From contig CAIFEQ010000001.1 in the NCBI GenBank assembly GCA_903789495.1, positions 26,439 to 90,438 on the forward strand: a stretch of DNA of 64,000 nt. Direction: 5' to 3'. A program made the translations under genes and the position numbers. Below the pieces are notes generated by a model. It did no database searches. It was not told the DNA's origin and saw only the letters and a list, made by a program, of their open reading frames with translations. Positions 1 to 64,000 of the stretch are shown piece after piece (position 1 is the stretch's first letter; each line of letters opens with the position of its first letter). The DNA is from an uncultured Erysipelotrichaceae bacterium. GTDB lineage: Bacteria; Bacillota_I; Bacilli_A; Erysipelotrichales; Erysipelotrichaceae.

Positions 1-105
1 GAAACTCTCAACAAATGTAGAGTAACACCTTCTTCATCGCAAGTACCTCCTTTCGATGATGCTAATCGGATTCTTGCTCCAACTACACCATAACAGATCG
101 GAGTA

Positions 106-1047
106 TTATTTAAAGTCTATACATTTTATTCGTTTTCTCTTATAATAGTATTCGCGGGGTTTTACTGATCTGAAAGCAGAATCTGGAAATCCTCCGGCAG
201 CGGTGCACGGACCTGCACGGCTTTTTTTTGTCAGCGGGGACAGGAAGGAAACCTGCGCGCAGTGCAGGGCGCAGCGGGGAATCAAGGCCGTACTGCCCCC
301 ATACAGCGCATCGCCCAGCAGCGGGTGGCCGTGTCCGGCGCAGTGCACCCGGATCTGATGCGTGCGGCCGGAGCGGATCTGTACGTCCGCCAGGGTATAG
401 CACTGTCCCTGCCGCTCCAGGATCTGCAGGGGCCTCACCCGGGTCTCAGCCGGTTTCCCTTCTGCCGAAAGGATCCTCCGGCGGCTGCCGGGCTGGCGGG
501 CAATCGGTTCCTGCCAGATTTCCTCCTGTTCCAGAGGGCCGCTGAGCAGGGCCAGATAACGTTTCTGCAGCAGCCCCTGCTGACGCTGGGCATTGAGTCT
601 TGCCGCGGCGGGCTGATTGCGGGCAAAGAGCACGGCGCCGGAGACTTCCGCATCCAGCCGGCCAACACAGCGGATCGTGCCGCCCTGCCCGTGCCGGGCT
701 TCATAGGCTTCCAGCTGACTGCCCAGGGAATCCTGCAGATGCCCATGGGAAGGATGCACCGGAATGCCGCTGGGCTTGTTGAGACAGCAGACATCCGCAT
801 CCGCATAGAGAATGACCGGTTCCGGCAGAACGCCGGCCAACGGCGGGACAGCATCCCGGAAGCGCACTGTCAGCACATCGCCCGGTTCCAGAAGTGTATT
901 CACGCGGACCGGCTGGCCGTTGCGGAAAAGCCCGTCCTGAAACTTCAGACGGGAGATCTCGTGCCGGCTGAGTCCGAAGCGGCGGCGCAGCAGGCTGCCC
1001 ACAGTCAGACCCGGCTCTTCAACTGTACAGGTCAGTGTCCGTTCCAT
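106..1047 (-). CDS. RluA-family RNA pseudouridine synthase; native C-terminus displaced by an A8 homopolymer frameshift
   Basis: S4-like N-terminus, VGRLDAEVSG (HRLDxxTSG-like), SGRTHQIRVHCAGHGHPLLGDALYG motifs. Confidence 0.9.
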   Translation of the reverse strand: MERTLTCTVEEPGLTVGSLLRRRFGLSRHEISRLKFQDGLFRNGQPVRVNTLLEPGDVLTVRFRDAVPPLAGVLPEPVILYADADVCCLNKPSGIPVHPSHGHLQDSLGSQLEAYEARHGQGGTIRCVGRLDAEVSGAVLFARNQPAAARLNAQRQQGLLQKRYLALLSGPLEQEEIWQEPIARQPGSRRRILSAEGKPAETRVRPLQILERQGQCYTLADVQIRSGRTHQIRVHCAGHGHPLLGDALYGGSTALIPRCALHCAQVSFLSPLTKKSRAGPCTAAGGFPDSAFRSVKPREYYYKRKRIKCIDFK

Positions 1048-1074
1048 GAAAAAAGCGGTTTTTCCGCTTTTATT

Positions 1075-2179
1075 TTAGCCCTGAATCTGCGAACGCAGAT
1101 AGCTGTAGATGAACTCGTCGATGTCCCCGTCCATGACGGCCTGGATATTGCCGGTCTCATAGCCGGTCCGCAGGTCCTTCACCATGGTATAGGGCTGGAA
1201 GACATAGGAACGGATCTGGGAGCCCCACTCATTGGCCTTGACTTCGCCCTTGATGGCGGCCAGCTTCTCTTCCTGTTCCTTGATCTTCAGCTGCAGCAGC
1301 TTGCTCTTGAGCATGTTCAGGCAGGTTTCCCGGTTCTGCAGCTGTGAGCGCTGCGTCTGGCAGAAGACGGTGATGCCGGTCGGAATATGGGTCATTCGGA
1401 CGGCTGAGTCGGTCTTGTTGATGTGCTGCCCGCCGGCGCCGGAGGAACGCATCGTGATGACTTCGAGATCCTTGTCATCGATCTCGATGTCCAGATCATC
1501 CTCAAACTCCGGCATGACTTCCACACTGGCAAAGCTGGTATGCCGTCTGGCATTGGCATCAAACGGGGAAATCCGCACCAGGCGGTGCACGCCGTTCTCC
1601 GCCTTCAGATAGCCGTAGGCCATCGGACCGGAGATCTGCACCGAGCAGCTCTTCAGGCCGGCTTCCTCGCCTTCCTGATAATCCAGGACATTGATCTTGT
1701 AGCCCTTGCGCTCGGCCCAGCGGGTATACATGCGGTACAGCATGGACGCCCAGTCCATGGCCTCCGTGCCGCCGGCACCGGGGTGGATTTCCAGAATCGC
1801 ATTGTGGTTGTCATACGGCCCCGACAGCAGGACTTCGATCTCGAAAGAGTCGAATGCCTGCATGGTCTCCTGGTATTCTTCCTCGACCAGCTGAGCCAGG
1901 TCGGCATCAAACGAAGACGACAGTTCGCTCACCGACTCACTCAGTTCGTCCAGCTGTTCCTTCAGCTTGTCATAATGCTCGACCAGGTCCTTGGCCGCAT
2001 TGTTGGAACGGATCAGAGCCTGGGCCTTCTTCTGGTCATTCCAGAAATCGGCGGCGCTCATCAGTTCCTCATTTTTCTTCAGCTCTTCCCGTTTCCCGGC
2101 CAGGTCAAAGAGAGGAGCCAAGCTGCTCCAATTTAGCCTGGCTGCGGGCAATGCCCTGCCTCATGTCATACAGTTCCAT
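1075..2179 (-). CDS. prfB: Peptide chain release factor 2, expressed through +1 programmed frameshift at CTTTGAC (in-frame TGA at 2105-2107)
   Basis: GAGGQHINKTDSAVRMTHIPTG motif; zero-frame ATGGAACTGTATGACATGAGG... ends at CTT TGA, +1 frame continues DLAGKREELKKNEEL. Confidence 0.95.
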
Positions 2180-4565
2180 GGTCTTTTTCCTCCGTCTGTT
2201 TCTGTTCCGTATTTTCTGCCGGCTTGACGGCAACGATCTTGAGATTCATGCAGTAGGCCACGATGTCCTGGGCAATGCTGTGGTTCATGGTTTCAAACAG
2301 CTGATAGCCTTCGTTCACATAGGCCTGCAGGGGATTGTCCTGCGCATAGGAACGCAGTCCGATGCCGTCCCGCAGCTTGGACATGGTGTCGATGTGGTCC
2401 ACCCAGGCCCGGTCAATGGTCCGCAGGGACATCTCCCGTTCATAGGTGTGGATCTGGTTCTTCACCGGCTGGATCTTGTTCTCATAGGCCTGCCAGGCGG
2501 TATCGCTGAGCAGCTGGGCTGCCTCTTCGGCCGTGCGGCCGCGCAGCTGTTCCTCGCTGACCATGCCCTCCATGCCCAGCGACTTCAGGGCATTGAGCAG
2601 ATCGGCGGCACTGACTTCCCCGCTCCGGGAATCCGGATCGACGTGGGCGGCGCAGATGTCGCTCATGACCCGTCTGAACATGCTGTGCAGGACTTCGTGG
2701 ATATCCTCGTTGTCGAGAATGTAATTCCGGGTGCCGTACATCGTCTCCCGCTGCTGGCGCAGCACATCGTCGTACTGGAGCAGGGTCTTGCGGGCATCAA
2801 AGTTCTGTCCTTCCACATGCCGCTGGGCATTGGCGATGAACTTGGTGACCATCTTGGATTCGATCTTCTCATCCCCGAGCTTCTCAAACTGCTTGGACAG
2901 CGACTCGGAACCGAAACGGATCATCAGATCATCCTTGATGGACACATAGAACTGAGATTCACCCGGATCGCCCTGCCGGCCTGAACGGCCGCGCAGCTGG
3001 TTGTCAATCCGGCGGGATTCATGGCGTTCAGAACCCAGGACACACAGACCGCCCAGTTCCTTAACGCCCTCGCCCAGCCTGATATCGGTACCACGGCCGG
3101 CCATGTTGGTGGCGATGGTGACCGCACCCTTCTGACCTGCCTTGGCAATGATCTCCGCTTCCCGTTCGTTGTTCTTGGCATTCAGCACTTCATGCCGGAT
3201 GCCTTCCTTCTTCAGCATGTCGGAGATCAGTTCCGAGGTTTCCACCGCGATGGTGCCGACCAGGATCGGCTGGCCTTTCTCGTGACGGGTCCTTACTTCC
3301 TCGATCAGGGCCCGGAATTTGGCTTCCTTGGTGCCATAGACCGCATCGGGATAGTCAATCCGGATGACCGGCTTGTTGGTCGGGATCTCATACACCAGCA
3401 TGTTGTAGATTTCCCGGAACTCTTCCTCTTCCGTCTTGGCCGTGCCGGTCATGCCGGCCAGCTTGTTATAGAGCCGGAAGAAGTTCTGGTAGGTGATCGT
3501 CGCCAGGACCGTGGTTTCCTGTCGGATGGAGATGCCCTCCTTGGCGCTGACCGCCTGGTGCAGGCCATCCGACCACTCCCGGCCCTTCATCAGACGCCCG
3601 GTGTTGGGATCGACGATGACGATCTCATCGTTTTCCTTGTCCACCACATAGTCGACATCCCGGGCCATGATGTAGTTGGCCCGCAGAGCCTGGTTGATCC
3701 GGTGCAGCAGCTGACTGTGCTCCAGATTGAACAGGTTGTCAATATGGAAGACCTTCTCGGCCTTGGCAATGCCCGTCTCCGTCAGCTGCACGGTCTTGGA
3801 CTTGATATCGATCTCATAGTCTTCATCCTGCTTCAGCCGCTTCACGAAACGGTCTGCCTGCAGGTACAGGTTCGCCGTCTGCTTCATTCCGCCGGAGATG
3901 ATCAGCGGAGTGCGGGATTCATCGATCAGGATCGAGTCGACCTCATCGATCAGGGCAAAGTTCAGACCCCGCTGCACGCGGTCGGATGCCTTGGTGACCA
4001 TGTTGTCCCGCAGATAGTCAAAACCCAGTTCCGAATTGGTGGTGTAGGTGATGTCACAGGCATAGGCCTTACGCTTCTGGGCCGGGCTGAGAGCGCGCTG
4101 GTTCAGACCGACCGTCAGGCCGAGAAACTGATGAATGGCGCCCATCCACTCGGCATCACGTTTGGACAGATATTCGTTGACCGTCACGACATGCACGCCC
4201 TTGCCGGTCAGCGCATTCAGGTAAACCGTCATGACCGAGGTCAGGGTCTTGCCCTCACCGGTCTTCATCTCGGCAATATCGCCGCCCTGCATGACCGCAG
4301 CACCCATCATCTGGACATGATACGGATACTGCCCGATCACCCGCCGGCAGGCTTCCCGGGCCGTCGCAAAGGCTTCCGGCAGAATATCATCCAGGGTTCT
4401 GCCTTCCGCCAGCATCTGCTTCAGCTTCGGGGTTTCGGCCTTCAGCTCCTCATCGGACATGGCCGCAAACTGTTCCGCCATGGCCTCTGCCGGCGCGATC
4501 TGTTTCTCGACCTGTCTCAGCTTGGCCTTGTCGGAATTGAAAAGGTTATTCAGGAAATTTGCCAT
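2166..4565 (-). CDS. secA: Preprotein translocase ATPase SecA (no C-terminal Zn-binding tail)
   Basis: MANFLNNLFNSDKAKLRQ..., MKTGEGKTLTS, LIDEVDSILIDESRTPLIISG, TNMAGRGTDIRL. Confidence 0.97.
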   Translation of the reverse strand: MANFLNNLFNSDKAKLRQVEKQIAPAEAMAEQFAAMSDEELKAETPKLKQMLAEGRTLDDILPEAFATAREACRRVIGQYPYHVQMMGAAVMQGGDIAEMKTGEGKTLTSVMTVYLNALTGKGVHVVTVNEYLSKRDAEWMGAIHQFLGLTVGLNQRALSPAQKRKAYACDITYTTNSELGFDYLRDNMVTKASDRVQRGLNFALIDEVDSILIDESRTPLIISGGMKQTANLYLQADRFVKRLKQDEDYEIDIKSKTVQLTETGIAKAEKVFHIDNLFNLEHSQLLHRINQALRANYIMARDVDYVVDKENDEIVIVDPNTGRLMKGREWSDGLHQAVSAKEGISIRQETTVLATITYQNFFRLYNKLAGMTGTAKTEEEEFREIYNMLVYEIPTNKPVIRIDYPDAVYGTKEAKFRALIEEVRTRHEKGQPILVGTIAVETSELISDMLKKEGIRHEVLNAKNNEREAEIIAKAGQKGAVTIATNMAGRGTDIRLGEGVKELGGLCVLGSERHESRRIDNQLRGRSGRQGDPGESQFYVSIKDDLMIRFGSESLSKQFEKLGDEKIESKMVTKFIANAQRHVEGQNFDARKTLLQYDDVLRQQRETMYGTRNYILDNEDIHEVLHSMFRRVMSDICAAHVDPDSRSGEVSAADLLNALKSLGMEGMVSEEQLRGRTAEEAAQLLSDTAWQAYENKIQPVKNQIHTYEREMSLRTIDRAWVDHIDTMSKLRDGIGLRSYAQDNPLQAYVNEGYQLFETMNHSIAQDIVAYCMNLKIVAVKPAENTEQKQTEEKDHGTV

Positions 4566-4643
4566 CCTGCCTCCTCTGCATGAACATGAAACGCTTGTTT
4601 ATTATATATTGATCAGCCGTTCTGCGGCAAGAAACACCCCGGC

Positions 4644-5258
4644 TCAGCGGAAGGAATGCCGGCCGGATGCCAGCGCGCAGACATGGATGCGGATCCGATG
4701 CTTCGAGCGGTCCAGACAGGCCAGTGCCCCGCGCAGGGTGGAGCCGCTGGTGCAGACATCATCCACCAGCACGATCCGGCGGGGAATCTCAATCCCTTCC
4801 TTCAGCCGGATGCGGCTGCGCATGGCCAGACGCTGATCATAGCTGCGCCCGGTCTGATCGAGATCTTCCGTCTTTTCAAAACACTCCAGCAGAGGCAGAT
4901 CCAGCTGCCGGTAGATTTCCCCCAGGGCGAAGAAGCCCCGCTGTTCCTGTTTGGAGCGGCTGCTGGGCATGGGCAGCAGCGTCCAGCCGGCATAGCGGCT
5001 GCGCAGCTGCCTGGCCATGGGATACAGAAACACATCCGCCAGCGCCTCATCGCCGCACTCCTTGAACTGCAGCAGGGTGCTGGCAAAGGCCTCGTTATAG
5101 GCCCAGGACGCCAGTGCCGGGACATGGTCGATCCGGAAATGCCGGTCCAGCCGCTGCCAGCGGCTTCGGCACTGGCTGCACAGCAGATCGTTGCTGAACA
5201 GCAGATCCTCCAGACTGCCCTCTTCCCGCATCTTCTTTCCGCACATCAGACAGCGCAT
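4644..5258 (-). CDS. comFC: ComF family protein (phosphoribosyltransferase-like)
   Basis: N-terminal CxxC pairs, VLVDDVCTSGSTLRGA PRT motif; overlaps comFA. Confidence 0.85.
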   Translation of the reverse strand: MRCLMCGKKMREEGSLEDLLFSNDLLCSQCRSRWQRLDRHFRIDHVPALASWAYNEAFASTLLQFKECGDEALADVFLYPMARQLRSRYAGWTLLPMPSSRSKQEQRGFFALGEIYRQLDLPLLECFEKTEDLDQTGRSYDQRLAMRSRIRLKEGIEIPRRIVLVDDVCTSGSTLRGALACLDRSKHRIRIHVCALASGRHSFR

Positions 5259-6391
5259 GCGTTGGCCTCCGCCAGTTCCTTCTGACATTTCTCCGCCGCC
5301 GGGCTCTTCTCCTGCAGAAGAAACAGCACATCCCCCTCCGGATGGGCAAAGGTCCGCCCGGCCCGGCCGGCCATCTGAACCAGTCCGGCCTCGTGAAAGA
5401 CGGGATGCTCGGCATGATAGACACAGATCTGCACATCCGGGATCGTCACGCCCCGTTCCATGACCGTCGTTGCGCACATCAGAGCAGTCCGGCCTTCCCG
5501 GAAAGCCTGAATCTGCGTATCCTTATCGGCTGTCCGGGAGGTTACGATGGCACATGGCCGATACAGTCTCAACAGCCGTCCCAGTCCTTCTGCCATCCGG
5601 ATGGTCGGCACAAAAACCAGACAGGGATGGGCCCTGTGGGCATAAAGCCAGCGCAGCAGCACCAGCAGATCCAGCGGAAACGGCACGATCCGCAGCACCG
5701 GCACGGGCAGGGGATGGCCATGCGGACGCCTGCTGAGTTTCAGACAGCACATCGTACCCTGCTCCACCTGATGCAGCAGTTCCGCATCCGGCGTAGCCGT
5801 CAGATAGAGAAAACGGCCCCGGCAGCTGGTCCGGGAGACGCCCTGCAGGACAGCATTGTTGACATACGGATAGGCATCGGGTTCGTCAAGGATGAGCAGA
5901 TCAAAAGCCATATAATAGCGCCAGAGCTGGTGCGTGGTACAGACAATCAGATCCCCGTCCAGCACCTGTGTATGACCGCCGCAGACCGCGATGACCCTGG
6001 CTCTGGGGAAGATCTGCGCCAGGCGCTGCTGCAGTTCCAGGACCACCTGCCGGCGGGCAATCGCAAAGCATACCTTTTTGCCGCGTTTCAGATGTTCGTG
6101 GATGGCCAGGACCGTGAGTTCGGTCTTGCCCGCCCCGCACACCGCATGGATGAGGACATCCTGATGCCAGATGCGTCTGGCTGCCTCCTCAGCCACCTGT
6201 TTCTGTTCCGGGGTGAGCGGATACCGCAGCAGGTATTCTTCCGAGCGCAGGGCGGGCGGACTGAGCGTTACCGGTTCCTGGTCTTCTTCCAGCAGGATGC
6301 GGGAAAAGGAGATGCACTTCCGGCAGTACCAGCCGCGGGAACCGCGGTAGAAAAAGGCCGGATCTTCATTGAGACAGCGTGGACATTTCAT
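5246..6391 (-). CDS. comFA: ComFA-like DEAD-box competence helicase
   Basis: MKCPRCLNE zinc motif, HAVCGAGKTELT Walker A, LILDEPDAYPY, TTVMERGVTIPDVQICVYHAEHPVFHEAGLVQMAGRAGR; upstream ORF extension is probably not coding. Confidence 0.88.
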   Translation of the reverse strand: MKCPRCLNEDPAFFYRGSRGWYCRKCISFSRILLEEDQEPVTLSPPALRSEEYLLRYPLTPEQKQVAEEAARRIWHQDVLIHAVCGAGKTELTVLAIHEHLKRGKKVCFAIARRQVVLELQQRLAQIFPRARVIAVCGGHTQVLDGDLIVCTTHQLWRYYMAFDLLILDEPDAYPYVNNAVLQGVSRTSCRGRFLYLTATPDAELLHQVEQGTMCCLKLSRRPHGHPLPVPVLRIVPFPLDLLVLLRWLYAHRAHPCLVFVPTIRMAEGLGRLLRLYRPCAIVTSRTADKDTQIQAFREGRTALMCATTVMERGVTIPDVQICVYHAEHPVFHEAGLVQMAGRAGRTFAHPEGDVLFLLQEKSPAAEKCQKELAEANACAV

Positions 6392-6502
6392 GCTTCGCCT
6401 CCGGCTTTTCCTCTTCGCCGGCGCTTCCGATCTCCCTGAGAGCACCAGCGTTGCGGGCGGAAAAAACAGCTGTCTATAATACAGGCAGACGGAGAACAGA
6501 AC

Positions 6503-7195
6503 ATGAAAATCATCTACTGGAGTGACTTTGCCTGCCCCTGGTGCTATATCGGGGAGGCCAATCTGAAACAGGCGATTGCCGAACTGCACAAAGAGGATCA
6601 GATCCAGCTCGACATGCACAGCTATGAACTGCATCCCGGTGCGCCGAAAAAGGCCGCCGGGACGCTGCAGGAAGTCCTGCTGGCCGACGGATACAGTGCG
6701 GAAGAGATTCGGGCCCGCTGCCAGACGGTCAACGAAGCCGCGGCCCGGGCCGGCCTGAACTTCCTCCTGGAGAATACCCGCAGTACCAGCACCCGTGATG
6801 CCCACCGGCTGTTTCAGCTGGCCCGGTCCAGACGGGACCGGGATCTGACCGATCGCCTGGCAGAACATCTCTTCCGGGCCTACTTCCAGGAAGGACAGGA
6901 ACTGGCGGATCCGGCGGTACTGGAACGCATTGCGCTGGCGGAGGGCATGGACCGGACCGAAGTCGAAGCCCTGCTGCAGTCCGATCAGCGGGATGATGAA
7001 GTCGAAAATGACGAGACCCAGGCCGGCTACTTCGGAGTGCGGGGCGTTCCCTATTTCCTGATCGGCCCCTACACCGTACCCGGGGCCCTGGAGAAGGAGC
7101 AGATGAAGGAACTGCTGCAGAATGCCCTGAAGGAGGATCAGAACCGCTTCAGCGGCATGTCCTGCGGACCGGATGGCTGTGACATCAGAAAGTAA
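6503..7195 (+). CDS. DsbA family oxidoreductase (FrnE-like)
   Basis: MKIIYWSDFACPWCYIGEANL with CPWC; GVRGVPYFLIG. Confidence 0.9.
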   Translation: MKIIYWSDFACPWCYIGEANLKQAIAELHKEDQIQLDMHSYELHPGAPKKAAGTLQEVLLADGYSAEEIRARCQTVNEAAARAGLNFLLENTRSTSTRDAHRLFQLARSRRDRDLTDRLAEHLFRAYFQEGQELADPAVLERIALAEGMDRTEVEALLQSDQRDDEVENDETQAGYFGVRGVPYFLIGPYTVPGALEKEQMKELLQNALKEDQNRFSGMSCGPDGCDIRK

Positions 7196-7219
7196 AAGAA
7201 AGAGGCCTGCGGGTCTCTT

Positions 7220-8389
7220 TCAGTTTGTCTTGGGAATCGGTCTGATGAACAGCAGGGCCAGGAAGGCAGCTACCGAAGCGGCGATGAACGGTCCGGTTGC
7301 CAGGGCATCATAGAGGAACCCGGCAGCCAGGGCACCGAAGATCCAGCCGATGGAACGGAAGGACTGATACACACCGAACAGCAGACCGTTGTTTCCTTTC
7401 TGCCGGGCAATGATTGCCTGCTGGACCGGGACTTCAATGGTCAGCACGAAGTAGTAAATGAACGACAGAAGCAGGAAGACCGGGATGGTCCGCGGGAAGA
7501 TTACCGCGCCGCTGAAGATGGCACACAGCAGAACAATGAAGAAGTACGGTCTGGTCAGATCCTCCTTCTTCGTGATGCGCATGCCGATCAGGGTATTGGA
7601 CAGCAGGCCCAGGATCCCGATTGCCGCCTTGATATAGCCGTTGTAGGAAGTCGAGAAACCCAGGGAATCCCGCAGATAGTAGTTATAGGCCTGATCAAAG
7701 CAGATATAGGCAAAATTGGTGATGAAGCACGAGATCAGGAAAGCCCGCAGCGGTCCGGCCAGGTAGTCCAGGCAGTCATGCCAGGTCTTTTTCGGACTGG
7801 CTGCCGAAACCGCCTGGGACCAGTTCAGTCCCGTGGTCTGACTGCCTTCCGGGCAGAAGAAGGTCACGATACCCAAGGCGATCAGGGACACCACCTGAAT
7901 CAGGAAGACGGGATGAATGCCGATCCGATCGCCCAGCACGCCGCCGATCAGGTAGCCGGCTGAAGACACCACCGTCTGCATGGCGCCGACGATGACCATG
8001 TTTTTCGCCTTTTCACCCGGTTCGGACAGGTCGGCGACATAGGCCATCAGGGCTGTTCCGTTGGCCCCGCAGCCGATGCCGGAGATGCAGCGGGCCAGGG
8101 CAATGCCCCACTCGGTCGTGGCAACGGAGAAGAAGTACTGCCCGATGCCATAGAGAATGAAGCCCCAGGCCAGCACCTTGACCCGGCCGATCTGATCGCT
8201 CAGCTTGCCCCAGAACGGGGAGGTCAGGAAGGTAAACAGGGACATTGCCGCAAAGGCAATGCCGAACATGTAGTCGTGCAGCTGCAGGGACTGCAGATAA
8301 GCCGGGGTGACCGGATGCACGATATTGGCAACGATATTGAAGAAAAAGGCAATGATCAGGGCAATGGTAACCCGTTTTCTGCGTCTCAT
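7220..8389 (-). CDS. MFS transporter
   Basis: 12-TM pattern, FWGKLSDQIGRVKVL MFS motif. Confidence 0.88.
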   Translation of the reverse strand: MRRRKRVTIALIIAFFFNIVANIVHPVTPAYLQSLQLHDYMFGIAFAAMSLFTFLTSPFWGKLSDQIGRVKVLAWGFILYGIGQYFFSVATTEWGIALARCISGIGCGANGTALMAYVADLSEPGEKAKNMVIVGAMQTVVSSAGYLIGGVLGDRIGIHPVFLIQVVSLIALGIVTFFCPEGSQTTGLNWSQAVSAASPKKTWHDCLDYLAGPLRAFLISCFITNFAYICFDQAYNYYLRDSLGFSTSYNGYIKAAIGILGLLSNTLIGMRITKKEDLTRPYFFIVLLCAIFSGAVIFPRTIPVFLLLSFIYYFVLTIEVPVQQAIIARQKGNNGLLFGVYQSFRSIGWIFGALAAGFLYDALATGPFIAASVAAFLALLFIRPIPKTN

Positions 8390-9030
8390 CAGCGAAGATC
8401 CTCCGGGGTCGTGATCTTGCGGTTGGCATAGCTGCCCGCGACCACTCTGACCCGCACATCCGTATACTTTTCCACCAGTGCGGCATCATCCGTAGCGGTG
8501 AAATGATCCGCCTCTGCCCTGGCCAGACACTCCCGCAGCAGCTGCGTGTGGAAGGCCTGCGGCGTCTGGGCACACATCAGCGTATCCCTCGGCAGGGTTT
8601 CGACCACATAGCCCTCCGGGCTGACCCGCTTGACGGTATCCTTGCTGGGTACCATCAGACAGGCGGCCTGTTCCTGTTCCAGGGCCTGTTTCAGATCCTG
8701 GAGCTGCTTCACGGTCACATAGGGACGGGCTCCGTCATGCACGAAGACAACGTCTTCCTGCACCAGGGATACCCCGTGGGCCACACTCTGCTGCCGTGTC
8801 TCGCCGCCCGGGGCAAAGACAATCCGCGGATCCTGCGGGTCCCCCAGCTGCTGACGGCAGGTCTTCTCATCGGTGACCAGGATGATCTGCCGGCATTCCG
8901 CATCCTCGAGAAACGGCTTCAGCGTGATCTCCAGAATGGTGACCCCGTTGATCCGGTAGTAGACCTTGTTGTACCCCAGGTGCATCCGTTTGCCCTGGCC
9001 GGCGGCTACGATCACAGCACTGTAATTCAT
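8389..9030 (-). CDS. ispD: 2-C-methyl-D-erythritol 4-phosphate cytidylyltransferase (IspD-like)
   Basis: SAVIVAAGQGKRM, VFVHDGARPYVT, QTPQAFHT. Confidence 0.85.
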   Translation of the reverse strand: MNYSAVIVAAGQGKRMHLGYNKVYYRINGVTILEITLKPFLEDAECRQIILVTDEKTCRQQLGDPQDPRIVFAPGGETRQQSVAHGVSLVQEDVVFVHDGARPYVTVKQLQDLKQALEQEQAACLMVPSKDTVKRVSPEGYVVETLPRDTLMCAQTPQAFHTQLLRECLARAEADHFTATDDAALVEKYTDVRVRVVAGSYANRKITTPEDLR

Positions 9031-9101
9031 GGTTCTTCACTGCCTTTCTTATCCGAAAAAAACTGCAGACTGGGCTGCAGGCTGCAGTATTCAAGGTCCT
9101 G

Positions 9102-9177
9102 TGGTGGAGCTAACGAGGCTCGAACTCGTGACCCCCTGCTTGCAAAGCAGGTGCTCTCCCAACTGAGCTATAACCCC
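9102..9177 (-). tRNA. tRNA-Ala(TGC)
   Basis: GGGGTTATAGCTCAGTTGGGAGAGCACCTGCTTTGCAAGCAGGGGGTCACGAGTTCGAGCCTCGTTAGCTCCACCA cloverleaf. Confidence 0.95.
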
Positions 9178-9199
9178 ATCGGCCATTCGGAAAAAAAAT

Positions 9200-9276
<77 letters not shown>

Positions 9277-9389
9277 ACACGTACCGAATGCTTAATTACA
9301 GTACAACACAGCCTCCCTGATGTCAACGATTTTTTGCTTTTTACAGCCATTTGTGGTACGGTGGTTTGCGGCATTAAAAGAGGGAGAAA

Positions 9390-9884
9390 ATGAACAGTTT
9401 TCTGGACTGGTTTATGGCCACAATCGGCCAGCATATCTCACCGGAATTGTCGGTGTTTCTGGTCAGCATGCTGCCGCTGATCGAGGAAAGAGGGGGACTG
9501 ATTCTGGCAAGGCTGCTGAATATCCCGATGGCAGAGGGAATCGCTCTCTGTGTCTGCGGGAACATCCTGCCGATTCCCTTCATCCTGCTGCTGATCAAGA
9601 AGTTCATTCACTGGCTGGCGGATCACCGCTTTGCCAGACTGGCCAGCTGGCTGCTGGACAAAGCCGAAAAAAACAAGCCGAAGATTGAGAAGTACGGCTT
9701 CTTCGGTCTGACCCTGTTCGTCGGGATCCCGCTGCCGGGCACCGGCGCCTGGACCGGCTCTCTGGTGGCGGCCGTATTCGACATGGATCTGAAGAAAGCC
9801 AGTGTATCCATCCTGATCGGGGTCTTCCTGGCGGCAGTCATCATGACGATCATCTCCTACGGCCTGATCGGTTCCATTCTCTGA
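9390..9884 (+). CDS. Small multi-drug export protein-like membrane protein (COG2426-like)
   Basis: ELSVFLVSMLPLIEERGGLILARLLNIP, GIPLPGTGAWTGSLVAAVF. Confidence 0.8.
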   Translation: MNSFLDWFMATIGQHISPELSVFLVSMLPLIEERGGLILARLLNIPMAEGIALCVCGNILPIPFILLLIKKFIHWLADHRFARLASWLLDKAEKNKPKIEKYGFFGLTLFVGIPLPGTGAWTGSLVAAVFDMDLKKASVSILIGVFLAAVIMTIISYGLIGSIL

Positions 9885-9885
9885 G

Positions 9886-9930
9886 GAACAGAAAAGGGAT
9901 TGCTCTATGACAGCGGCAATCCCTTTTCAT
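9886..9930. terminator. Bidirectional intrinsic terminator between convergent genes
   Basis: AAAAGGGATTGC...GCAATCCCTTTT inverted repeat. Confidence 0.75.
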
Positions 9931-9932
9931 GC

Positions 9933-10682
9933 TTACCCGTTCTGGCCGCTGCTTTCTTCCGGATAGACGTACTGCCCGTGCCGGCTGGTCTTGTCATCAT
10001 ACTGGATGGCAAACTGCGGACATTCATGCAGACAGCGCAGGCACATGATGCACTGATCATGCGTCCAGTCCGGCCGGCCGCCGCTTTCCATCTCCATGGC
10101 CTGGGCCGGGCAGAACTTCACGCACATGCCGCAGCCGTTGCAGGAGCTGCCGACATGCAGATGACTGGTGCGTCTGCCCTTCTCATACATGCCGTGGAAC
10201 GGCTTGGCGATCCACATCGGCAGACTGTCCTGGACAAAGCGTCCCTTGTCCCGGTTCTGCACATGCGAGATCACGGTACGGATCTGATTCTCGGATTCCT
10301 TCAGTGTCTGCCGGATCTTCTCCTGATCCGTCACATCAAAGTAATACGTGCAGGTATCCGGCATTTTCACCGAATAGGCCGCATCAAACTCCCGGCCCAG
10401 GGCTTTGGCCGCAAACCTGTCCACCCCGCCGGTCTTCATGCCATAGGTGGCAAGGAAGAACAGATAATCCGCCTTAAAGGAACTGTTCTTCAGAAAAGAC
10501 TCCACATTGGCCGGCAGACCGCCATAGTAGGTCGGTGTGACAATGCCGATCACCTCATCCTCAAAGCTGTTCTGCCCGTTCCGTACGGCATCTTCAATGG
10601 ACAGCAGAGACTGTGACACGGCCGCCGCAGCCGTCTTCGCCACATGTTTGGAATTGCCTGTTGCACTGAAATACAGAATCAT
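9933..10682 (-). CDS. EFR1-type flavodoxin / 4Fe-4S ferredoxin fusion
   Basis: MILYFSATGNSKHVA flavodoxin start; CNGCGMCVKFCP and CIMCLRCLHECP clusters. Confidence 0.85.
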   Translation of the reverse strand: MILYFSATGNSKHVAKTAAAAVSQSLLSIEDAVRNGQNSFEDEVIGIVTPTYYGGLPANVESFLKNSSFKADYLFFLATYGMKTGGVDRFAAKALGREFDAAYSVKMPDTCTYYFDVTDQEKIRQTLKESENQIRTVISHVQNRDKGRFVQDSLPMWIAKPFHGMYEKGRRTSHLHVGSSCNGCGMCVKFCPAQAMEMESGGRPDWTHDQCIMCLRCLHECPQFAIQYDDKTSRHGQYVYPEESSGQNG

Positions 10683-10757
10683 AACTTCTCTGCCTCCCTG
10701 TTTGTCTTCTCTATATTATATCGGTTTCGGCAGAAAAAAACGGCCGCCGGCCGTTCT

Positions 10758-10940
10758 TCAGTGTCTGCTTTGCGCGATTCTTTTCTCCAGGTTTGTTTCT
10801 CTGACCAGTTCCACCAGCCAGATGATGACCGTCAGGGCGGTAAATGCCAGTGCTGCATAGCGGCCGGAATCCGGGAGAATTGAAGTGAAGACTTTCCAGA
10901 TAGCGACGTTCATGCCTGCCAGAATCAGTAGTTCGAGCAT
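10758..10940 (-). CDS. Small two-TM membrane protein
   Basis: 60 aa, two hydrophobic segments. Confidence 0.5.
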   Translation of the reverse strand: MLELLILAGMNVAIWKVFTSILPDSGRYAALAFTALTVIIWLVELVRETNLEKRIAQSRH

Positions 10941-11103
10941 TTTCTGTTCAGCACCTCCTCTTTACTGCATTGCCGATTATAATGGCTGAAAGGCAGATTG
11001 AAAAGAGTTAAATGACTTTCTTAAAGTTCTTTCACAGAATTTTCATCAGAGCGGCCAGGCAGGTGATTTGGCATCCGGGTGCAGAACGGGATATGATGAG
11101 ACA

Positions 11104-11979
11104 ATGAAGCGTTATGACTGGAAGCGGACATTTGTGGGCGCCTGGCTGAAGTTCTGGCATCTGGACATGTTCACTTACGCGGCAAATGTCACCTACTATA
11201 TCCTGCTGGCCTGCATGCCGCTGTTCATGTCGATCATCGCCATCTGCAACCTGCTGCCGGATTTTTCCGTGGATGTGGTGGTGCAGACGATCAATGCGCT
11301 GGTACCGGACATTTCCGCCATTCACAGCCTGGTCTACGATGTGGTGGAGAATCTGAATGCCCAGTCCAATGCCTGGCTGGCTTCCCTGGCTGCCCTGACC
11401 GCGGTCTGGTCGGCCAGCTATGGGATTTCCGCCATGCAGAAAGGACTGAAGAAGATCAGCGGGGAGTCCTATTCCTTTTTCCGGGACAAGCCTTCCGCAC
11501 TGCTGTACACCATCTTCTTCCAGCTCCTTCTGGCACTGTTTCTGATCTTCAATCTGCTGAGCAGTTCCCTGGTGAAGATTCTGGATCAGCAGGGCATCCA
11601 CCCCTATCTGCACCGGCTGCTGGAACGGTTCATGACCATCGCCAGTGCCAGCGGCCTGGTCACCATGATCCTGACCTTCGTCATGATGCTGCTGATGTAT
11701 ACCTTCCTGCCCCGGGATCACCGGAAATGGAAACACCAGGCCGCCGGGGCTGTCCTGGTCACTCTGCTCTGGATCATCTTCTCCCGCCTCTTCACGTTCT
11801 TCATGACCCGGCTGTGGGTCTCGTCGTTCATCTATGGTTCGCTGACCGCCATCTTCCTGCTCAACCTCTGGCTCTGGTTCATCATGTGCTTCTTCTTCTA
11901 CGGAGCCTGCCTGAACCAGTCGCTCTTTGAGCAGCGCCAGGAGCAGAAGAAAAAGAACGCGCAGAACAGCGCATCGTAA
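11104..11979 (+). CDS. YihY/BrkB family membrane protein
   Basis: FTYAANVTYYILLACMPLFMSIIAI; SASYGISAMQKGL; FIYGSLTAIFLLNLWLWF. Confidence 0.85.
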   Translation: MKRYDWKRTFVGAWLKFWHLDMFTYAANVTYYILLACMPLFMSIIAICNLLPDFSVDVVVQTINALVPDISAIHSLVYDVVENLNAQSNAWLASLAALTAVWSASYGISAMQKGLKKISGESYSFFRDKPSALLYTIFFQLLLALFLIFNLLSSSLVKILDQQGIHPYLHRLLERFMTIASASGLVTMILTFVMMLLMYTFLPRDHRKWKHQAAGAVLVTLLWIIFSRLFTFFMTRLWVSSFIYGSLTAIFLLNLWLWFIMCFFFYGACLNQSLFEQRQEQKKKNAQNSAS

Positions 11980-12052
11980 CGTAATGTTTTCTGGTCCTTT
12001 GCAGAAGCAAACAGGTATAATGGATGCATGCTTTGCAGGGGGATGAAGAAAC

Positions 12053-13582
12053 ATGAGTGATGCACAGGTCGGGATTCTGCTGACCATGATTGTCTATCTG
12101 CTCGGGATGCTGATGATCGGATTCATCGTATCCCGGCAGAATGCCACGGTCAGTGATTTTTATCTGGGCGGCCGCCGGCTGGGCCCGTTTGTCACGGCCA
12201 TGAGTGCCGAGGCCAGCGACATGAGCAGCTATCTGCTCATGGGTCTGCCCGGTCTGGCGTACCTGAGCGGTGTGGCGGATGTGGGCTGGACGGCGATCGG
12301 TCTGGCCATCGGTACCTATCTCAACTGGCTGATCGTAGCCAGAAAGATCCGCCGCTATACCGCCCGGACCGGTTCCATCACCATTCCGGATTTCTTTTCC
12401 GACCGCTATGGAGATGAAAAGCGCATCCTGATGCTCATTGCGGCCCTGGAGATCATCATTTTCTTTGTGCCCTACACAGGCTCCGGTTTCGCCGCCTGCG
12501 GCAAACTGTTCTCCTCCCTGTTCGGCGTCGACTATCACATCGCCATGATCATCTCAGCTGCGGTCATCATTGCCTATACCACCATGGGCGGCTTCCTGGC
12601 CGCCAGCATCACCGACCTGATCCAGAGCATCGTCATGACCATTGCCCTGATTGCCATTCTGCTCTTCGGCGTCAGCACGGCCGGCGGGATGTCGGCGGTC
12701 CTGGAGAATGCGGCTTCCCTGCCCGGCTATCTGAGTTTCACCCAGACCTATCAGCCGGCGACAGGAACCGCGGCCCCCTACAGCACCCTGACCATCGTCT
12801 CGACCCTGGCCTGGGGCCTGGGCTACTTCGGCATGCCCCACATCCTGCTGCGTTTCATGGCGATTGAAGATGAAGAGAAACTGACTCTCAGCCGCCGGGT
12901 CGCCAGCATCTGGGTGGTGATCTCCATGGCCATTGCGGTCTTCATCGGCATCATGGGCCGGGCACTTTCCCTGGAGGGAATTCTGCCGACCTTAAGCGGC
13001 AGTGATTCGGAAACGATCATCGTCCTGATTGCCGACATGCTGTCGAAACACGGCACACTGGCCACGGTGCTGGCCGGCATCGTGCTCTCCGGCATCCTGG
13101 CCGCGACCATGTCCACGGCGGATTCCCAGCTGCTGGCCGCCAGTTCCTCCGTCTCGGAGAACATCGTGCATCAGTTCTTCCATGTCAGCCTGGATGAGAA
13201 GCAGCTCATGCGGGTCGCCCGCATGTCCCTGCTCATCATTGCCGTGATCGGCGTGGGCATTGCCTGGGATCCTGACAGTTCGGTTTTCAACATTGTTTCC
13301 TTTGCCTGGGCCGGCTTCGGAGCCACCTTCGGCCCGGTTGTCCTGCTGGCCCTGTTCTGGCGTCGTTCCAACCGTCAGGGGGCCCTGGCCGGGCTGCTGT
13401 CCGGCGGTGCCATGGTCTTCATCTGGAAGTTCCTGGTCCGGCCCCTGGGCGGGGTGTGGAATCTCTATGAACTCCTGCCGGCCTTCCTGATTGCGCTGTT
13501 ATGCAATGTGGCAGTATCCCTGCTGACTCCGGAACCGGATTCCTCCATAACGGCCGTCTTTGATGAAATGCATCAGCGCTGA
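12053..13582 (+). CDS. putP: Sodium/proline symporter (SSS family)
   Basis: DFYLGGRRLGPFVTAMSAEASDMSSYLLMGLPG; GILAATMSTADSQLLAASS. Confidence 0.92.
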   Translation: MSDAQVGILLTMIVYLLGMLMIGFIVSRQNATVSDFYLGGRRLGPFVTAMSAEASDMSSYLLMGLPGLAYLSGVADVGWTAIGLAIGTYLNWLIVARKIRRYTARTGSITIPDFFSDRYGDEKRILMLIAALEIIIFFVPYTGSGFAACGKLFSSLFGVDYHIAMIISAAVIIAYTTMGGFLAASITDLIQSIVMTIALIAILLFGVSTAGGMSAVLENAASLPGYLSFTQTYQPATGTAAPYSTLTIVSTLAWGLGYFGMPHILLRFMAIEDEEKLTLSRRVASIWVVISMAIAVFIGIMGRALSLEGILPTLSGSDSETIIVLIADMLSKHGTLATVLAGIVLSGILAATMSTADSQLLAASSSVSENIVHQFFHVSLDEKQLMRVARMSLLIIAVIGVGIAWDPDSSVFNIVSFAWAGFGATFGPVVLLALFWRRSNRQGALAGLLSGGAMVFIWKFLVRPLGGVWNLYELLPAFLIALLCNVAVSLLTPEPDSSITAVFDEMHQR

Positions 13583-13586
13583 AAAA

Positions 13587-13626
13587 AAATGCTGTCTCTG
13601 CAGGTCAGAGCACAGCATTTCTTTTT
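13587..13626. terminator. Intrinsic terminator
   Basis: ATGCTGT...ACAGCAT hairpin followed by T-run between convergent genes. Confidence 0.7.
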
Positions 13627-13629
13627 ATC

Positions 13630-14253
13630 TCAGCGGATGAAGTTGGTCGCGATGAAGGGTTCGCGGGCAGGCGGCTGAACGCCGTTCTGACGGCCGCATG
13701 CAATGCACTGCAGCAGCCAGGCCATGTTTTCCCCCAGGGTCCGCATGGTCTGCAGTCCTTCCGCATCCTGCCGGGCTTCTTCCGGCGTATTGCCGTGAAT
13801 CTGGTTCCAGTACTGGGAGGTCACCACCGGCATGTTGCTCATCTGGAAGTACATGAGCAGCCGCTGATAGGCTGCGGTTGCCCCGCCCCGGCGGCAGGTG
13901 ACTACACAGCTGGCCGGCTTGTCTGCCCAGCAGCCATGACTGCTGTAGAACAGCCGGTCCAGGAAGGCCGTGATCTGCGCGCATGGTCCGCCATAGTAGA
14001 CCGGCGCCCCGACGATCAGTCCGTCGAATTCTCCGGCCCTGGCATTGACCTCGTTGACCTTGTCGTCAAAGACACATCTGCCGCTCTGGAAGCACCTGCC
14101 GCAGGCAATGCAGCCCGGGATGGCCTGATTGCCCAGCCACAGCAGCTCGGTTTCAATCCCCCGCTTCTGCAGGGTCTTGATCACCTCCTGCAGAGCGACA
14201 TCCGTGCAGCCATGCTCATGCGGGCTGCCATTGATCAGAAGAACTTTTGCCAT
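13630..14253 (-). CDS. Flavodoxin family / NAD(P)H-dependent FMN reductase-like
   Basis: KVLLINGSPHEHGCTDVALQEV; ACGRCFQSGRCVFDD; GLIVGAPVYYGG. Confidence 0.88.
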   Translation of the reverse strand: MAKVLLINGSPHEHGCTDVALQEVIKTLQKRGIETELLWLGNQAIPGCIACGRCFQSGRCVFDDKVNEVNARAGEFDGLIVGAPVYYGGPCAQITAFLDRLFYSSHGCWADKPASCVVTCRRGGATAAYQRLLMYFQMSNMPVVTSQYWNQIHGNTPEEARQDAEGLQTMRTLGENMAWLLQCIACGRQNGVQPPAREPFIATNFIR

Positions 14254-14326
14254 ATTCTCATCCTCCTTTACACCTTGAAATCTTCTCGACTTTTCCCTGT
14301 CGCTATGTTATATTGATTAGGCACTT

Positions 14327-14402
14327 GAGTGATTAGCTCAGTTGGGAGAGCACTTCCTTGACGTGGAAGGGGTCAGGGGTTCGAGTCCCTTATCACTCAC
14401 CA
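14327..14402 (+). tRNA. tRNA-Val(GAC)
   Basis: GAGTGATTAGCTCAGTTGGGAGAGCACTTCCTTGACGTGGAAGGGGTCAGGGGTTCGAGTCCCTTATCACTCACCA. Confidence 0.95.
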
Positions 14403-14412
14403 TGATGTTTCA

Positions 14413-14440
14413 GGAAACCGCTCTGCAGAGCGGTTTTTTC
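14413..14440 (+). terminator. Intrinsic terminator after tRNA-Val
   Basis: AACCGCTCTGCAGAGCGGTTTTTTC. Confidence 0.8.
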
Positions 14441-14656
14441 AATAAGTGGGACAAAACCGGGACACAATTTGTTCTCCCTTCTCATTCTTTTACCATGAAA
14501 TCGATATGGCTCGAAAGATTATTTTCAGCCGGTACATCCCATTTTTCTGTTTCTGAAGCACACAAAAGACATCTGAGGACCGGAAACTGAACCAGTCCTG
14601 CTGCATAATGAAAAGCCGTGAACGTCCACGGTTTTTCATTCCGGACTGCAGAAGAT

Positions 14657-15091
14657 TCAGATTTCCTGACCCGGCAGGCTGCAGCTGCCAGCCAGCAGGT
14701 CAGCCATGGTCACACTGGAAAAATAATTTACCAGCATCTCATGAACATGATGCCAGAGACCGACTTCGACGCAGTTTTTATAATGTGGACAGTAAGCAGC
14801 CGGATCACCGCTTTTCAGACATGATACCAGCATCAGATTATCCGTCAGGTTCAGGATATCGATGACTCTGATCTGTTCTGCTGGAAGGGTGCATTTGTAG
14901 CCCCCGTCCTTGCCGCGTTCACTCTTCAGGACTCCGCCTTTGACCAGTGGCGTGACCAGCTGCTCCAGATACTTTCTGGACAGATTCTGCCGGTCAGCAG
15001 AGGAGCTGATGGAAACGTACCCTTCTTCCTGGTGCTGCAGAATATCAGCAACCAGACGGATCGAGTACCGTCCACGCGTTGAAATTTTCAT
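14657..15091 (-). CDS. Rrf2 family transcriptional regulator
   Basis: MKISTRGRYSIRLVADI; SRKYLEQLVTPLVKGGVLKSERGKDGGY; three cysteines CLKSGDPAAYCPHYKNC. Confidence 0.9.
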   Translation of the reverse strand: MKISTRGRYSIRLVADILQHQEEGYVSISSSADRQNLSRKYLEQLVTPLVKGGVLKSERGKDGGYKCTLPAEQIRVIDILNLTDNLMLVSCLKSGDPAAYCPHYKNCVEVGLWHHVHEMLVNYFSSVTMADLLAGSCSLPGQEI

Positions 15092-15226
15092 AAAATAACC
15101 CCCAGCGACTTAATCATAAATCAGAAACAAAGGCTTGAATATGATTTTTTTAACACATCTGTTACCTTTGAATTCTGATCTTTTCAATAGAGTTTTTCAG
15201 AAAAACCGGCCGCAGCCGGTTTGGTT

Positions 15227-16492
15227 TCAGTTGGTCTGTTCTGCTTCCGCGAGATGGGCAGGCGGCAGGTTCTTCCGCTCTTCCATCAGCTTCTGCTTGT
15301 CACTGCGGATCTGTTCCTGCAGCTGCGGATCGGCATAGATGTCCAGGGCCAGGAAGACCTGTGCCAGGATGGCCTGGTGCAGTCGGGTAAAGTGATTGAT
15401 CTCCCCGAGGCAGTATGGCAGGAACGCTTCCTCATGGCACTCATAGCCGTCATCATTGTTGGCCGCAAAGGAGCAGTAGGCCGTCGGGCAGACCTTCGAG
15501 ACATTGCCCACGTCGCTGGATCCGCTGGGTTCTTCCGTTTCGGCATGCACGTTCTGCTCGCCGATGGCTTCCAGTGCCTGCACGAAATGCTGCACCAGCG
15601 TGGGGTTGGGCTTGTAGTCATCATAGGAATTCTCAAAGTAACGCAGATCGACCGTGGCACCGGCCATCAGGGCACCGCCCCTGGCACAGTTGATGACCTT
15701 TTCCGTCAGGGTATTCAGATATTTGCGGTCCGCCGCCCGGATATACCACTTCGACTGGGCCAGGGCGGGAACGACATTGGGTGCCAGTCCGCCGTTGGAG
15801 ATGATGCCATGCATGCGGACATCCGGCGTGACATGCTGACGGAGCGCGTTGACCCCGTTGAACATCAGATAGCAGGCATCCAGGGCATTGATCCCCTTCT
15901 CCGGATGACCGGCCGCGTGGCTCGACAGGCCGTGATAGGTGAACTCGACCGAGTCAATGGCCAGGAAGCCCTGTCCCAGCCGGGTATCATGCCCGCCGGC
16001 AATATGGATCTGCATGGCCGCATCGATGTCATCGAAGCAGCCGGCATTGACCATGTCCACCTTGCCGCCGCGGGTTTCTTCCGCCGGGCAGCCCATGTAG
16101 ATGATGGTACCGGCAAAGCCGTACTCATCCTTGAGCTTTTTCAGCACCGCACAGGCGCCCAGGCAGTTGGCGGCGATGAAATTATGACCGCAGGCATGCC
16201 CGTTCTGATCGTGGCCGGGGCCATAGCCGGGCAGGGCATCATACTCGGCCAGGAAGGCCACTCTGGGAAAACCGCTGCCGTATTCGGCCTGAAAGGCGGT
16301 ATCCAGGCCGGCCAGCGGGGCCTTTACCGTAAAGCCAAGGGCTTCCAGCTGCTGCTTCAGATAAGCTGCCGACTGGTATTCCTGCATGCCGAGTTCATGA
16401 TAGTTGAAAATGGTACAGGCCGCCTCTTCAAACAGGGCTCCATCCGCCTGTTCCAGCTGGCGGGCTGACTGCTTCATGCTTTCAATGTTCAT
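15227..16492 (-). CDS. M20 family amidohydrolase (AbgB-like)
   Basis: AFLAEYDALPGYGPGHDQNGHACGHNFIAANCLGA; GSSDVGNVS. Confidence 0.88.
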   Translation of the reverse strand: MNIESMKQSARQLEQADGALFEEAACTIFNYHELGMQEYQSAAYLKQQLEALGFTVKAPLAGLDTAFQAEYGSGFPRVAFLAEYDALPGYGPGHDQNGHACGHNFIAANCLGACAVLKKLKDEYGFAGTIIYMGCPAEETRGGKVDMVNAGCFDDIDAAMQIHIAGGHDTRLGQGFLAIDSVEFTYHGLSSHAAGHPEKGINALDACYLMFNGVNALRQHVTPDVRMHGIISNGGLAPNVVPALAQSKWYIRAADRKYLNTLTEKVINCARGGALMAGATVDLRYFENSYDDYKPNPTLVQHFVQALEAIGEQNVHAETEEPSGSSDVGNVSKVCPTAYCSFAANNDDGYECHEEAFLPYCLGEINHFTRLHQAILAQVFLALDIYADPQLQEQIRSDKQKLMEERKNLPPAHLAEAEQTN

Positions 16493-16513
16493 CTTACTGT
16501 TCCTTTCTGAAAA

Positions 16514-16542
16514 AGAAGGCAGCATTTCCTGCCTTCTGACTG
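16514..16542 (-). terminator. Intrinsic terminator between YfcC-like and M20 genes
   Basis: minus strand GAAGGCAGGAAATGCTGCCTTCTTTTTC. Confidence 0.65.
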
Positions 16543-16543
16543 C

Positions 16544-17971
16544 TTACAGACCGATGCCGATGGCCACGCTGATCATGACCAGCTGCAGGACGAAATAGAC
16601 GGCAAACAGCTTGGCAATGTACGGATACCACTTGTCGACCGGTACGCCGGAGATGCCGCAGATGGTGAAGACACCGGTCGGAATGAACATGTTGGAGTAG
16701 CCGTCGCCGAAGGTCTCAGCCAGCACGGCAACCTGACGGGAGACACCCAGCAGATCGGACAGCGGAGCCATGATCGGCATGACCGCAGCAGCCTGCCCGG
16801 AACCGGACGGGATGAAGAAGTTCATGATGTTCTGAATGACGACCATGATGATGCCGGACGCGTACTTGCCGGCACCGCCCAGCCAGGAGGACAGGCCATA
16901 GAGAATCGTGTCAATGATCTGACCGGACTGCAGGGTGATCAGGATGCCTCTGGCAAGACCCACGATCATGGCGCCGAAGATCATCTCTCTGGCCCCGTCC
17001 ACGAAGGTCTCGGCGATCTGGTTGGCATTGAAGCCGCCGATAATGCCGACGACGACCATGGAGATCATGAACAGCACGGCCAGTTCATCAATGTACCAGC
17101 CCTTGACGATGACGCCCCAGACCATCAGGGCGAAGACGACTACGAAGGTAATGCCGCAGGCCACGTTCCGGCCCGTCATCCGGATGCTGGTGAGTTCATC
17201 TCTGCTCTTGCCCTCCCCCATATGCTGGAAGCGGGTGCCGTACAGCAGGGACTTGGTGGGATCCTTCTTGATCATGCTCGCATAGCGCAGGACATAGAAG
17301 ATGCCGACGCCTTCAAAGAGCACGAAGCAGAACAGCCGGAACCACAGCATCTCTCTGGTCATGGAAATGCCCGAGACCGCGTTGGCCACGCCGACCGTGA
17401 ACGGATTCAGGGTTGCCGAGGCAAAGCCGGTCTGGACCCCGATACTGACGATGGAGACGCCGACGATCGCGTCATAGCCCAGGGCCTGGGCAATGCCTAT
17501 GAAGATCGGGTACATGCCGTAGGTTTCTTCCGACATGCCCATGGTGGAACCCAGAATGCCGAAGACGATCATGATGATGGCGAAGATCCAGTTGGCGGAC
17601 AGCCTGCCCGTCTTGCGGATCAGCGCGCCCATCAGGGCATCGAAGGAGCCGTTCTTGATCATCATCGAGACAAAGCCATAGGCGAAGATGATGAAGAAGA
17701 TGATGTCGGCTGCCTGCACGAAGCCCTGTTCGATGCTGTAGAAGATCCCGACGATGCCGACCGGCGTAGACTCGACCTGATGGTAGGAGCCCGGTACGAC
17801 AGTGGTGTATCCGGCAGCGCTCGTGGTCCTGTCGAAGACACCGGCCGGAATGATCCAGGTCAGGACGGCACAGATTGCCACCATTGCAAAGATGATGACG
17901 TAGGTGTGCGGCATGCGGAAATGATGCTGCTGAGGCGTATTCTCTGTGTTCACTGCTGCTGATTCTGTCAT
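16544..17971 (-). CDS. YfcC family (basic amino acid antiporter-like) membrane transporter
   Basis: HTYVIIFAMVAICAVLTWIIPAGVFDR; FIPSGSGQAAAVMPIMAPLSDLLGVSRQ. Confidence 0.85.
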   Translation of the reverse strand: MTESAAVNTENTPQQHHFRMPHTYVIIFAMVAICAVLTWIIPAGVFDRTTSAAGYTTVVPGSYHQVESTPVGIVGIFYSIEQGFVQAADIIFFIIFAYGFVSMMIKNGSFDALMGALIRKTGRLSANWIFAIIMIVFGILGSTMGMSEETYGMYPIFIGIAQALGYDAIVGVSIVSIGVQTGFASATLNPFTVGVANAVSGISMTREMLWFRLFCFVLFEGVGIFYVLRYASMIKKDPTKSLLYGTRFQHMGEGKSRDELTSIRMTGRNVACGITFVVVFALMVWGVIVKGWYIDELAVLFMISMVVVGIIGGFNANQIAETFVDGAREMIFGAMIVGLARGILITLQSGQIIDTILYGLSSWLGGAGKYASGIIMVVIQNIMNFFIPSGSGQAAAVMPIMAPLSDLLGVSRQVAVLAETFGDGYSNMFIPTGVFTICGISGVPVDKWYPYIAKLFAVYFVLQLVMISVAIGIGL

Positions 17972-17997
17972 ACTGCTTTCCTCTCCCCGTTACCCAT

Positions 17998-18030
17998 AAC
18001 AAAAGTCGGTGCATGGGATATGCGCCGACC
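17998..18030 (-). terminator. Riboswitch expression-platform intrinsic terminator
   Basis: minus strand GTCGGCGCATATCCCATGCACCGACTTTTGTT. Confidence 0.8.
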
Positions 18031-18065
18031 TGAAATCAGTATGGCACACCTCCATAACAACTACC

Positions 18066-18245
18066 TTTGATAGCGCTCCGATGCCGAACGGTAACGTATT
18101 ACAGCATCGACAGTCCTGCACCTGTTGGATGCAGTCCCAACCGGAGATTCGGTCCTCCGATTTCGGCGTCGGCCCCTTTCGGACATGGTCATCGGCTTTC
18201 GGCCTCACATGCCGTACTCTTGGCAAACGCAACCTCTACCCCAAG
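18066..18245 (-). ncRNA. Lysine riboswitch (L-box)
   Basis: minus strand GGGGTAGAGGTTGCGTTTGCCAAGAGTA...GAAAGGGGCCGACGCCGAA...GGTTGGGACTGCATCCAACAGGTGCAGGACTGTC...CTATC, matching conserved L-box core. Confidence 0.88.
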
Positions 18246-18299
18246 ATTTTTGTTTGAGGTATGCAAATAAAATAACAGCAACCCGTCGGGCTGTCAAGA

Positions 18300-18345
18300 A
18301 GCAGTCAGAAAAAGACAGACTGCCTGATGCGGCAGTCTGACTGCG
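18300..18345 (-). terminator. Intrinsic terminator after PBP gene
   Basis: minus strand CAGACTGCCGCATCAGGCAGTCTGTCTTTTTC. Confidence 0.75.
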
Positions 18346-18346
18346 T

Positions 18347-21300
18347 CTATTCGTATGGATGGAAGTTGCCGGCTTCGTCCCACCAGCCGCCGTCCACCCA
18401 GACACCGGTATTCGGATCGATGTAGCCGTAGGAGCTGCTGTCGGTATAGTGACCGGAGCAGGTTTCCGTCGGTGCCGTATCGGCTGTCGCATACTCCATG
18501 TATGCATACCCGGAGTCGGCGCAGGAACTGGAAGCCCTGAGGCCGGTCAGGCGGCAGACATAGTACTTGCTGATGCCAAGTTCTTCCGCCGTGGTATCCT
18601 GGATCTCCTGATCTTCCAGACCCTCGTGAATCGGATCCATATAGCTCTTCCACAGTGCCGAGGACTGATAATACGAGGAACTGTTGTAGAAGTCCACGTA
18701 GTCATCCGTCGAGATTCTCAGGAAGCTGGTGTAGTAGTGCGTATAGCCGCCGAAGCTGATAGCCTTGTGCTCATGCGTGCCGGTCTTGCCGCAGCTGGTA
18801 ACCGTGCTGAGGCGGGCATTGACACCCAGACCTTCCGTCATGTTCGTTTCCATCATGTCGGTGATCAGCCAGGCCGTCGATTCCGAGAAGACCCGGTGGC
18901 TTTCCACATTGTCGTCAGACAGGATCAGTTCTCCGGAACGGTCATATACCGCGGTATAGCAGTGCGGTTCAATGTATACGCCGTCATTGGCCAGGCAGGC
19001 ATAGGCTGCCGTCATCTCCATTGTCGTCACATCCACCGCACCCAGCGCCAGGCCGGCAGCGGTCTTCACAAGTTCATCCTCGGAGAAGCCTTCTTCCAGC
19101 ATGTAGTTATAGGAATTCTCCAGACCGACCCGTTCCAGCAGGAATCTGGCAGCCGGAATGTTATGCGACAGTTCCAGCGCCCGGCGCATGGTGATCGGAG
19201 CATCGGTATAGTCACCCTCGGGATACCCGTTGTCGACGCCGTAGCCCTCAATGGAATACGGCATATCATCCACCACGGTACCCGGATAGTCGCCTTCCTC
19301 CAGGGCCGGTGCATAGACGGACAGCGGCTTGATGCTCGAGCCGACGGCCTGCTTGGAGTCCACAGCCCGGTTGTAGCCTTCGACCTCGGTGGCCTGTTCA
19401 CGGCCGCCGACAATCGCCTTGACTTCACCGGTATGCTGGTCCATGACCACCGCCGAGAACTCGGCTTCCGATCCGCTCGAGGTCTGCGGATAGTTGTCAA
19501 ACTCCGAAGCTGCCGTCTGGACCGTCTCCTGAATGGTGGGATCAATGGTCAGATAGATCTTGTATCCGCCATTGCGGAACATGTCCTTGGTCTCGGCAAT
19601 GGCATCATCCGTGATTTCGGTTCCCTGCGCGGTCAGGTAATCTTCGGAGATTTCGGTCATCGCATAGTCGATGAAATAGGCATTGGCATAATACTCATCA
19701 CTGGTCTTGGCATTCCGCGCAGTCGGCGAAACCACCAGGGTATCTGCCATGGCCTCTTCATACTGCTCCTCCGTGATCTTGTCATTCTCCAGCATGGTGT
19801 AGAGCACCGTGTCGGTCCGCTCATTGGTCGGCGTCATGTCGCCTTTTTCATAATTCACCCGCGGACTGTAGTAGTTCGGACTCTGCACCAGGCCAGCCAG
19901 GCAGGCACACTCCCGCAGCGTCAGCTCATCCAGGCTCTTGCCGAAGTAATCCTCTGCCGCATTGACCACGCCATAGTTGGAGCCGCCCATGAGCATGGTA
20001 TTCAGATACCACTCCAGGATCTCGTCTTTCGACATCTCCCGTTCAAGCTTCAGAGCCAGGTAGATTTCCTGAATTTTTCGTTTATATGTGACCTCCTGGG
20101 TCAGGTACATGTTCTTGATCAGCTGCTGGGTGATCGTCGAAGCCCCATAGGAGGCGGTTCCGGTCAGCTGGCCCCAGATGGCCCCGATGAGCCGCTTGAT
20201 ATCGATGCCATGATGCTCATAGAAGTGATGATCCTCAATCGCAATGAAAGCATCGATCAGCTGCTGAGGCACATCTTCGATGGATACCCAGGTGATGTTC
20301 TCATTGGACCCGTAGTCCAGCAGGTATTCCCCGTTGGTGTCATAGATCTGCGAGGCCTGACTGTAGGTCGTCAGCTTGGACAGATCCAGTTCCGGCACAT
20401 CCTGCAGGTTATAGGCGATATAGCCGCACCCGGCCCCGAAAAGAGCCAGCAGGACAATCAGCACCGTCCGCAGAACATAGTGTTTCTTTTTCTTCTTTCC
20501 TCCGGCCGCTTTCCCGTTCTTTTTCTTACCGGAAGGTTTCGGCAGGCTGAAGCCTGCCAGGCCGGCTTTCTGTTCCGGCTGGGCTGTCTTTTCTGCCGTC
20601 TTCTGAGCGGCAGAGTTCCGGGCCTTTTCCGTCTGTGCAGTCTTATGTGTTTCGGCAGCAGAGGTCACCTGAACGGCCGGTTTCTGCTCTGATGCCGTGG
20701 TCTCTGCGGCCGCTGCCACGTTCTTTTCTGCGTCTGCTTCCGCTGTGTCCTTCTGGGCCGGTTTCTGCTTCTCTGCCGTCTTCTTTCCGGCTGCCGATGC
20801 AGTACCGACTGCGGCAGCGGTCTTCAGCGGCTGCTCAGACGTACTCCTCTCCGGCTCTGCGGCACTGGCATTCTTCTGCGCAGAAGCTTCCGCTGGGGAT
20901 GCCGGGCTGCTCTTCTTTTCCGTATGAAAAACCGGAATCTCGTAGGTTTCCTCACCTGCCGGATTCTTTTTCTTCGGCTGACTGCCGGTCTTGCTGCCGG
21001 AAGCAGTCTCCGGATGAAAGGCCGGCGGCACGGCTGCGCTGTGCTTTTCCAGCTGATTGACAAATTCAACTGCCGTAAAAGGATAGCTTAAGACAATCCC
21101 GGCTCCCTGCGGAGTGGGATTGGTCTCATCGCCAAGCAGAAAGACCGGCAGCTGCGGCTGCTCTTCCTTCAGGATCTGCGCCAGCCAGCGTCCCGTCTGT
21201 TTCTTCAGTGTTGAGGCAGGCAGAATGACTGCCTGATAGGTTCCGGAACTCGCTGCCTGATAGGCCGAGGAGCGTTCTGCGATAAATTCAGTCGGGATCT

Positions 21301-21379
21301 GATGGCTTTTCAGAATGGCTGCCAGATCAGACCGGAAATTCTTCTTTTCTTCAATAACCAGGATCTTCATTTGCTTCAC
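18347..21379 (-). CDS. Class A penicillin-binding protein (PBP1a-like) with N-terminal pseudo-receiver domain and low-complexity cytoplasmic linker
   Basis: GT51 motifs IEDHHFYEHHGID, GASTITQQLIKNMYL; transpeptidase SSIKP, SHN, KTGT; first ~110 aa resemble CheY fold: MKILVIEEKKNFRSDLAAILKSH...AVILPAS...PVFLLGDE...VLSYPFTAVEF. Confidence 0.92.
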   Translation of the reverse strand: MKQMKILVIEEKKNFRSDLAAILKSHQIPTEFIAERSSAYQAASSGTYQAVILPASTLKKQTGRWLAQILKEEQPQLPVFLLGDETNPTPQGAGIVLSYPFTAVEFVNQLEKHSAAVPPAFHPETASGSKTGSQPKKKNPAGEETYEIPVFHTEKKSSPASPAEASAQKNASAAEPERSTSEQPLKTAAAVGTASAAGKKTAEKQKPAQKDTAEADAEKNVAAAAETTASEQKPAVQVTSAAETHKTAQTEKARNSAAQKTAEKTAQPEQKAGLAGFSLPKPSGKKKNGKAAGGKKKKKHYVLRTVLIVLLALFGAGCGYIAYNLQDVPELDLSKLTTYSQASQIYDTNGEYLLDYGSNENITWVSIEDVPQQLIDAFIAIEDHHFYEHHGIDIKRLIGAIWGQLTGTASYGASTITQQLIKNMYLTQEVTYKRKIQEIYLALKLEREMSKDEILEWYLNTMLMGGSNYGVVNAAEDYFGKSLDELTLRECACLAGLVQSPNYYSPRVNYEKGDMTPTNERTDTVLYTMLENDKITEEQYEEAMADTLVVSPTARNAKTSDEYYANAYFIDYAMTEISEDYLTAQGTEITDDAIAETKDMFRNGGYKIYLTIDPTIQETVQTAASEFDNYPQTSSGSEAEFSAVVMDQHTGEVKAIVGGREQATEVEGYNRAVDSKQAVGSSIKPLSVYAPALEEGDYPGTVVDDMPYSIEGYGVDNGYPEGDYTDAPITMRRALELSHNIPAARFLLERVGLENSYNYMLEEGFSEDELVKTAAGLALGAVDVTTMEMTAAYACLANDGVYIEPHCYTAVYDRSGELILSDDNVESHRVFSESTAWLITDMMETNMTEGLGVNARLSTVTSCGKTGTHEHKAISFGGYTHYYTSFLRISTDDYVDFYNSSSYYQSSALWKSYMDPIHEGLEDQEIQDTTAEELGISKYYVCRLTGLRASSSCADSGYAYMEYATADTAPTETCSGHYTDSSSYGYIDPNTGVWVDGGWWDEAGNFHPYE

Positions 21380-21576
21380 CCGTCAGCCGGGCATAATGAT
21401 TATCGCCTATTTTTCCTAAAACGCAAACATCCAAGACTTAAGATTGCTGAATTTCCGAATCGGAAATTCTGTGTGAACACGGTACCGTATGTCTGCTTTT
21501 CCGGAAAAATTCCGGTCCTTTCTGCTCTGTCGGCTGAAGACTGCCGCAATGGTATAATCAGACGCGGAGGATTGCC

Positions 21577-21876
21577 ATGAAAACTATCGAAGTCGGTTTC
21601 TATGAGCGCTACCTGGGGCCGGAGCGCCGTCTGCGGATCGAGGTGCTGAGCAAGACGCCGGACGATTCCCAGCCCTGGCAGGCGGATCCGCGCCTCACTG
21701 CCGTTCATCAGTATAAACGCAAGGCCGGGAAGATCACCTTCCGGGTCGGCCAGAATGCTCCCATGGAGGCCGACCTCTGGCAGGTCCGCTACGATGAGCT
21801 GCCGGAAACGGAGTGGTACGAATATTTTACCGCCGGCATGAGTGATATTCACCCCAATGACCGGCTCAGCAGCTGA
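21577..21876 (+). CDS. Hypothetical protein, 99 aa
   Basis: Intact ORF upstream of and co-oriented with HAD gene. Confidence 0.6.
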   Translation: MKTIEVGFYERYLGPERRLRIEVLSKTPDDSQPWQADPRLTAVHQYKRKAGKITFRVGQNAPMEADLWQVRYDELPETEWYEYFTAGMSDIHPNDRLSS

Positions 21877-21885
21877 GGACCCGTC

Positions 21886-22593
21886 ATGATCAGAGGCGTT
21901 TTCTTTGATCTGGGCTGGACGCTGGAGTATCCGCAGTCCGGCGACTGGTTCCTTTCCCCGCTCTTCTACTCATACTACCCCCGGGAGAAACTGGCCGCCT
22001 GCCTGTCAGAGCCGCAGCGGCACGCTCTGCAGCAGCAGCTGCGGACCTACCTGACCGCGCACAACCATATTCATACCCTAAACGAGGAAGAGGAGATCTT
22101 CAAGACCTACTTCCGCCGCTGCGTCGAGGGAATGCACCTGGAAATCAGTGAACAGCGGGCTGCCGAACTGGCCCATGACCGGGTCACCAACTACACGGTC
22201 TATCCCCTGCTGCCCGGCACCCGGGAAACCCTGCAGGAGCTGAAAGAAAAAGGCTGCCGCATCGGTCTGATCAGCGATACCTGGCCCAGTTTCACCGCCC
22301 AGCTGGAGGCCATCGGTCTTCTGCCGCTGTTTGACAGCGTCACCGTCAGCTATGAACTGGGCGTGCTGAAACCGGATCCGGCCATGTTCCGGGATGCCCT
22401 GCAGAAAACAGGCCTGTCAGCGGAAGAAACGCTGTTTATCGATGATCTGCCCGCCAATCTGCAGGCCGCGCAGAAAGAAGGCATGCAGGTACTCCAGTCC
22501 CTGGCGGATCCCAGCCGGCCGGCCGATCCCGCCTATCGGGGCATTCACAATCCCGGCGAACTGCCAGCCCTGCTTCAGCGCATGCAGGAATGA
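21886..22593 (+). CDS. HAD family hydrolase
   Basis: GVFFDLGWTLEYP; LISDTWPSF; LKPDPAMFRDALQKTG; LFIDDLPANL. Confidence 0.88.
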   Translation: MIRGVFFDLGWTLEYPQSGDWFLSPLFYSYYPREKLAACLSEPQRHALQQQLRTYLTAHNHIHTLNEEEEIFKTYFRRCVEGMHLEISEQRAAELAHDRVTNYTVYPLLPGTRETLQELKEKGCRIGLISDTWPSFTAQLEAIGLLPLFDSVTVSYELGVLKPDPAMFRDALQKTGLSAEETLFIDDLPANLQAAQKEGMQVLQSLADPSRPADPAYRGIHNPGELPALLQRMQE

Positions 22594-22629
22594 AATAAAT
22601 GAGCTGCCCCTGCAGGCAGCTCAGTTTTG

Positions 22630-24453
22630 TTATTCCACCGTCACGGACTTGGCCAGGTTGCGGGGCTTATCCACATCGCAGCCCTTCAGGACCGCTGCGT
22701 AGTAGGCCAGGAACTGCAGCGGGATCACCGCGAGGATTCCGCACAGGGCCGGGGAGACGGCCGGCAGGCGGACAATCTCCGGGAACTTCTCGGCCGGAAT
22801 ATCGCTGGCCGTGATCAGAATGATCCGGGCACCGCGGGCAATGGTCTCTTCAATATTCGACATGGTCTTGGCGGCCACGTTTTCCTGAGTGGCGACGGCC
22901 ACCACGACTGTATCCTTTTCGATCAGGGCAATCGGACCGTGTTTCAGTTCACCCGCATAATAGGCATCCGCATGGATGTAGGAGACTTCCTTCAGCTTCA
23001 GGGCTCCTTCCAGAGCGGTCGGGTAATCCAGCTGACGGCCGATGAAGTACACGTCATGCTGGTCTTTCATCAGTTCGGCATAGTGCTTCATCTGCTCCTC
23101 GCACTTCAGCATTTCTTCCGCCAGGGCCGGCAGATGCCGCAGATCCTTGATCAGCTTCTGCTTCTGAGGAATCTCGAAGTGCATCAGTTCGCTCAGCTTC
23201 AGAATCAGCAGGGTAAGCAGGGTGAGCTGGGTCGTATAGGCCTTGGTCGAAGCCACGGCAATCTCCGGACCGGCACTGGTGTACAGGGTCGCCTCGGCCA
23301 GCCGGGAGATGGAAGAGCCCAGTACATTGGTGATGGCAATCGTATGGGCACCCTTTTCTTTGGCAATCCGCAGGGCACTCAGGGTATCTGCCGTTTCCCC
23401 GGACTGACTCACATAGATGCAGAGCACATGCTCATTCAGCACCGGATGGCCATAGCGGAACTCACTGGCCGGTACGGCCAGGCATTCCACCTCGCTGCAG
23501 GCTTCCAGCTGTTTGCCGGCATACACACAGGCGTGATACGCCGTCCCGCAGGCAATCAGGTAGATCCGCTGCACTTCCGTCCAGCTGATCGGCAGGCCGG
23601 CAATCTCCTTCATGATGACATGATTCTGACGGTCAAAGCGGCCCCGCAGGGTTTCCTGAATGGCATACGGCTGTTCATGAATTTCCTTGAGCATGAAGGA
23701 ATCATAGCCGCCCTTCTGCGCCGCTTCGACGTCATAGGGAATATGCATCCAGTGCTGCGGCAGTTCGTTGCCGTCAAAGTCATACAGGGTGATGCCGTCC
23801 TTCTTCAGAATGGCCACCTGCCCGTCATCCATCGGCAGCACATCCTTGGTATAGGCCAGCAGTGCGGTCGGATCCGAGCCGCAGAAACTGCTGTCCTTGG
23901 TCTTGCCCAGCACCATCGGCGAGCTCATCTTGGCCACGTAGACGGTATTGGGATCAAAGGTCGCTACGGCACACAGGCCGAAGCTGCCTTCCAGTTCCCG
24001 GATGGTCGTGAAGAAGGCCTTTTCCAGGTCATGATTCTGCTTGTAGTGATAGTCCAGCAGCTGCACGATGACCTCACTGTCGGTATCCGAGGCAAAGTGC
24101 TGCCCGGCCTCCGTGAGCATCTTTCTCAATGATTCCCAGTTCTCGATGATGCCGTTATGCACGATGGAGATCGTGTTGTCCTCGTTGTTGTGCGGGTGAG
24201 CATTCAGGTTGCTGGGAATGCCATGCGTTGCCCAGCGGGTATGCCCGATCCCCGTATTCATCGTGCACCTGTCATAATCGATGGTCTTCTCCAGTTCCTC
24301 CAGGCGTCCCTTGGCCTTGTAGGTCAGCAGACCCTTATGGTTGACCAGAGTCACGCCGGCGCTGTCATACCCGCGGTATTCCAGCTTCTCCAGACCCTGC
24401 AGCAGATACGGCAGAGCAGCATCTCTGCCGGTGTAGCCGGTGATTCCACACAT
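22630..24453 (-). CDS. glmS: Glutamine--fructose-6-phosphate aminotransferase
   Basis: MCGITGYTGRDAALPYLLQGLEKLEYRGYDSAGV; CGTAYHAC; C-terminal KPRNLAKSVTVE. Confidence 0.97.
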   Translation of the reverse strand: MCGITGYTGRDAALPYLLQGLEKLEYRGYDSAGVTLVNHKGLLTYKAKGRLEELEKTIDYDRCTMNTGIGHTRWATHGIPSNLNAHPHNNEDNTISIVHNGIIENWESLRKMLTEAGQHFASDTDSEVIVQLLDYHYKQNHDLEKAFFTTIRELEGSFGLCAVATFDPNTVYVAKMSSPMVLGKTKDSSFCGSDPTALLAYTKDVLPMDDGQVAILKKDGITLYDFDGNELPQHWMHIPYDVEAAQKGGYDSFMLKEIHEQPYAIQETLRGRFDRQNHVIMKEIAGLPISWTEVQRIYLIACGTAYHACVYAGKQLEACSEVECLAVPASEFRYGHPVLNEHVLCIYVSQSGETADTLSALRIAKEKGAHTIAITNVLGSSISRLAEATLYTSAGPEIAVASTKAYTTQLTLLTLLILKLSELMHFEIPQKQKLIKDLRHLPALAEEMLKCEEQMKHYAELMKDQHDVYFIGRQLDYPTALEGALKLKEVSYIHADAYYAGELKHGPIALIEKDTVVVAVATQENVAAKTMSNIEETIARGARIILITASDIPAEKFPEIVRLPAVSPALCGILAVIPLQFLAYYAAVLKGCDVDKPRNLAKSVTVE

Positions 24454-24499
24454 GATGAAAACATCCTCCTTGTCTGTCGGTTCCGGGAAGGATGCCGGA

Positions 24500-24621
24500 T
24501 GGATCTGCTCAGTCCTCACGGGCTGTTTTTTCCCATCGCTCAGGCCGCATCAGGCCTCCGTGCCATCCGCCGAATCTTTCGATCGACACGGTCCTCGTCA
24601 ACTGCCAGGCAGTTCAGGCGC
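24500..24621 (-). ncRNA. glmS ribozyme
   Basis: minus strand (A/A)GCGCCTGAACTGCCTGGCAGTTGACGAGGACCGTGTCGATCGAAAGATTCGGCGGATGGCACGG matches conserved glmS ribozyme core upstream of glmS. Confidence 0.92.
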
Positions 24622-24651
24622 TTCTTTTGTTCTTTCTTCCGGAACGTTTCC

Positions 24652-24657
24652 ATTATA
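24652..24657 (-). promoter_or_regulatory. Probable -10 element (TATAAT) of glmS transcript
   Basis: minus strand GGGTATAATGG ~30 nt upstream of ribozyme cleavage site. Confidence 0.6.
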
Positions 24658-24759
24658 CCCTGCCTGGATGAAGAGAAGCTGAAGATATCTGAACTCCTTT
24701 CTGACGTCACAAAAGGACAGCCCGCAGGCTGTCCCGGTGTAACGGATTCAGAAACCGGC

Positions 24760-26739
<1,980 letters not shown>

Positions 26740-26860
26740 CAGATTACCCCCTGACTGCGCACAAAAAAGCGCATTACGCAAATTATTATTACACTAACCA
26801 GTTTTGAAAAGCAATCTTCCGAAGGCTGTTTTATGCCGTTTTATGCCGAATCTGACCTCT

Positions 26861-27352
26861 TTATTTCAGTTCAATGTAACCGAATTTGTACTGACTGTGG
26901 CGTACGGCCCAGGACAGATCCAGACCGCTGGAGGCAATGATGAAATCTGCCGCTTTCCTGTCCGTCTCTTCCCGGAACTCTGCCAGCTGCAGCCAGCAGG
27001 CTCCCCTGCCGGAGGCAAAACAGTCTGGCCGCTGGCGGGGTTCGGGACAGGGCATCGGTTCGGAAGCAGAGCGGATGGCCAGCACTCTGGCCCGGAAGGC
27101 AATCTCATTGTCGTAGTGCGCATTATGAATCAGGAAGTACAGATGCAGCTTCTGCCCTTCTGCCATGCCCTGCTGATACTGTCTGAGGCGGCGGGGACTC
27201 ATGCCCCGAGGCAGTGAACTGACGTCCCACCAGAGGGGTCCTTTCTCCTGTTCGGTCTGCATATAAATACGGACGGTCTGCTCCCCGTCCAGGGGCCGCC
27301 CATCCTTGTCCTGAATCTGCCCAAGCTTGATGAAGAGATCGGTATGAAACAT
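26861..27352 (-). CDS. Hypothetical protein
   Basis: Intact ORF, likely start MFHTDLFIKLG; no recognised family. Confidence 0.55.
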   Translation of the reverse strand: MFHTDLFIKLGQIQDKDGRPLDGEQTVRIYMQTEQEKGPLWWDVSSLPRGMSPRRLRQYQQGMAEGQKLHLYFLIHNAHYDNEIAFRARVLAIRSASEPMPCPEPRQRPDCFASGRGACWLQLAEFREETDRKAADFIIASSGLDLSWAVRHSQYKFGYIELK

Positions 27353-27423
27353 AGGCCCTCCGGGCACATTTCCGCCAGATTTCCAGGATCATTTTATACT
27401 GAATGCGGAAGGAGGCAAAACAG

Positions 27424-27645
27424 ATGTATCGTACGACCCTGCGGATTGACGGCATTGCCTGCGGAGCCTGCGTCATGAAGATCACGTCCTGCCTGGAAGC
27501 GATCGGTGCGCAGAATATCCACATCGATCAGCTCAGCGGACACACTTCCTTCGAGACGCAGGAGAAACCGGATATGGGTTCCATCATCGAGGCGGTCAAA
27601 AAATATGACTACCGGCCTTATGAGGTGCGAATCACGGCAGAATGA
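27424..27645 (+). CDS. Stand-alone heavy-metal-associated (HMA) domain protein
   Basis: TTLRIDGIACGACVMKITSCLEAI. Confidence 0.75.
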   Translation: MYRTTLRIDGIACGACVMKITSCLEAIGAQNIHIDQLSGHTSFETQEKPDMGSIIEAVKKYDYRPYEVRITAE

Positions 27646-27685
27646 TTGAAAAGAAGCAAAGCCTTCGTTATAATACTGACGGCGC

Positions 27686-27761
27686 GCCAGTTTAGCTCAG
27701 TTGGTAGAGCAACTCATTCGTAATGAGTAGGTCGTAGGTTCGATTCCCATAACTGGCACCA
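27686..27761 (+). tRNA. tRNA-Thr(CGT); integration site, 3' part is attL
   Basis: GCCAGTTTAGCTCAGTTGGTAGAGCAACTCATTCGTAATGAGTAGGTCGTAGGTTCGATTCCCATAACTGGCACCA. Confidence 0.95.
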
Positions 27762-27767
27762 TCAGCA
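27717..27767 (+). repeat. attL direct repeat
   Basis: Copy of the 51 bp core within tRNA-Thr 3' end. Confidence 0.93.
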
Positions 27768-27773
27768 AAAACA

Positions 27774-27815
27774 CTCAGAAATGGCTTGATATAGCACATT
27801 CTGAGCTTTTTATTT
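27774..27815 (+). terminator. Element-derived terminator now following tRNA-Thr
   Basis: CTCAGAA...TTCTGAGCTTTTTATTTT. Confidence 0.6.
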
Positions 27816-28429
27816 TCTTCACGTTTAGATGCATGCGTTTCCTGAATTTTCCTATTTTGGGGACAATTTGGAGACACTCATGTGGAATTATGCATTTTCT
27901 AGGAATGTGTTTACTGGGTTGCACACAATACTGCGGTGCCCAGCAAAGGCAACTCTGAGATTAAACACATATAACTCTAATTAGATGCATAAATATCCTT
28001 AAATTTGAATCTTCAAAAATGATGCTCTGCCCTCAACGTTCCCTCACAAATCTATGTGTTTTTCACAATGTGGGGGGACATCAAGAGCCGCAGCCAGACA
28101 CGGCACACATGAAGAGAAGAACAGAAAGTGCACCATAGGAAGGACAGACATCAGGCAAGCCAAGACGGAAGCCACAGGCAGAAGGAAGCTGAACAGAGGA
28201 TGTGCCGTAGCAGGGAAGCAGTCAACAATGGCAGAAAGGCCAGAAGAAACAGCAGAGGTACGATTGAAAGGAAAAATATTTACGGTGTTCAGTTGCATGT
28301 TTTTCAAACTGCGAGTGAAGAATTAATTGAATAGCGTAATAGACAGCCTGACAAGATGGATAATATACGCGGTTTGATCCGTGCAGACACGAAGAAACAG
28401 GGCATTCCTACCAACGAATGACAGAATTA

Positions 28430-28444
28430 TGCACATGTTGCACA
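28430..28444 (+). repeat. Iteron-like copy 1 TGCACATGTTGCACA
   Basis: 15-mer shared with copies 2 and 3. Confidence 0.75.
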
Positions 28445-28501
28445 GCATTTTAGGACACAGAAATGCCGAATAATGGTTTAGTTATGCGGTTTATGGCGAT
28501 T

Positions 28502-28516
28502 TGTGCAAAATGTGCA
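28502..28516 (-). repeat. Iteron-like copy 2 (inverted), TGTGCAAAATGTGCA
   Basis: Exact reverse complement of copy 3. Confidence 0.8.
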
Positions 28517-28569
28517 TTTTTATATAGCCCTATATAAGAAATTAAATTCTGAGAACGGCTATATATTTT

Positions 28570-28584
28570 TGCACATTTTGCACA
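28570..28584 (+). repeat. Iteron-like copy 3 TGCACATTTTGCACA
   Basis: Exact reverse complement of copy 2; pair forms inverted repeat extended by TATATAGCC/GGCTATATA. Confidence 0.8.
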
Positions 28585-28592
28585 GTTACTTA

Positions 28593-30080
28593 TCAATAAC
28601 AGTATTCACGCATCGTTTCTTCTGTTGCGTCCCATCCGCGAACCACATTGCGACATGTTTTGCCATTGATAGTTCCCGTCTCTGATAACATTCTGCGTGT
28701 TCTAAGTTCATCAAGAAAATTGCCTTTACTGTCTATTCCGAATGAGTTCTTTTCACACCATCGCTTGTAGTATTTGTAAGCCTCTTTTGCTGTGATTGAG
28801 CAATCCGCATCCTTTTTCATACATTCATCGAAGAAGTTTTGAATTTTATCCATAGAGTTCTGATAATCAATCGTAGAGATCATAACCGCTTCAGGTTCCT
28901 GCAGTCCGATTTCCCTGTATTTCTCAAGTCCTTCTAACATCCAATTCAGAACCGCTGTGCGTATTTCATCAGAAGCAAGTTTAGTTTTTAAATGTGAATC
29001 CTGTTCGCTTCGTTCAAAATGATGCGGAAATTCAATCACGCGGATGCGGTCAGACTGAAACACAGAACGATCAGAGCAGACCGGAAGATAATTTGTGTTA
29101 AACCAAAGAACGAAACGCGGTATAAACTCAAATAGGTTTTCACCGAGAAAGCGGCAAGATATAGCATCTCTTCCTGTAATACTTTTTAACAGAGATGAAT
29201 CAAGCAGCATTCGGCGTGGAATTTCCACACAGTCAACGAAGCGGACACCCCGCAAGCGTGCTAATTCAGGCGTAGGACTAGAGGAATTTTTGTTTCTTTC
29301 AGCGAGCACCTCAGGCGCCATAGATGCGGAATATGAGCCATACACAGATTTCAATGTTGATATAAATGTGCTTTTCCCGTTACGCGAACTAGGGCCATAG
29401 CAGAAATAGCACTGTTCTTCACACGCATTACCAAGAAGGGAATAACCCGCGATCCGCTGAAGGTAAGAGATTTTCTCTTTATCCCCTTCCATAATTTCAT
29501 CAAGGAAGTTCAGCCATGTTTCCGACCTGGCATCCGGCAGATAATCGGCATCAGCACATAACGTTAACATATCATTTGCTGTATGCTCTCTTAGTTCCCC
29601 TGTCTGCAAATCCATTGTTCCGTTCTTCAGGTTCAGAATGTTTGAATCATGATCAAGATCATCGTTTGAACAATAAATGAATGAGGCGGCATCCTTAATC
29701 ATAGTCCACCGATTCCCGCGATCAGACAAACGAAGAACCTGTTTTTGAAAGGCTTTCTGTTCATCGTTCAGCTTATCAGGTAAGCAATCAGATAAATAAA
29801 CTAATAAGCCTCTTTGCACAAGCATTCCGATGTTATTAATTGCAACATCCGAAACATCTTTTTCCCATATGCAGCCGTTGTAAATGTACCAATTCTTTGA
29901 AGTAACATTGTAGCGGCAATATGGTTCGATGATTTCAGCAAATATCTTTGCTACAGATATGTCATCCATTACAGACAACTCATTGTTATTAATCGGATCA
30001 ATCTCATGCAGTTTATCTATTACACATCCAATTTCTCCGTATTGCATCGGACTGTTTTCTGAGATGCTCTCGCATATCAT
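28593..30080 (-). CDS. P4/D5-family phage or plasmid primase-helicase (SF3)
   Basis: CYFCYGPSSRNGKSTFISTLKSVYG; ARLRGVRFVDCVEIPRRMLLDSSLLKSITGRD. Confidence 0.88.
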   Translation of the reverse strand: MICESISENSPMQYGEIGCVIDKLHEIDPINNNELSVMDDISVAKIFAEIIEPYCRYNVTSKNWYIYNGCIWEKDVSDVAINNIGMLVQRGLLVYLSDCLPDKLNDEQKAFQKQVLRLSDRGNRWTMIKDAASFIYCSNDDLDHDSNILNLKNGTMDLQTGELREHTANDMLTLCADADYLPDARSETWLNFLDEIMEGDKEKISYLQRIAGYSLLGNACEEQCYFCYGPSSRNGKSTFISTLKSVYGSYSASMAPEVLAERNKNSSSPTPELARLRGVRFVDCVEIPRRMLLDSSLLKSITGRDAISCRFLGENLFEFIPRFVLWFNTNYLPVCSDRSVFQSDRIRVIEFPHHFERSEQDSHLKTKLASDEIRTAVLNWMLEGLEKYREIGLQEPEAVMISTIDYQNSMDKIQNFFDECMKKDADCSITAKEAYKYYKRWCEKNSFGIDSKGNFLDELRTRRMLSETGTINGKTCRNVVRGWDATEETMREYCY

Positions 30081-30972
30081 GTTCCTTCACCTCCTCCCTG
30101 TTCCTTTTCCATTCCTGAAAAGTACATGTGCAGCCAGCAATAGCTTTCATAATAGTTAATTCGGCATAGGTCTGTTCACCGTGTTTTTGATCCCATTTAG
30201 TGCGCATTAATGCAGACGTTCTGAATATCCTGTCAATAGCCGCCGGCTCACGTTCACACCAATATGCGAGCATTCCACACAGCCACAGATCCGCTTCAGA
30301 CTGTGAAGGGAACCATTCTTTCCATGCTTCCGTTTTGCTGTATATTGCGGCAAATTTCGCGTTCTTCATGGCATGCCTGATAATTTCCCTGTCCGATAAA
30401 TTTAACGGCTCAGAGGGCCTGTAAACGGCCACAGGAGCATTGCGTTTCTGCTTTCCGTATTTCTCAAGCAGATAATCAACGGCTGCCTGATTCTCTGTGA
30501 TTTCAGCGCGGACAAAGGGCTTTCCTGTCATGGCTATATACCTGCCTTCTGAATAGCCCTCAATCCCTGTTTTGAATGACCTCTGCAGGGCACCAAGCGT
30601 GAACACGTGCAGACCTGTGCCTGACTGAGAATATTCAATATAAGTTCTGCCGCCGAATAAATGAATCACCTGTGCCGTCTCTTCATTGACTGTGCCGTTA
30701 TTGATACAGTGATCGAGATCAAACACGCACACACCAAGAGAACGAGACAGCGCGACACCCACACCATTAAACCGTTCACCTGAGGAATGAAGCACCTGCA
30801 TTGCCTCTTCAAAGCATGCCCATGTTGCCGGATCAGTGCTTGATGCTCTTTTTGACGGATTCCTGACACAGTAAGGAATCTTTGTCTGTCTTTCCTTCTT
30901 TGTCTCAAGCCGCCACAGCACCCAGCATTTCCGGCTTGTCAGGTATGACGGAAAGAACAGTGCGTCATTCAT
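30013..30972 (-). CDS. Primase-polymerase, NrS-1-like / AEP N-terminal type
   Basis: VCVFDLDHCIN; RTYIEYSQSGTGLHVFTLG; GYSEGRYIAMTGKPF. Confidence 0.75.
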   Translation of the reverse strand: MNDALFFPSYLTSRKCWVLWRLETKKERQTKIPYCVRNPSKRASSTDPATWACFEEAMQVLHSSGERFNGVGVALSRSLGVCVFDLDHCINNGTVNEETAQVIHLFGGRTYIEYSQSGTGLHVFTLGALQRSFKTGIEGYSEGRYIAMTGKPFVRAEITENQAAVDYLLEKYGKQKRNAPVAVYRPSEPLNLSDREIIRHAMKNAKFAAIYSKTEAWKEWFPSQSEADLWLCGMLAYWCEREPAAIDRIFRTSALMRTKWDQKHGEQTYAELTIMKAIAGCTCTFQEWKRNREEVKEHDMREHLRKQSDAIRRNWMCNR

Positions 30973-31378
30973 GATTCTGTTTCTCGCGTTTCTCAAGATA
31001 CCGTAACGCGGGTTCTATGCATTTCTGCGTTGTGTCTGTTCCTAACTGTCCCGTGTTGCAATAGCTCTGCAGTTCTTCAATGTTTGCGGGATAGTAATAT
31101 CCGTATGTATCATCAGCCACAATGAAGCCATGCAAACGAGCAGATAGCACTAAATCACGAACCGCACGTTCATACATGCCCAGTGCTCCTGCTACAGTCG
31201 GCATGCTCACCGCATTCTCTTTACCTACGGGCAATAAACGAAAGAATTTATAAAGTGCCGAATCTTTTCTATGTGAGAGCATCCAATATGAGAAGCCTTC
31301 AGGATGACCTGTAAAGTACTTATCAACATTAAGTTCTCGACACATTACCTCAATTTCAGAATCAAGCATCTTTTTCAC
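30965..31378 (-). CDS. Element hypothetical protein, possibly replication-associated winged helix
   Basis: Intact ORF overlapping both neighbours. Confidence 0.55.
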   Translation of the reverse strand: MKKMLDSEIEVMCRELNVDKYFTGHPEGFSYWMLSHRKDSALYKFFRLLPVGKENAVSMPTVAGALGMYERAVRDLVLSARLHGFIVADDTYGYYYPANIEELQSYCNTGQLGTDTTQKCIEPALRYLEKREKQNHE

Positions 31379-31586
31379 TATCCTTTTCTGCGTTACTGCC
31401 GGTATTCAAATATTCAATGAATTTAGGGTAGTTGATCAGATATTTGCTGCCTGCCTTCACATAGACAATTTGATTTCTGATGCAGAGTTTTCTGATAAAG
31501 TCATATGAACAACCTGTTCTGCGAGACGCTTCTTTGATTGTTACCATCAAGGGTTCAAAAGAAGTTGTAATTCTATCAACCATCAT
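31362..31586 (-). CDS. AlpA/excisionase-like HTH protein
   Basis: MVTIKEASRRTGCSYDFIRKLCIRNQIVYVKAGSKYLINYPKFIEYL. Confidence 0.75.
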   Translation of the reverse strand: MMVDRITTSFEPLMVTIKEASRRTGCSYDFIRKLCIRNQIVYVKAGSKYLINYPKFIEYLNTGSNAEKDSEKDA

Positions 31587-31789
31587 TCAGCCCTCCGTTT
31601 TGCTTCTTCGTGAATCAAAGCGACAATACGGTCCTGTTCTATTTCTGATAGTTCATGGCGTAACTTGCGGTACATTGAGTTTTCTGAGATGTTTAATAAA
31701 TCTGCAAGTTGCCATTGTGTTATATGTGCTTTCTTTAACTCGCGCCTAATGCGTTCATTTTTCATAATTTTTCTCCTATTGATTTCCAC
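31583..31789 (-). CDS. Cro-like HTH regulator
   Basis: RIRRELKKAHITQWQLADLLNISENSMYRKLR. Confidence 0.75.
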   Translation of the reverse strand: MEINRRKIMKNERIRRELKKAHITQWQLADLLNISENSMYRKLRHELSEIEQDRIVALIHEEAKRRAE

Positions 31790-31811
31790 AGGCCCTATGG
31801 ATATACTCAGT

Positions 31812-31877
31812 ATAGTAATGAATGATGATGATTAGAAGTGATAAATAAGCGGCTTAAATGCTATCATTCATTACTAT
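31812..31877. promoter_or_regulatory. Inverted-repeat operator in divergent intergenic region
   Basis: ATAGTAATGAATGAT (31812-31826) and ATCATTCATTACTAT (31863-31877), perfect 15 bp inverted repeat. Confidence 0.75.
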
Positions 31878-31894
31878 TTAGTTAGGAGGCAAAT

Positions 31895-32476
31895 ATGAGG
31901 CGTAACCCTGAATTTGATACTGACCGCATGAGAAAAGCAATAAAAATTCGAAAATACAGTAATGCGCAAGTGGGAAGATTACTGTTTGATTCGAACTACG
32001 CGGACCCTAGATTAGGTTTTCAGAATTACTTACATCAAGGACGCATGCCTGCTTATCGGTTAGAAAAAGTTGGCAAAATATTGGATGTTGCTCCTGAATG
32101 GCTATCCGGCAGCAGAGATTTTGACTCATCATTTAATCTCAAAGATAAAAATGGAAAGCTGATAGAAATACCGCCTTACGATTTTTATAGAAAATTTGAC
32201 TCTGCATTCGGGCAAAGTTACGAAGGATATAACGGTATAAAATTCATTTTATCTTATGTTAATCTCCCAGATTGTGTTGATGCTGATACATACTCTGTAA
32301 TAGCTAGGCAACTGATGCTTAAAAAGAATAATGTGCAGTTCAAAAAAGATTTACAGGCCTTCATTATTCAATGGGGAAAAGAAAAGGCTCAGCAGGAAGA
32401 AGAAGAATATTCAAGATTATTAGAAGAGGAACATAAGAAATACCCTCACGGAAGAGGAAATAATGGCAAGCATTGA
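31895..32476 (+). CDS. CI/Stl-like repressor with N-terminal HTH
   Basis: RMRKAIKIRKYSNAQVGRLLFDSN...GRMPAYRLEKVGKILDVAPEWLSGS. Confidence 0.65.
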   Translation: MRRNPEFDTDRMRKAIKIRKYSNAQVGRLLFDSNYADPRLGFQNYLHQGRMPAYRLEKVGKILDVAPEWLSGSRDFDSSFNLKDKNGKLIEIPPYDFYRKFDSAFGQSYEGYNGIKFILSYVNLPDCVDADTYSVIARQLMLKKNNVQFKKDLQAFIIQWGKEKAQQEEEEYSRLLEEEHKKYPHGRGNNGKH

Positions 32477-33809
32477 GAAAAGAGGAACATCATACCGCAT
32501 CACAGTTTCAACGGGGTTCAATTCTAACGGAGATAGGTTAAAGGTCTATACTACGTTCCACCCCACAGCAAAGACGGAAAAACAGCAATACAAAGAAGCA
32601 CAGGATTATGCAAACGATTTTGAACGACAAGTAAAAGAAGGCAAATATCTGTCAGGCAAAAAGATCACATTTAAAGAATTTGTGGATCAATGGCGTGAGA
32701 ACTGGGCTGTAGATCACCTTACACAATCACAGGTAGAACAATATCAAACAACATTGAATAACCGCGTTATCCCTTCTTTAGGACATTTAAAAATTTCGAA
32801 GATCACGCCTCTGCGGTGCCAGAGCCTTGTAAAGTCATGGATTAATGATGGTTTAGCACCTAAGACAGTTAGAAGAGATTTCAGTGTTATGAACAGCGTG
32901 TTCAAGTTTGCATATAGGATGAATATCATTCAGGAAAATCCTTGTGACCGCTGCGAACTCCCTAAAATCAAAAGAAACAACGATTTACGTTATTTCACAT
33001 TGGATCAGGCAAAGCGATTCCTGGCAGCCTTTGATATGACATACACTACTACTCACAAAGCACACAAACGTGTTTTAAAAGAAACAGGGGAAACCTATTA
33101 TGTGCCGGAATATATAGAGACACATACTATCCCGACACAATTCAAAGCGTATTTCTATCTTGCTATTTATGGAGGATTCCGCAGAGGGGAACTATTAGCG
33201 CTCACATGGAAAGATATTGATTTTAAAGAGCATACTGTGTCTATAAACAAGGCCATTGCCCTGACAAAAGAAGGAATGATTATTAAATCGCCTAAGACAG
33301 AAGCCGGATATAGAACCGTCATGCTACCTGATGTATGCTTCTATGTGCTTGATGAATGGAAACAGAAAGAAAAGGCGCTCAGAAAGTCATTAGGCGCCGA
33401 TTGGAAGGGCAGCAAGGATAAAGATTTTGATCAGAACCATTTATTCATTCAATCGGACGGCTCACTGATGTATAGTGATACGCCTTATCTCAGATTCAAG
33501 CAGATCCTTAATATGTATAACCGCCAGATTGAGCAAGAGATAACCGCTGTGAACAATGATGAATCACTCACAGAAGAACAAAAGAAAGCACAGACAGAGG
33601 CGCTCAAAGAGCAAAAACTTCCTAATATCCGTCTGCATGACCTGAGACACACAAGCGCAACGCTCCTATTATCAGAAGGCGCAGACATCGAAACGGTATC
33701 CCACAGGCTAGGGCATTCAAAGGCATCCGTTACTCTTGATGTTTACGGACACGCGCTTGAAACAAAGGATAAATCCGCATCAGAAATTCTTAACAGATTA
33801 TTGGGATAA
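32463..33809 (+). CDS. int: Tyrosine recombinase / integrase
   Basis: YGGFRRGELLALTWKDID; LHDLRHTSATLLLSEGADIETVSHRLGHSKASVTLDVYGH. Confidence 0.95.
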   Translation: MASIEKRGTSYRITVSTGFNSNGDRLKVYTTFHPTAKTEKQQYKEAQDYANDFERQVKEGKYLSGKKITFKEFVDQWRENWAVDHLTQSQVEQYQTTLNNRVIPSLGHLKISKITPLRCQSLVKSWINDGLAPKTVRRDFSVMNSVFKFAYRMNIIQENPCDRCELPKIKRNNDLRYFTLDQAKRFLAAFDMTYTTTHKAHKRVLKETGETYYVPEYIETHTIPTQFKAYFYLAIYGGFRRGELLALTWKDIDFKEHTVSINKAIALTKEGMIIKSPKTEAGYRTVMLPDVCFYVLDEWKQKEKALRKSLGADWKGSKDKDFDQNHLFIQSDGSLMYSDTPYLRFKQILNMYNRQIEQEITAVNNDESLTEEQKKAQTEALKEQKLPNIRLHDLRHTSATLLLSEGADIETVSHRLGHSKASVTLDVYGHALETKDKSASEILNRLLG

Positions 33810-33983
33810 CATGTTTTGAATTATGGGGACATTTTGGAGACACAATTCAGGCACTGTCCCCACAAATTAGGATTAGACAGAAAACGAAAGAAAAAATATA
33901 AGCATCAAAATTGCGCTTAAATACAGGATATACAGGACGTTATAAAAACGAACACAATGAAAAGAAAAGTAAAAATGTGGCGT

Positions 33984-34034
33984 TCGTAATGAGTAGGTCG
34001 TAGGTTCGATTCCCATAACTGGCACCATCAGCAG
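33984..34034 (+). repeat. attR direct repeat (3' half of tRNA-Thr; not a functional tRNA)
   Basis: Same ~51 bp sequence as attL (end +/-1). Confidence 0.92.
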
Positions 34035-34039
34035 AAAAT

Positions 34040-34072
34040 GCCTGGTCAGAGAATTCTCTGCCAGGCTTTTTT
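34040..34072 (+). terminator. Displaced native tRNA-Thr terminator
   Basis: GCCTGGTCAGAGAATTCTCTGCCAGGCTTTTTT. Confidence 0.8.
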
Positions 34073-34110
34073 CTGCCCCTGAGGGGGACTTGTTACGAAG
34101 TCTTGCTGGT

Positions 34111-34407
34111 TCAGTTCCGGATGGTAAACTTCAGAATCTCCGGGTTGCCTTCGGCCGCCCGCATCTGCCGGATCACATCACTCTTCAGGCTGTCAAATGT
34201 GCCCACATAGTCGCTGCCTTCGGCAGCGGGACCGCTTGCATACAGCACATCGCTGTTCAGTTTCCTGCCATGATGATCATAGACATCCTGCGTCGGCTTC
34301 ATTTCAAACGTCAGTCCGTTCAGGCCGCACTTCAGTAGAATGGGATGATCTTTTGTAAATTCCCGGCCGTTCTCATCGTACAAGTCACGATACAACATGT
34401 TGAACAC
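34111..34407 (-). CDS. Hypothetical protein
   Basis: Intact 98 aa ORF. Confidence 0.5.
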   Translation of the reverse strand: MFNMLYRDLYDENGREFTKDHPILLKCGLNGLTFEMKPTQDVYDHHGRKLNSDVLYASGPAAEGSDYVGTFDSLKSDVIRQMRAAEGNPEILKFTIRN

Positions 34408-34804
34408 CCGCTTTCCTGGAATCTCTCTGGATTCCTCTTACACCTTCTTTATAACGGACTTTACAGACCCCGGCAATACACATTCGGGACTTTATGTATA
34501 CGCTTTCAGAAATTCACACAAAATAGCGGTAATTCAGCCGTTTTCTGCCCCTTTCTGCTGCCATTTTTCCCGCTGCCGGATACAGGTTTCAGCGCTCCGG
34601 ACCGTATCCTGCAGCACAGCATCCCATGCAGCCGCATCAAGGCTCAGCTTTGTGAAAGGGAAGAGAGTTTCGTGAAGAAAGGAAACGCCGGCAATCCCTG
34701 CCTGACACTGTCTATCTGCCTTCTCTGGTTAACAGATCACCTTTCATCACGATGGTTTACGGTCAGATAAAAACGCTTCCCTTTCAGAAAGCGTTGATAT
34801 GAAC

Positions 34805-36250
34805 TTATTTGACCTTGATGATCTTCATCATGTTGGCAGAGCCTTCCCCGGTAGGATAGCCGGCCGACAGGATGATCAGCTGACCTGGCTTGACGCCGTA
34901 TTCCTTGGCAAACAGGCAGGCCAGATCATCATCGTTGGTCATGGTATTCTGTACGTCGGAGAAAATCGGGATGACGCCCCAGAAGTCCAGCAGTCTGCGC
35001 TGCGTATCATGAGTGAAGGTAATGGCCAGAATCGGCACGCAGGGACGGAACTTGGAAATGCGGCGGGCCGTCGTTCCGGCCTGGGTGAAGACGACCACAG
35101 CCCCGACATTGTCCAGCGTCTGAGAAGCATCCGAGATGGCGATGCCGACGGCATCCTGCACCGTACGGTTGCCGGACTGCTTGGCTTTATCCAGAATGTC
35201 CCGGTAAGGCAGGATCTTCTCTGCCTCCTCGACGATCGTGCTCATCATCTCACAGGCTTCTACCGGATACTCGCCAGAGGCTGTTTCGGCACTGAGCATG
35301 ACACAGTCCGTGCCGTCCAGCACCGCGTTGCACACGTCCGAGGCCTCCGCGCGCGTGCAGCGGGGATTGTGTGTCATGGAGTCCAGCATATGCGTGGCGG
35401 TGACAACCGGCTTGCCCATACGGTTCGCGACAGAGATGATATGTTTCTGGTACACCGGCACCAGCTGAGTGGGAATTTCCACGCCCAGATCCCCGCGTGC
35501 CACCATGACGCCGTCGGCAGCTTCCAGAATGGATTCCAGGTTATCATAACCTTCCTGATTTTCAATCTTGGCAATGATATTGATCTTCGGCTTTCCCTCT
35601 TCAATCAGAATCTTGCGGATGGCATGGACATCCGAAGCCCGGCGCACGAAGGAAGCGGAGATGAAGTCCACATCGTTCTGACAGCCGAAGCGCAGGTCAC
35701 TCTCGTCTTTTTCGGAAAGGAACGGCATCGACAGCTTGACACCAGGCACATTGCATCCCTTGTGCGAGCTGATCGGACCGCTGACCTCCACGCGGCACTT
35801 GAACACACTGCCGTCGTTTTCCAGCACCGTCAGCTTCATTTTGCCGTCATTGATCAGGATACAGTCATTGGGCCGCAGATCATCGAACAGCTCCGGACAT
35901 TCGATATGGAAACGCTCATGAGTGCCCTCGATGTTCGCTTTTTCGACGTAGACAATCTCTCCCTTTTTATATTGCTCGGTATCGTTCTTGAAGGTGCCCA
36001 GGCGGATTTCCGGGCCCTTGGTATCCAGACAGATGGCCAGATTGATGCCGCTTTCGTCTGATACCTTGCGGATGCGCTTGATGCGTTCCAGATGTTCTTC
36101 ATGCGTACCGTGCGAGAAGTTCAGACGGGCGATGTTCATGCCTGCCAGGGCGAGCTTGGTGATCATTTCCTCCGATTCAGAAGAAGGTCCGATGGTGCAT
36201 ATGATTTTGGTTTTCTTAAATAAATGCGTATCCGTAATCCATTCATCCAT
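34805..36250 (-). CDS. pyk: Pyruvate kinase
   Basis: KTKIICTIGPSSES; LDTKGPEIRLG; MVARGDLGVEIP; MLDSMTHNPRCTRAEASDV. Confidence 0.97.
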   Translation of the reverse strand: MDEWITDTHLFKKTKIICTIGPSSESEEMITKLALAGMNIARLNFSHGTHEEHLERIKRIRKVSDESGINLAICLDTKGPEIRLGTFKNDTEQYKKGEIVYVEKANIEGTHERFHIECPELFDDLRPNDCILINDGKMKLTVLENDGSVFKCRVEVSGPISSHKGCNVPGVKLSMPFLSEKDESDLRFGCQNDVDFISASFVRRASDVHAIRKILIEEGKPKINIIAKIENQEGYDNLESILEAADGVMVARGDLGVEIPTQLVPVYQKHIISVANRMGKPVVTATHMLDSMTHNPRCTRAEASDVCNAVLDGTDCVMLSAETASGEYPVEACEMMSTIVEEAEKILPYRDILDKAKQSGNRTVQDAVGIAISDASQTLDNVGAVVVFTQAGTTARRISKFRPCVPILAITFTHDTQRRLLDFWGVIPIFSDVQNTMTNDDDLACLFAKEYGVKPGQLIILSAGYPTGEGSANMMKIIKVK

Positions 36251-36284
36251 AAGTGTTCTTCCCTTCTGGTATATCTTTCTTTAG

Positions 36285-36529
36285 ACAAAACGATCAACGA
36301 GATGGTACAGCTGCCGGCGCGGTTTATGCGGACGATTCAGGACCATTTCACCCCTGCGGCTGGCAGGCATACGGTCCGCCCGGCTCAGATACCGCTGTCC
36401 GCCGCCGGGTAATGACCGATTCCGCCCTGCAGCTGATCGGTAACTTTTTCACGCATGTGATGCAGGCACGGATTCTGCATATCCTCCTGGTGAAACACCG
36501 GAAGACAGAATGCCGGTTTTTCTGATCAT
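36285..36529 (-). pseudogene. Possible decayed 5' remnant of pfkA
   Basis: MIRKTGILSSGVSPGG then, in shifted frames, RIRACITCVKK and RINRAGSC, in order and approximate spacing of PfkA N-terminus; stop codons and shifts. Confidence 0.35.
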
Positions 36530-36897
36530 ACCAGACCTCCTTTCGCTTTTTCCGTTGCTAGTTTATCATCATTTCGTGAAGAAACACAGAATCCTTAAGA
36601 GACGCCGAAAACTTCCGCCGATTCACATGACCCGCAGCCAGGTCCGTCTTCAGAAGACAGCACCATAGTTTTAAGGATCACACCAAAACAGGAACCGCCG
36701 CAGGCCCGCACAGGAAGCGGGTTTCCATATGACTTTTCCCTTATGAAAACCGGTGCCGCTCCTGACGTCTGTCTTCAGAGCCGGGAATCTGTCTGCAACC
36801 CTGCCCGCTGAATGATCCGTATTCCTTTTCCGATATCTGCCCGTCCGGATGACCGGGCTGCCTCTGGACAGTTTCCGTCTCAGCCCGGCAGAAATCA

Positions 36898-36944
36898 AAA
36901 TGGTGCTCTGTTACAGGTTTCCATCCTGTACTGCAGCACCATTT
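36898..36944. repeat. Two-tier 47 bp hairpin in non-coding region
   Basis: AAATGGTGCT-ctgt-TACAGG-tttccat-CCTGTA-ctgc-AGCACCATTT. Confidence 0.8.
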
Positions 36945-37083
36945 CTGCATCTGTGTCCCGAAAGTCAGAACTTAAGTCCTCTTTTACCGGAACGGGCTGA
37001 CTACTTCCCTGCACATCCGGCATTTAACGGATACGCTTTCATCAGGTGAAACAGAAAAGCGGAAACTGCTGTCTTTCCGCCTC

Positions 37084-37764
37084 TTACTGCTGAGATTTTT
37101 CCTGCTGCTGGACGGCCTCCGAATCCTGTCTCTGCAGCAGTTCCGGATCGAGTTCCAGCTGTTCCTGCTGCCCGTCCGGCACGATGATGTTCTTCTGATG
37201 TTCGATGATCAGCTTCTGGTCCGGTCCGACCAGGGGTTCGATCAGCTGCACGATGACGGCCTGGGCCTGGGCATCCGCCTTGCTCTTGAGACTGTCCAGA
37301 CTGGCATTCTTTTCCACGTCTTCCCGGGCTGCCTCGACGGCAATGGAGATGTCTTCCTTCTTGTCCCAGTTGAACAGAGCCGAATGCTCATCGTAGAACT
37401 TCAGACTGTCGGTATCCACATCAATGGACTGAATCTCCGAAGCCGGCAGGCTGACATGGATCTCACTGCCGTTCTGGCTGACCTTGGCCTGGGACAGATC
37501 AATCCCCGCCCGGACATTGGCCTTGTAGATCATGGAAAAGGACTTCTTCGTCATCAGCGGAATCGAGCCGCTGGCGTACTTGATGAGTCCGACATATTCC
37601 AGATTGCAGGTCGTCAGGTCACTGGCCTCGCTCAGCCGGGACTGAATATAGGACAGGGATATTCTTGTCTTTTTCTTCCGGCTGCTGATGGAGTGGCTCA
37701 GCCAGAGCCCCAGAATGAGTCCGATGACCAGTAACAGCAGGATGATGGTGATTTGGTTCCCCAT
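37084..37764 (-). CDS. DUF4230-like membrane-anchored protein
   Basis: N-terminal TM then LEYVGLIKYASGSIPLMTKKSFSMIYKANVRAGIDLSQ. Confidence 0.7.
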   Translation of the reverse strand: MGNQITIILLLLVIGLILGLWLSHSISSRKKKTRISLSYIQSRLSEASDLTTCNLEYVGLIKYASGSIPLMTKKSFSMIYKANVRAGIDLSQAKVSQNGSEIHVSLPASEIQSIDVDTDSLKFYDEHSALFNWDKKEDISIAVEAAREDVEKNASLDSLKSKADAQAQAVIVQLIEPLVGPDQKLIIEHQKNIIVPDGQQEQLELDPELLQRQDSEAVQQQEKSQQ

Positions 37765-37814
37765 AGGCTCCCTCGTGTGCTTGCCTGCTTATTGTAACAA
37801 AATCCTCTGTTCCC

Positions 37815-38981
37815 TTAAAGGGAGCCCAGCAGTTCCTGCAGGGTGCTGCGGATCTCTTCCGGACTGCCCTGCACGGTGCCCTGAATCAGTTCCGGCTTGC
37901 CGCCGCCGCGGCCGTTCAGTCTCTGGTTGAGGGCCTTGCCGGCATCGCGCAGATTCACCGTATTGCTCATGAGCAGATAGGTATAGCCGGAAGCGCCGCG
38001 ACCGAAGAGGGCGACGATCTCGGCCTTGTTCTGGCTGAGCAGGGCATTGCCGAAGTCCTTCAGTTCCTGGCCGCTGGCCCCGTCTTCCTGCAGGATCTGC
38101 AGATGGGCAGGTGTCAGGCTTTCTGCCTTCAGGGCAAAGTACTTCTGACGCAGATCATTGAGCTGCCGGCGCAGTTCTGCCTCGTGTTCCTGAAGCGACT
38201 GCACGCTGGCCGAGGTCTCAAAGAGCTTGGCCGACAGCAGATGGGAAATGGCGGTATTCTCGCGCAGCTGGACGCGGTAGTCCTGCAGGGCGCGGCTGCC
38301 GCACAGCAGGGTGACGCGCACCCCTTCCTTATGCTTTTCCAGGGAGACGCACTTGATCATGCCCACTTCCCCGGTCCGGGCCACATGGGTGCCGCAGCAG
38401 GCGCAGACGTCGCAGCCCGGGATGGTCACGATCCGCACCACCCCGCTCAGTTCCTTCTTGGAGCGGTATTCCAGACTCTTCAGTTCTTCGGCATCGGGGA
38501 AGGAGATCTGAATCGGCTTATTCGCCCAGATGGCCTCGTTGGCCTCCTGTTCCATGGCCATCAGATCTTCCCAGGTGAAGACGCCGTCAAAGTCAATCAG
38601 GATATTCTCTTCCGAAAGATGGAAGCCGACGTTTTCAAAGCCGAAATGCTGATGAATGATGCCGGGCATCATGTGCTCGCCCGTGTGCTGCTGCATATGG
38701 TCAAAGCGCCGCTGCCAGTCCAGGACGCCATGCACCTTTTCCCCGACCGCAAATTCCCGGTCGGTGGTATGCCAGATGACATCCTCCTTCTTGCGCACGT
38801 CGCTGACCACCGCATCGTTCAGCGTGCCATGGTCCGCCGGCTGTCCGCCGCCTTCCGGATAGAATGCCGTGTCGTCCAGGGATACCTCAAAGCCGTTCTT
38901 CCCCGGCCGGCAGGCGGTCACGACCGCATCAAACTCCCGACAGTAGGGATCCCGGTAAAACAGTTCCTTCATCTCATCCAT
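37815..38981 (-). CDS. Alanyl-tRNA editing protein (AlaX-like, long form with DHHA1)
   Basis: DDTAFYPEGGGQPADHGTL; QHTGEHMMPGII; CACCGTHVARTGEVGMIKC; C-terminal GRGGGKPELIQG. Confidence 0.88.
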   Translation of the reverse strand: MDEMKELFYRDPYCREFDAVVTACRPGKNGFEVSLDDTAFYPEGGGQPADHGTLNDAVVSDVRKKEDVIWHTTDREFAVGEKVHGVLDWQRRFDHMQQHTGEHMMPGIIHQHFGFENVGFHLSEENILIDFDGVFTWEDLMAMEQEANEAIWANKPIQISFPDAEELKSLEYRSKKELSGVVRIVTIPGCDVCACCGTHVARTGEVGMIKCVSLEKHKEGVRVTLLCGSRALQDYRVQLRENTAISHLLSAKLFETSASVQSLQEHEAELRRQLNDLRQKYFALKAESLTPAHLQILQEDGASGQELKDFGNALLSQNKAEIVALFGRGASGYTYLLMSNTVNLRDAGKALNQRLNGRGGGKPELIQGTVQGSPEEIRSTLQELLGSL

Positions 38982-39094
38982 GATTCCGCACCTCTTTACG
39001 CTGTAATCTTAGCGTCAAATGACGCAAAGATCACGCAGATTGACGTTTTCCGCCCTCTGCCGCTATGATGACTGCAGTTCTGAGGCGAAAAAAT

Positions 39095-39856
39095 ATGGTC
39101 CTGACCTGGAAAGTCTTTGCAATGGTACTGCCGGCGGCCTTTCTGGCTGGCTTTGTCGACTCGATTGCCGGCGGAGGCGGCCTGATCTCCCTGCCATTCT
39201 ATATGATGGCCGGCATTCCGGCTCATATGTCCGTGGCGACCAACAAACTCATGTCTTCTCTGGGAACAAGTGTTGCGACCATCAAATATGCCCGGCAGAA
39301 GCTGATCAACTGGAAAGCCACGCTGCCCGGGGTCGTGGCGGCGGTGCTTGGGTCTCAGCTGGGGGCAAGAATCTCCCTGCAGCTGGACGATGCTGTCATC
39401 CGCAATGCCCTGCTGGTCGTCCTGCCGGTAGTGGCCTTCATCGTCCTGAACCGGAAATGGTTCCACGACAATGAACCGGTCGACAGCATTCCGGCTTCGA
39501 CCATGGTCAGGCTGATGTTCTTCATCTTCCTGATCGGCATGTATGACGGCTTCTACGGCCCCGGTACCGGCACCTTCCTGATCATCGTCTTCACGATGGT
39601 GGCGAAGATGAGCATGGCTCAGGCCAACGGCTGCTGCAAGTTCATCAACCTGGTCACCAATGTCTCTGCCCTGCTTGTCTACCTGATGTCCGGCAATGTG
39701 ATCCTGTCTCTGGGTCTGGCCGCGGCAGCCTGCAACATGCTGGGCAATGCGATCGGCGCCAGCCTGGCGATCCGCCAGGGCGCAAAGATCGTGCGGCCCA
39801 TCATCCTGGTCATCCTGGCCATCTTCCTGCTGAAGCTGATTGCCGAGATGATCTGA
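39095..39856 (+). CDS. TSUP family transporter (TauE/SafE-like)
   Basis: AGFVDSIAGGGGLISLPFYMMAGIPAHMSVATNKL. Confidence 0.88.
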   Translation: MVLTWKVFAMVLPAAFLAGFVDSIAGGGGLISLPFYMMAGIPAHMSVATNKLMSSLGTSVATIKYARQKLINWKATLPGVVAAVLGSQLGARISLQLDDAVIRNALLVVLPVVAFIVLNRKWFHDNEPVDSIPASTMVRLMFFIFLIGMYDGFYGPGTGTFLIIVFTMVAKMSMAQANGCCKFINLVTNVSALLVYLMSGNVILSLGLAAAACNMLGNAIGASLAIRQGAKIVRPIILVILAIFLLKLIAEMI

Positions 39857-39859
39857 AAC

Positions 39860-39900
39860 AGACATAAAAACGTTCCCGATTGCCGGCGAACGTTTTTCTG
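39860..39900. terminator. Bidirectional intrinsic terminator
   Basis: AAAAACGTTCCCGATTGCCGGCGAACGTTTTT. Confidence 0.7.
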
Positions 39901-39908
39901 CTGATCTG

Positions 39909-40799
39909 TTATTTCAGGAACGTCCTGAAGAAATCACATTCGTCTTTGTTGGCCTGGGCCGCCTGCTTCAGGCGCATATCCACATGGAAGACATGATTCA
40001 GATCCGTTTCCGGATCACTGTAGATATGCATGCATACCGGAACTTTCTTCCGGATCAGGGCATTGGCCATAACCGGTGCCTGAGGGCGCAGGTAATCCTG
40101 GGCACTGCTCAGCACGAAGGCCGGCGGAAAAGCCGGGGTGACATGCGAGCAGACATCCATCAGATCCCTTTCCTGCTCAGAGCCATGCTCAGGCAGATAA
40201 TCCGTGCAGAGCAGACTGGCAATGCCGCTGCCCTCGGCAAACATATAGCGTTTTGCATAGACCCCGCAGTTAAGCCCGACTGCCTTTGGCACAAAGCCGG
40301 CCGGTACCTGAAAGGCAAACTGTTCTGCATAGCGGGGATTGGTGCAGATGGCCGCATAGGAGCCTGCCAGCTGGGCGCCGGCGGAATCCCCGACCAGAAA
40401 GACCTGTTTCGGATCCAGATGACAGGCCGGTCCCTGTTCCAGCACCCACTTCACGACCAGATTGGTGTCTTCCAGCGGGGCCGGGAACTTGTGCTGCGGC
40501 GCCAGGCGGTAGGTGAAGTTCACCACCCCGAAACCGTGCCGGACCAGCGACATGCAGTAGTACTGATAGCGTTCCTTGTCGCCATAGAACCAGCCGCCGC
40601 CATGTACGCTGATGATGACCGGCAGAGATTTCCCGGGCAGTTTCTTCGGCACATAGACATCCAGGACCTGCCACTTCCTGCTGCGGCCGTAGACAATGTC
40701 ATCATAGCGTTTGACCGTGGCCGGTGTCTTAAGACCGGCATCGCGGATGTCGTCGCCTTTTCGGAATTCGGCGGCCAGTTTCCGGCTGAGATCTGACAT
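39909..40799 (-). CDS. Alpha/beta hydrolase (carboxylesterase-like)
   Basis: VHGGGWFYGDKERYQYY; LVGDSAGAQLAG. Confidence 0.85.
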   Translation of the reverse strand: MSDLSRKLAAEFRKGDDIRDAGLKTPATVKRYDDIVYGRSRKWQVLDVYVPKKLPGKSLPVIISVHGGGWFYGDKERYQYYCMSLVRHGFGVVNFTYRLAPQHKFPAPLEDTNLVVKWVLEQGPACHLDPKQVFLVGDSAGAQLAGSYAAICTNPRYAEQFAFQVPAGFVPKAVGLNCGVYAKRYMFAEGSGIASLLCTDYLPEHGSEQERDLMDVCSHVTPAFPPAFVLSSAQDYLRPQAPVMANALIRKKVPVCMHIYSDPETDLNHVFHVDMRLKQAAQANKDECDFFRTFLK

Positions 40800-40818
40800 A
40801 AGCGGTTCCCTCCCTGTC

Positions 40819-41253
40819 TCAGTGCTGCGTGATCCGGTCCATCAGTTCCATCAGCTGATCCTGAATGCGTTCCACCGCGCTGATGGCCTGCTCGACCTGC
40901 CGTTTCATTTCGGTGATCTTCTGCTGGGCCAGGATGTCCACAAACGCATTGTCCAGAAAATAGTCCGCAAAGCCCATGAAGCCGTCATCCAGGAAATCGA
41001 TACTGAAGTTGATATCCAGGTCTCTGAGTTCGGTGGAATAGCTGCGCAGGGAAGCGGAGGCATTCTCGATCTCTTCCTGGGCCTTGGCCATGTTGGAGCG
41101 CTTCAGGTGGGTCGTCAGAAGCGCCCCGCCCACGATGTCCGCGATGCCCCAGCCGCCGGCTTTCTTCAGGTAAGCCTTTGCCTTCTGCAGATGATCCAGC
41201 GCTTCATCTCCTACATCCAGTGCTTCCTGCAGTTCGATTTCATCCTCTTTCAT
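40819..41253 (-). CDS. Hypothetical coiled-coil protein
   Basis: Intact 144 aa ORF overlapping capA-like start. Confidence 0.6.
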   Translation of the reverse strand: MKEDEIELQEALDVGDEALDHLQKAKAYLKKAGGWGIADIVGGALLTTHLKRSNMAKAQEEIENASASLRSYSTELRDLDINFSIDFLDDGFMGFADYFLDNAFVDILAQQKITEMKRQVEQAISAVERIQDQLMELMDRITQH

Positions 41254-42434
41254 TCGTTTTCCCCTTCTAGTCGGATACCGCCGATGACAACGGAGTCGTC
41301 CAGGCTCGTAATCACCTGGTCATAGCTGGTTTCCAGCTGCTGACAGCCAGGCAGCAGACTGTCATCCAGCCGGTCAAAAGGAATCACCCGGAAGTTTACG
41401 TATCCCGGTTCATAGTAAGTATAGATCAGATCGGCACGTGGATTCTCGACGCTGGTGGTCACCTCGCTGCCCAGGGCAGTCTTATGCAGGGTCACTGCCC
41501 CGACCATGCCGATCAGGTTCTCCTGATTATTCTGGGCCGACAGCATGTTTCCCATGGCATACCAGCACACCGCATCCCCGATCCGCTGAACAGGTTCGAT
41601 GACATGCGGATGGTTGCCGATGATCACATCGGCGCCGGCCGCGGCCATTTCCTGAGCCAGGGTCTGCTGTTCCTCGTTGACTGCCATGCTGTATTCCGTG
41701 CCCCAGTGCATGGCGACGATCACAAAGTCACTCAGCGCATCGGCCTGCCGGATCTGTTCCAGCAGTTCCTCCTGACGTCCGGCATAGACATTGACCAGAT
41801 ATTCTTCCCCGGCCGGTGCCGTCAGACCGTTGCAGCCATAGGTCCAGGACAGGAAGGTGTAGGTGATGCCGTTGACTTCATAGACCGGAATCGCCTGCTG
41901 TTCTTCCCAGCTGAGATAGGTGCCGGCCATATGCACGCCATACGCTTCTTCCTGTTCCTGCCAGTAAGCCACCGAACGTTCGATGCCGGTCACCCCCATA
42001 TCCAGGGAATGATTGGTAGCCGTGGAGACCAGGTTGAAACCGGCCGCGACCATGGCATCCCCGGCTTCCTGGGGACTGTTGAACTGCGGATAGCTGGAAA
42101 GCCCCAGTTCCGTACCGCCAAGGATGGTTTCCTGATTGTAGTATTTCAGATCATAGCCGGCAGAGAGTTCCTTCAGTTCCGCCAGCATGCCGCTAAAGTC
42201 ATAGCTGCCATCGGCCTGCACCGCATCCGCATACACCGCCCCATGGATCAGAAAATCGCCTGTAAAAAACAGCTCGGCGGTATATTCCTCCGGGGCCAGA
42301 GTCGGTACCGGCCGCCGGGTTTCGGAGGCCTGGGCCGAAGCGGTGGCCACAGCGGCGGAAGAGCAGCCGCTAAGCGATAGCAGAACAGCCAGAGTCAGAA
42401 CAGAGAGCGGCAGACGCTTGCCAGAAGATTTCAT
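41250..42434 (-). CDS. CapA family lipoprotein
   Basis: Lipobox LLSLSGCSS; FFTGDFLIHG; VIVAMHWGTEYS; GADVIIGNHPHVIEPVQRI. Confidence 0.85.
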   Translation of the reverse strand: MKSSGKRLPLSVLTLAVLLSLSGCSSAAVATASAQASETRRPVPTLAPEEYTAELFFTGDFLIHGAVYADAVQADGSYDFSGMLAELKELSAGYDLKYYNQETILGGTELGLSSYPQFNSPQEAGDAMVAAGFNLVSTATNHSLDMGVTGIERSVAYWQEQEEAYGVHMAGTYLSWEEQQAIPVYEVNGITYTFLSWTYGCNGLTAPAGEEYLVNVYAGRQEELLEQIRQADALSDFVIVAMHWGTEYSMAVNEEQQTLAQEMAAAGADVIIGNHPHVIEPVQRIGDAVCWYAMGNMLSAQNNQENLIGMVGAVTLHKTALGSEVTTSVENPRADLIYTYYEPGYVNFRVIPFDRLDDSLLPGCQQLETSYDQVITSLDDSVVIGGIRLEGENE

Positions 42435-42608
42435 GTCTTCAGAATAGCATGAAGTCCTGTCTTTCTGCTGGGAAATCCCGCTGCCGCCCGATCCGGAAGG
42501 GGTCGCTGCCTGCTCCGGAAAAGGCACATCCTGCGGCCGGACAGCAGGCAACCCGCGCTTTTTTCCGCTTTCCTTTTCAGCGGAACTTGTATATAATTAA
42601 TGTCGCCT

Positions 42609-42685
42609 CGGGATTTAGCACAGCTTGGTAGTGCGCTTCGTTCGGGACGAAGAGGTCGCTGGTTCAAATCCAGTAATCCCGACCA
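42609..42685 (+). tRNA. tRNA-Pro(CGG)
   Basis: CGGGATTTAGCACAGCTTGGTAGTGCGCTTCGTTCGGGACGAAGAGGTCGCTGGTTCAAATCCAGTAATCCCGACCA. Confidence 0.93.
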
Positions 42686-42809
42686 TGTCCATGCACTCAG
42701 ATGCAGCTGAATCGACTGCTCATCTGAGTTTTTTCATTTCCGCCTGTCTTTCCGGGCAGGCGGAAAGGCATGCCGGCACGGCCTTTTTGAACTGAAGACC
42801 GTGCGGATC

Positions 42810-42873
42810 TTAACGGAATTTTAATGTCTGGCCGGCTGTTTTAACACCATTTTAATGCCCGGCCGCGGATAAT
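42810..42873 (+). promoter_or_regulatory. Tandem 31-bp-period repeats upstream of -10 of trkH; candidate KdpE operator
   Basis: TTAACGGAATTTTAATGTCTGGCCG then TTAACACCATTTTAATGCCCGGCCG, followed by GATAAT. Confidence 0.6.
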
Positions 42874-42895
42874 CGAAACAGAAAGAAGGACCGCT

Positions 42896-44233
42896 ATGCT
42901 TCATCTGCAACGTCTGCCCCTGCGTCTGTCTACCTTCCAGGTCATCACCATCGGCTTTGCCGCGGTGATCCTGTGCGGCGCCCTGCTGCTGTGTCTGCCG
43001 GGTGCTTCCGCTGACGGGGAAAGCTGCGACTTCCTGACCGCCCTGTTCACCGCTGTCTCAGCGGTCTGTGTCACCGGTCTGGTGGTCGTGGATACAGCTC
43101 AGTCCTGGAGTCTGTTCGGACAGCTGGTCCTGCTGATCCTGATTCAGATCGGCGGCCTGGGAGTCGTCACGGCTGCCATGGCCCTGTCCCTGGCCTCCGG
43201 CCGGCGGATCGGTCTGCAGGAACGCTCCCTGCTCAAGGATGCTGTCAGTGCCCCGCAGATCGGCGGCATTGTCCGCATGACCCGCTTCATCCTGCACGGC
43301 GTGCTGCTCATCGAAGGCATCGGTGCCGCCCTGCTGGCGCCGGTCTTCTGCCGGGACTTCGGGCTGGGCCGAGGGATTTACTATGCCGTGTTTCATGCCA
43401 TCTCCGCCTTCTGCAATGCGGGCTTCGATCTGCTGGGCGGCACGGAAGCCTTCAGTTCGCTGACCCGGTATGCCGCGGATCCGCTGGTCAACCTGGTGAT
43501 CACGGCTCTGATCATCATCGGCGGCATCGGCTTTGTGACCTGGGATGACTTCCGCCGCCATCACTTCCATTTCCGCCGCTGGCGTCTGCAGTCCAAGCTG
43601 ATCGTGACGGTTACCGGGATTCTTCTGCTGGTGCCTTTCCTGCTCCTGTACTTTCTGGAGTTTGCGGATCTGCCATTCGGAGAACGGGTGCTGGCAGCCT
43701 GGTTTCAGACCGTGACGGCCCGGACTGCCGGGTTCAATACCGTCGATCTGAACCAGCTGTCAGACGCCGGGAAGATGCTCATGATCCTGCTGATGCTGAT
43801 CGGCGGCGCCCCGGGTTCCACTGCCGGCGGGATGAAGGTCACGACCATCGCCCTGCTGATGCTGTGGGCTTCGGCAGGCCTGCGGCGGCAGAAGTATGCC
43901 CGTGCCTATCAGCGGCGCATCGATGCGGATTCCCTGCATTCCGCCGTCACCCTGTTCATGCTGATCCTGAGTCTGTTCCTCGGCGCTTCCATGCTGCTCA
44001 GCGTGCTGGAAGGCCTGGAACTGCTGCCCTGCATGTTTGAATGTGCTTCTGCCCTGGGAACGGTCGGTCTCACGCTCGGCCTGACGCCCACGCTGCATCC
44101 CGTTTCTCTGGTCATTCTGATGATTCTGATGTACAGCGGCCGGGTCGGCGGCCTGACTCTTGCCTATGCCCTGCGGGCAAACGGCGAAGCAGAGGCCAGC
44201 CGTCTGCCGCAGGAAACAGTCGCCATCGGCTGA
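42896..44233 (+). CDS. TrkH/KtrB-type potassium uptake membrane subunit
   Basis: LFTAVSAVCVTGLVVVDT; GAPGSTAGGMKVTT; ASALGTVGLTLG. Confidence 0.92.
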   Translation: MLHLQRLPLRLSTFQVITIGFAAVILCGALLLCLPGASADGESCDFLTALFTAVSAVCVTGLVVVDTAQSWSLFGQLVLLILIQIGGLGVVTAAMALSLASGRRIGLQERSLLKDAVSAPQIGGIVRMTRFILHGVLLIEGIGAALLAPVFCRDFGLGRGIYYAVFHAISAFCNAGFDLLGGTEAFSSLTRYAADPLVNLVITALIIIGGIGFVTWDDFRRHHFHFRRWRLQSKLIVTVTGILLLVPFLLLYFLEFADLPFGERVLAAWFQTVTARTAGFNTVDLNQLSDAGKMLMILLMLIGGAPGSTAGGMKVTTIALLMLWASAGLRRQKYARAYQRRIDADSLHSAVTLFMLILSLFLGASMLLSVLEGLELLPCMFECASALGTVGLTLGLTPTLHPVSLVILMILMYSGRVGGLTLAYALRANGEAEASRLPQETVAIG

Positions 44234-44243
44234 GGAGGTATTC

Positions 44244-44897
44244 ATGATGAGGAATATTCTGTTAATCGGTCTGGGCCGTTTCGGCCAGTACACGGCGGAA
44301 AAGCTGAATGAGCTGCGCCAGCAGGTCATGGCCGTCGACATCCGGGAGGAGCAGGTCAACAAGGTCCTGGGCTTTGTGACCAGCGCCCAGATCGGCGATG
44401 CCACAGATGAAAATTTCCTGGCCACCCTGGGCGTCGACAACTATGACGTCTGCATTGTGGCCATCGGGGATGACTTCCTGGCCTCGCTGGTGGTCACCTC
44501 CCTGCTCAAGGACATGGGCGCCCGCTATGTCGTTTCCCGGGCTACCGGAAAATCCCAGGCCATGCTGCTGAAACGCAACGGGGCCGATGAGATCGTCTTT
44601 CCGGAGAAACAGCTGGCCAGCTGGACGGCCATCCGCTGTTCCTATGAAGGACTGTCCAGCTACATCGAACTGCAGGACGGCTACTCCATCGTCGAGATTG
44701 CCGTACCGAAGGAATGGGACAGCCAGACCATCGGTGCCCTGAGCATCCGCAGCCGCTATGACATCAATGTCTTCGGCATCCGGACCGGGGGCGAGATGCA
44801 GATGCATATCGATGCCGATACCGTTGTCCATGCCGAAGACCGGATGATGGTCTTAGGCAAGGAAAATGCCATCCGCAAGTGCTTTCATCTGAGGTAG
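44244..44897 (+). CDS. TrkA/KtrA-type regulatory RCK subunit
   Basis: NILLIGLGRFGQYTAEKL; RCK_N/RCK_C pattern. Confidence 0.92.
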   Translation: MMRNILLIGLGRFGQYTAEKLNELRQQVMAVDIREEQVNKVLGFVTSAQIGDATDENFLATLGVDNYDVCIVAIGDDFLASLVVTSLLKDMGARYVVSRATGKSQAMLLKRNGADEIVFPEKQLASWTAIRCSYEGLSSYIELQDGYSIVEIAVPKEWDSQTIGALSIRSRYDINVFGIRTGGEMQMHIDADTVVHAEDRMMVLGKENAIRKCFHLR

Positions 44898-44906
44898 GTG
44901 AGACCT

Positions 44907-45119
44907 ATGCTGGTCATCCTGATCGTTGTCTCTCTGGTTCTGTGCCTGACGGTTCCCGCTTTCCTGCTGCCGAAACTGTTTGATTCCATTCACGCAGGCC
45001 GGCGGCAGACGGCCGGGAAACCGATCAGGAAACAGCCCCGCCGGCAGCCGTACCGCCGCCGGAACCCGCGCCCTTTTGAGGAGACGGAGAAGTCCTGGAC
45101 ACCGGGCAGACTGCTATGA
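44907..45119 (+). CDS. Small TM-anchored basic protein
   Basis: 70 aa; hydrophobic N-terminus then Arg-rich tail; stop overlaps kdpD-like start (ATGA). Confidence 0.6.
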   Translation: MLVILIVVSLVLCLTVPAFLLPKLFDSIHAGRRQTAGKPIRKQPRRQPYRRRNPRPFEETEKSWTPGRLL

Positions 45120-47116
45120 TGGTAGCGGCTGAGGAAACCGTCATGACCAATCTTAAAGATCACGCCCAGCATATCCTGGTCTGTGTCTCTCCTTCTCCGT
45201 CCAGTCCGCGCATCATTCAGGCGGCGCTGTGCATGGCGGAGGGAACCGGCTGTCAGCTGAGCGCCCTGTATATCCGCCGTCCCGATACCGTGCTTTCCCG
45301 GAGTGAGGAGCAGCGGCTGGGGCAGAACCGCGCCCTGCTGCAGGAGCACGGGGTCGAACTGGAAACCGTCGAAAGCATGGACGTGGCCCTGGAGATTTCC
45401 GCCGTTGCCCAGGCCGCAGGCATCACGGAAATCTTTCTGGGCAGCTCGGGAGAGAACCGGCTGTTTCAGAACGGATCCATCGGGGCGCGGCTGATCCGCT
45501 ATCTGCCGGGAGTGGAGATCCACATCATTCCCGATGCCTCGGTGACGCCTCGTCCCTCAGAAGAGAGGCGTCCCGGCCGGCCTTTCCATCTGGAGGGACG
45601 GGATCTGTTTCTGACCGTTGCCATCATGGCACTGGCCACCCTGATCTCCTACTTCTTCTGGCTGTCCAGCTATGACAATGCCAACATCCTGACCATCTAT
45701 CTGCTGGCCGTGCTGTTAAGCGCCGCCGTGACCAAGGACTATTTCTATTCCCTGCTGGCGGCGGTGCTGAGCATTCTGCTGTTCAACTTCTTCTTCACCG
45801 AACCGCTTTATACCCTGCTGGTCTACGATGCCCGCTACTTCGTCACCTACCTGGTGCTCTTTGCGGCCTCGCTGCTGGCCGGGACCCTGGCCTACCGCCT
45901 GAAATATACCGCCCGCCAGTCGGCCCAGAATGCCTACGGCACCCGGGTGCTGTATGAGACCAGCGAACTCTTCCAGAAGGCCGAAGACGAACACGCCGTC
46001 ATCGATATCACCTGCACTCAGCTGGTCCGTCTGCTGGACCGCACGGTGATCTACTATCCCCTGGAAGGGGAGCAGCTGGGCGATCCGCTGATCTACCCTG
46101 CCGCGGCCGAGACGCCGGATCATCAGGTCATCGAGGCCGAACGCACCATGGCGGAAACCGCCCGTCAGGACCAGGCGGCGGAGACCTCCGGGACCTTCCC
46201 GGCCGGCCACTATCTGTATCTGCCGGTGCGGGAAGACACCCAGGAGTTCGGCGTGCTGGGCCTGGGGCTGCAGACCGGACTGGACTCCTCGGAAAAGCAC
46301 CTCCTGCTGTCCATCGTCAATGAATGCGCCATCTCGATCGGTGAAAAACGCAGCCTGCGGCAGAAGGAACTGGCCGAGATCGAGGCCGAGAAGCAGAAAT
46401 TCCGGGCCACCCTGCTGCGCTCCATCTCGCATGATCTGCGCACCCCGCTGACCTCCATCAACGGCAATGCGGACAATCTGCTGCAGAATGGCAGCGCCAT
46501 GGACGAAGCGGACCGCCAGAGCATCTATCAGGACATCCGCGACGACAGCGACTGGCTGATCGGCATGGTCGAAAACCTGCTGGCCGTGACCCGCCTGCAG
46601 GAAGGCTCCGTCCTGCACGAAACCACCGAACTGGTGGAGGATGTCGTCCAGGAAGCCCTGAAACACGTCGACCGGAACAGTCAGAAACACACGATTGAGG
46701 TCCTGATCGAAGACATGCTCACGGCAAGGATGGACAGCCGCCTGATCATTCAGGTGCTGGTCAATCTGGTCAACAATGCGGTCAAGTATACGCCGGACGG
46801 TTCCCTGATCCGCATCTCCGCCTGGCAGCAGGGCGAAGCCGTCCTGGTGCAGGTAGCCGACAACGGCCCCGGCATCGCCCCGGCCGATCAGCCCCATATC
46901 TTTGATCTGTTCTATACCGGTACACACAGCCTGCCCGATGCCGGCCGCAGTGTCGGCATGGGTCTGTATCTCTGCCGCAGCATCATCGAGGCGCATGGCG
47001 GTACAATAGCCGTATCGGACAATGCCCCGCATGGTGCCGTCTTCACATTCCGTCTCAGACACGAGGAGGTCGACCTTGATGGATCTCAGAACCCGGATAC
47101 TTGTCGTGGAGGATGA
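45116..47116 (+). CDS. KdpD-like sensor histidine kinase lacking N-terminal KdpD domain
   Basis: Usp-like HILVCVSPSP, DUF4118-type TMs, LRSISHDLRTPLTSINGNADNLL H-box, GMGLYLCRSIIEAHGG. Confidence 0.9.
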   Translation: MMVAAEETVMTNLKDHAQHILVCVSPSPSSPRIIQAALCMAEGTGCQLSALYIRRPDTVLSRSEEQRLGQNRALLQEHGVELETVESMDVALEISAVAQAAGITEIFLGSSGENRLFQNGSIGARLIRYLPGVEIHIIPDASVTPRPSEERRPGRPFHLEGRDLFLTVAIMALATLISYFFWLSSYDNANILTIYLLAVLLSAAVTKDYFYSLLAAVLSILLFNFFFTEPLYTLLVYDARYFVTYLVLFAASLLAGTLAYRLKYTARQSAQNAYGTRVLYETSELFQKAEDEHAVIDITCTQLVRLLDRTVIYYPLEGEQLGDPLIYPAAAETPDHQVIEAERTMAETARQDQAAETSGTFPAGHYLYLPVREDTQEFGVLGLGLQTGLDSSEKHLLLSIVNECAISIGEKRSLRQKELAEIEAEKQKFRATLLRSISHDLRTPLTSINGNADNLLQNGSAMDEADRQSIYQDIRDDSDWLIGMVENLLAVTRLQEGSVLHETTELVEDVVQEALKHVDRNSQKHTIEVLIEDMLTARMDSRLIIQVLVNLVNNAVKYTPDGSLIRISAWQQGEAVLVQVADNGPGIAPADQPHIFDLFYTGTHSLPDAGRSVGMGLYLCRSIIEAHGGTIAVSDNAPHGAVFTFRLRHEEVDLDGSQNPDTCRGG

Positions 47117-47789
47117 TCATTCCGTCCGGAACCTGATCACGACCACGCTGAAGATTCATGATTACAGCTACGCCACCGCCGCCACCGGTGCCCAGGCCAT
47201 CGCGGCCGCAGCCAGCCAGAATCCCGACATCATTCTGCTGGATCTGGGCCTGCCGGACATGGATGGCAGCGAGGTCATCCGGAAGGTGCGCAGCTGGAGC
47301 AATCTGCCGATCATCATCATCAGCGCCCGCAGCGAAGACAGTGACAAGATCACCGCCCTGGATGCCGGCGCCGATGATTATCTGACCAAGCCCTTCTCCG
47401 TGGCCGAACTGCTCGCCCGCATCCGGGCCACCGAGCGCCGCCTGGCCGCCAGCCGGGATCCCAGGGGCGAGGCGGAATTTCATAACGGGCCCCTGTGTAT
47501 CCGCTATGCCTCGGAACAGGTGGAAGTGCAGGGCGAATCCGTTCACCTGACGCCGATCGAATACCGCCTGCTGACCACCCTGGCCCGCAATCTGGACCGG
47601 GTCCTGACCCACAGCTTCCTCATCAGCCAGATCTGGGGAGCCAGTTCCGAATCCAACATGGCCTCCCTGCGGGTGTACATGACCACCCTGCGCCGCAAGC
47701 TGGAAAAGGCCGGCGCAGCCGGACTGATCGAAACCCATGTAGGGGTCGGCTACTGCATGATCCGTTCGGCAGATCCCGAAAATCATTAG
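47079..47789 (+). CDS. KdpE-like response regulator
   Basis: RILVVEDDHSVRNLI; ILLDLGLPDMDG; TKPFSVAELLARIRATERR; OmpR-type wHTH. Confidence 0.92.
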   Translation: MDLRTRILVVEDDHSVRNLITTTLKIHDYSYATAATGAQAIAAAASQNPDIILLDLGLPDMDGSEVIRKVRSWSNLPIIIISARSEDSDKITALDAGADDYLTKPFSVAELLARIRATERRLAASRDPRGEAEFHNGPLCIRYASEQVEVQGESVHLTPIEYRLLTTLARNLDRVLTHSFLISQIWGASSESNMASLRVYMTTLRRKLEKAGAAGLIETHVGVGYCMIRSADPENH

Positions 47790-47796
47790 TTTCCTG

Positions 47797-47847
47797 TTGT
47801 ACCGCAGAGAAAGATGTACTATCATTGATTTGGTTGATACTACATCT
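47797..47847 (+). promoter_or_regulatory. Promoter (TTGTAC-N17-TATCAT) overlapped by inverted-repeat operator of MarR gene
   Basis: AGATGTACTATCA ... TGATACTACATCT near-perfect inverted repeat. Confidence 0.65.
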
Positions 47848-47865
47848 TTTTTTCGGAGGCTTAAT

Positions 47866-48339
47866 ATGGATGTAACAAAGAGACAGATCACCAAGATCGC
47901 CCGGGAAGTGGCCAAATACACGACCCGGGCCATGAAGCAGGACGGAATCGGCCCGGCCGAATTCGACTATCTGCATGTCATCCGCAAGAATCCCGGCATC
48001 ACCCAGGCCCGCATCTGCCGGATCCTGACCCTGGACAAGGGTGCCGCCGCCCGCCGGGCCGCTGCCCTGGAAGCCAAGGGCTATCTGGTCCGCCGTCAGA
48101 ATCCCCAGGACGGCCGCAGTCAGCTGCTGTATGCCACCCCCAAGGCCGAGGCACTCAAGAATTCCAAGGCCTGGATCGAAGCGCATTACTACGAATGGCT
48201 GGAACAGGAACTCAGTCCGGAAGAACAGCAGCAGTTCGCCTCCCTGCTCAACCGGATTTACCAGAAGAACAAGGCCGAATCCAAGGCTGACTTTGTCCAT
48301 GTGCAGGCGTATATCCGGGAAAAGGAAGTGGAAAAATGA
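47866..48339 (+). CDS. MarR family transcriptional regulator
   Basis: LHVIRKNPGITQARICRILTLDKGAAARRAAALEAKGYLVRRQNPQDGRSQLLYATPKA. Confidence 0.88.
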   Translation: MDVTKRQITKIAREVAKYTTRAMKQDGIGPAEFDYLHVIRKNPGITQARICRILTLDKGAAARRAAALEAKGYLVRRQNPQDGRSQLLYATPKAEALKNSKAWIEAHYYEWLEQELSPEEQQQFASLLNRIYQKNKAESKADFVHVQAYIREKEVEK

Positions 48340-50093
48340 CCGATCGGATCAAGACCATCGAACATCCGGAAAAGATCTCCTCCTACTTCAAAGCACAGAT
48401 CCCGATTCTGATCGTCGTCACGATTTCCGGTCTTGGTTATAACATCGGCCTGCTGGCCGGTCCTTACTTCGAAGGCCAGCTGGTGCAGTGTCTTTACGAT
48501 ATTGCCAACGGTACGGCTCAGCCGGCTGACATGATCCATCTGGCCGTGCTGTATCTCCTCGTGATTGCCGTGGTGCAGGTCATGCGGGCCATCAAGCGCT
48601 TCGGGGTCCGCCGCTTCGGCAATGAGATCTCCCGGAACATGCGGCATATTCTCTATGGCAGCCTGATCCGGATGACCCCCGAACAGCTGGAACATGAAAA
48701 ACTCGGTTCCCTGCTGACCAAGGCCATTGCGGATGTCGATACCTGCGCGGAAGGCATGCGCAAATTCACCACGGAGATCTTCGATACCGGCGTGGTGATG
48801 ATTGCCTATCTCGGGATGCTGCTGCACTATGACTGGCGGCTGACCATTCTCTGCTGCCTGTTCACACCCCTGGCCTACCTGGCCGCTGCCAGGCTGCGGA
48901 CCAGGGTTGCCGCGGCCAGCAGTGCCTACAAGCAGTCGGCAGCCGTCCTGAACCAGGTGACCCTGGACCGGATCGACTCCGCCCTGACCTATCGGGTCTT
49001 CGGCCGGGAGAGCAGCCGCAACCAGGCCTATGAATCGGCCCTGCAGGATTACGAGCACAAGAGTGCCCGGGCCAACATCTATGAAGGCTCCCTGGCGCCC
49101 CTGTATGATGCCGTGGCCATGATCGGTGCGGTGATGATCCTGTACTTCGGCTCCCGCAACGTCGTCGGCACCGGCTGGACGCAGTGGAACCTGGCTGCTT
49201 TCACCGCCTACCTGGCCTGCTTCACCAAGCTGGCGGTCAAGGTCAGCCATGGCGCCAAGCTGTTCAATGCCGTGCAGAAAGCCCGGGTCTCCTGGCAGCG
49301 GATTCAGCCGCTGATGCAGCAGATCGCACAGGCCGATGAAACCATTATCGATACGCCGGTCCAGCCGGCTGTCCTGCAGGTGCAGGATCTGACCTGCGGC
49401 TATCAGGAACCCCTGCTGCATGACATCTCCTTTACCGCCCGGCCGGGCGAGATCATCGGCATTACCGGTGAGGTAGCCTCGGGCAAGAGTCTGCTGGGCA
49501 AGGTCTTCATCGACCTGGCTCCTTATACAGGCACCATTACCCTGAACGGGCAGAACATTGCCGACCTGACCCCTGCCCAGCGCCATGGCTGGATCTCCTA
49601 CCAGGGACATGAACCGGAGCTGATCTCCGGCACGATCCAGGACAACATTGCCCTGGGCGATGACCTCGATGTCTGGAAGTACCTGAAACTGGTGGATCTG
49701 GACGAGGAAGTCCGCCGCATGCCCCAGCAGGAGCAGACTTACATCGGCGAAGGCGGGATGCAGCTGTCCGGCGGTCAGCAGAGCCGTCTGGCCCTGGCCC
49801 GCACCCTGGCCCATGGCCGCTCGGTGCTGATCCTGGATGATCCGCTGGCTGCCGTCGACAGGGCCAGTGAAACCACCATCCTGCAGAATCTGAAACAGGC
49901 CTGCAGCCAGCAGACGATTCTGCTGATCTCCCATCGGCTCTATCACTTCCCGGAATTTTCCGGCGTCCTCTTCCTGCATGACGGAACGGCAGACTTTGCC
50001 AGTCATGCCGACATGCTGAAGAAACAGCCCGGCTATGCCCGGCTCTATGAAGAACAGCAGAAAGGCGGCGATCTCGATGACACGCAGAAATGA
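48336..50093 (+). CDS. ABC transporter permease/ATPase, subunit 1 of heterodimer
   Basis: ITGEVASGKSLLGK; LSGGQQSRLALAR; SVLILDDPLAAVD. Confidence 0.9.
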   Translation: MTDRIKTIEHPEKISSYFKAQIPILIVVTISGLGYNIGLLAGPYFEGQLVQCLYDIANGTAQPADMIHLAVLYLLVIAVVQVMRAIKRFGVRRFGNEISRNMRHILYGSLIRMTPEQLEHEKLGSLLTKAIADVDTCAEGMRKFTTEIFDTGVVMIAYLGMLLHYDWRLTILCCLFTPLAYLAAARLRTRVAAASSAYKQSAAVLNQVTLDRIDSALTYRVFGRESSRNQAYESALQDYEHKSARANIYEGSLAPLYDAVAMIGAVMILYFGSRNVVGTGWTQWNLAAFTAYLACFTKLAVKVSHGAKLFNAVQKARVSWQRIQPLMQQIAQADETIIDTPVQPAVLQVQDLTCGYQEPLLHDISFTARPGEIIGITGEVASGKSLLGKVFIDLAPYTGTITLNGQNIADLTPAQRHGWISYQGHEPELISGTIQDNIALGDDLDVWKYLKLVDLDEEVRRMPQQEQTYIGEGGMQLSGGQQSRLALARTLAHGRSVLILDDPLAAVDRASETTILQNLKQACSQQTILLISHRLYHFPEFSGVLFLHDGTADFASHADMLKKQPGYARLYEEQQKGGDLDDTQK

Positions 50094-51747
50094 TCTGATG
50101 CGGGCTTCCTTCCGGCAGTCCATTGCGCAGAACCGCAGGGAGTTCACCATCCTGCTGATCGCTATTGCCGCGGCGATCATCACCTCGCTGCTGCCGCCGC
50201 TGGTACTGGAGAAGGCCGTCACCCTGATCAACGACAGGCAGAGCGTGCCGCTGACCCTGGCTCTGGCCTATCTTGGCCTGATCATCCTCAGCGATGTCCT
50301 GCAGTCGGGTGAAAGCGCCCTGATCACGCTGTTCGGGCAGAAGATCACCCACGGGCTGCGTTCCTCCATGTGCGCCAAGCTCAGTCGTCTGCCGGCCGAC
50401 TACTTCACCAGTCATGAGAGCGGCCGGACCGCTTCGATCTTCACCAACGACGGCGATGCCATCGATGTGCTCTACAGCTCCGGCGTCGTCTCCATGTTCG
50501 CCGACTTCTTCCAGATGCTGGCGATTCTGATCATTCTCTTTACCCGCAGTCTGGGTGTCGGTCTGCTCATTCTGATCCTGCTGCCCCTGCTGTACCGCCT
50601 GACCCGTTCCTTCCAGAAGGGCATGAAGCAGGCCCAGCATGACAACCGGGTCATCATCGGCAAGGTGAACAACCATGTGCCGGAAACCATCCGCAATATC
50701 CGCATGATCCATGTCTTCCAGAAGGAGAAATACATGGAGAAGCGCTATGACGATCTGATCAACGAAAGCTATCAGGCCGTCAACCGTTCCAACATCTATG
50801 ATTCCCTCTATGCCCCGATCATCCTGGTCACCCAGACCGCTGTCATCGCCATCATGATGATCGGTGCCGTCAGCACCGGGACGATGGCGGATCTCTTCGG
50901 CGTTTCGGTCGGCAACGCGGTCGCGATCATTGCCTATGTGGGCAAGATCTTCGGTCCGCTGGCTTCCATCGGGATGGAGATCCAGAATATCCAGGCGGCC
51001 GCTGCCGGTCTGCAGCGGATCAATGACTTCCTGAATGAGGAAGAATGGCATCCTCAGGCTGTGCCCGCCAGAGATACGAAAGACATCGTCTTTGAAGACG
51101 TCAGCTTTGCCTATGATCCGGCTCAGCCGGTCCTGCAGGATCTGTCCTTTGTCATTCAGCCCGGCGAGCATGTGACCTTCATGGGCCGCACCGGCTCGGG
51201 CAAGTCCACGATCTTCCGGCTCCTGCTGGGTCTGTATGTCCCGCAGGAAGGTGCCATCGGTCTCTTCGGCCGAACGCCCTGCCAGATTCCGGAAACGGAA
51301 AAGCGGAAACTCTATGGCTGCGTGGAGCAGAGTTTCCGCACGGTTCCCGGTACCGTCCGGGATCAGGTTTCCCTGTATGACCCGGAGATCACGGATGACA
51401 TGATTGATGAGGCGCTGCAGCAGACCGGTCTGCGCGAAGTCGTGCAGGCCCTGCCGCAGGGACTGGATACCCCGATGGATGAGAAGCTGTTCTCCCGGGG
51501 TCAGCTGCAGCTGCTGGCCATTGCCAGAGCCATTGTCTGCCAGCCGCCGCTGCTGCTGCTGGATGAAATCACTTCCAGTCTGGACAGCGAAACCGAAGAG
51601 CGGGTCCTGGAGGCCCTGCGCCGTTCGGCCAGGGGCCGTACGGTGCTCTCCATCTCGCACCGCCTGGCCGGCAGTCTGGAACAGGAGCGGCTGATTCCGG
51701 TCGGCCCTCAGGCTTCGCAGACGTCCTTGACAAACTCCGCGATGTAA
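50077..51747 (+). CDS. ABC transporter permease/ATPase, subunit 2 of heterodimer
   Basis: MGRTGSGKSTIFRLLLG; FSRGQLQLLAIARAI; LLLLDEITSSLD. Confidence 0.9.
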   Translation: MTRRNDLMRASFRQSIAQNRREFTILLIAIAAAIITSLLPPLVLEKAVTLINDRQSVPLTLALAYLGLIILSDVLQSGESALITLFGQKITHGLRSSMCAKLSRLPADYFTSHESGRTASIFTNDGDAIDVLYSSGVVSMFADFFQMLAILIILFTRSLGVGLLILILLPLLYRLTRSFQKGMKQAQHDNRVIIGKVNNHVPETIRNIRMIHVFQKEKYMEKRYDDLINESYQAVNRSNIYDSLYAPIILVTQTAVIAIMMIGAVSTGTMADLFGVSVGNAVAIIAYVGKIFGPLASIGMEIQNIQAAAAGLQRINDFLNEEEWHPQAVPARDTKDIVFEDVSFAYDPAQPVLQDLSFVIQPGEHVTFMGRTGSGKSTIFRLLLGLYVPQEGAIGLFGRTPCQIPETEKRKLYGCVEQSFRTVPGTVRDQVSLYDPEITDDMIDEALQQTGLREVVQALPQGLDTPMDEKLFSRGQLQLLAIARAIVCQPPLLLLDEITSSLDSETEERVLEALRRSARGRTVLSISHRLAGSLEQERLIPVGPQASQTSLTNSAM

Positions 51748-52556
51748 CGGGTCACCGCGATCCGCGCATTGCAGAAACCATGCCCGCAGGGGAAGACCTT
51801 CTTCTTCTGACGGGCTTTTGTCTTATGGTCTTTCAGCTGATCCCAGAGCGGCTGAATCGTCGCCTTGTAGTCCAGCGGATCCTGACTGCCCAGGCAGAGG
51901 CAGATATTCATGTCCTTGAGAGCCTCATAGGCCTGAACAAAATCATATTCCGGATGTTCCTCCAGATCTTTCTTCAGTGCCGCCGGTCCGTCGCAGTTCA
52001 GCATCGGCGCACCGACCTTGAGCAGATTGTCCATCGCCTTGGGATCCTTTTTCATCGAGACATACATGTTGCCCGGCGCCAGCAGGATGATCCCCTTCAG
52101 CCAGGGCAGTTCCTTAGCCGCATTGATGCAGGTATTGCCGCCCATGGAATGCCCGGCCAGGAAGATCAGATCCGGATTGATGTGGTACTCTTCAGCATGT
52201 TTGGGATCATGGTACCAGCGGGCAATGGTCATGGCATCCTCGACGCAGTTCGAGATCAGGAACTTCCCCTGACTGCCCCAGGCCCCGCGGTGGTTGGGAC
52301 AGATCGCCACACAGCCGGCCCGGCGCAGGGCACTGGCGATATCCTCGCTGCGGTGTCCGCCCGGGAAACCATGGAAGAAGATGATCAGCGGCCGGGGCGC
52401 CTTGTAGGAGCCGTTCGGCAGCAGCACTTCGCCATACACCGTGCTGCCGTGGATCTTCATCTGCCACAGCCGGTAGTCGGCAATCGCTTCGTCCTTGTCG
52501 AGAGGCATGTCCTTGAAGCAGTATTTGGGGTGAATCAGATTTTCTTTCTTTGCCAT
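51708..52556 (-). CDS. Alpha/beta hydrolase
   Basis: IIFFHGFPGGHRSEDIASALRRAG; FLAGHSMGGNTCINAA. Confidence 0.85.
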   Translation of the reverse strand: MAKKENLIHPKYCFKDMPLDKDEAIADYRLWQMKIHGSTVYGEVLLPNGSYKAPRPLIIFFHGFPGGHRSEDIASALRRAGCVAICPNHRGAWGSQGKFLISNCVEDAMTIARWYHDPKHAEEYHINPDLIFLAGHSMGGNTCINAAKELPWLKGIILLAPGNMYVSMKKDPKAMDNLLKVGAPMLNCDGPAALKKDLEEHPEYDFVQAYEALKDMNICLCLGSQDPLDYKATIQPLWDQLKDHKTKARQKKKVFPCGHGFCNARIAVTRYIAEFVKDVCEA

Positions 52557-52625
52557 TGTTCTGTTCTCCTGCCCTCATTATAGCCATCATTTCTGCTATG
52601 ATAGGACAGTCAGGAGGATTCCGGC

Positions 52626-53714
52626 ATGTTCAAGCTTCGTACCTATCATGCTCCGGACTTCAGTCAGGAGCCTTTCTGCAGTGCACCGGATGTCCATCTG
52701 GAACCGGTGACCATTGCCGGCGCCGCTCCGGATGACTTTCATTCGATGAGCATCTATTCGGAATATTTCAAGGTCGGGGGAGAGTGGCTGCTGGCTGAAG
52801 AAAGCCGCATGGACTGCACCCCGGTGTATCAGAACGGCAGAATTGCCGTGGTGGAACCCCGCAATCTGAAGCCGGGGGATCTGGTCGTCACCGGCCGCAC
52901 CGAGGATGCCTCGCAGGGCATCTATCTCTGGTCCCATGGCTTTGAGGAAACCGATGAAAAGACCGATGCCTTTGCCTTCCGGCTCAAGCGCAGCCGCGAG
53001 ACGTCCTTCACGCAGGACTATGAGGACATCGCCGATCTGCTGCGGCATGAGAAGGAACACGGCAAGATCGTCTGGGTCATGGGCCCGGCCTTCTCGTTTG
53101 ATGCCGGGGCCCGGGACGCCTTTGCCCGGCTGGTGGATGCCGGCTATGTCCAGGCCATGCTGGCGGGCAACGCCCTAGCCACCCACGATCTGGAAGGGGC
53201 CTATCTGCATACCGCCCTGGGGCAGGACATCGTCACCCGGCAGAACATGCCCAACGGCCACTACAACCATCTCGAGACCATCAACAAGTGCCGGCAGGCC
53301 GGTTCCATTGCGGCCTTCATTGAGAAGGAGCATCTCGATAACGGCATCATGTGCGCCCTGGAGCGCAATCATATCCCCTATGTCCTGGCCGGCTCGATCC
53401 GGGATGACGGACCGCTGCCGCCGGTCATCGGCAATGTCTACGAGGCCCAGGATGCGATGCGGAATCAGCTGCGCGATGCGACGACCGTCATCACCATGGC
53501 CACGATGCTCCACAGCATCGCCACCGGCAATATGACCCCTTCCTACCGGGTCATGCCGGACGGCACGATCCGGGAAGTCTATTTCTATATCGTGGACATC
53601 TCGGAATTCACCGTGAACAAGCTGGCCGACCGCGGCTCCCTGTCCTCCCAGGGCATCGTGACCAACGTTCAGGATTTCATCACCCACCTGGCCAGGCAGC
53701 TGAACCTGCTCTGA
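52626..53714 (+). CDS. LOR/SDH-type conserved protein (TIGR00300-like, related to ornithine cyclodeaminase-type domain)
   Basis: WVMGPAFSFDAGARDAFARLVDAGYVQAMLAGNALATHDLEGA; GHYNHLETINKCR. Confidence 0.6.
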   Translation: MFKLRTYHAPDFSQEPFCSAPDVHLEPVTIAGAAPDDFHSMSIYSEYFKVGGEWLLAEESRMDCTPVYQNGRIAVVEPRNLKPGDLVVTGRTEDASQGIYLWSHGFEETDEKTDAFAFRLKRSRETSFTQDYEDIADLLRHEKEHGKIVWVMGPAFSFDAGARDAFARLVDAGYVQAMLAGNALATHDLEGAYLHTALGQDIVTRQNMPNGHYNHLETINKCRQAGSIAAFIEKEHLDNGIMCALERNHIPYVLAGSIRDDGPLPPVIGNVYEAQDAMRNQLRDATTVITMATMLHSIATGNMTPSYRVMPDGTIREVYFYIVDISEFTVNKLADRGSLSSQGIVTNVQDFITHLARQLNLL

Positions 53715-53717
53715 AGC

Positions 53718-53756
53718 TGAGAAAAAGAGAACCAGTGCAGTTCTCTTTTTTCATGC
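53718..53756. terminator. Intrinsic terminator
   Basis: AAAAAGAGAACCAGTGCAGTTCTCTTTTTTC. Confidence 0.75.
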
Positions 53757-53771
53757 ATTCATGTTCCGGAT

Positions 53772-54479
53772 TCAGAGCGACAGATCCATCTCCCGCTGAT
53801 CCTTGTCAACATAGCCGACCCTGACCTGGGCATGGAAGATGTCCTGCAGTTTCTGTGCCAGTTCTTCCCGGGCGGCCAGCATCTCGTCCCGGTTGAAGTC
53901 CACGAAGGCATCCAGGGGGTAGAAGACATAGCTGGTATCGGCCGTGATCTTGCCATGTTCAGACTGCCGCCAGGTCCATCTTCTCGTGCGCACGTCGCTG
54001 CCCACCGCGTAGATGACCTCACCGGCATCCGGATGTTCGCTCTCCTGTGCCCCGAAGGGGATGAAGGTCTCATCACCTCTGGCAAAGCGGACGACGATGT
54101 CTTCGTCACTGATGCCCAGATCATGCGTGCCCATCGGAATGGTATGCGTCAGGGACACCGCGTTGTTCAGATCCACCAGCGGGTTGATGTGCGGCATGCC
54201 CTTGCCCTTGGCAATCCGGGTAAACAGCGCTTCGGCTGAGCACATGTACTTGTTGGGATTGATGCCCAGCGTCCGGAAGGCTTCCCGGTAGGGAATGATA
54301 GCCGGTTCTTCCTTGACCTTCTTTCCCGCAAAGCGCTGCGAAGCCGCTGCAATGGCCTCATCCAGCAGTGCGTCGATTTCCGGATAATCCCTGTGGTTGT
54401 CGGCACCCTTGCAGACAACGACACCGAAACACACATCCGGCAGCCGGTCGAAGATGCCCTGTTCTACTGCAAATTTCAT
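53772..54479 (-). CDS. B3/B4 domain protein (PheRS beta editing-domain-like)
   Basis: PYREAFRTLGINPNKYMCSAEALFTRIAKGKGMPHINPLVDLNNAVSL. Confidence 0.85.
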   Translation of the reverse strand: MKFAVEQGIFDRLPDVCFGVVVCKGADNHRDYPEIDALLDEAIAAASQRFAGKKVKEEPAIIPYREAFRTLGINPNKYMCSAEALFTRIAKGKGMPHINPLVDLNNAVSLTHTIPMGTHDLGISDEDIVVRFARGDETFIPFGAQESEHPDAGEVIYAVGSDVRTRRWTWRQSEHGKITADTSYVFYPLDAFVDFNRDEMLAAREELAQKLQDIFHAQVRVGYVDKDQREMDLSL

Positions 54480-54499
54480 AGCTTCCTCCGCTCTGACTT

Positions 54500-56167
54500 T
54501 TATACCAGTATACTGCCGCCGATGAATTCCCGGATGATGGAATTGCTGGGAATCATCTCACTCTGCGCAAAGGGACGGATCATGCTCAGCACTCGTAAAA
54601 GCCGCTGAGCCTCGGCATAGGTCTCCTGGCTGGCATCGATGGCCTCCAGCTGCGGCTGGGCATAGGATTTCAGCACCGGCAGCTCATAGATCAGGTGGCT
54701 GTTGAAGAAGACATCAGCCTGATCCGTATAGGGGAAGATGTTCTCCTCTTCGCCCTTCTTGACCTTGTCCCAGGCGGCCAGGGTACTGTCTGCACTGTTG
54801 CCCCGGAACTGATAGTCCCGGACGATCCGGCGCAGCTTGCGGGCATCGTTGACATAGATCCGATGCTGGTCATCCACGGCCAGCTGGGTCAGGGGACTGA
54901 TGTAGATCCGGAACTTCTGGGCTTCGTCGATCTGCTCTGACAGGGCGGGATTCAGGCCGTGGATGCCCTCGATGACCACCGGCTGATCGGGCCGCAGGGA
55001 ACGGATCCTTTTGCCGAAGATCTTGGTGCCCTTCTGAAAATCATAGGTCGGCAGATCCACCTTCTTCCCGGCCAGCAGATCCTGCATCTGCCGGTTGAAG
55101 AGATCCAGGTCCAGAGCCTGCAGGGATTCATAATCCTTGCGGCCGTCTTCATCCAGCGGGGTCTGGGAGCGTTCCAGGAAATAGTCATCCGTGCCCAGAT
55201 ACAGCGGTTCCTCACCCAGGATCTGCAGCTGAATGCACAGGCGTCTGGCAAAGGTGGTCTTGCCCGATGAAGACGGACCGGCAATCAGGATGAACCGTTT
55301 CTGCTGTTCATGGATCTGCCGGGCAATCTCGGCAATCCTGCTTGCATGCAGGGCCTCATTGAGCAGGATCAGTTCCTTCATCCGTTCCGGATCGGCGGCC
55401 GCCTCATTCAGGTCTGCCATCTTGTCGATGCGCACGATACGGCTCCAGTGGGTATTCTCCGCAAAGGCCTCATACAGTTTCTTTTCTTCCTTGAAAGGCC
55501 TGATCTGCTGCGGCTGGGAGCCGTCCGGAAAGCGCAGCAGGAAGCCGTTGCGGTAGCGGCGCAGTTCAAAGTACTTCAGATAGCCGGTGCTGGGCACCAG
55601 GTCGATATAGCCGAATTCCGCTTCGTCACCCATCTCATACAGTACGCCATGCTGGTAATCCGGCGCACTGGCCAGCAGGCGCAGGAAACCCTGCAGGTTC
55701 TGCCGGGTGCCATAGCGTTCCATCTCTTCCCGGTTCATCTCGGTGCGCCGGAAAGGCAGATCGGCTGCGATCAGCCGCCGCATTTCCTGCTCAACCCTTT
55801 CGTCGGTATGTTCATCGATATCGGCCCGGATGGTGGTATACACGCCGCCGGACAGGCTGTTCTCCAGCACGACATCCACCTGATCCGAGAAGACATGATG
55901 GACGGCACTGACATAGACAAAGGACAGCGAGGCCTCATAGATCCGCTGTGTCTCCGGATCCCGCAGATCCAGCAGATCGACCGTGCAGTCCTGGCGGATC
56001 AGGGTATGCAGAGGCTTTACGACATGGTTGATCCGGCAGGCATAGATCTCATACTGCAGGCGGTTTGCAAAGTCTGCCAGCAGCACATCCAGCCAGACCT
56101 CCTGGGCACAGGTGTACTGCCACTCCCGGTGATCCATATCCCGGAAGGTAATCACAAAATCAGACAT
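54500..56167 (-). CDS. Uridine kinase-like nucleoside kinase with N-terminal TGS/ThrRS-like region
   Basis: ILIAGPSSSGKTTFARRLCIQLQ; DDYFLERSQTPLDEDGRKDYESLQALDLDLFN. Confidence 0.88.
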   Translation of the reverse strand: MSDFVITFRDMDHREWQYTCAQEVWLDVLLADFANRLQYEIYACRINHVVKPLHTLIRQDCTVDLLDLRDPETQRIYEASLSFVYVSAVHHVFSDQVDVVLENSLSGGVYTTIRADIDEHTDERVEQEMRRLIAADLPFRRTEMNREEMERYGTRQNLQGFLRLLASAPDYQHGVLYEMGDEAEFGYIDLVPSTGYLKYFELRRYRNGFLLRFPDGSQPQQIRPFKEEKKLYEAFAENTHWSRIVRIDKMADLNEAAADPERMKELILLNEALHASRIAEIARQIHEQQKRFILIAGPSSSGKTTFARRLCIQLQILGEEPLYLGTDDYFLERSQTPLDEDGRKDYESLQALDLDLFNRQMQDLLAGKKVDLPTYDFQKGTKIFGKRIRSLRPDQPVVIEGIHGLNPALSEQIDEAQKFRIYISPLTQLAVDDQHRIYVNDARKLRRIVRDYQFRGNSADSTLAAWDKVKKGEEENIFPYTDQADVFFNSHLIYELPVLKSYAQPQLEAIDASQETYAEAQRLLRVLSMIRPFAQSEMIPSNSIIREFIGGSILV

Positions 56168-56266
56168 CCGAACTCCTTTCTGGTCCTATTCCTTTTTCTC
56201 GTTCTGGTACTCTACGATTCCCGTACTTCCCCATTATAATGGCTGCGGAGAAAAGAGGATTTCAGC

Positions 56267-57103
56267 ATGAAACATATCGTCACCATGCAGGACGTGTCCT
56301 GCGTCGGCAAGTGCTCGCTGACCGTTGCCCTGCCGATCATTTCCGTCATGGGCGTGGAGTGCAGCGTCATCCCCACGTCCGTGCTGTCCACCCACACCAT
56401 GTTCAAGAACTTCACCTTCCATGATCTGACGAGTGAAATCGAACCGATCATGAAGCACTGGGAGAAGGAAGGGTTCCACTTTGACGGCATCTATACCGGC
56501 TATCTGGGCTCCTTCGAACAGCTGAGCATTGCCCAGGACCTCTTCGAGCGCTTCGGCAAAGGCAAGCCGATCCTGATTGACCCGGTCATGGCGGATAACG
56601 GCCATCTGTATCCCGGCTTCACGCAGGAATTTGCCCAGTCCATGGCCAGACTGTGCGGACATGCAGACATGATCTGCCCCAACCTGACCGAGGCCAGTTT
56701 CCTGCTGCAGGAACCCTATCTGGAGAAGGACTACACCGAGCAGCAGATCCAGGACACCCTGAAGAAACTCTGCGGCCTGGGCTGCCGGGCGGCCATCCTG
56801 ACCGGCATCAGTCTGGAACCGGGGAAGCTGGGTGCCTATGCCTATGACAGCAGAGAGGATGCCTTCTACCAGCATTACGAAGACACCCTGCCGGCCAAGT
56901 TCCACGGCACCGGCGACATCTGGGCTTCCACCTTCTTCGGCGCCACCATCATGGGCAAGTCCTTCACCAAGGCCCTGGAGATCGCCTGCCGCTTCACCAC
57001 CGAATCCATCCGGCTGACCCTGGAAGAACCCGATCATAACATCTACGGCGTCAACTTCGAACAGGCCCTGCCGGATCTGATCCGGATGATGCAGGAAGAC
57101 TGA
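56267..57103 (+). CDS. Pyridoxal/pyridoxamine kinase
   Basis: VTMQDVSCVGKCSLTVALPIISVMGVECSVIPTSVLSTHT; FHGTGDIWASTFFGA. Confidence 0.88.
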   Translation: MKHIVTMQDVSCVGKCSLTVALPIISVMGVECSVIPTSVLSTHTMFKNFTFHDLTSEIEPIMKHWEKEGFHFDGIYTGYLGSFEQLSIAQDLFERFGKGKPILIDPVMADNGHLYPGFTQEFAQSMARLCGHADMICPNLTEASFLLQEPYLEKDYTEQQIQDTLKKLCGLGCRAAILTGISLEPGKLGAYAYDSREDAFYQHYEDTLPAKFHGTGDIWASTFFGATIMGKSFTKALEIACRFTTESIRLTLEEPDHNIYGVNFEQALPDLIRMMQED

Positions 57104-57109
57104 CCGTCC

Positions 57110-57146
57110 TCAGAAATACCCGGTTTTCGAGCCGGGTATTTTTCTT
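57110..57146. terminator. Bidirectional intrinsic terminator
   Basis: AAATACCCGGTTTTCGAGCCGGGTATTTTTC. Confidence 0.75.
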
Positions 57147-57190
57147 ACGGTCCGAAAAAAAACACAGGCCTTTCAGCCTGTGCGCACGGA

Positions 57191-58318
57191 TTACTGCATG
57201 CTGTGGAGCAGGAAGTTCAGGACTACCCGCATGCCCGTGGGAACGGAATCCAGATCCACCCATTCCTCCCGGGTATGGGCGCCGCTGCCGCTGATCGTGC
57301 CGACGGTATTGGCCAGCACGCCCTGGGACAGCGGAATATTGGCATCCGTGGAGCCCGGCATGACATAGATCTGACCGTCATAGTATTCCTGAATCAGCTT
57401 CTTCGATTCTTCGGTGAAGGCTTCCAGAGCGGCCTGATCGATTGTGCCCATGCCGGGTCTGACGCCCAGCAGTTCCACCAGCACCCGCTTCTTGGCGGCG
57501 GTGAAGGAATCGATCACTTCCTGCATGTTCTTCTGCATGATCTGCAGACACTCATCTGAAGCAGAGCGGTATTCATACAGGAACCAGCACTTCTGGGCAA
57601 TGGAGTTCACCGTTGAACCGCCCTGAATGACGCCGACATTGTAGGTCGTATAGACCTTCTCCGGCTGCTTGATGGCATAGAGCTGCTCGATGATGTCGGC
57701 GGCGATCCTGATGGCATTGTCATTGCCGAAGTTGGCATAGGAATGGCCGCCGGAAGTCTCGACCGTGATCTTGTAGCGGTGCGAGCCGACCGGCACATTG
57801 GTCACAAAGCCCAGACTGCCGTCAAAGGAATAGAAGGCTTCGATCTGTCCCTCATAGTCCCGGAAGATCTGCTTGGCGCCATCCAGGTTGCCAAGCCCCT
57901 CTTCGCAGGAATTGGCGACGATAAGCAGATTCTTCTTCTGTTCCGAGGCATGCTGGACCAGATACCGCGTGGCCATCATCAGATGCACCAGATTGGCCGT
58001 ATCATCCCCGATGCCCGGGGCGCGCAGGATATTGCCCTCCCGGGTCATCGGCAGTTCTTCTTCATCCGCAAAGACAATGTCCGTGTGGGCCATGAGCACC
58101 GTATACGGCTGATCCGGATTGACGGTAAAGCGGCAGACCACATTCTTGGCCTTGTCGATGCTGACGTCCTTCACGCCGTTTTCGATGAACCACTGCCGGC
58201 AGAACTCGGCCCGCCGGTCCTCCTGATGACTGGGGCTGGGGATTCTGCCCAGGGTCTGCAGCAGCTCGATGGCTTCCTCCTTGTTGGCATTCACAAACGC
58301 TTCGATTTTTTCATTCAT
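57191..58318 (-). CDS. M20 family peptidase (peptidase T-like)
   Basis: YTVLMAHTDIVFADEEELPM; APGIGDDTANLVHLM; NSCEEGLGNLDGAK; SGSGAHTREEWVDLDS. Confidence 0.87.
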   Translation of the reverse strand: MNEKIEAFVNANKEEAIELLQTLGRIPSPSHQEDRRAEFCRQWFIENGVKDVSIDKAKNVVCRFTVNPDQPYTVLMAHTDIVFADEEELPMTREGNILRAPGIGDDTANLVHLMMATRYLVQHASEQKKNLLIVANSCEEGLGNLDGAKQIFRDYEGQIEAFYSFDGSLGFVTNVPVGSHRYKITVETSGGHSYANFGNDNAIRIAADIIEQLYAIKQPEKVYTTYNVGVIQGGSTVNSIAQKCWFLYEYRSASDECLQIMQKNMQEVIDSFTAAKKRVLVELLGVRPGMGTIDQAALEAFTEESKKLIQEYYDGQIYVMPGSTDANIPLSQGVLANTVGTISGSGAHTREEWVDLDSVPTGMRVVLNFLLHSMQ

Positions 58319-58339
58319 TGCACAAGCCTCCTCTCAGGC

Positions 58340-60625
58340 TTACTGATGCTTGGATCCGAAACGGGCCAGCAGCCGGGCAGTCGCGTCCTCCATGCTGACC
58401 GGCCGGGCCGGCTCTTCCGGCTTTTCCGCCGGCCGGTTCGGCCGGTTCTTCCGGGACTTACGGTAACGCACGGCGGCACTGCGCTGTTCCCGCTGCTGCG
58501 GTGAAAGCAGACTGAGCTGCACCTTGCCCTTCTCCTCGTCGACCCCGATGACCCAGACCTGGACAATGTCACCGACCGAGACGACTTCCGAAGGATGCTG
58601 GATGCGGTTCATGGACATGTTGGAGATGTGGACCAGGCCATCCTCATGCAGACCGATGTCCACAAAGGCGCCGAAGTCCACGACATTGCGGACGGTGCCG
58701 GCGAGCTGGTCACCGATATGCAGATCACTCAGTTCCAGGACATTGCTCTTCAGCAGCGCACCCTCGAACTGATCCCGGTAATCCCGCAGGGGCTGCCGGA
58801 TGGCCTCTTCGATATCCTTCAGGGTATAGGCATCAATGCCCAGATCCGCCGTCTTCTCGGCCGGGAACTGCGCATCCGCCTGGCCCAGCTGCGTGATGCC
58901 GCAGGCCTTCATGAGCGCCCGCGCGGCCTCATAGCTTTCCGGATGGATCGAAGTCTCATCCAGCGGTTCATCACCGCCGACGATCCGCAGGAACCCGGCA
59001 CACTGGGTATAGGCCTTGGGGCCCAGCTTATGCACCTTCAGCAGCTGTTTCCGGTCCGTAAAGCGGCCGTTCTCATTCCGGTAGCTGACAATCTCCCGGG
59101 CAATGCCGGCATTCAGGCCCGAGATATGCGTGAGCAGTTCCGGGGAGGCGGTATTCAGATCGGCCCCGACCCGGTTGACGACCTTCATGATTGCTTCATC
59201 CAGCCGCTCATTCAGGGCTTTTTCCGGCAGGTCATGCTGATACTGGCCGACCCCGATGGACTTCGGATCGATCTTGATGAGTTCCGGCAGCGGATCCAGC
59301 AGACGCCGGCCGATCGAGACAGCAGAGCGTTCCTCGACAGCCAGATCCGGGAATTCCTGCCGGGCCGCTTCCTGGGCGGACCAGACCGATGCACCCGCTT
59401 CGGACACGATGGCATAGCTGACGTCCAGATGGTTTTCCTGAATGACTTCCGCCACCAGCTTTTCACTCTCACGGGAAGCCGTCCCGTTGCCGATCGCAAT
59501 GATCTGCACCTGATACTTCCGGATCAGCTGGAGCAGTTTCGCCTTGTCTTCTGCCGTATCCCGGTTCTTCCCGCGGAAGGGGAAGATCTTGGCCACGGCC
59601 AGCAGCTTGCCGGTTTCATCCAGTACTGCAAGCTTGCAGCCATTGGCATAGCCGGGGTCAAAACCCAGCACGACTCTGCCCTTCAGAGGCGGCTGAGAGA
59701 GCAGCTTTTCCAGGTTCATGGAGAAGACCTCAATCGAATCCCTGTGGGCCTTTTCGGACAGTTCCGAACGCACTTCATTTTCGATGCTGGGGAACAGCAG
59801 CCGTTCACAGCCGTCCTTCACGGCTGCTTCGATCTCGGCGGCACAGACACAGTTCTTCGCATCCTTCAGATAGAAGGACGCCGCCTGCTGCTCCAGGCCT
59901 TCCCGGTCATAGGAGAAGGACACGGTGATCACTTTTTCCTTCTCGGCCCGGTCAATCGCCATGACGCGGTGATCGGCAATCCCTCTCACCTTTTCCTGGC
60001 GGTCATAGTACATCTCATAGACTTTCTTCTCGTCCACGGCATCTTTCTTTTTCTTCGTCACCAGCACGCCGCTGCGGACGATCTCATCCTTGAAGGACCA
60101 GCGCAGCTTCGCATTGTCACTGACCATTTCGGCCAGGATGTCTTCGGCCCCCTGGATGGCATCCTCAGGGGTCTTGACGTATTCACTGACATACTTCTGC
60201 GCCTCGCTGGGCAGATCGCCGCTCTCCGGCAGACTGAGCATCCAGTCGGTCAGCGGCTGCAGGCCGTTTTTGATGGCCACGCCCGCCCGGGTCTTTTTCT
60301 TCTGCTTGTAGGGACGGTAAAGATCTTCGACCTGGGACAGCTTCGTACAGGCATTGACCGCCTCCCGGATCTCGTCGGTCAGCTTGCCCTGCTGTCCGAT
60401 CAGGTTCAGGACCGCTTCCTTGCGCTCCTTCAGATTGATTTCATACTGATACTGTTTCTCGATGAAGAGAATCTGCTCTTCATCCAGGCCGTTGGTTGCC
60501 TGTTTCCGGTAACGGGCAATGAACGGCACCGTATTCCCTTCTTCCAGCAGTGCCATGGTATGCGAAACCGAGTCCGCAGAGACCTTCAGCTGCCGGGAGA
60601 GATTCTGTATGATCTGTTCATCCAT
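58340..60625 (-). CDS. tex: Tex-family S1 RNA-binding transcription accessory protein
   Basis: GFDPGYANGCKLAVLDETGKLL; LNTASPELLTHISGLNAGIAREIVSYRNENG; C-terminal S1 VDFGAFVDIGLHEDGLVHISNMS. Confidence 0.94.
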   Translation of the reverse strand: MDEQIIQNLSRQLKVSADSVSHTMALLEEGNTVPFIARYRKQATNGLDEEQILFIEKQYQYEINLKERKEAVLNLIGQQGKLTDEIREAVNACTKLSQVEDLYRPYKQKKKTRAGVAIKNGLQPLTDWMLSLPESGDLPSEAQKYVSEYVKTPEDAIQGAEDILAEMVSDNAKLRWSFKDEIVRSGVLVTKKKKDAVDEKKVYEMYYDRQEKVRGIADHRVMAIDRAEKEKVITVSFSYDREGLEQQAASFYLKDAKNCVCAAEIEAAVKDGCERLLFPSIENEVRSELSEKAHRDSIEVFSMNLEKLLSQPPLKGRVVLGFDPGYANGCKLAVLDETGKLLAVAKIFPFRGKNRDTAEDKAKLLQLIRKYQVQIIAIGNGTASRESEKLVAEVIQENHLDVSYAIVSEAGASVWSAQEAARQEFPDLAVEERSAVSIGRRLLDPLPELIKIDPKSIGVGQYQHDLPEKALNERLDEAIMKVVNRVGADLNTASPELLTHISGLNAGIAREIVSYRNENGRFTDRKQLLKVHKLGPKAYTQCAGFLRIVGGDEPLDETSIHPESYEAARALMKACGITQLGQADAQFPAEKTADLGIDAYTLKDIEEAIRQPLRDYRDQFEGALLKSNVLELSDLHIGDQLAGTVRNVVDFGAFVDIGLHEDGLVHISNMSMNRIQHPSEVVSVGDIVQVWVIGVDEEKGKVQLSLLSPQQREQRSAAVRYRKSRKNRPNRPAEKPEEPARPVSMEDATARLLARFGSKHQ

Positions 60626-60782
60626 TCTGCTTCACTCCTTGCTGTATTTTCACTATCATACCACGCCGGCGCCAGCCCTGCCTGCGGCAGGATGCCAGAC
60701 GGCCGACCGGAAAGAAAAACAGGGTTCTGCGGGGAGAAAGCAGAACCCTGGAAGGGAGAAAAAGCGGCTGATAAGAGCAGGA

Positions 60783-61988
60783 TTATTCGATGGTGCAGTG
60801 CTTCCTGGCACCCTGCATGTAGCTTTCGCTCATTTCCTGACCGATGCCGGGCAGCTCCGGAATGTCATAATATCCATTCTTCGGCTCATAGAAGTACTTG
60901 CCGGCCTTCTTGAATTTGGTCAGCAGGTTGTGATCGTGCTCTTCATGAATCGCGAAGTTCGGGATGGTCGCCTCCACCTGCAGAGCCGCAGCCGTGGCGA
61001 TCGGACCGCCGCAGACATGGATCTGGACGCCGACATCATAGACATTGGCCATATCGCAGATCTTCTTGGTCTCGGTGATCCCGCCGGTGTTGCAGAGGTC
61101 AGGCTGGATGATATCCAGCGTTCTGTCCTCCAGGAACTGCCGGAACTGCCATCTGGTGCTGGAACGTTCGCCGGTAGCCAGCGGCAGCGGGCAGTTGGCC
61201 TTGATATACCGGAACAGGGACGGATTGTCCGGCATGGTCGGTTCTTCGTAATACATGATCCGGTACGGTGCCAGAGCATTGCCCAGAATGACGGCGGTAT
61301 TGGCATCCAGCAGCGAGTGAATCTCCACGATGATGTCGAGGTCATCACCGCCGGCTTCACGGGCTGCCGCAATCCGCTCGACGCTTCTTCTCAGTTCCTT
61401 TTCCGGATAGACGCCGCGGATCTGATTGCCCTGTCTGCTTCTTAAGGCAGCCAGTTCTTCCGGTGTCTTCGGCTCTTCGGCGCAGGCATAGACCGGGTCG
61501 ATCTTGACCGCATCATAGCCATCCGCCATGGCATCCTTCACGACATCGTAATAGTCCTTCGGATCAAACAGCAGCGGCATCGAATCATGGGCTTCGATGA
61601 TCTTGCGCCAGCCGAACTGCAGCTGCGAGGCATAGGCTCTCAGCTTGTCGTTTGTCTTGCCGCCCAGCAGCTTGTAGACCGGCACACCAAGTTTCTTGCC
61701 CTTGATGTCCCAGCAGGCGGTGTCGATGGCGGCCATGGCGGCACTGACCACAATCCCACCGTTCATGCCCCAGAAGGTATGACGGTGCAGATGTTCCCAG
61801 ATCTTTTCGGTGTCAAACGGATCCATGCCGATGACCAGCCGGGCAAAGTCCTGGCACTGGCCATACGCCGCTTCCTGGCTCTTGCCGTAGGAAAGACCGG
61901 CCTCGCCGTCTCCGTAAATGCCTTCGTCTGTATGCACACGGATGCAGATATAGTCACTCAGATAGCAGTCAACCGATGTGATTTTCAT
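60783..61988 (-). CDS. Enolase-superfamily sugar acid dehydratase (MR/MLE-like), paralog 1
   Basis: MKITSVDCYLSDYICIRV; YRIMYYEEPTMPDNP; LATGERSSTRWQFRQ; IIQPDLCNTGGITE. Confidence 0.87.
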   Translation of the reverse strand: MKITSVDCYLSDYICIRVHTDEGIYGDGEAGLSYGKSQEAAYGQCQDFARLVIGMDPFDTEKIWEHLHRHTFWGMNGGIVVSAAMAAIDTACWDIKGKKLGVPVYKLLGGKTNDKLRAYASQLQFGWRKIIEAHDSMPLLFDPKDYYDVVKDAMADGYDAVKIDPVYACAEEPKTPEELAALRSRQGNQIRGVYPEKELRRSVERIAAAREAGGDDLDIIVEIHSLLDANTAVILGNALAPYRIMYYEEPTMPDNPSLFRYIKANCPLPLATGERSSTRWQFRQFLEDRTLDIIQPDLCNTGGITETKKICDMANVYDVGVQIHVCGGPIATAAALQVEATIPNFAIHEEHDHNLLTKFKKAGKYFYEPKNGYYDIPELPGIGQEMSESYMQGARKHCTIE

Positions 61989-62020
61989 GAGGATTCCTTT
62001 CTTCGTCCGAGCGGACGGAC

Positions 62021-63214
62021 TTACTTGATTTCCACGTGTTCTCTGGCGTTGGCCATGGCCCAGTCACTCATTTCCTGACCGATGCCGGGCAGCTCCGGAA
62101 TGTCGTAATAGCCATTGTGCGGCTCATAGAAGTATTTGCCGTTCTTCTTGAACTTGGTGGTGAGGTTGGCATTATGCTCCTCATGGATCACAAAGTTCGG
62201 GATGGTTGCTTCAACCTGCAGGGCCGCCGCCGTGGCGATCGGACCGCCGCAGACATGGATCTGCACGCCGATGTCATAGACATTGGCCATGTCGCAGATC
62301 TTCTTGGTTTCCGTGATGCCGCCGGTATTGCAGAGGTCGGGCTGGATGATGTCGAGGGTCCGGTCTTCGAAGAACTGACGGAACTGCCATCTGCTGCTGG
62401 AACGTTCGCCGGTGGCCAGCGGCAGGGTGCATCTGCTCTTGATGTGCCGGAAGTTCTTCGGGTTTTCCGGACTCGTCGGTTCTTCAAAGTACATGATGCG
62501 GTACGGTTCCAGGGCCTTGCCCAGGATGGCCGAGGTGTTGGCATCCAGCAGCGAGTGAATCTCGACGATGATGTCGAGATCATCGCCACCCGCTTCTCTT
62601 GCTGCCGCAATGCGGGCCACGGACATCTTCAGTTCCTTCTCCGGATAGGTGCCGTGGATCTGATTGCCATGGGTTGCCATGACCTTGCCGATGTCGGTCG
62701 GATCCGCCGGGGCATAGACCGGATCGATCTTGACGGCATCATAGCCCTCACTCATGGCGTCTTTGACTGCCGCGGCATAATCCTTCGGGTCAAACAGCAT
62801 GGACAGTTTGTCCTGCGGTTCAATGACCTTGCGCCAGCCGAACTGCAGCTGCGAGGCATAGGCTCTCAGCCTGTCATTCGTCTTGCCGCCCAGCAGCTTG
62901 TAGACCGGCACGCCCAGCTTCTTGCCCTTGATGTCCCAGCAGGCGGTGTCGATGGCGGCCATGGCGGCGGTCAGGACGATGCCGCCGTTCATGCCCCAGA
63001 AGGTATGACGGTGCAGGTGTTCCCAGATCTTCTCGGTGTCAAACGGATCCATGCCGATGACCAGACGGGCAAAGTCCTGACACTGGCCGAATGCGGCCTG
63101 CCAGCAGGAGCCATACGCCAGGCCGGCTTCGCCGAAGCCGGAAATTCCTTCATCCGTATTGACCCGGACGGTGATGAAATTGCCTAAATAACAGTCGACC
63201 GAAGTGATTTTCAT
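62021..63214 (-). CDS. Enolase-superfamily sugar acid dehydratase (MR/MLE-like), paralog 2
   Basis: Closely similar to the previous gene along its whole length. Confidence 0.87.
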   Translation of the reverse strand: MKITSVDCYLGNFITVRVNTDEGISGFGEAGLAYGSCWQAAFGQCQDFARLVIGMDPFDTEKIWEHLHRHTFWGMNGGIVLTAAMAAIDTACWDIKGKKLGVPVYKLLGGKTNDRLRAYASQLQFGWRKVIEPQDKLSMLFDPKDYAAAVKDAMSEGYDAVKIDPVYAPADPTDIGKVMATHGNQIHGTYPEKELKMSVARIAAAREAGGDDLDIIVEIHSLLDANTSAILGKALEPYRIMYFEEPTSPENPKNFRHIKSRCTLPLATGERSSSRWQFRQFFEDRTLDIIQPDLCNTGGITETKKICDMANVYDIGVQIHVCGGPIATAAALQVEATIPNFVIHEEHNANLTTKFKKNGKYFYEPHNGYYDIPELPGIGQEMSDWAMANAREHVEIK

Positions 63215-63258
63215 AGATCTTTTCCTTTCTTTGCAGGTACCTTCCTGCATGTATGTTT

Positions 63259-64000
63259 TCAGTCTGCCGTGCTGGTGATGTTCTTCATATCCTCTTCATC
63301 TGCCCAGACGGAAGTGTGGATGACGATATCCGCACTCTTGGAACGTCTGACGCCGAGAATGGACAGCACCACGATCATGACAATGTTGACGACTGCCAGG
63401 GTCGTGCTGATGCTCAGAACCGACTTCCAGAGGATGACCAGCAGGCCGGCCAGGGACAGCGTGCACAGGAAGTAGTAGACACCGTTCGGCACATGCATCT
63501 TCGCCTTGGCCCAGGAATGCGGATACTTCTTCGGCATGTTGATGAAAGCCATGTAGTTCAGAATGGCATAGTACGAACTGATCAGCTGCACCATGTTGGT
63601 AATGGTGGTGATCGAGAAGCCGAAGATGATCGGGATCAGGCCGATGACGAACATGGCCGTCAGGATATACTTTCTGGCCCCGTACTTGTTCTTGCGCCCG
63701 AAGGCTTCCGGCAGCCAGCCGTCATCGCAGGACTGACCGAGCGTGATGGCATTGTAGGCAAAGGAAGAGTTCAGGGTCGACAGCAGTGCCATGATCGGGC
63801 CGCCGATGATGAAGGCATAGAAGAGCCAGGTCGGGAAGATCTTCTGCGCCGCAAAGACCAGCGTCGTGGAATCGCCGTATTCCTCAATCGACATGCAGCC
63901 GGTGGCCGCCATGGCAACGCCGACGTACAGCACGATCAGGGTCGGTACGGACATGATCAGAACCTTCGGAATATCAATGCGGGAATTCTTCGCATTCCGG
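63259..64000 (-). CDS. APC-family amino acid permease, 3' part (5' end beyond window)
   Basis: Multi-TM; NSSFAYNAITLGQSCDDGWLPEAFGRKNKYGARKY; frame open to window edge. Confidence 0.8.
   Translation of the reverse strand, partial: RNAKNSRIDIPKVLIMSVPTLIVLYVGVAMAATGCMSIEEYGDSTTLVFAAQKIFPTWLFYAFIIGGPIMALLSTLNSSFAYNAITLGQSCDDGWLPEAFGRKNKYGARKYILTAMFVIGLIPIIFGFSITTITNMVQLISSYYAILNYMAFINMPKKYPHSWAKAKMHVPNGVYYFLCTLSLAGLLVILWKSVLSISTTLAVVNIVMIVVLSILGVRRSKSADIVIHTSVWADEEDMKNITSTAD

Follow-up and report, generated by a model that had tools for sequence, protein, structure and literature searches.

Introduction

What is known of direct cytoplasmic control of class A PBPs involves mainly short peptides and small membrane partners. 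GpsB attaches to cytoplasmic mini-domains of these synthases, including those of PBP1, PBPA1 and PBP2a, which are short basic SRxxR-like peptides (PMC6335420). Pseudo-receivers, the aspartate-less relatives of receiver (REC) domains (PF06490 FleQ, PF00072 variants), have a (beta-alpha)5-type fold without the phosphorylation residues and are carried by DNA-binding, signalling or motility proteins; PF06490 domains are counted among them in the literature. They can act via protein-protein contacts, and some have small ligands, for example quinones in the case of CikA and KaiA, or antibiotic end products in that of JadR1 and RedZ (PMC12632262). FrzS of Myxococcus xanthus, which is not an enzyme, uses its pseudo-receiver for protein binding and positioning; through the alpha3-beta4-alpha4 face it contacts SgmX at the pole of the cell, as cited in PMC12632262. 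The same 2025 review calls the action of bacterial pseudo-receivers a mystery (PMC12632262).

Here we describe a class A PBP that carries a pseudo-receiver ahead of its membrane helix and so brings two known kinds together in a new domain combination. In the open-licence literature searched, the main text of pseudo-receiver papers included, we came across no description of a PBP that bears a receiver or pseudo-receiver; within that literature, the remark of an earlier note on this DNA that it knew of no described PBP1a with this architecture stands. The protein resembles the PBP1A family (TIGR02074) in domain order, catalytic motifs and its single N-terminal transmembrane (TM) helix, but it scores below the curated cut-off and has a receiver-fold domain and a long linker ahead of the helix. 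As in the GpsB-bound mini-domains, the candidate docking site is the N-terminal, cytoplasmic portion of a class A PBP; whereas those are short peptides, here it is a predicted folded domain of ~110 residues. Compared with other pseudo-receivers, the domain has the same kind of fold without phosphorylation residues and its best Pfam match is PF06490, which exceeds its cut-off on the isolated fragment, but it lacks helix alpha4, which belongs to the face used by FrzS, and it sits on a membrane-anchored synthase.

Results

One reading frame joins the receiver domain to the PBP

The window, which is the whole stretch of 64,000 nucleotides analysed here, encodes the PBP in an open reading frame at 18347-21379 (-), 1010 aa long when counted from a GTG. 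The ATG at 21370 is more likely to be the start than the GTG at 21379, three codons upstream, because most homologous receivers begin at that Met and a probable ribosome-binding site, GGTGA (21376..21380, -), lies 5 nt before it. The class A PBP with its N-terminal pseudo-receiver would thus extend over 18347..21370 (-) and comprise 1007 aa. This ATG is codon 4 of the 1010-codon frame and the first codon of the receiver domain. No other ATG occurs before the TM helix, so the receiver domain must be translated. That translation begins only after the domain is very unlikely, because the alternatives there are the GTGs at 117, 221 and 238, which have no clear ribosome site. This survey of start codons rules out, on sequence, the objection raised in the earlier note that the true start might lie downstream and leave the region untranslated. 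The gene appears to be monocistronic, with a divergent ORF upstream and an intrinsic-terminator-like stem-loop (18316..18339, -; consensus match) just past its stop codon.

The N-terminal domain is homologous to receivers

The pseudo-receiver domain (21032..21370, -) has, by homology and model, the order b1 a1 b2 a2 b3 a3 b4 b5 a5, with no a4. Profile searches identify the first ~110 residues of the PBP as a true receiver homologue, beyond chance. The FleQ family PF06490 scored 24.9 bits (E=2.6e-5) on the isolated fragment, over its gathering cut-off of 22, and 19.3 bits on the whole protein, under that cut-off. Likewise, Response_reg matched the isolated fragment with E=2.3e-4 and was below cut-off on the full protein. 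As a query, the domain matched OmpR-type response regulators of the family genomes with E-values down to 2.2e-7 per genome and ~30% identity; its identity to any receiver found is only about 20-30%. A set of 127 PBP ORFs, some of them present twice, was scored with a REC HMM built from 31 response regulators, the window protein being left out of the HMM; the window protein reached 49.8 bits (E=2e-15) and the next best other protein 4 bits.

AlphaFold (AF2) run with a response-regulator alignment predicted a receiver fold (pLDDT 87.4, pTM 0.82), and the PDB matches of this model were overwhelmingly receiver domains (TM 0.75-0.83). On the single sequence, AF2 produced a poor model (pLDDT 56). 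The confident model depends on the supplied alignment of receivers and thus represents a consistency check. Together, the HMM score, the PF06490 match of the fragment and the AF2 model with alignment confirm the CheY/REC layout that the earlier note had read in residues 1-~110. Its expectation of a (beta-alpha)5 REC structure is supported in the form of a degenerate receiver fold, recovered with the alignment (pLDDT 87), in which alpha4 is absent.

The active site is lost and the core is kept

In the family alignment, with numbering from the ATG, the metal-binding acidic pair is replaced by E7/E8, the acceptor Asp by P51, the conserved Thr/Ser by G80 and the active-site Lys by Y96. The degenerate site noticed earlier (EE, Pro at the acceptor position, Tyr for Lys) is therefore real at the level of the alignment. 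In addition, the Tyr of Y-T coupling is replaced by Val93 and the D+4 Pro by Lys. Helix alpha4 is missing through a 6-residue deletion, and the P-rich DETNPTPQG in its place is non-helical in the model; helices alpha1 and alpha5 are predicted to be intact. Hydrophobic residues are retained in 25/30 hydrophobic-core columns relative to the receiver alignment, a statistic that is biased upward, with an inflated P value, because the columns were taken from an alignment. A kept core with changed phosphorylation positions is what selection for the fold, and not for the chemistry, would be expected to leave.

A canonical receiver or response regulator has a phosphorylatable Asp, a T/S and a Lys, where this domain has P51, G80 and Y96. 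Pseudo-receivers lack at least one of the five active-site residues (DD, D, T/S, K), and by its aligned residues the domain fits the pseudo-receiver description in PMC12632262. Phosphorylation of the domain was set aside, as every phosphorylation residue is changed.

Linker, membrane helix and synthase modules

The domain is followed by a linker of ~185 residues (20477..21031, -) which is, by composition, rich in Ala, Lys, Glu, Thr, Ser and Pro and has a Lys-rich end, and then by a single TM helix identified by hydropathy (20405..20476, -; residues about 302-325, in a hydrophobic stretch at 300-325). Since the Lys-rich run lies right before the single TM helix, the N-terminus is predicted to be cytoplasmic. 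The protein should have an N-in topology, with the domain and linker in the cytoplasm and the catalytic domains outside.

The GT51 transglycosylase domain (19793..20326, -; PF00912, 205 bits, E=6.3e-61) carries the catalytic E382 in an IED motif, invariant in a six-sequence alignment. The transpeptidase domain (18734..19456, -; PF00905, 103 bits, E=2.3e-29) has S681xxK684 (SSIK, 681-684), S738xN740 (SHN, 738-740) and K865TG (KTG, 865-867), all invariant in the orthologue alignment. A C-terminal extension ending GWWDEAGNFHPYE (18350..18733, -) is, by alignment, partly conserved in genus orthologues. The protein thus has the GT51 catalytic Glu, the SxxK/SxN/KTG motifs and the single N-terminal TM helix, its topology being inferred, of a class A PBP. 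TIGR02074 matched with E=1e-143 and 480 bits, just under the curated cut-off of 508.75, and by these profiles the protein is filed as a class A PBP only. The Pfam matches, the full set of catalytic motifs and the hydropathy agree with the arrangement given in the earlier note, a linker and one TM helix followed by intact GT51 and transpeptidase modules.

The PBP is an accessory synthase

The genome of this gut bacterium encodes three class A PBPs. A PonA-like housekeeping PBP lies on C5 (G000 C5, locus L208 774-5379), with recU directly before and overlapping it; a gpsB-like gene ending ...DILKRLSRLEEEVF is located about 0.8 kb upstream of recU-ponA on the other strand. This recU-ponA order with a gpsB-like gene nearby resembles that of B. 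subtilis. The third class A PBP is on C31. Because the housekeeping recU-ponA PBP lies elsewhere, on C5, the window PBP is an accessory class A PBP. No kinase, regulator, division or partner gene was found next to it, and its first 360 residues contain no SRxxR motif, the mark of a GpsB-dependent PBP. We counted 7 HisKA kinases in the genome and 7 response regulators that exceed the Response_reg cut-off; the domain has no close relative among the genome's response regulators (best 10.7 bits). Codon usage is less genome-typical in REC (0.52) and linker (0.49) than in the synthase part (0.69).

Distribution and origin of the fusion

This PBP was detected at E<=1e-100 in 15 of the 70 genus genomes, its own included, and the others are 53-61% identical. 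Public records assign two of the relatives with this PBP to Solobacterium MAGs from sheep gut. Orthologues with a readable N-terminus have unrelated low-complexity tails and no REC. These tails of the orthologous accessory PBPs (L002-L009, L061-L064) are unusually long, about 140-380 residues, non-conserved, Lys/Glu/Pro/Ala-rich and cytoplasmic. A diverged REC hidden in the orthologues was considered and rejected: no other PBP ORF exceeded 4 bits with the REC HMM, and the tails are of low complexity.

The earlier note had envisaged co-occurrence of REC and GT51 across Erysipelotrichia. This was not what we found: across all genomes of the genus (70), family (276) and order (320), REC searches revealed no second REC-PBP, so that the fusion is a singleton at each of these levels, and none appeared in samples of 395 class and 388 phylum genomes. 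Such searches would not pick up a PBP joined to a receiver of unrelated origin. Hits in the order, class and phylum sets were ordinary response-regulator-sized ORFs, except for ORFs of 368 and 578 aa, neither of them among the GT51-positive ORFs. A public genome scan with the domain returned no relative, a scan with the PBP alignment returned only PBPs without REC, and viral contigs searched with the whole protein gave no match. Judging from these searches, the fusion looks private to one species.

In a tree of the synthase part, the window PBP forms a lone long branch (0.5) inside the genus clade. As relatives and outgroup PBPs alike are without REC, the simplest reading of the tree is a gain of REC on the window PBP's own branch. 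Synteny in the relatives was inspected for a source of the REC, both at the PBP and at the neighbouring HAD gene, and no receiver gene was recognisable as such. The PBP neighbourhood differs among sub-clades of the genus, with at least three settings (L082, L084 and L083 versus the window). In G020, the PBP adjoins genes that are found 31-36 kb away in the window, which indicates that the locus has been rearranged.

Discussion

We tentatively propose, as a reading somewhat short of probable, that the domain acts as a phosphorylation-independent protein-docking module on the cytoplasmic end of the accessory PBP. A recruiting or sensing role for such a module, as suggested in the earlier note, is plausible. 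In our reading, a receiver of OmpR-type response-regulator ancestry was fused to the cytoplasmic N-terminus of the PBP in this lineage; its phosphoryl-transfer chemistry has gone, as have Y-T coupling and helix alpha4, while the receiver core is retained. The remaining face, for which alpha1/alpha5 is the candidate, may dock a partner from the cytoplasm, which the long flexible linker would then tether to the synthase at the membrane, with a possible effect on localisation or activity. Such a role would be analogous to that of the short GpsB-bound N-terminal mini-domain of B. subtilis PBP1.

Docking is our best guess because the core is kept and alpha1/alpha5 are predicted to be intact while alpha4 is gone. 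By analogy, FrzS/SgmX and the GpsB-bound mini-domains of class A PBPs lend it precedents. Tethering is favoured over allostery since the linker is long and of low complexity. The docking reading is weakened by the restriction to one species on a long branch, by the less genome-typical codon usage of REC and linker, by the orthologues, which do without REC, and by the lack of an adjacent partner gene. It is also weakened by the dependence of the AF2 confidence on the supplied alignment and by the upward bias of the core statistic.

The main rival, which we regard as rather unlikely, is that a receiver fragment became joined to a tail-tolerant PBP and is a tolerated passenger, translated and folded, doing little and heading to decay. 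Orthologue N-termini vary freely, with unrelated low-complexity tails of roughly 140-380 residues, and the species-specific fusion, the loss of the active site and alpha4, and the less typical codon usage of REC and linker are all consistent with it. However, the core has survived a long divergence, with 25/30 columns hydrophobic and 49.8 bits despite about 20-30% identity, an argument qualified by the fact that part of the REC divergence may predate the fusion. An assembly artefact or wrong start, by which the REC would not be part of the protein at all, is very improbable. The genome is a draft of 60 contigs and the junction is seen in one genome only, but it lies in an uninterrupted frame of 1010 codons, well away from the contig ends, with no ATG between domain and TM helix. 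Moreover, homologous receivers begin at the same Met, and the codon usage of REC and linker is alike, so there is no composition break at their junction.

The pseudo-receiver could also bind a histidine kinase or receiver of its own cell, linking the PBP to a sensor or titrating a kinase. Pseudo-receivers have been proposed to act on two-component partners (PMC12632262), the genome offers 7 response regulators and 7 HisKA kinases, and the alpha1 and alpha5 helices are predicted to be intact. Such coupling, which we consider improbable, is opposed by the absence of neighbouring kinase or regulator genes, by the low similarity of the genome's regulators to the domain (best 10.7 bits) and by the damage to the OmpR-type alpha4-beta5-alpha5 dimer face. 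A role as ligand sensor, with a metabolite bound in the altered pocket exerting allosteric control over the PBP, seems more improbable still: it has precedents in CikA, KaiA, JadR1 and RedZ (PMC12632262), but the ~185-residue low-complexity linker between domain and membrane makes direct allostery unlikely, and no data here point to a ligand.

If docking is true, a folded signalling-type domain on a synthase would be a new way of controlling cell-wall synthesis. It is tempting to speculate, as a doubtful extension of the docking reading, that a dead receiver was recycled as a regulated docking domain, which would connect peptidoglycan synthesis directly, bypassing transcription, with a partner in cytoplasmic signalling or the cell cycle. 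The REC-PBP would also be a natural test case for pseudo-receiver action in bacteria.

Other features of the window

Very long antisense ORFs on the plus strand, such as the one of 777 aa opposite the PBP at 18359-20692 (+), probably stem from high GC3 and do not count as evidence of genes. At 45116-47870 (+), a kinase ORF of 666 aa that matches HisKA is followed by an OmpR-type response regulator that begins near the kinase end. The pair lies just downstream of a TrkH-like gene (42896-44233) and is probably a KdpDE-type potassium system.
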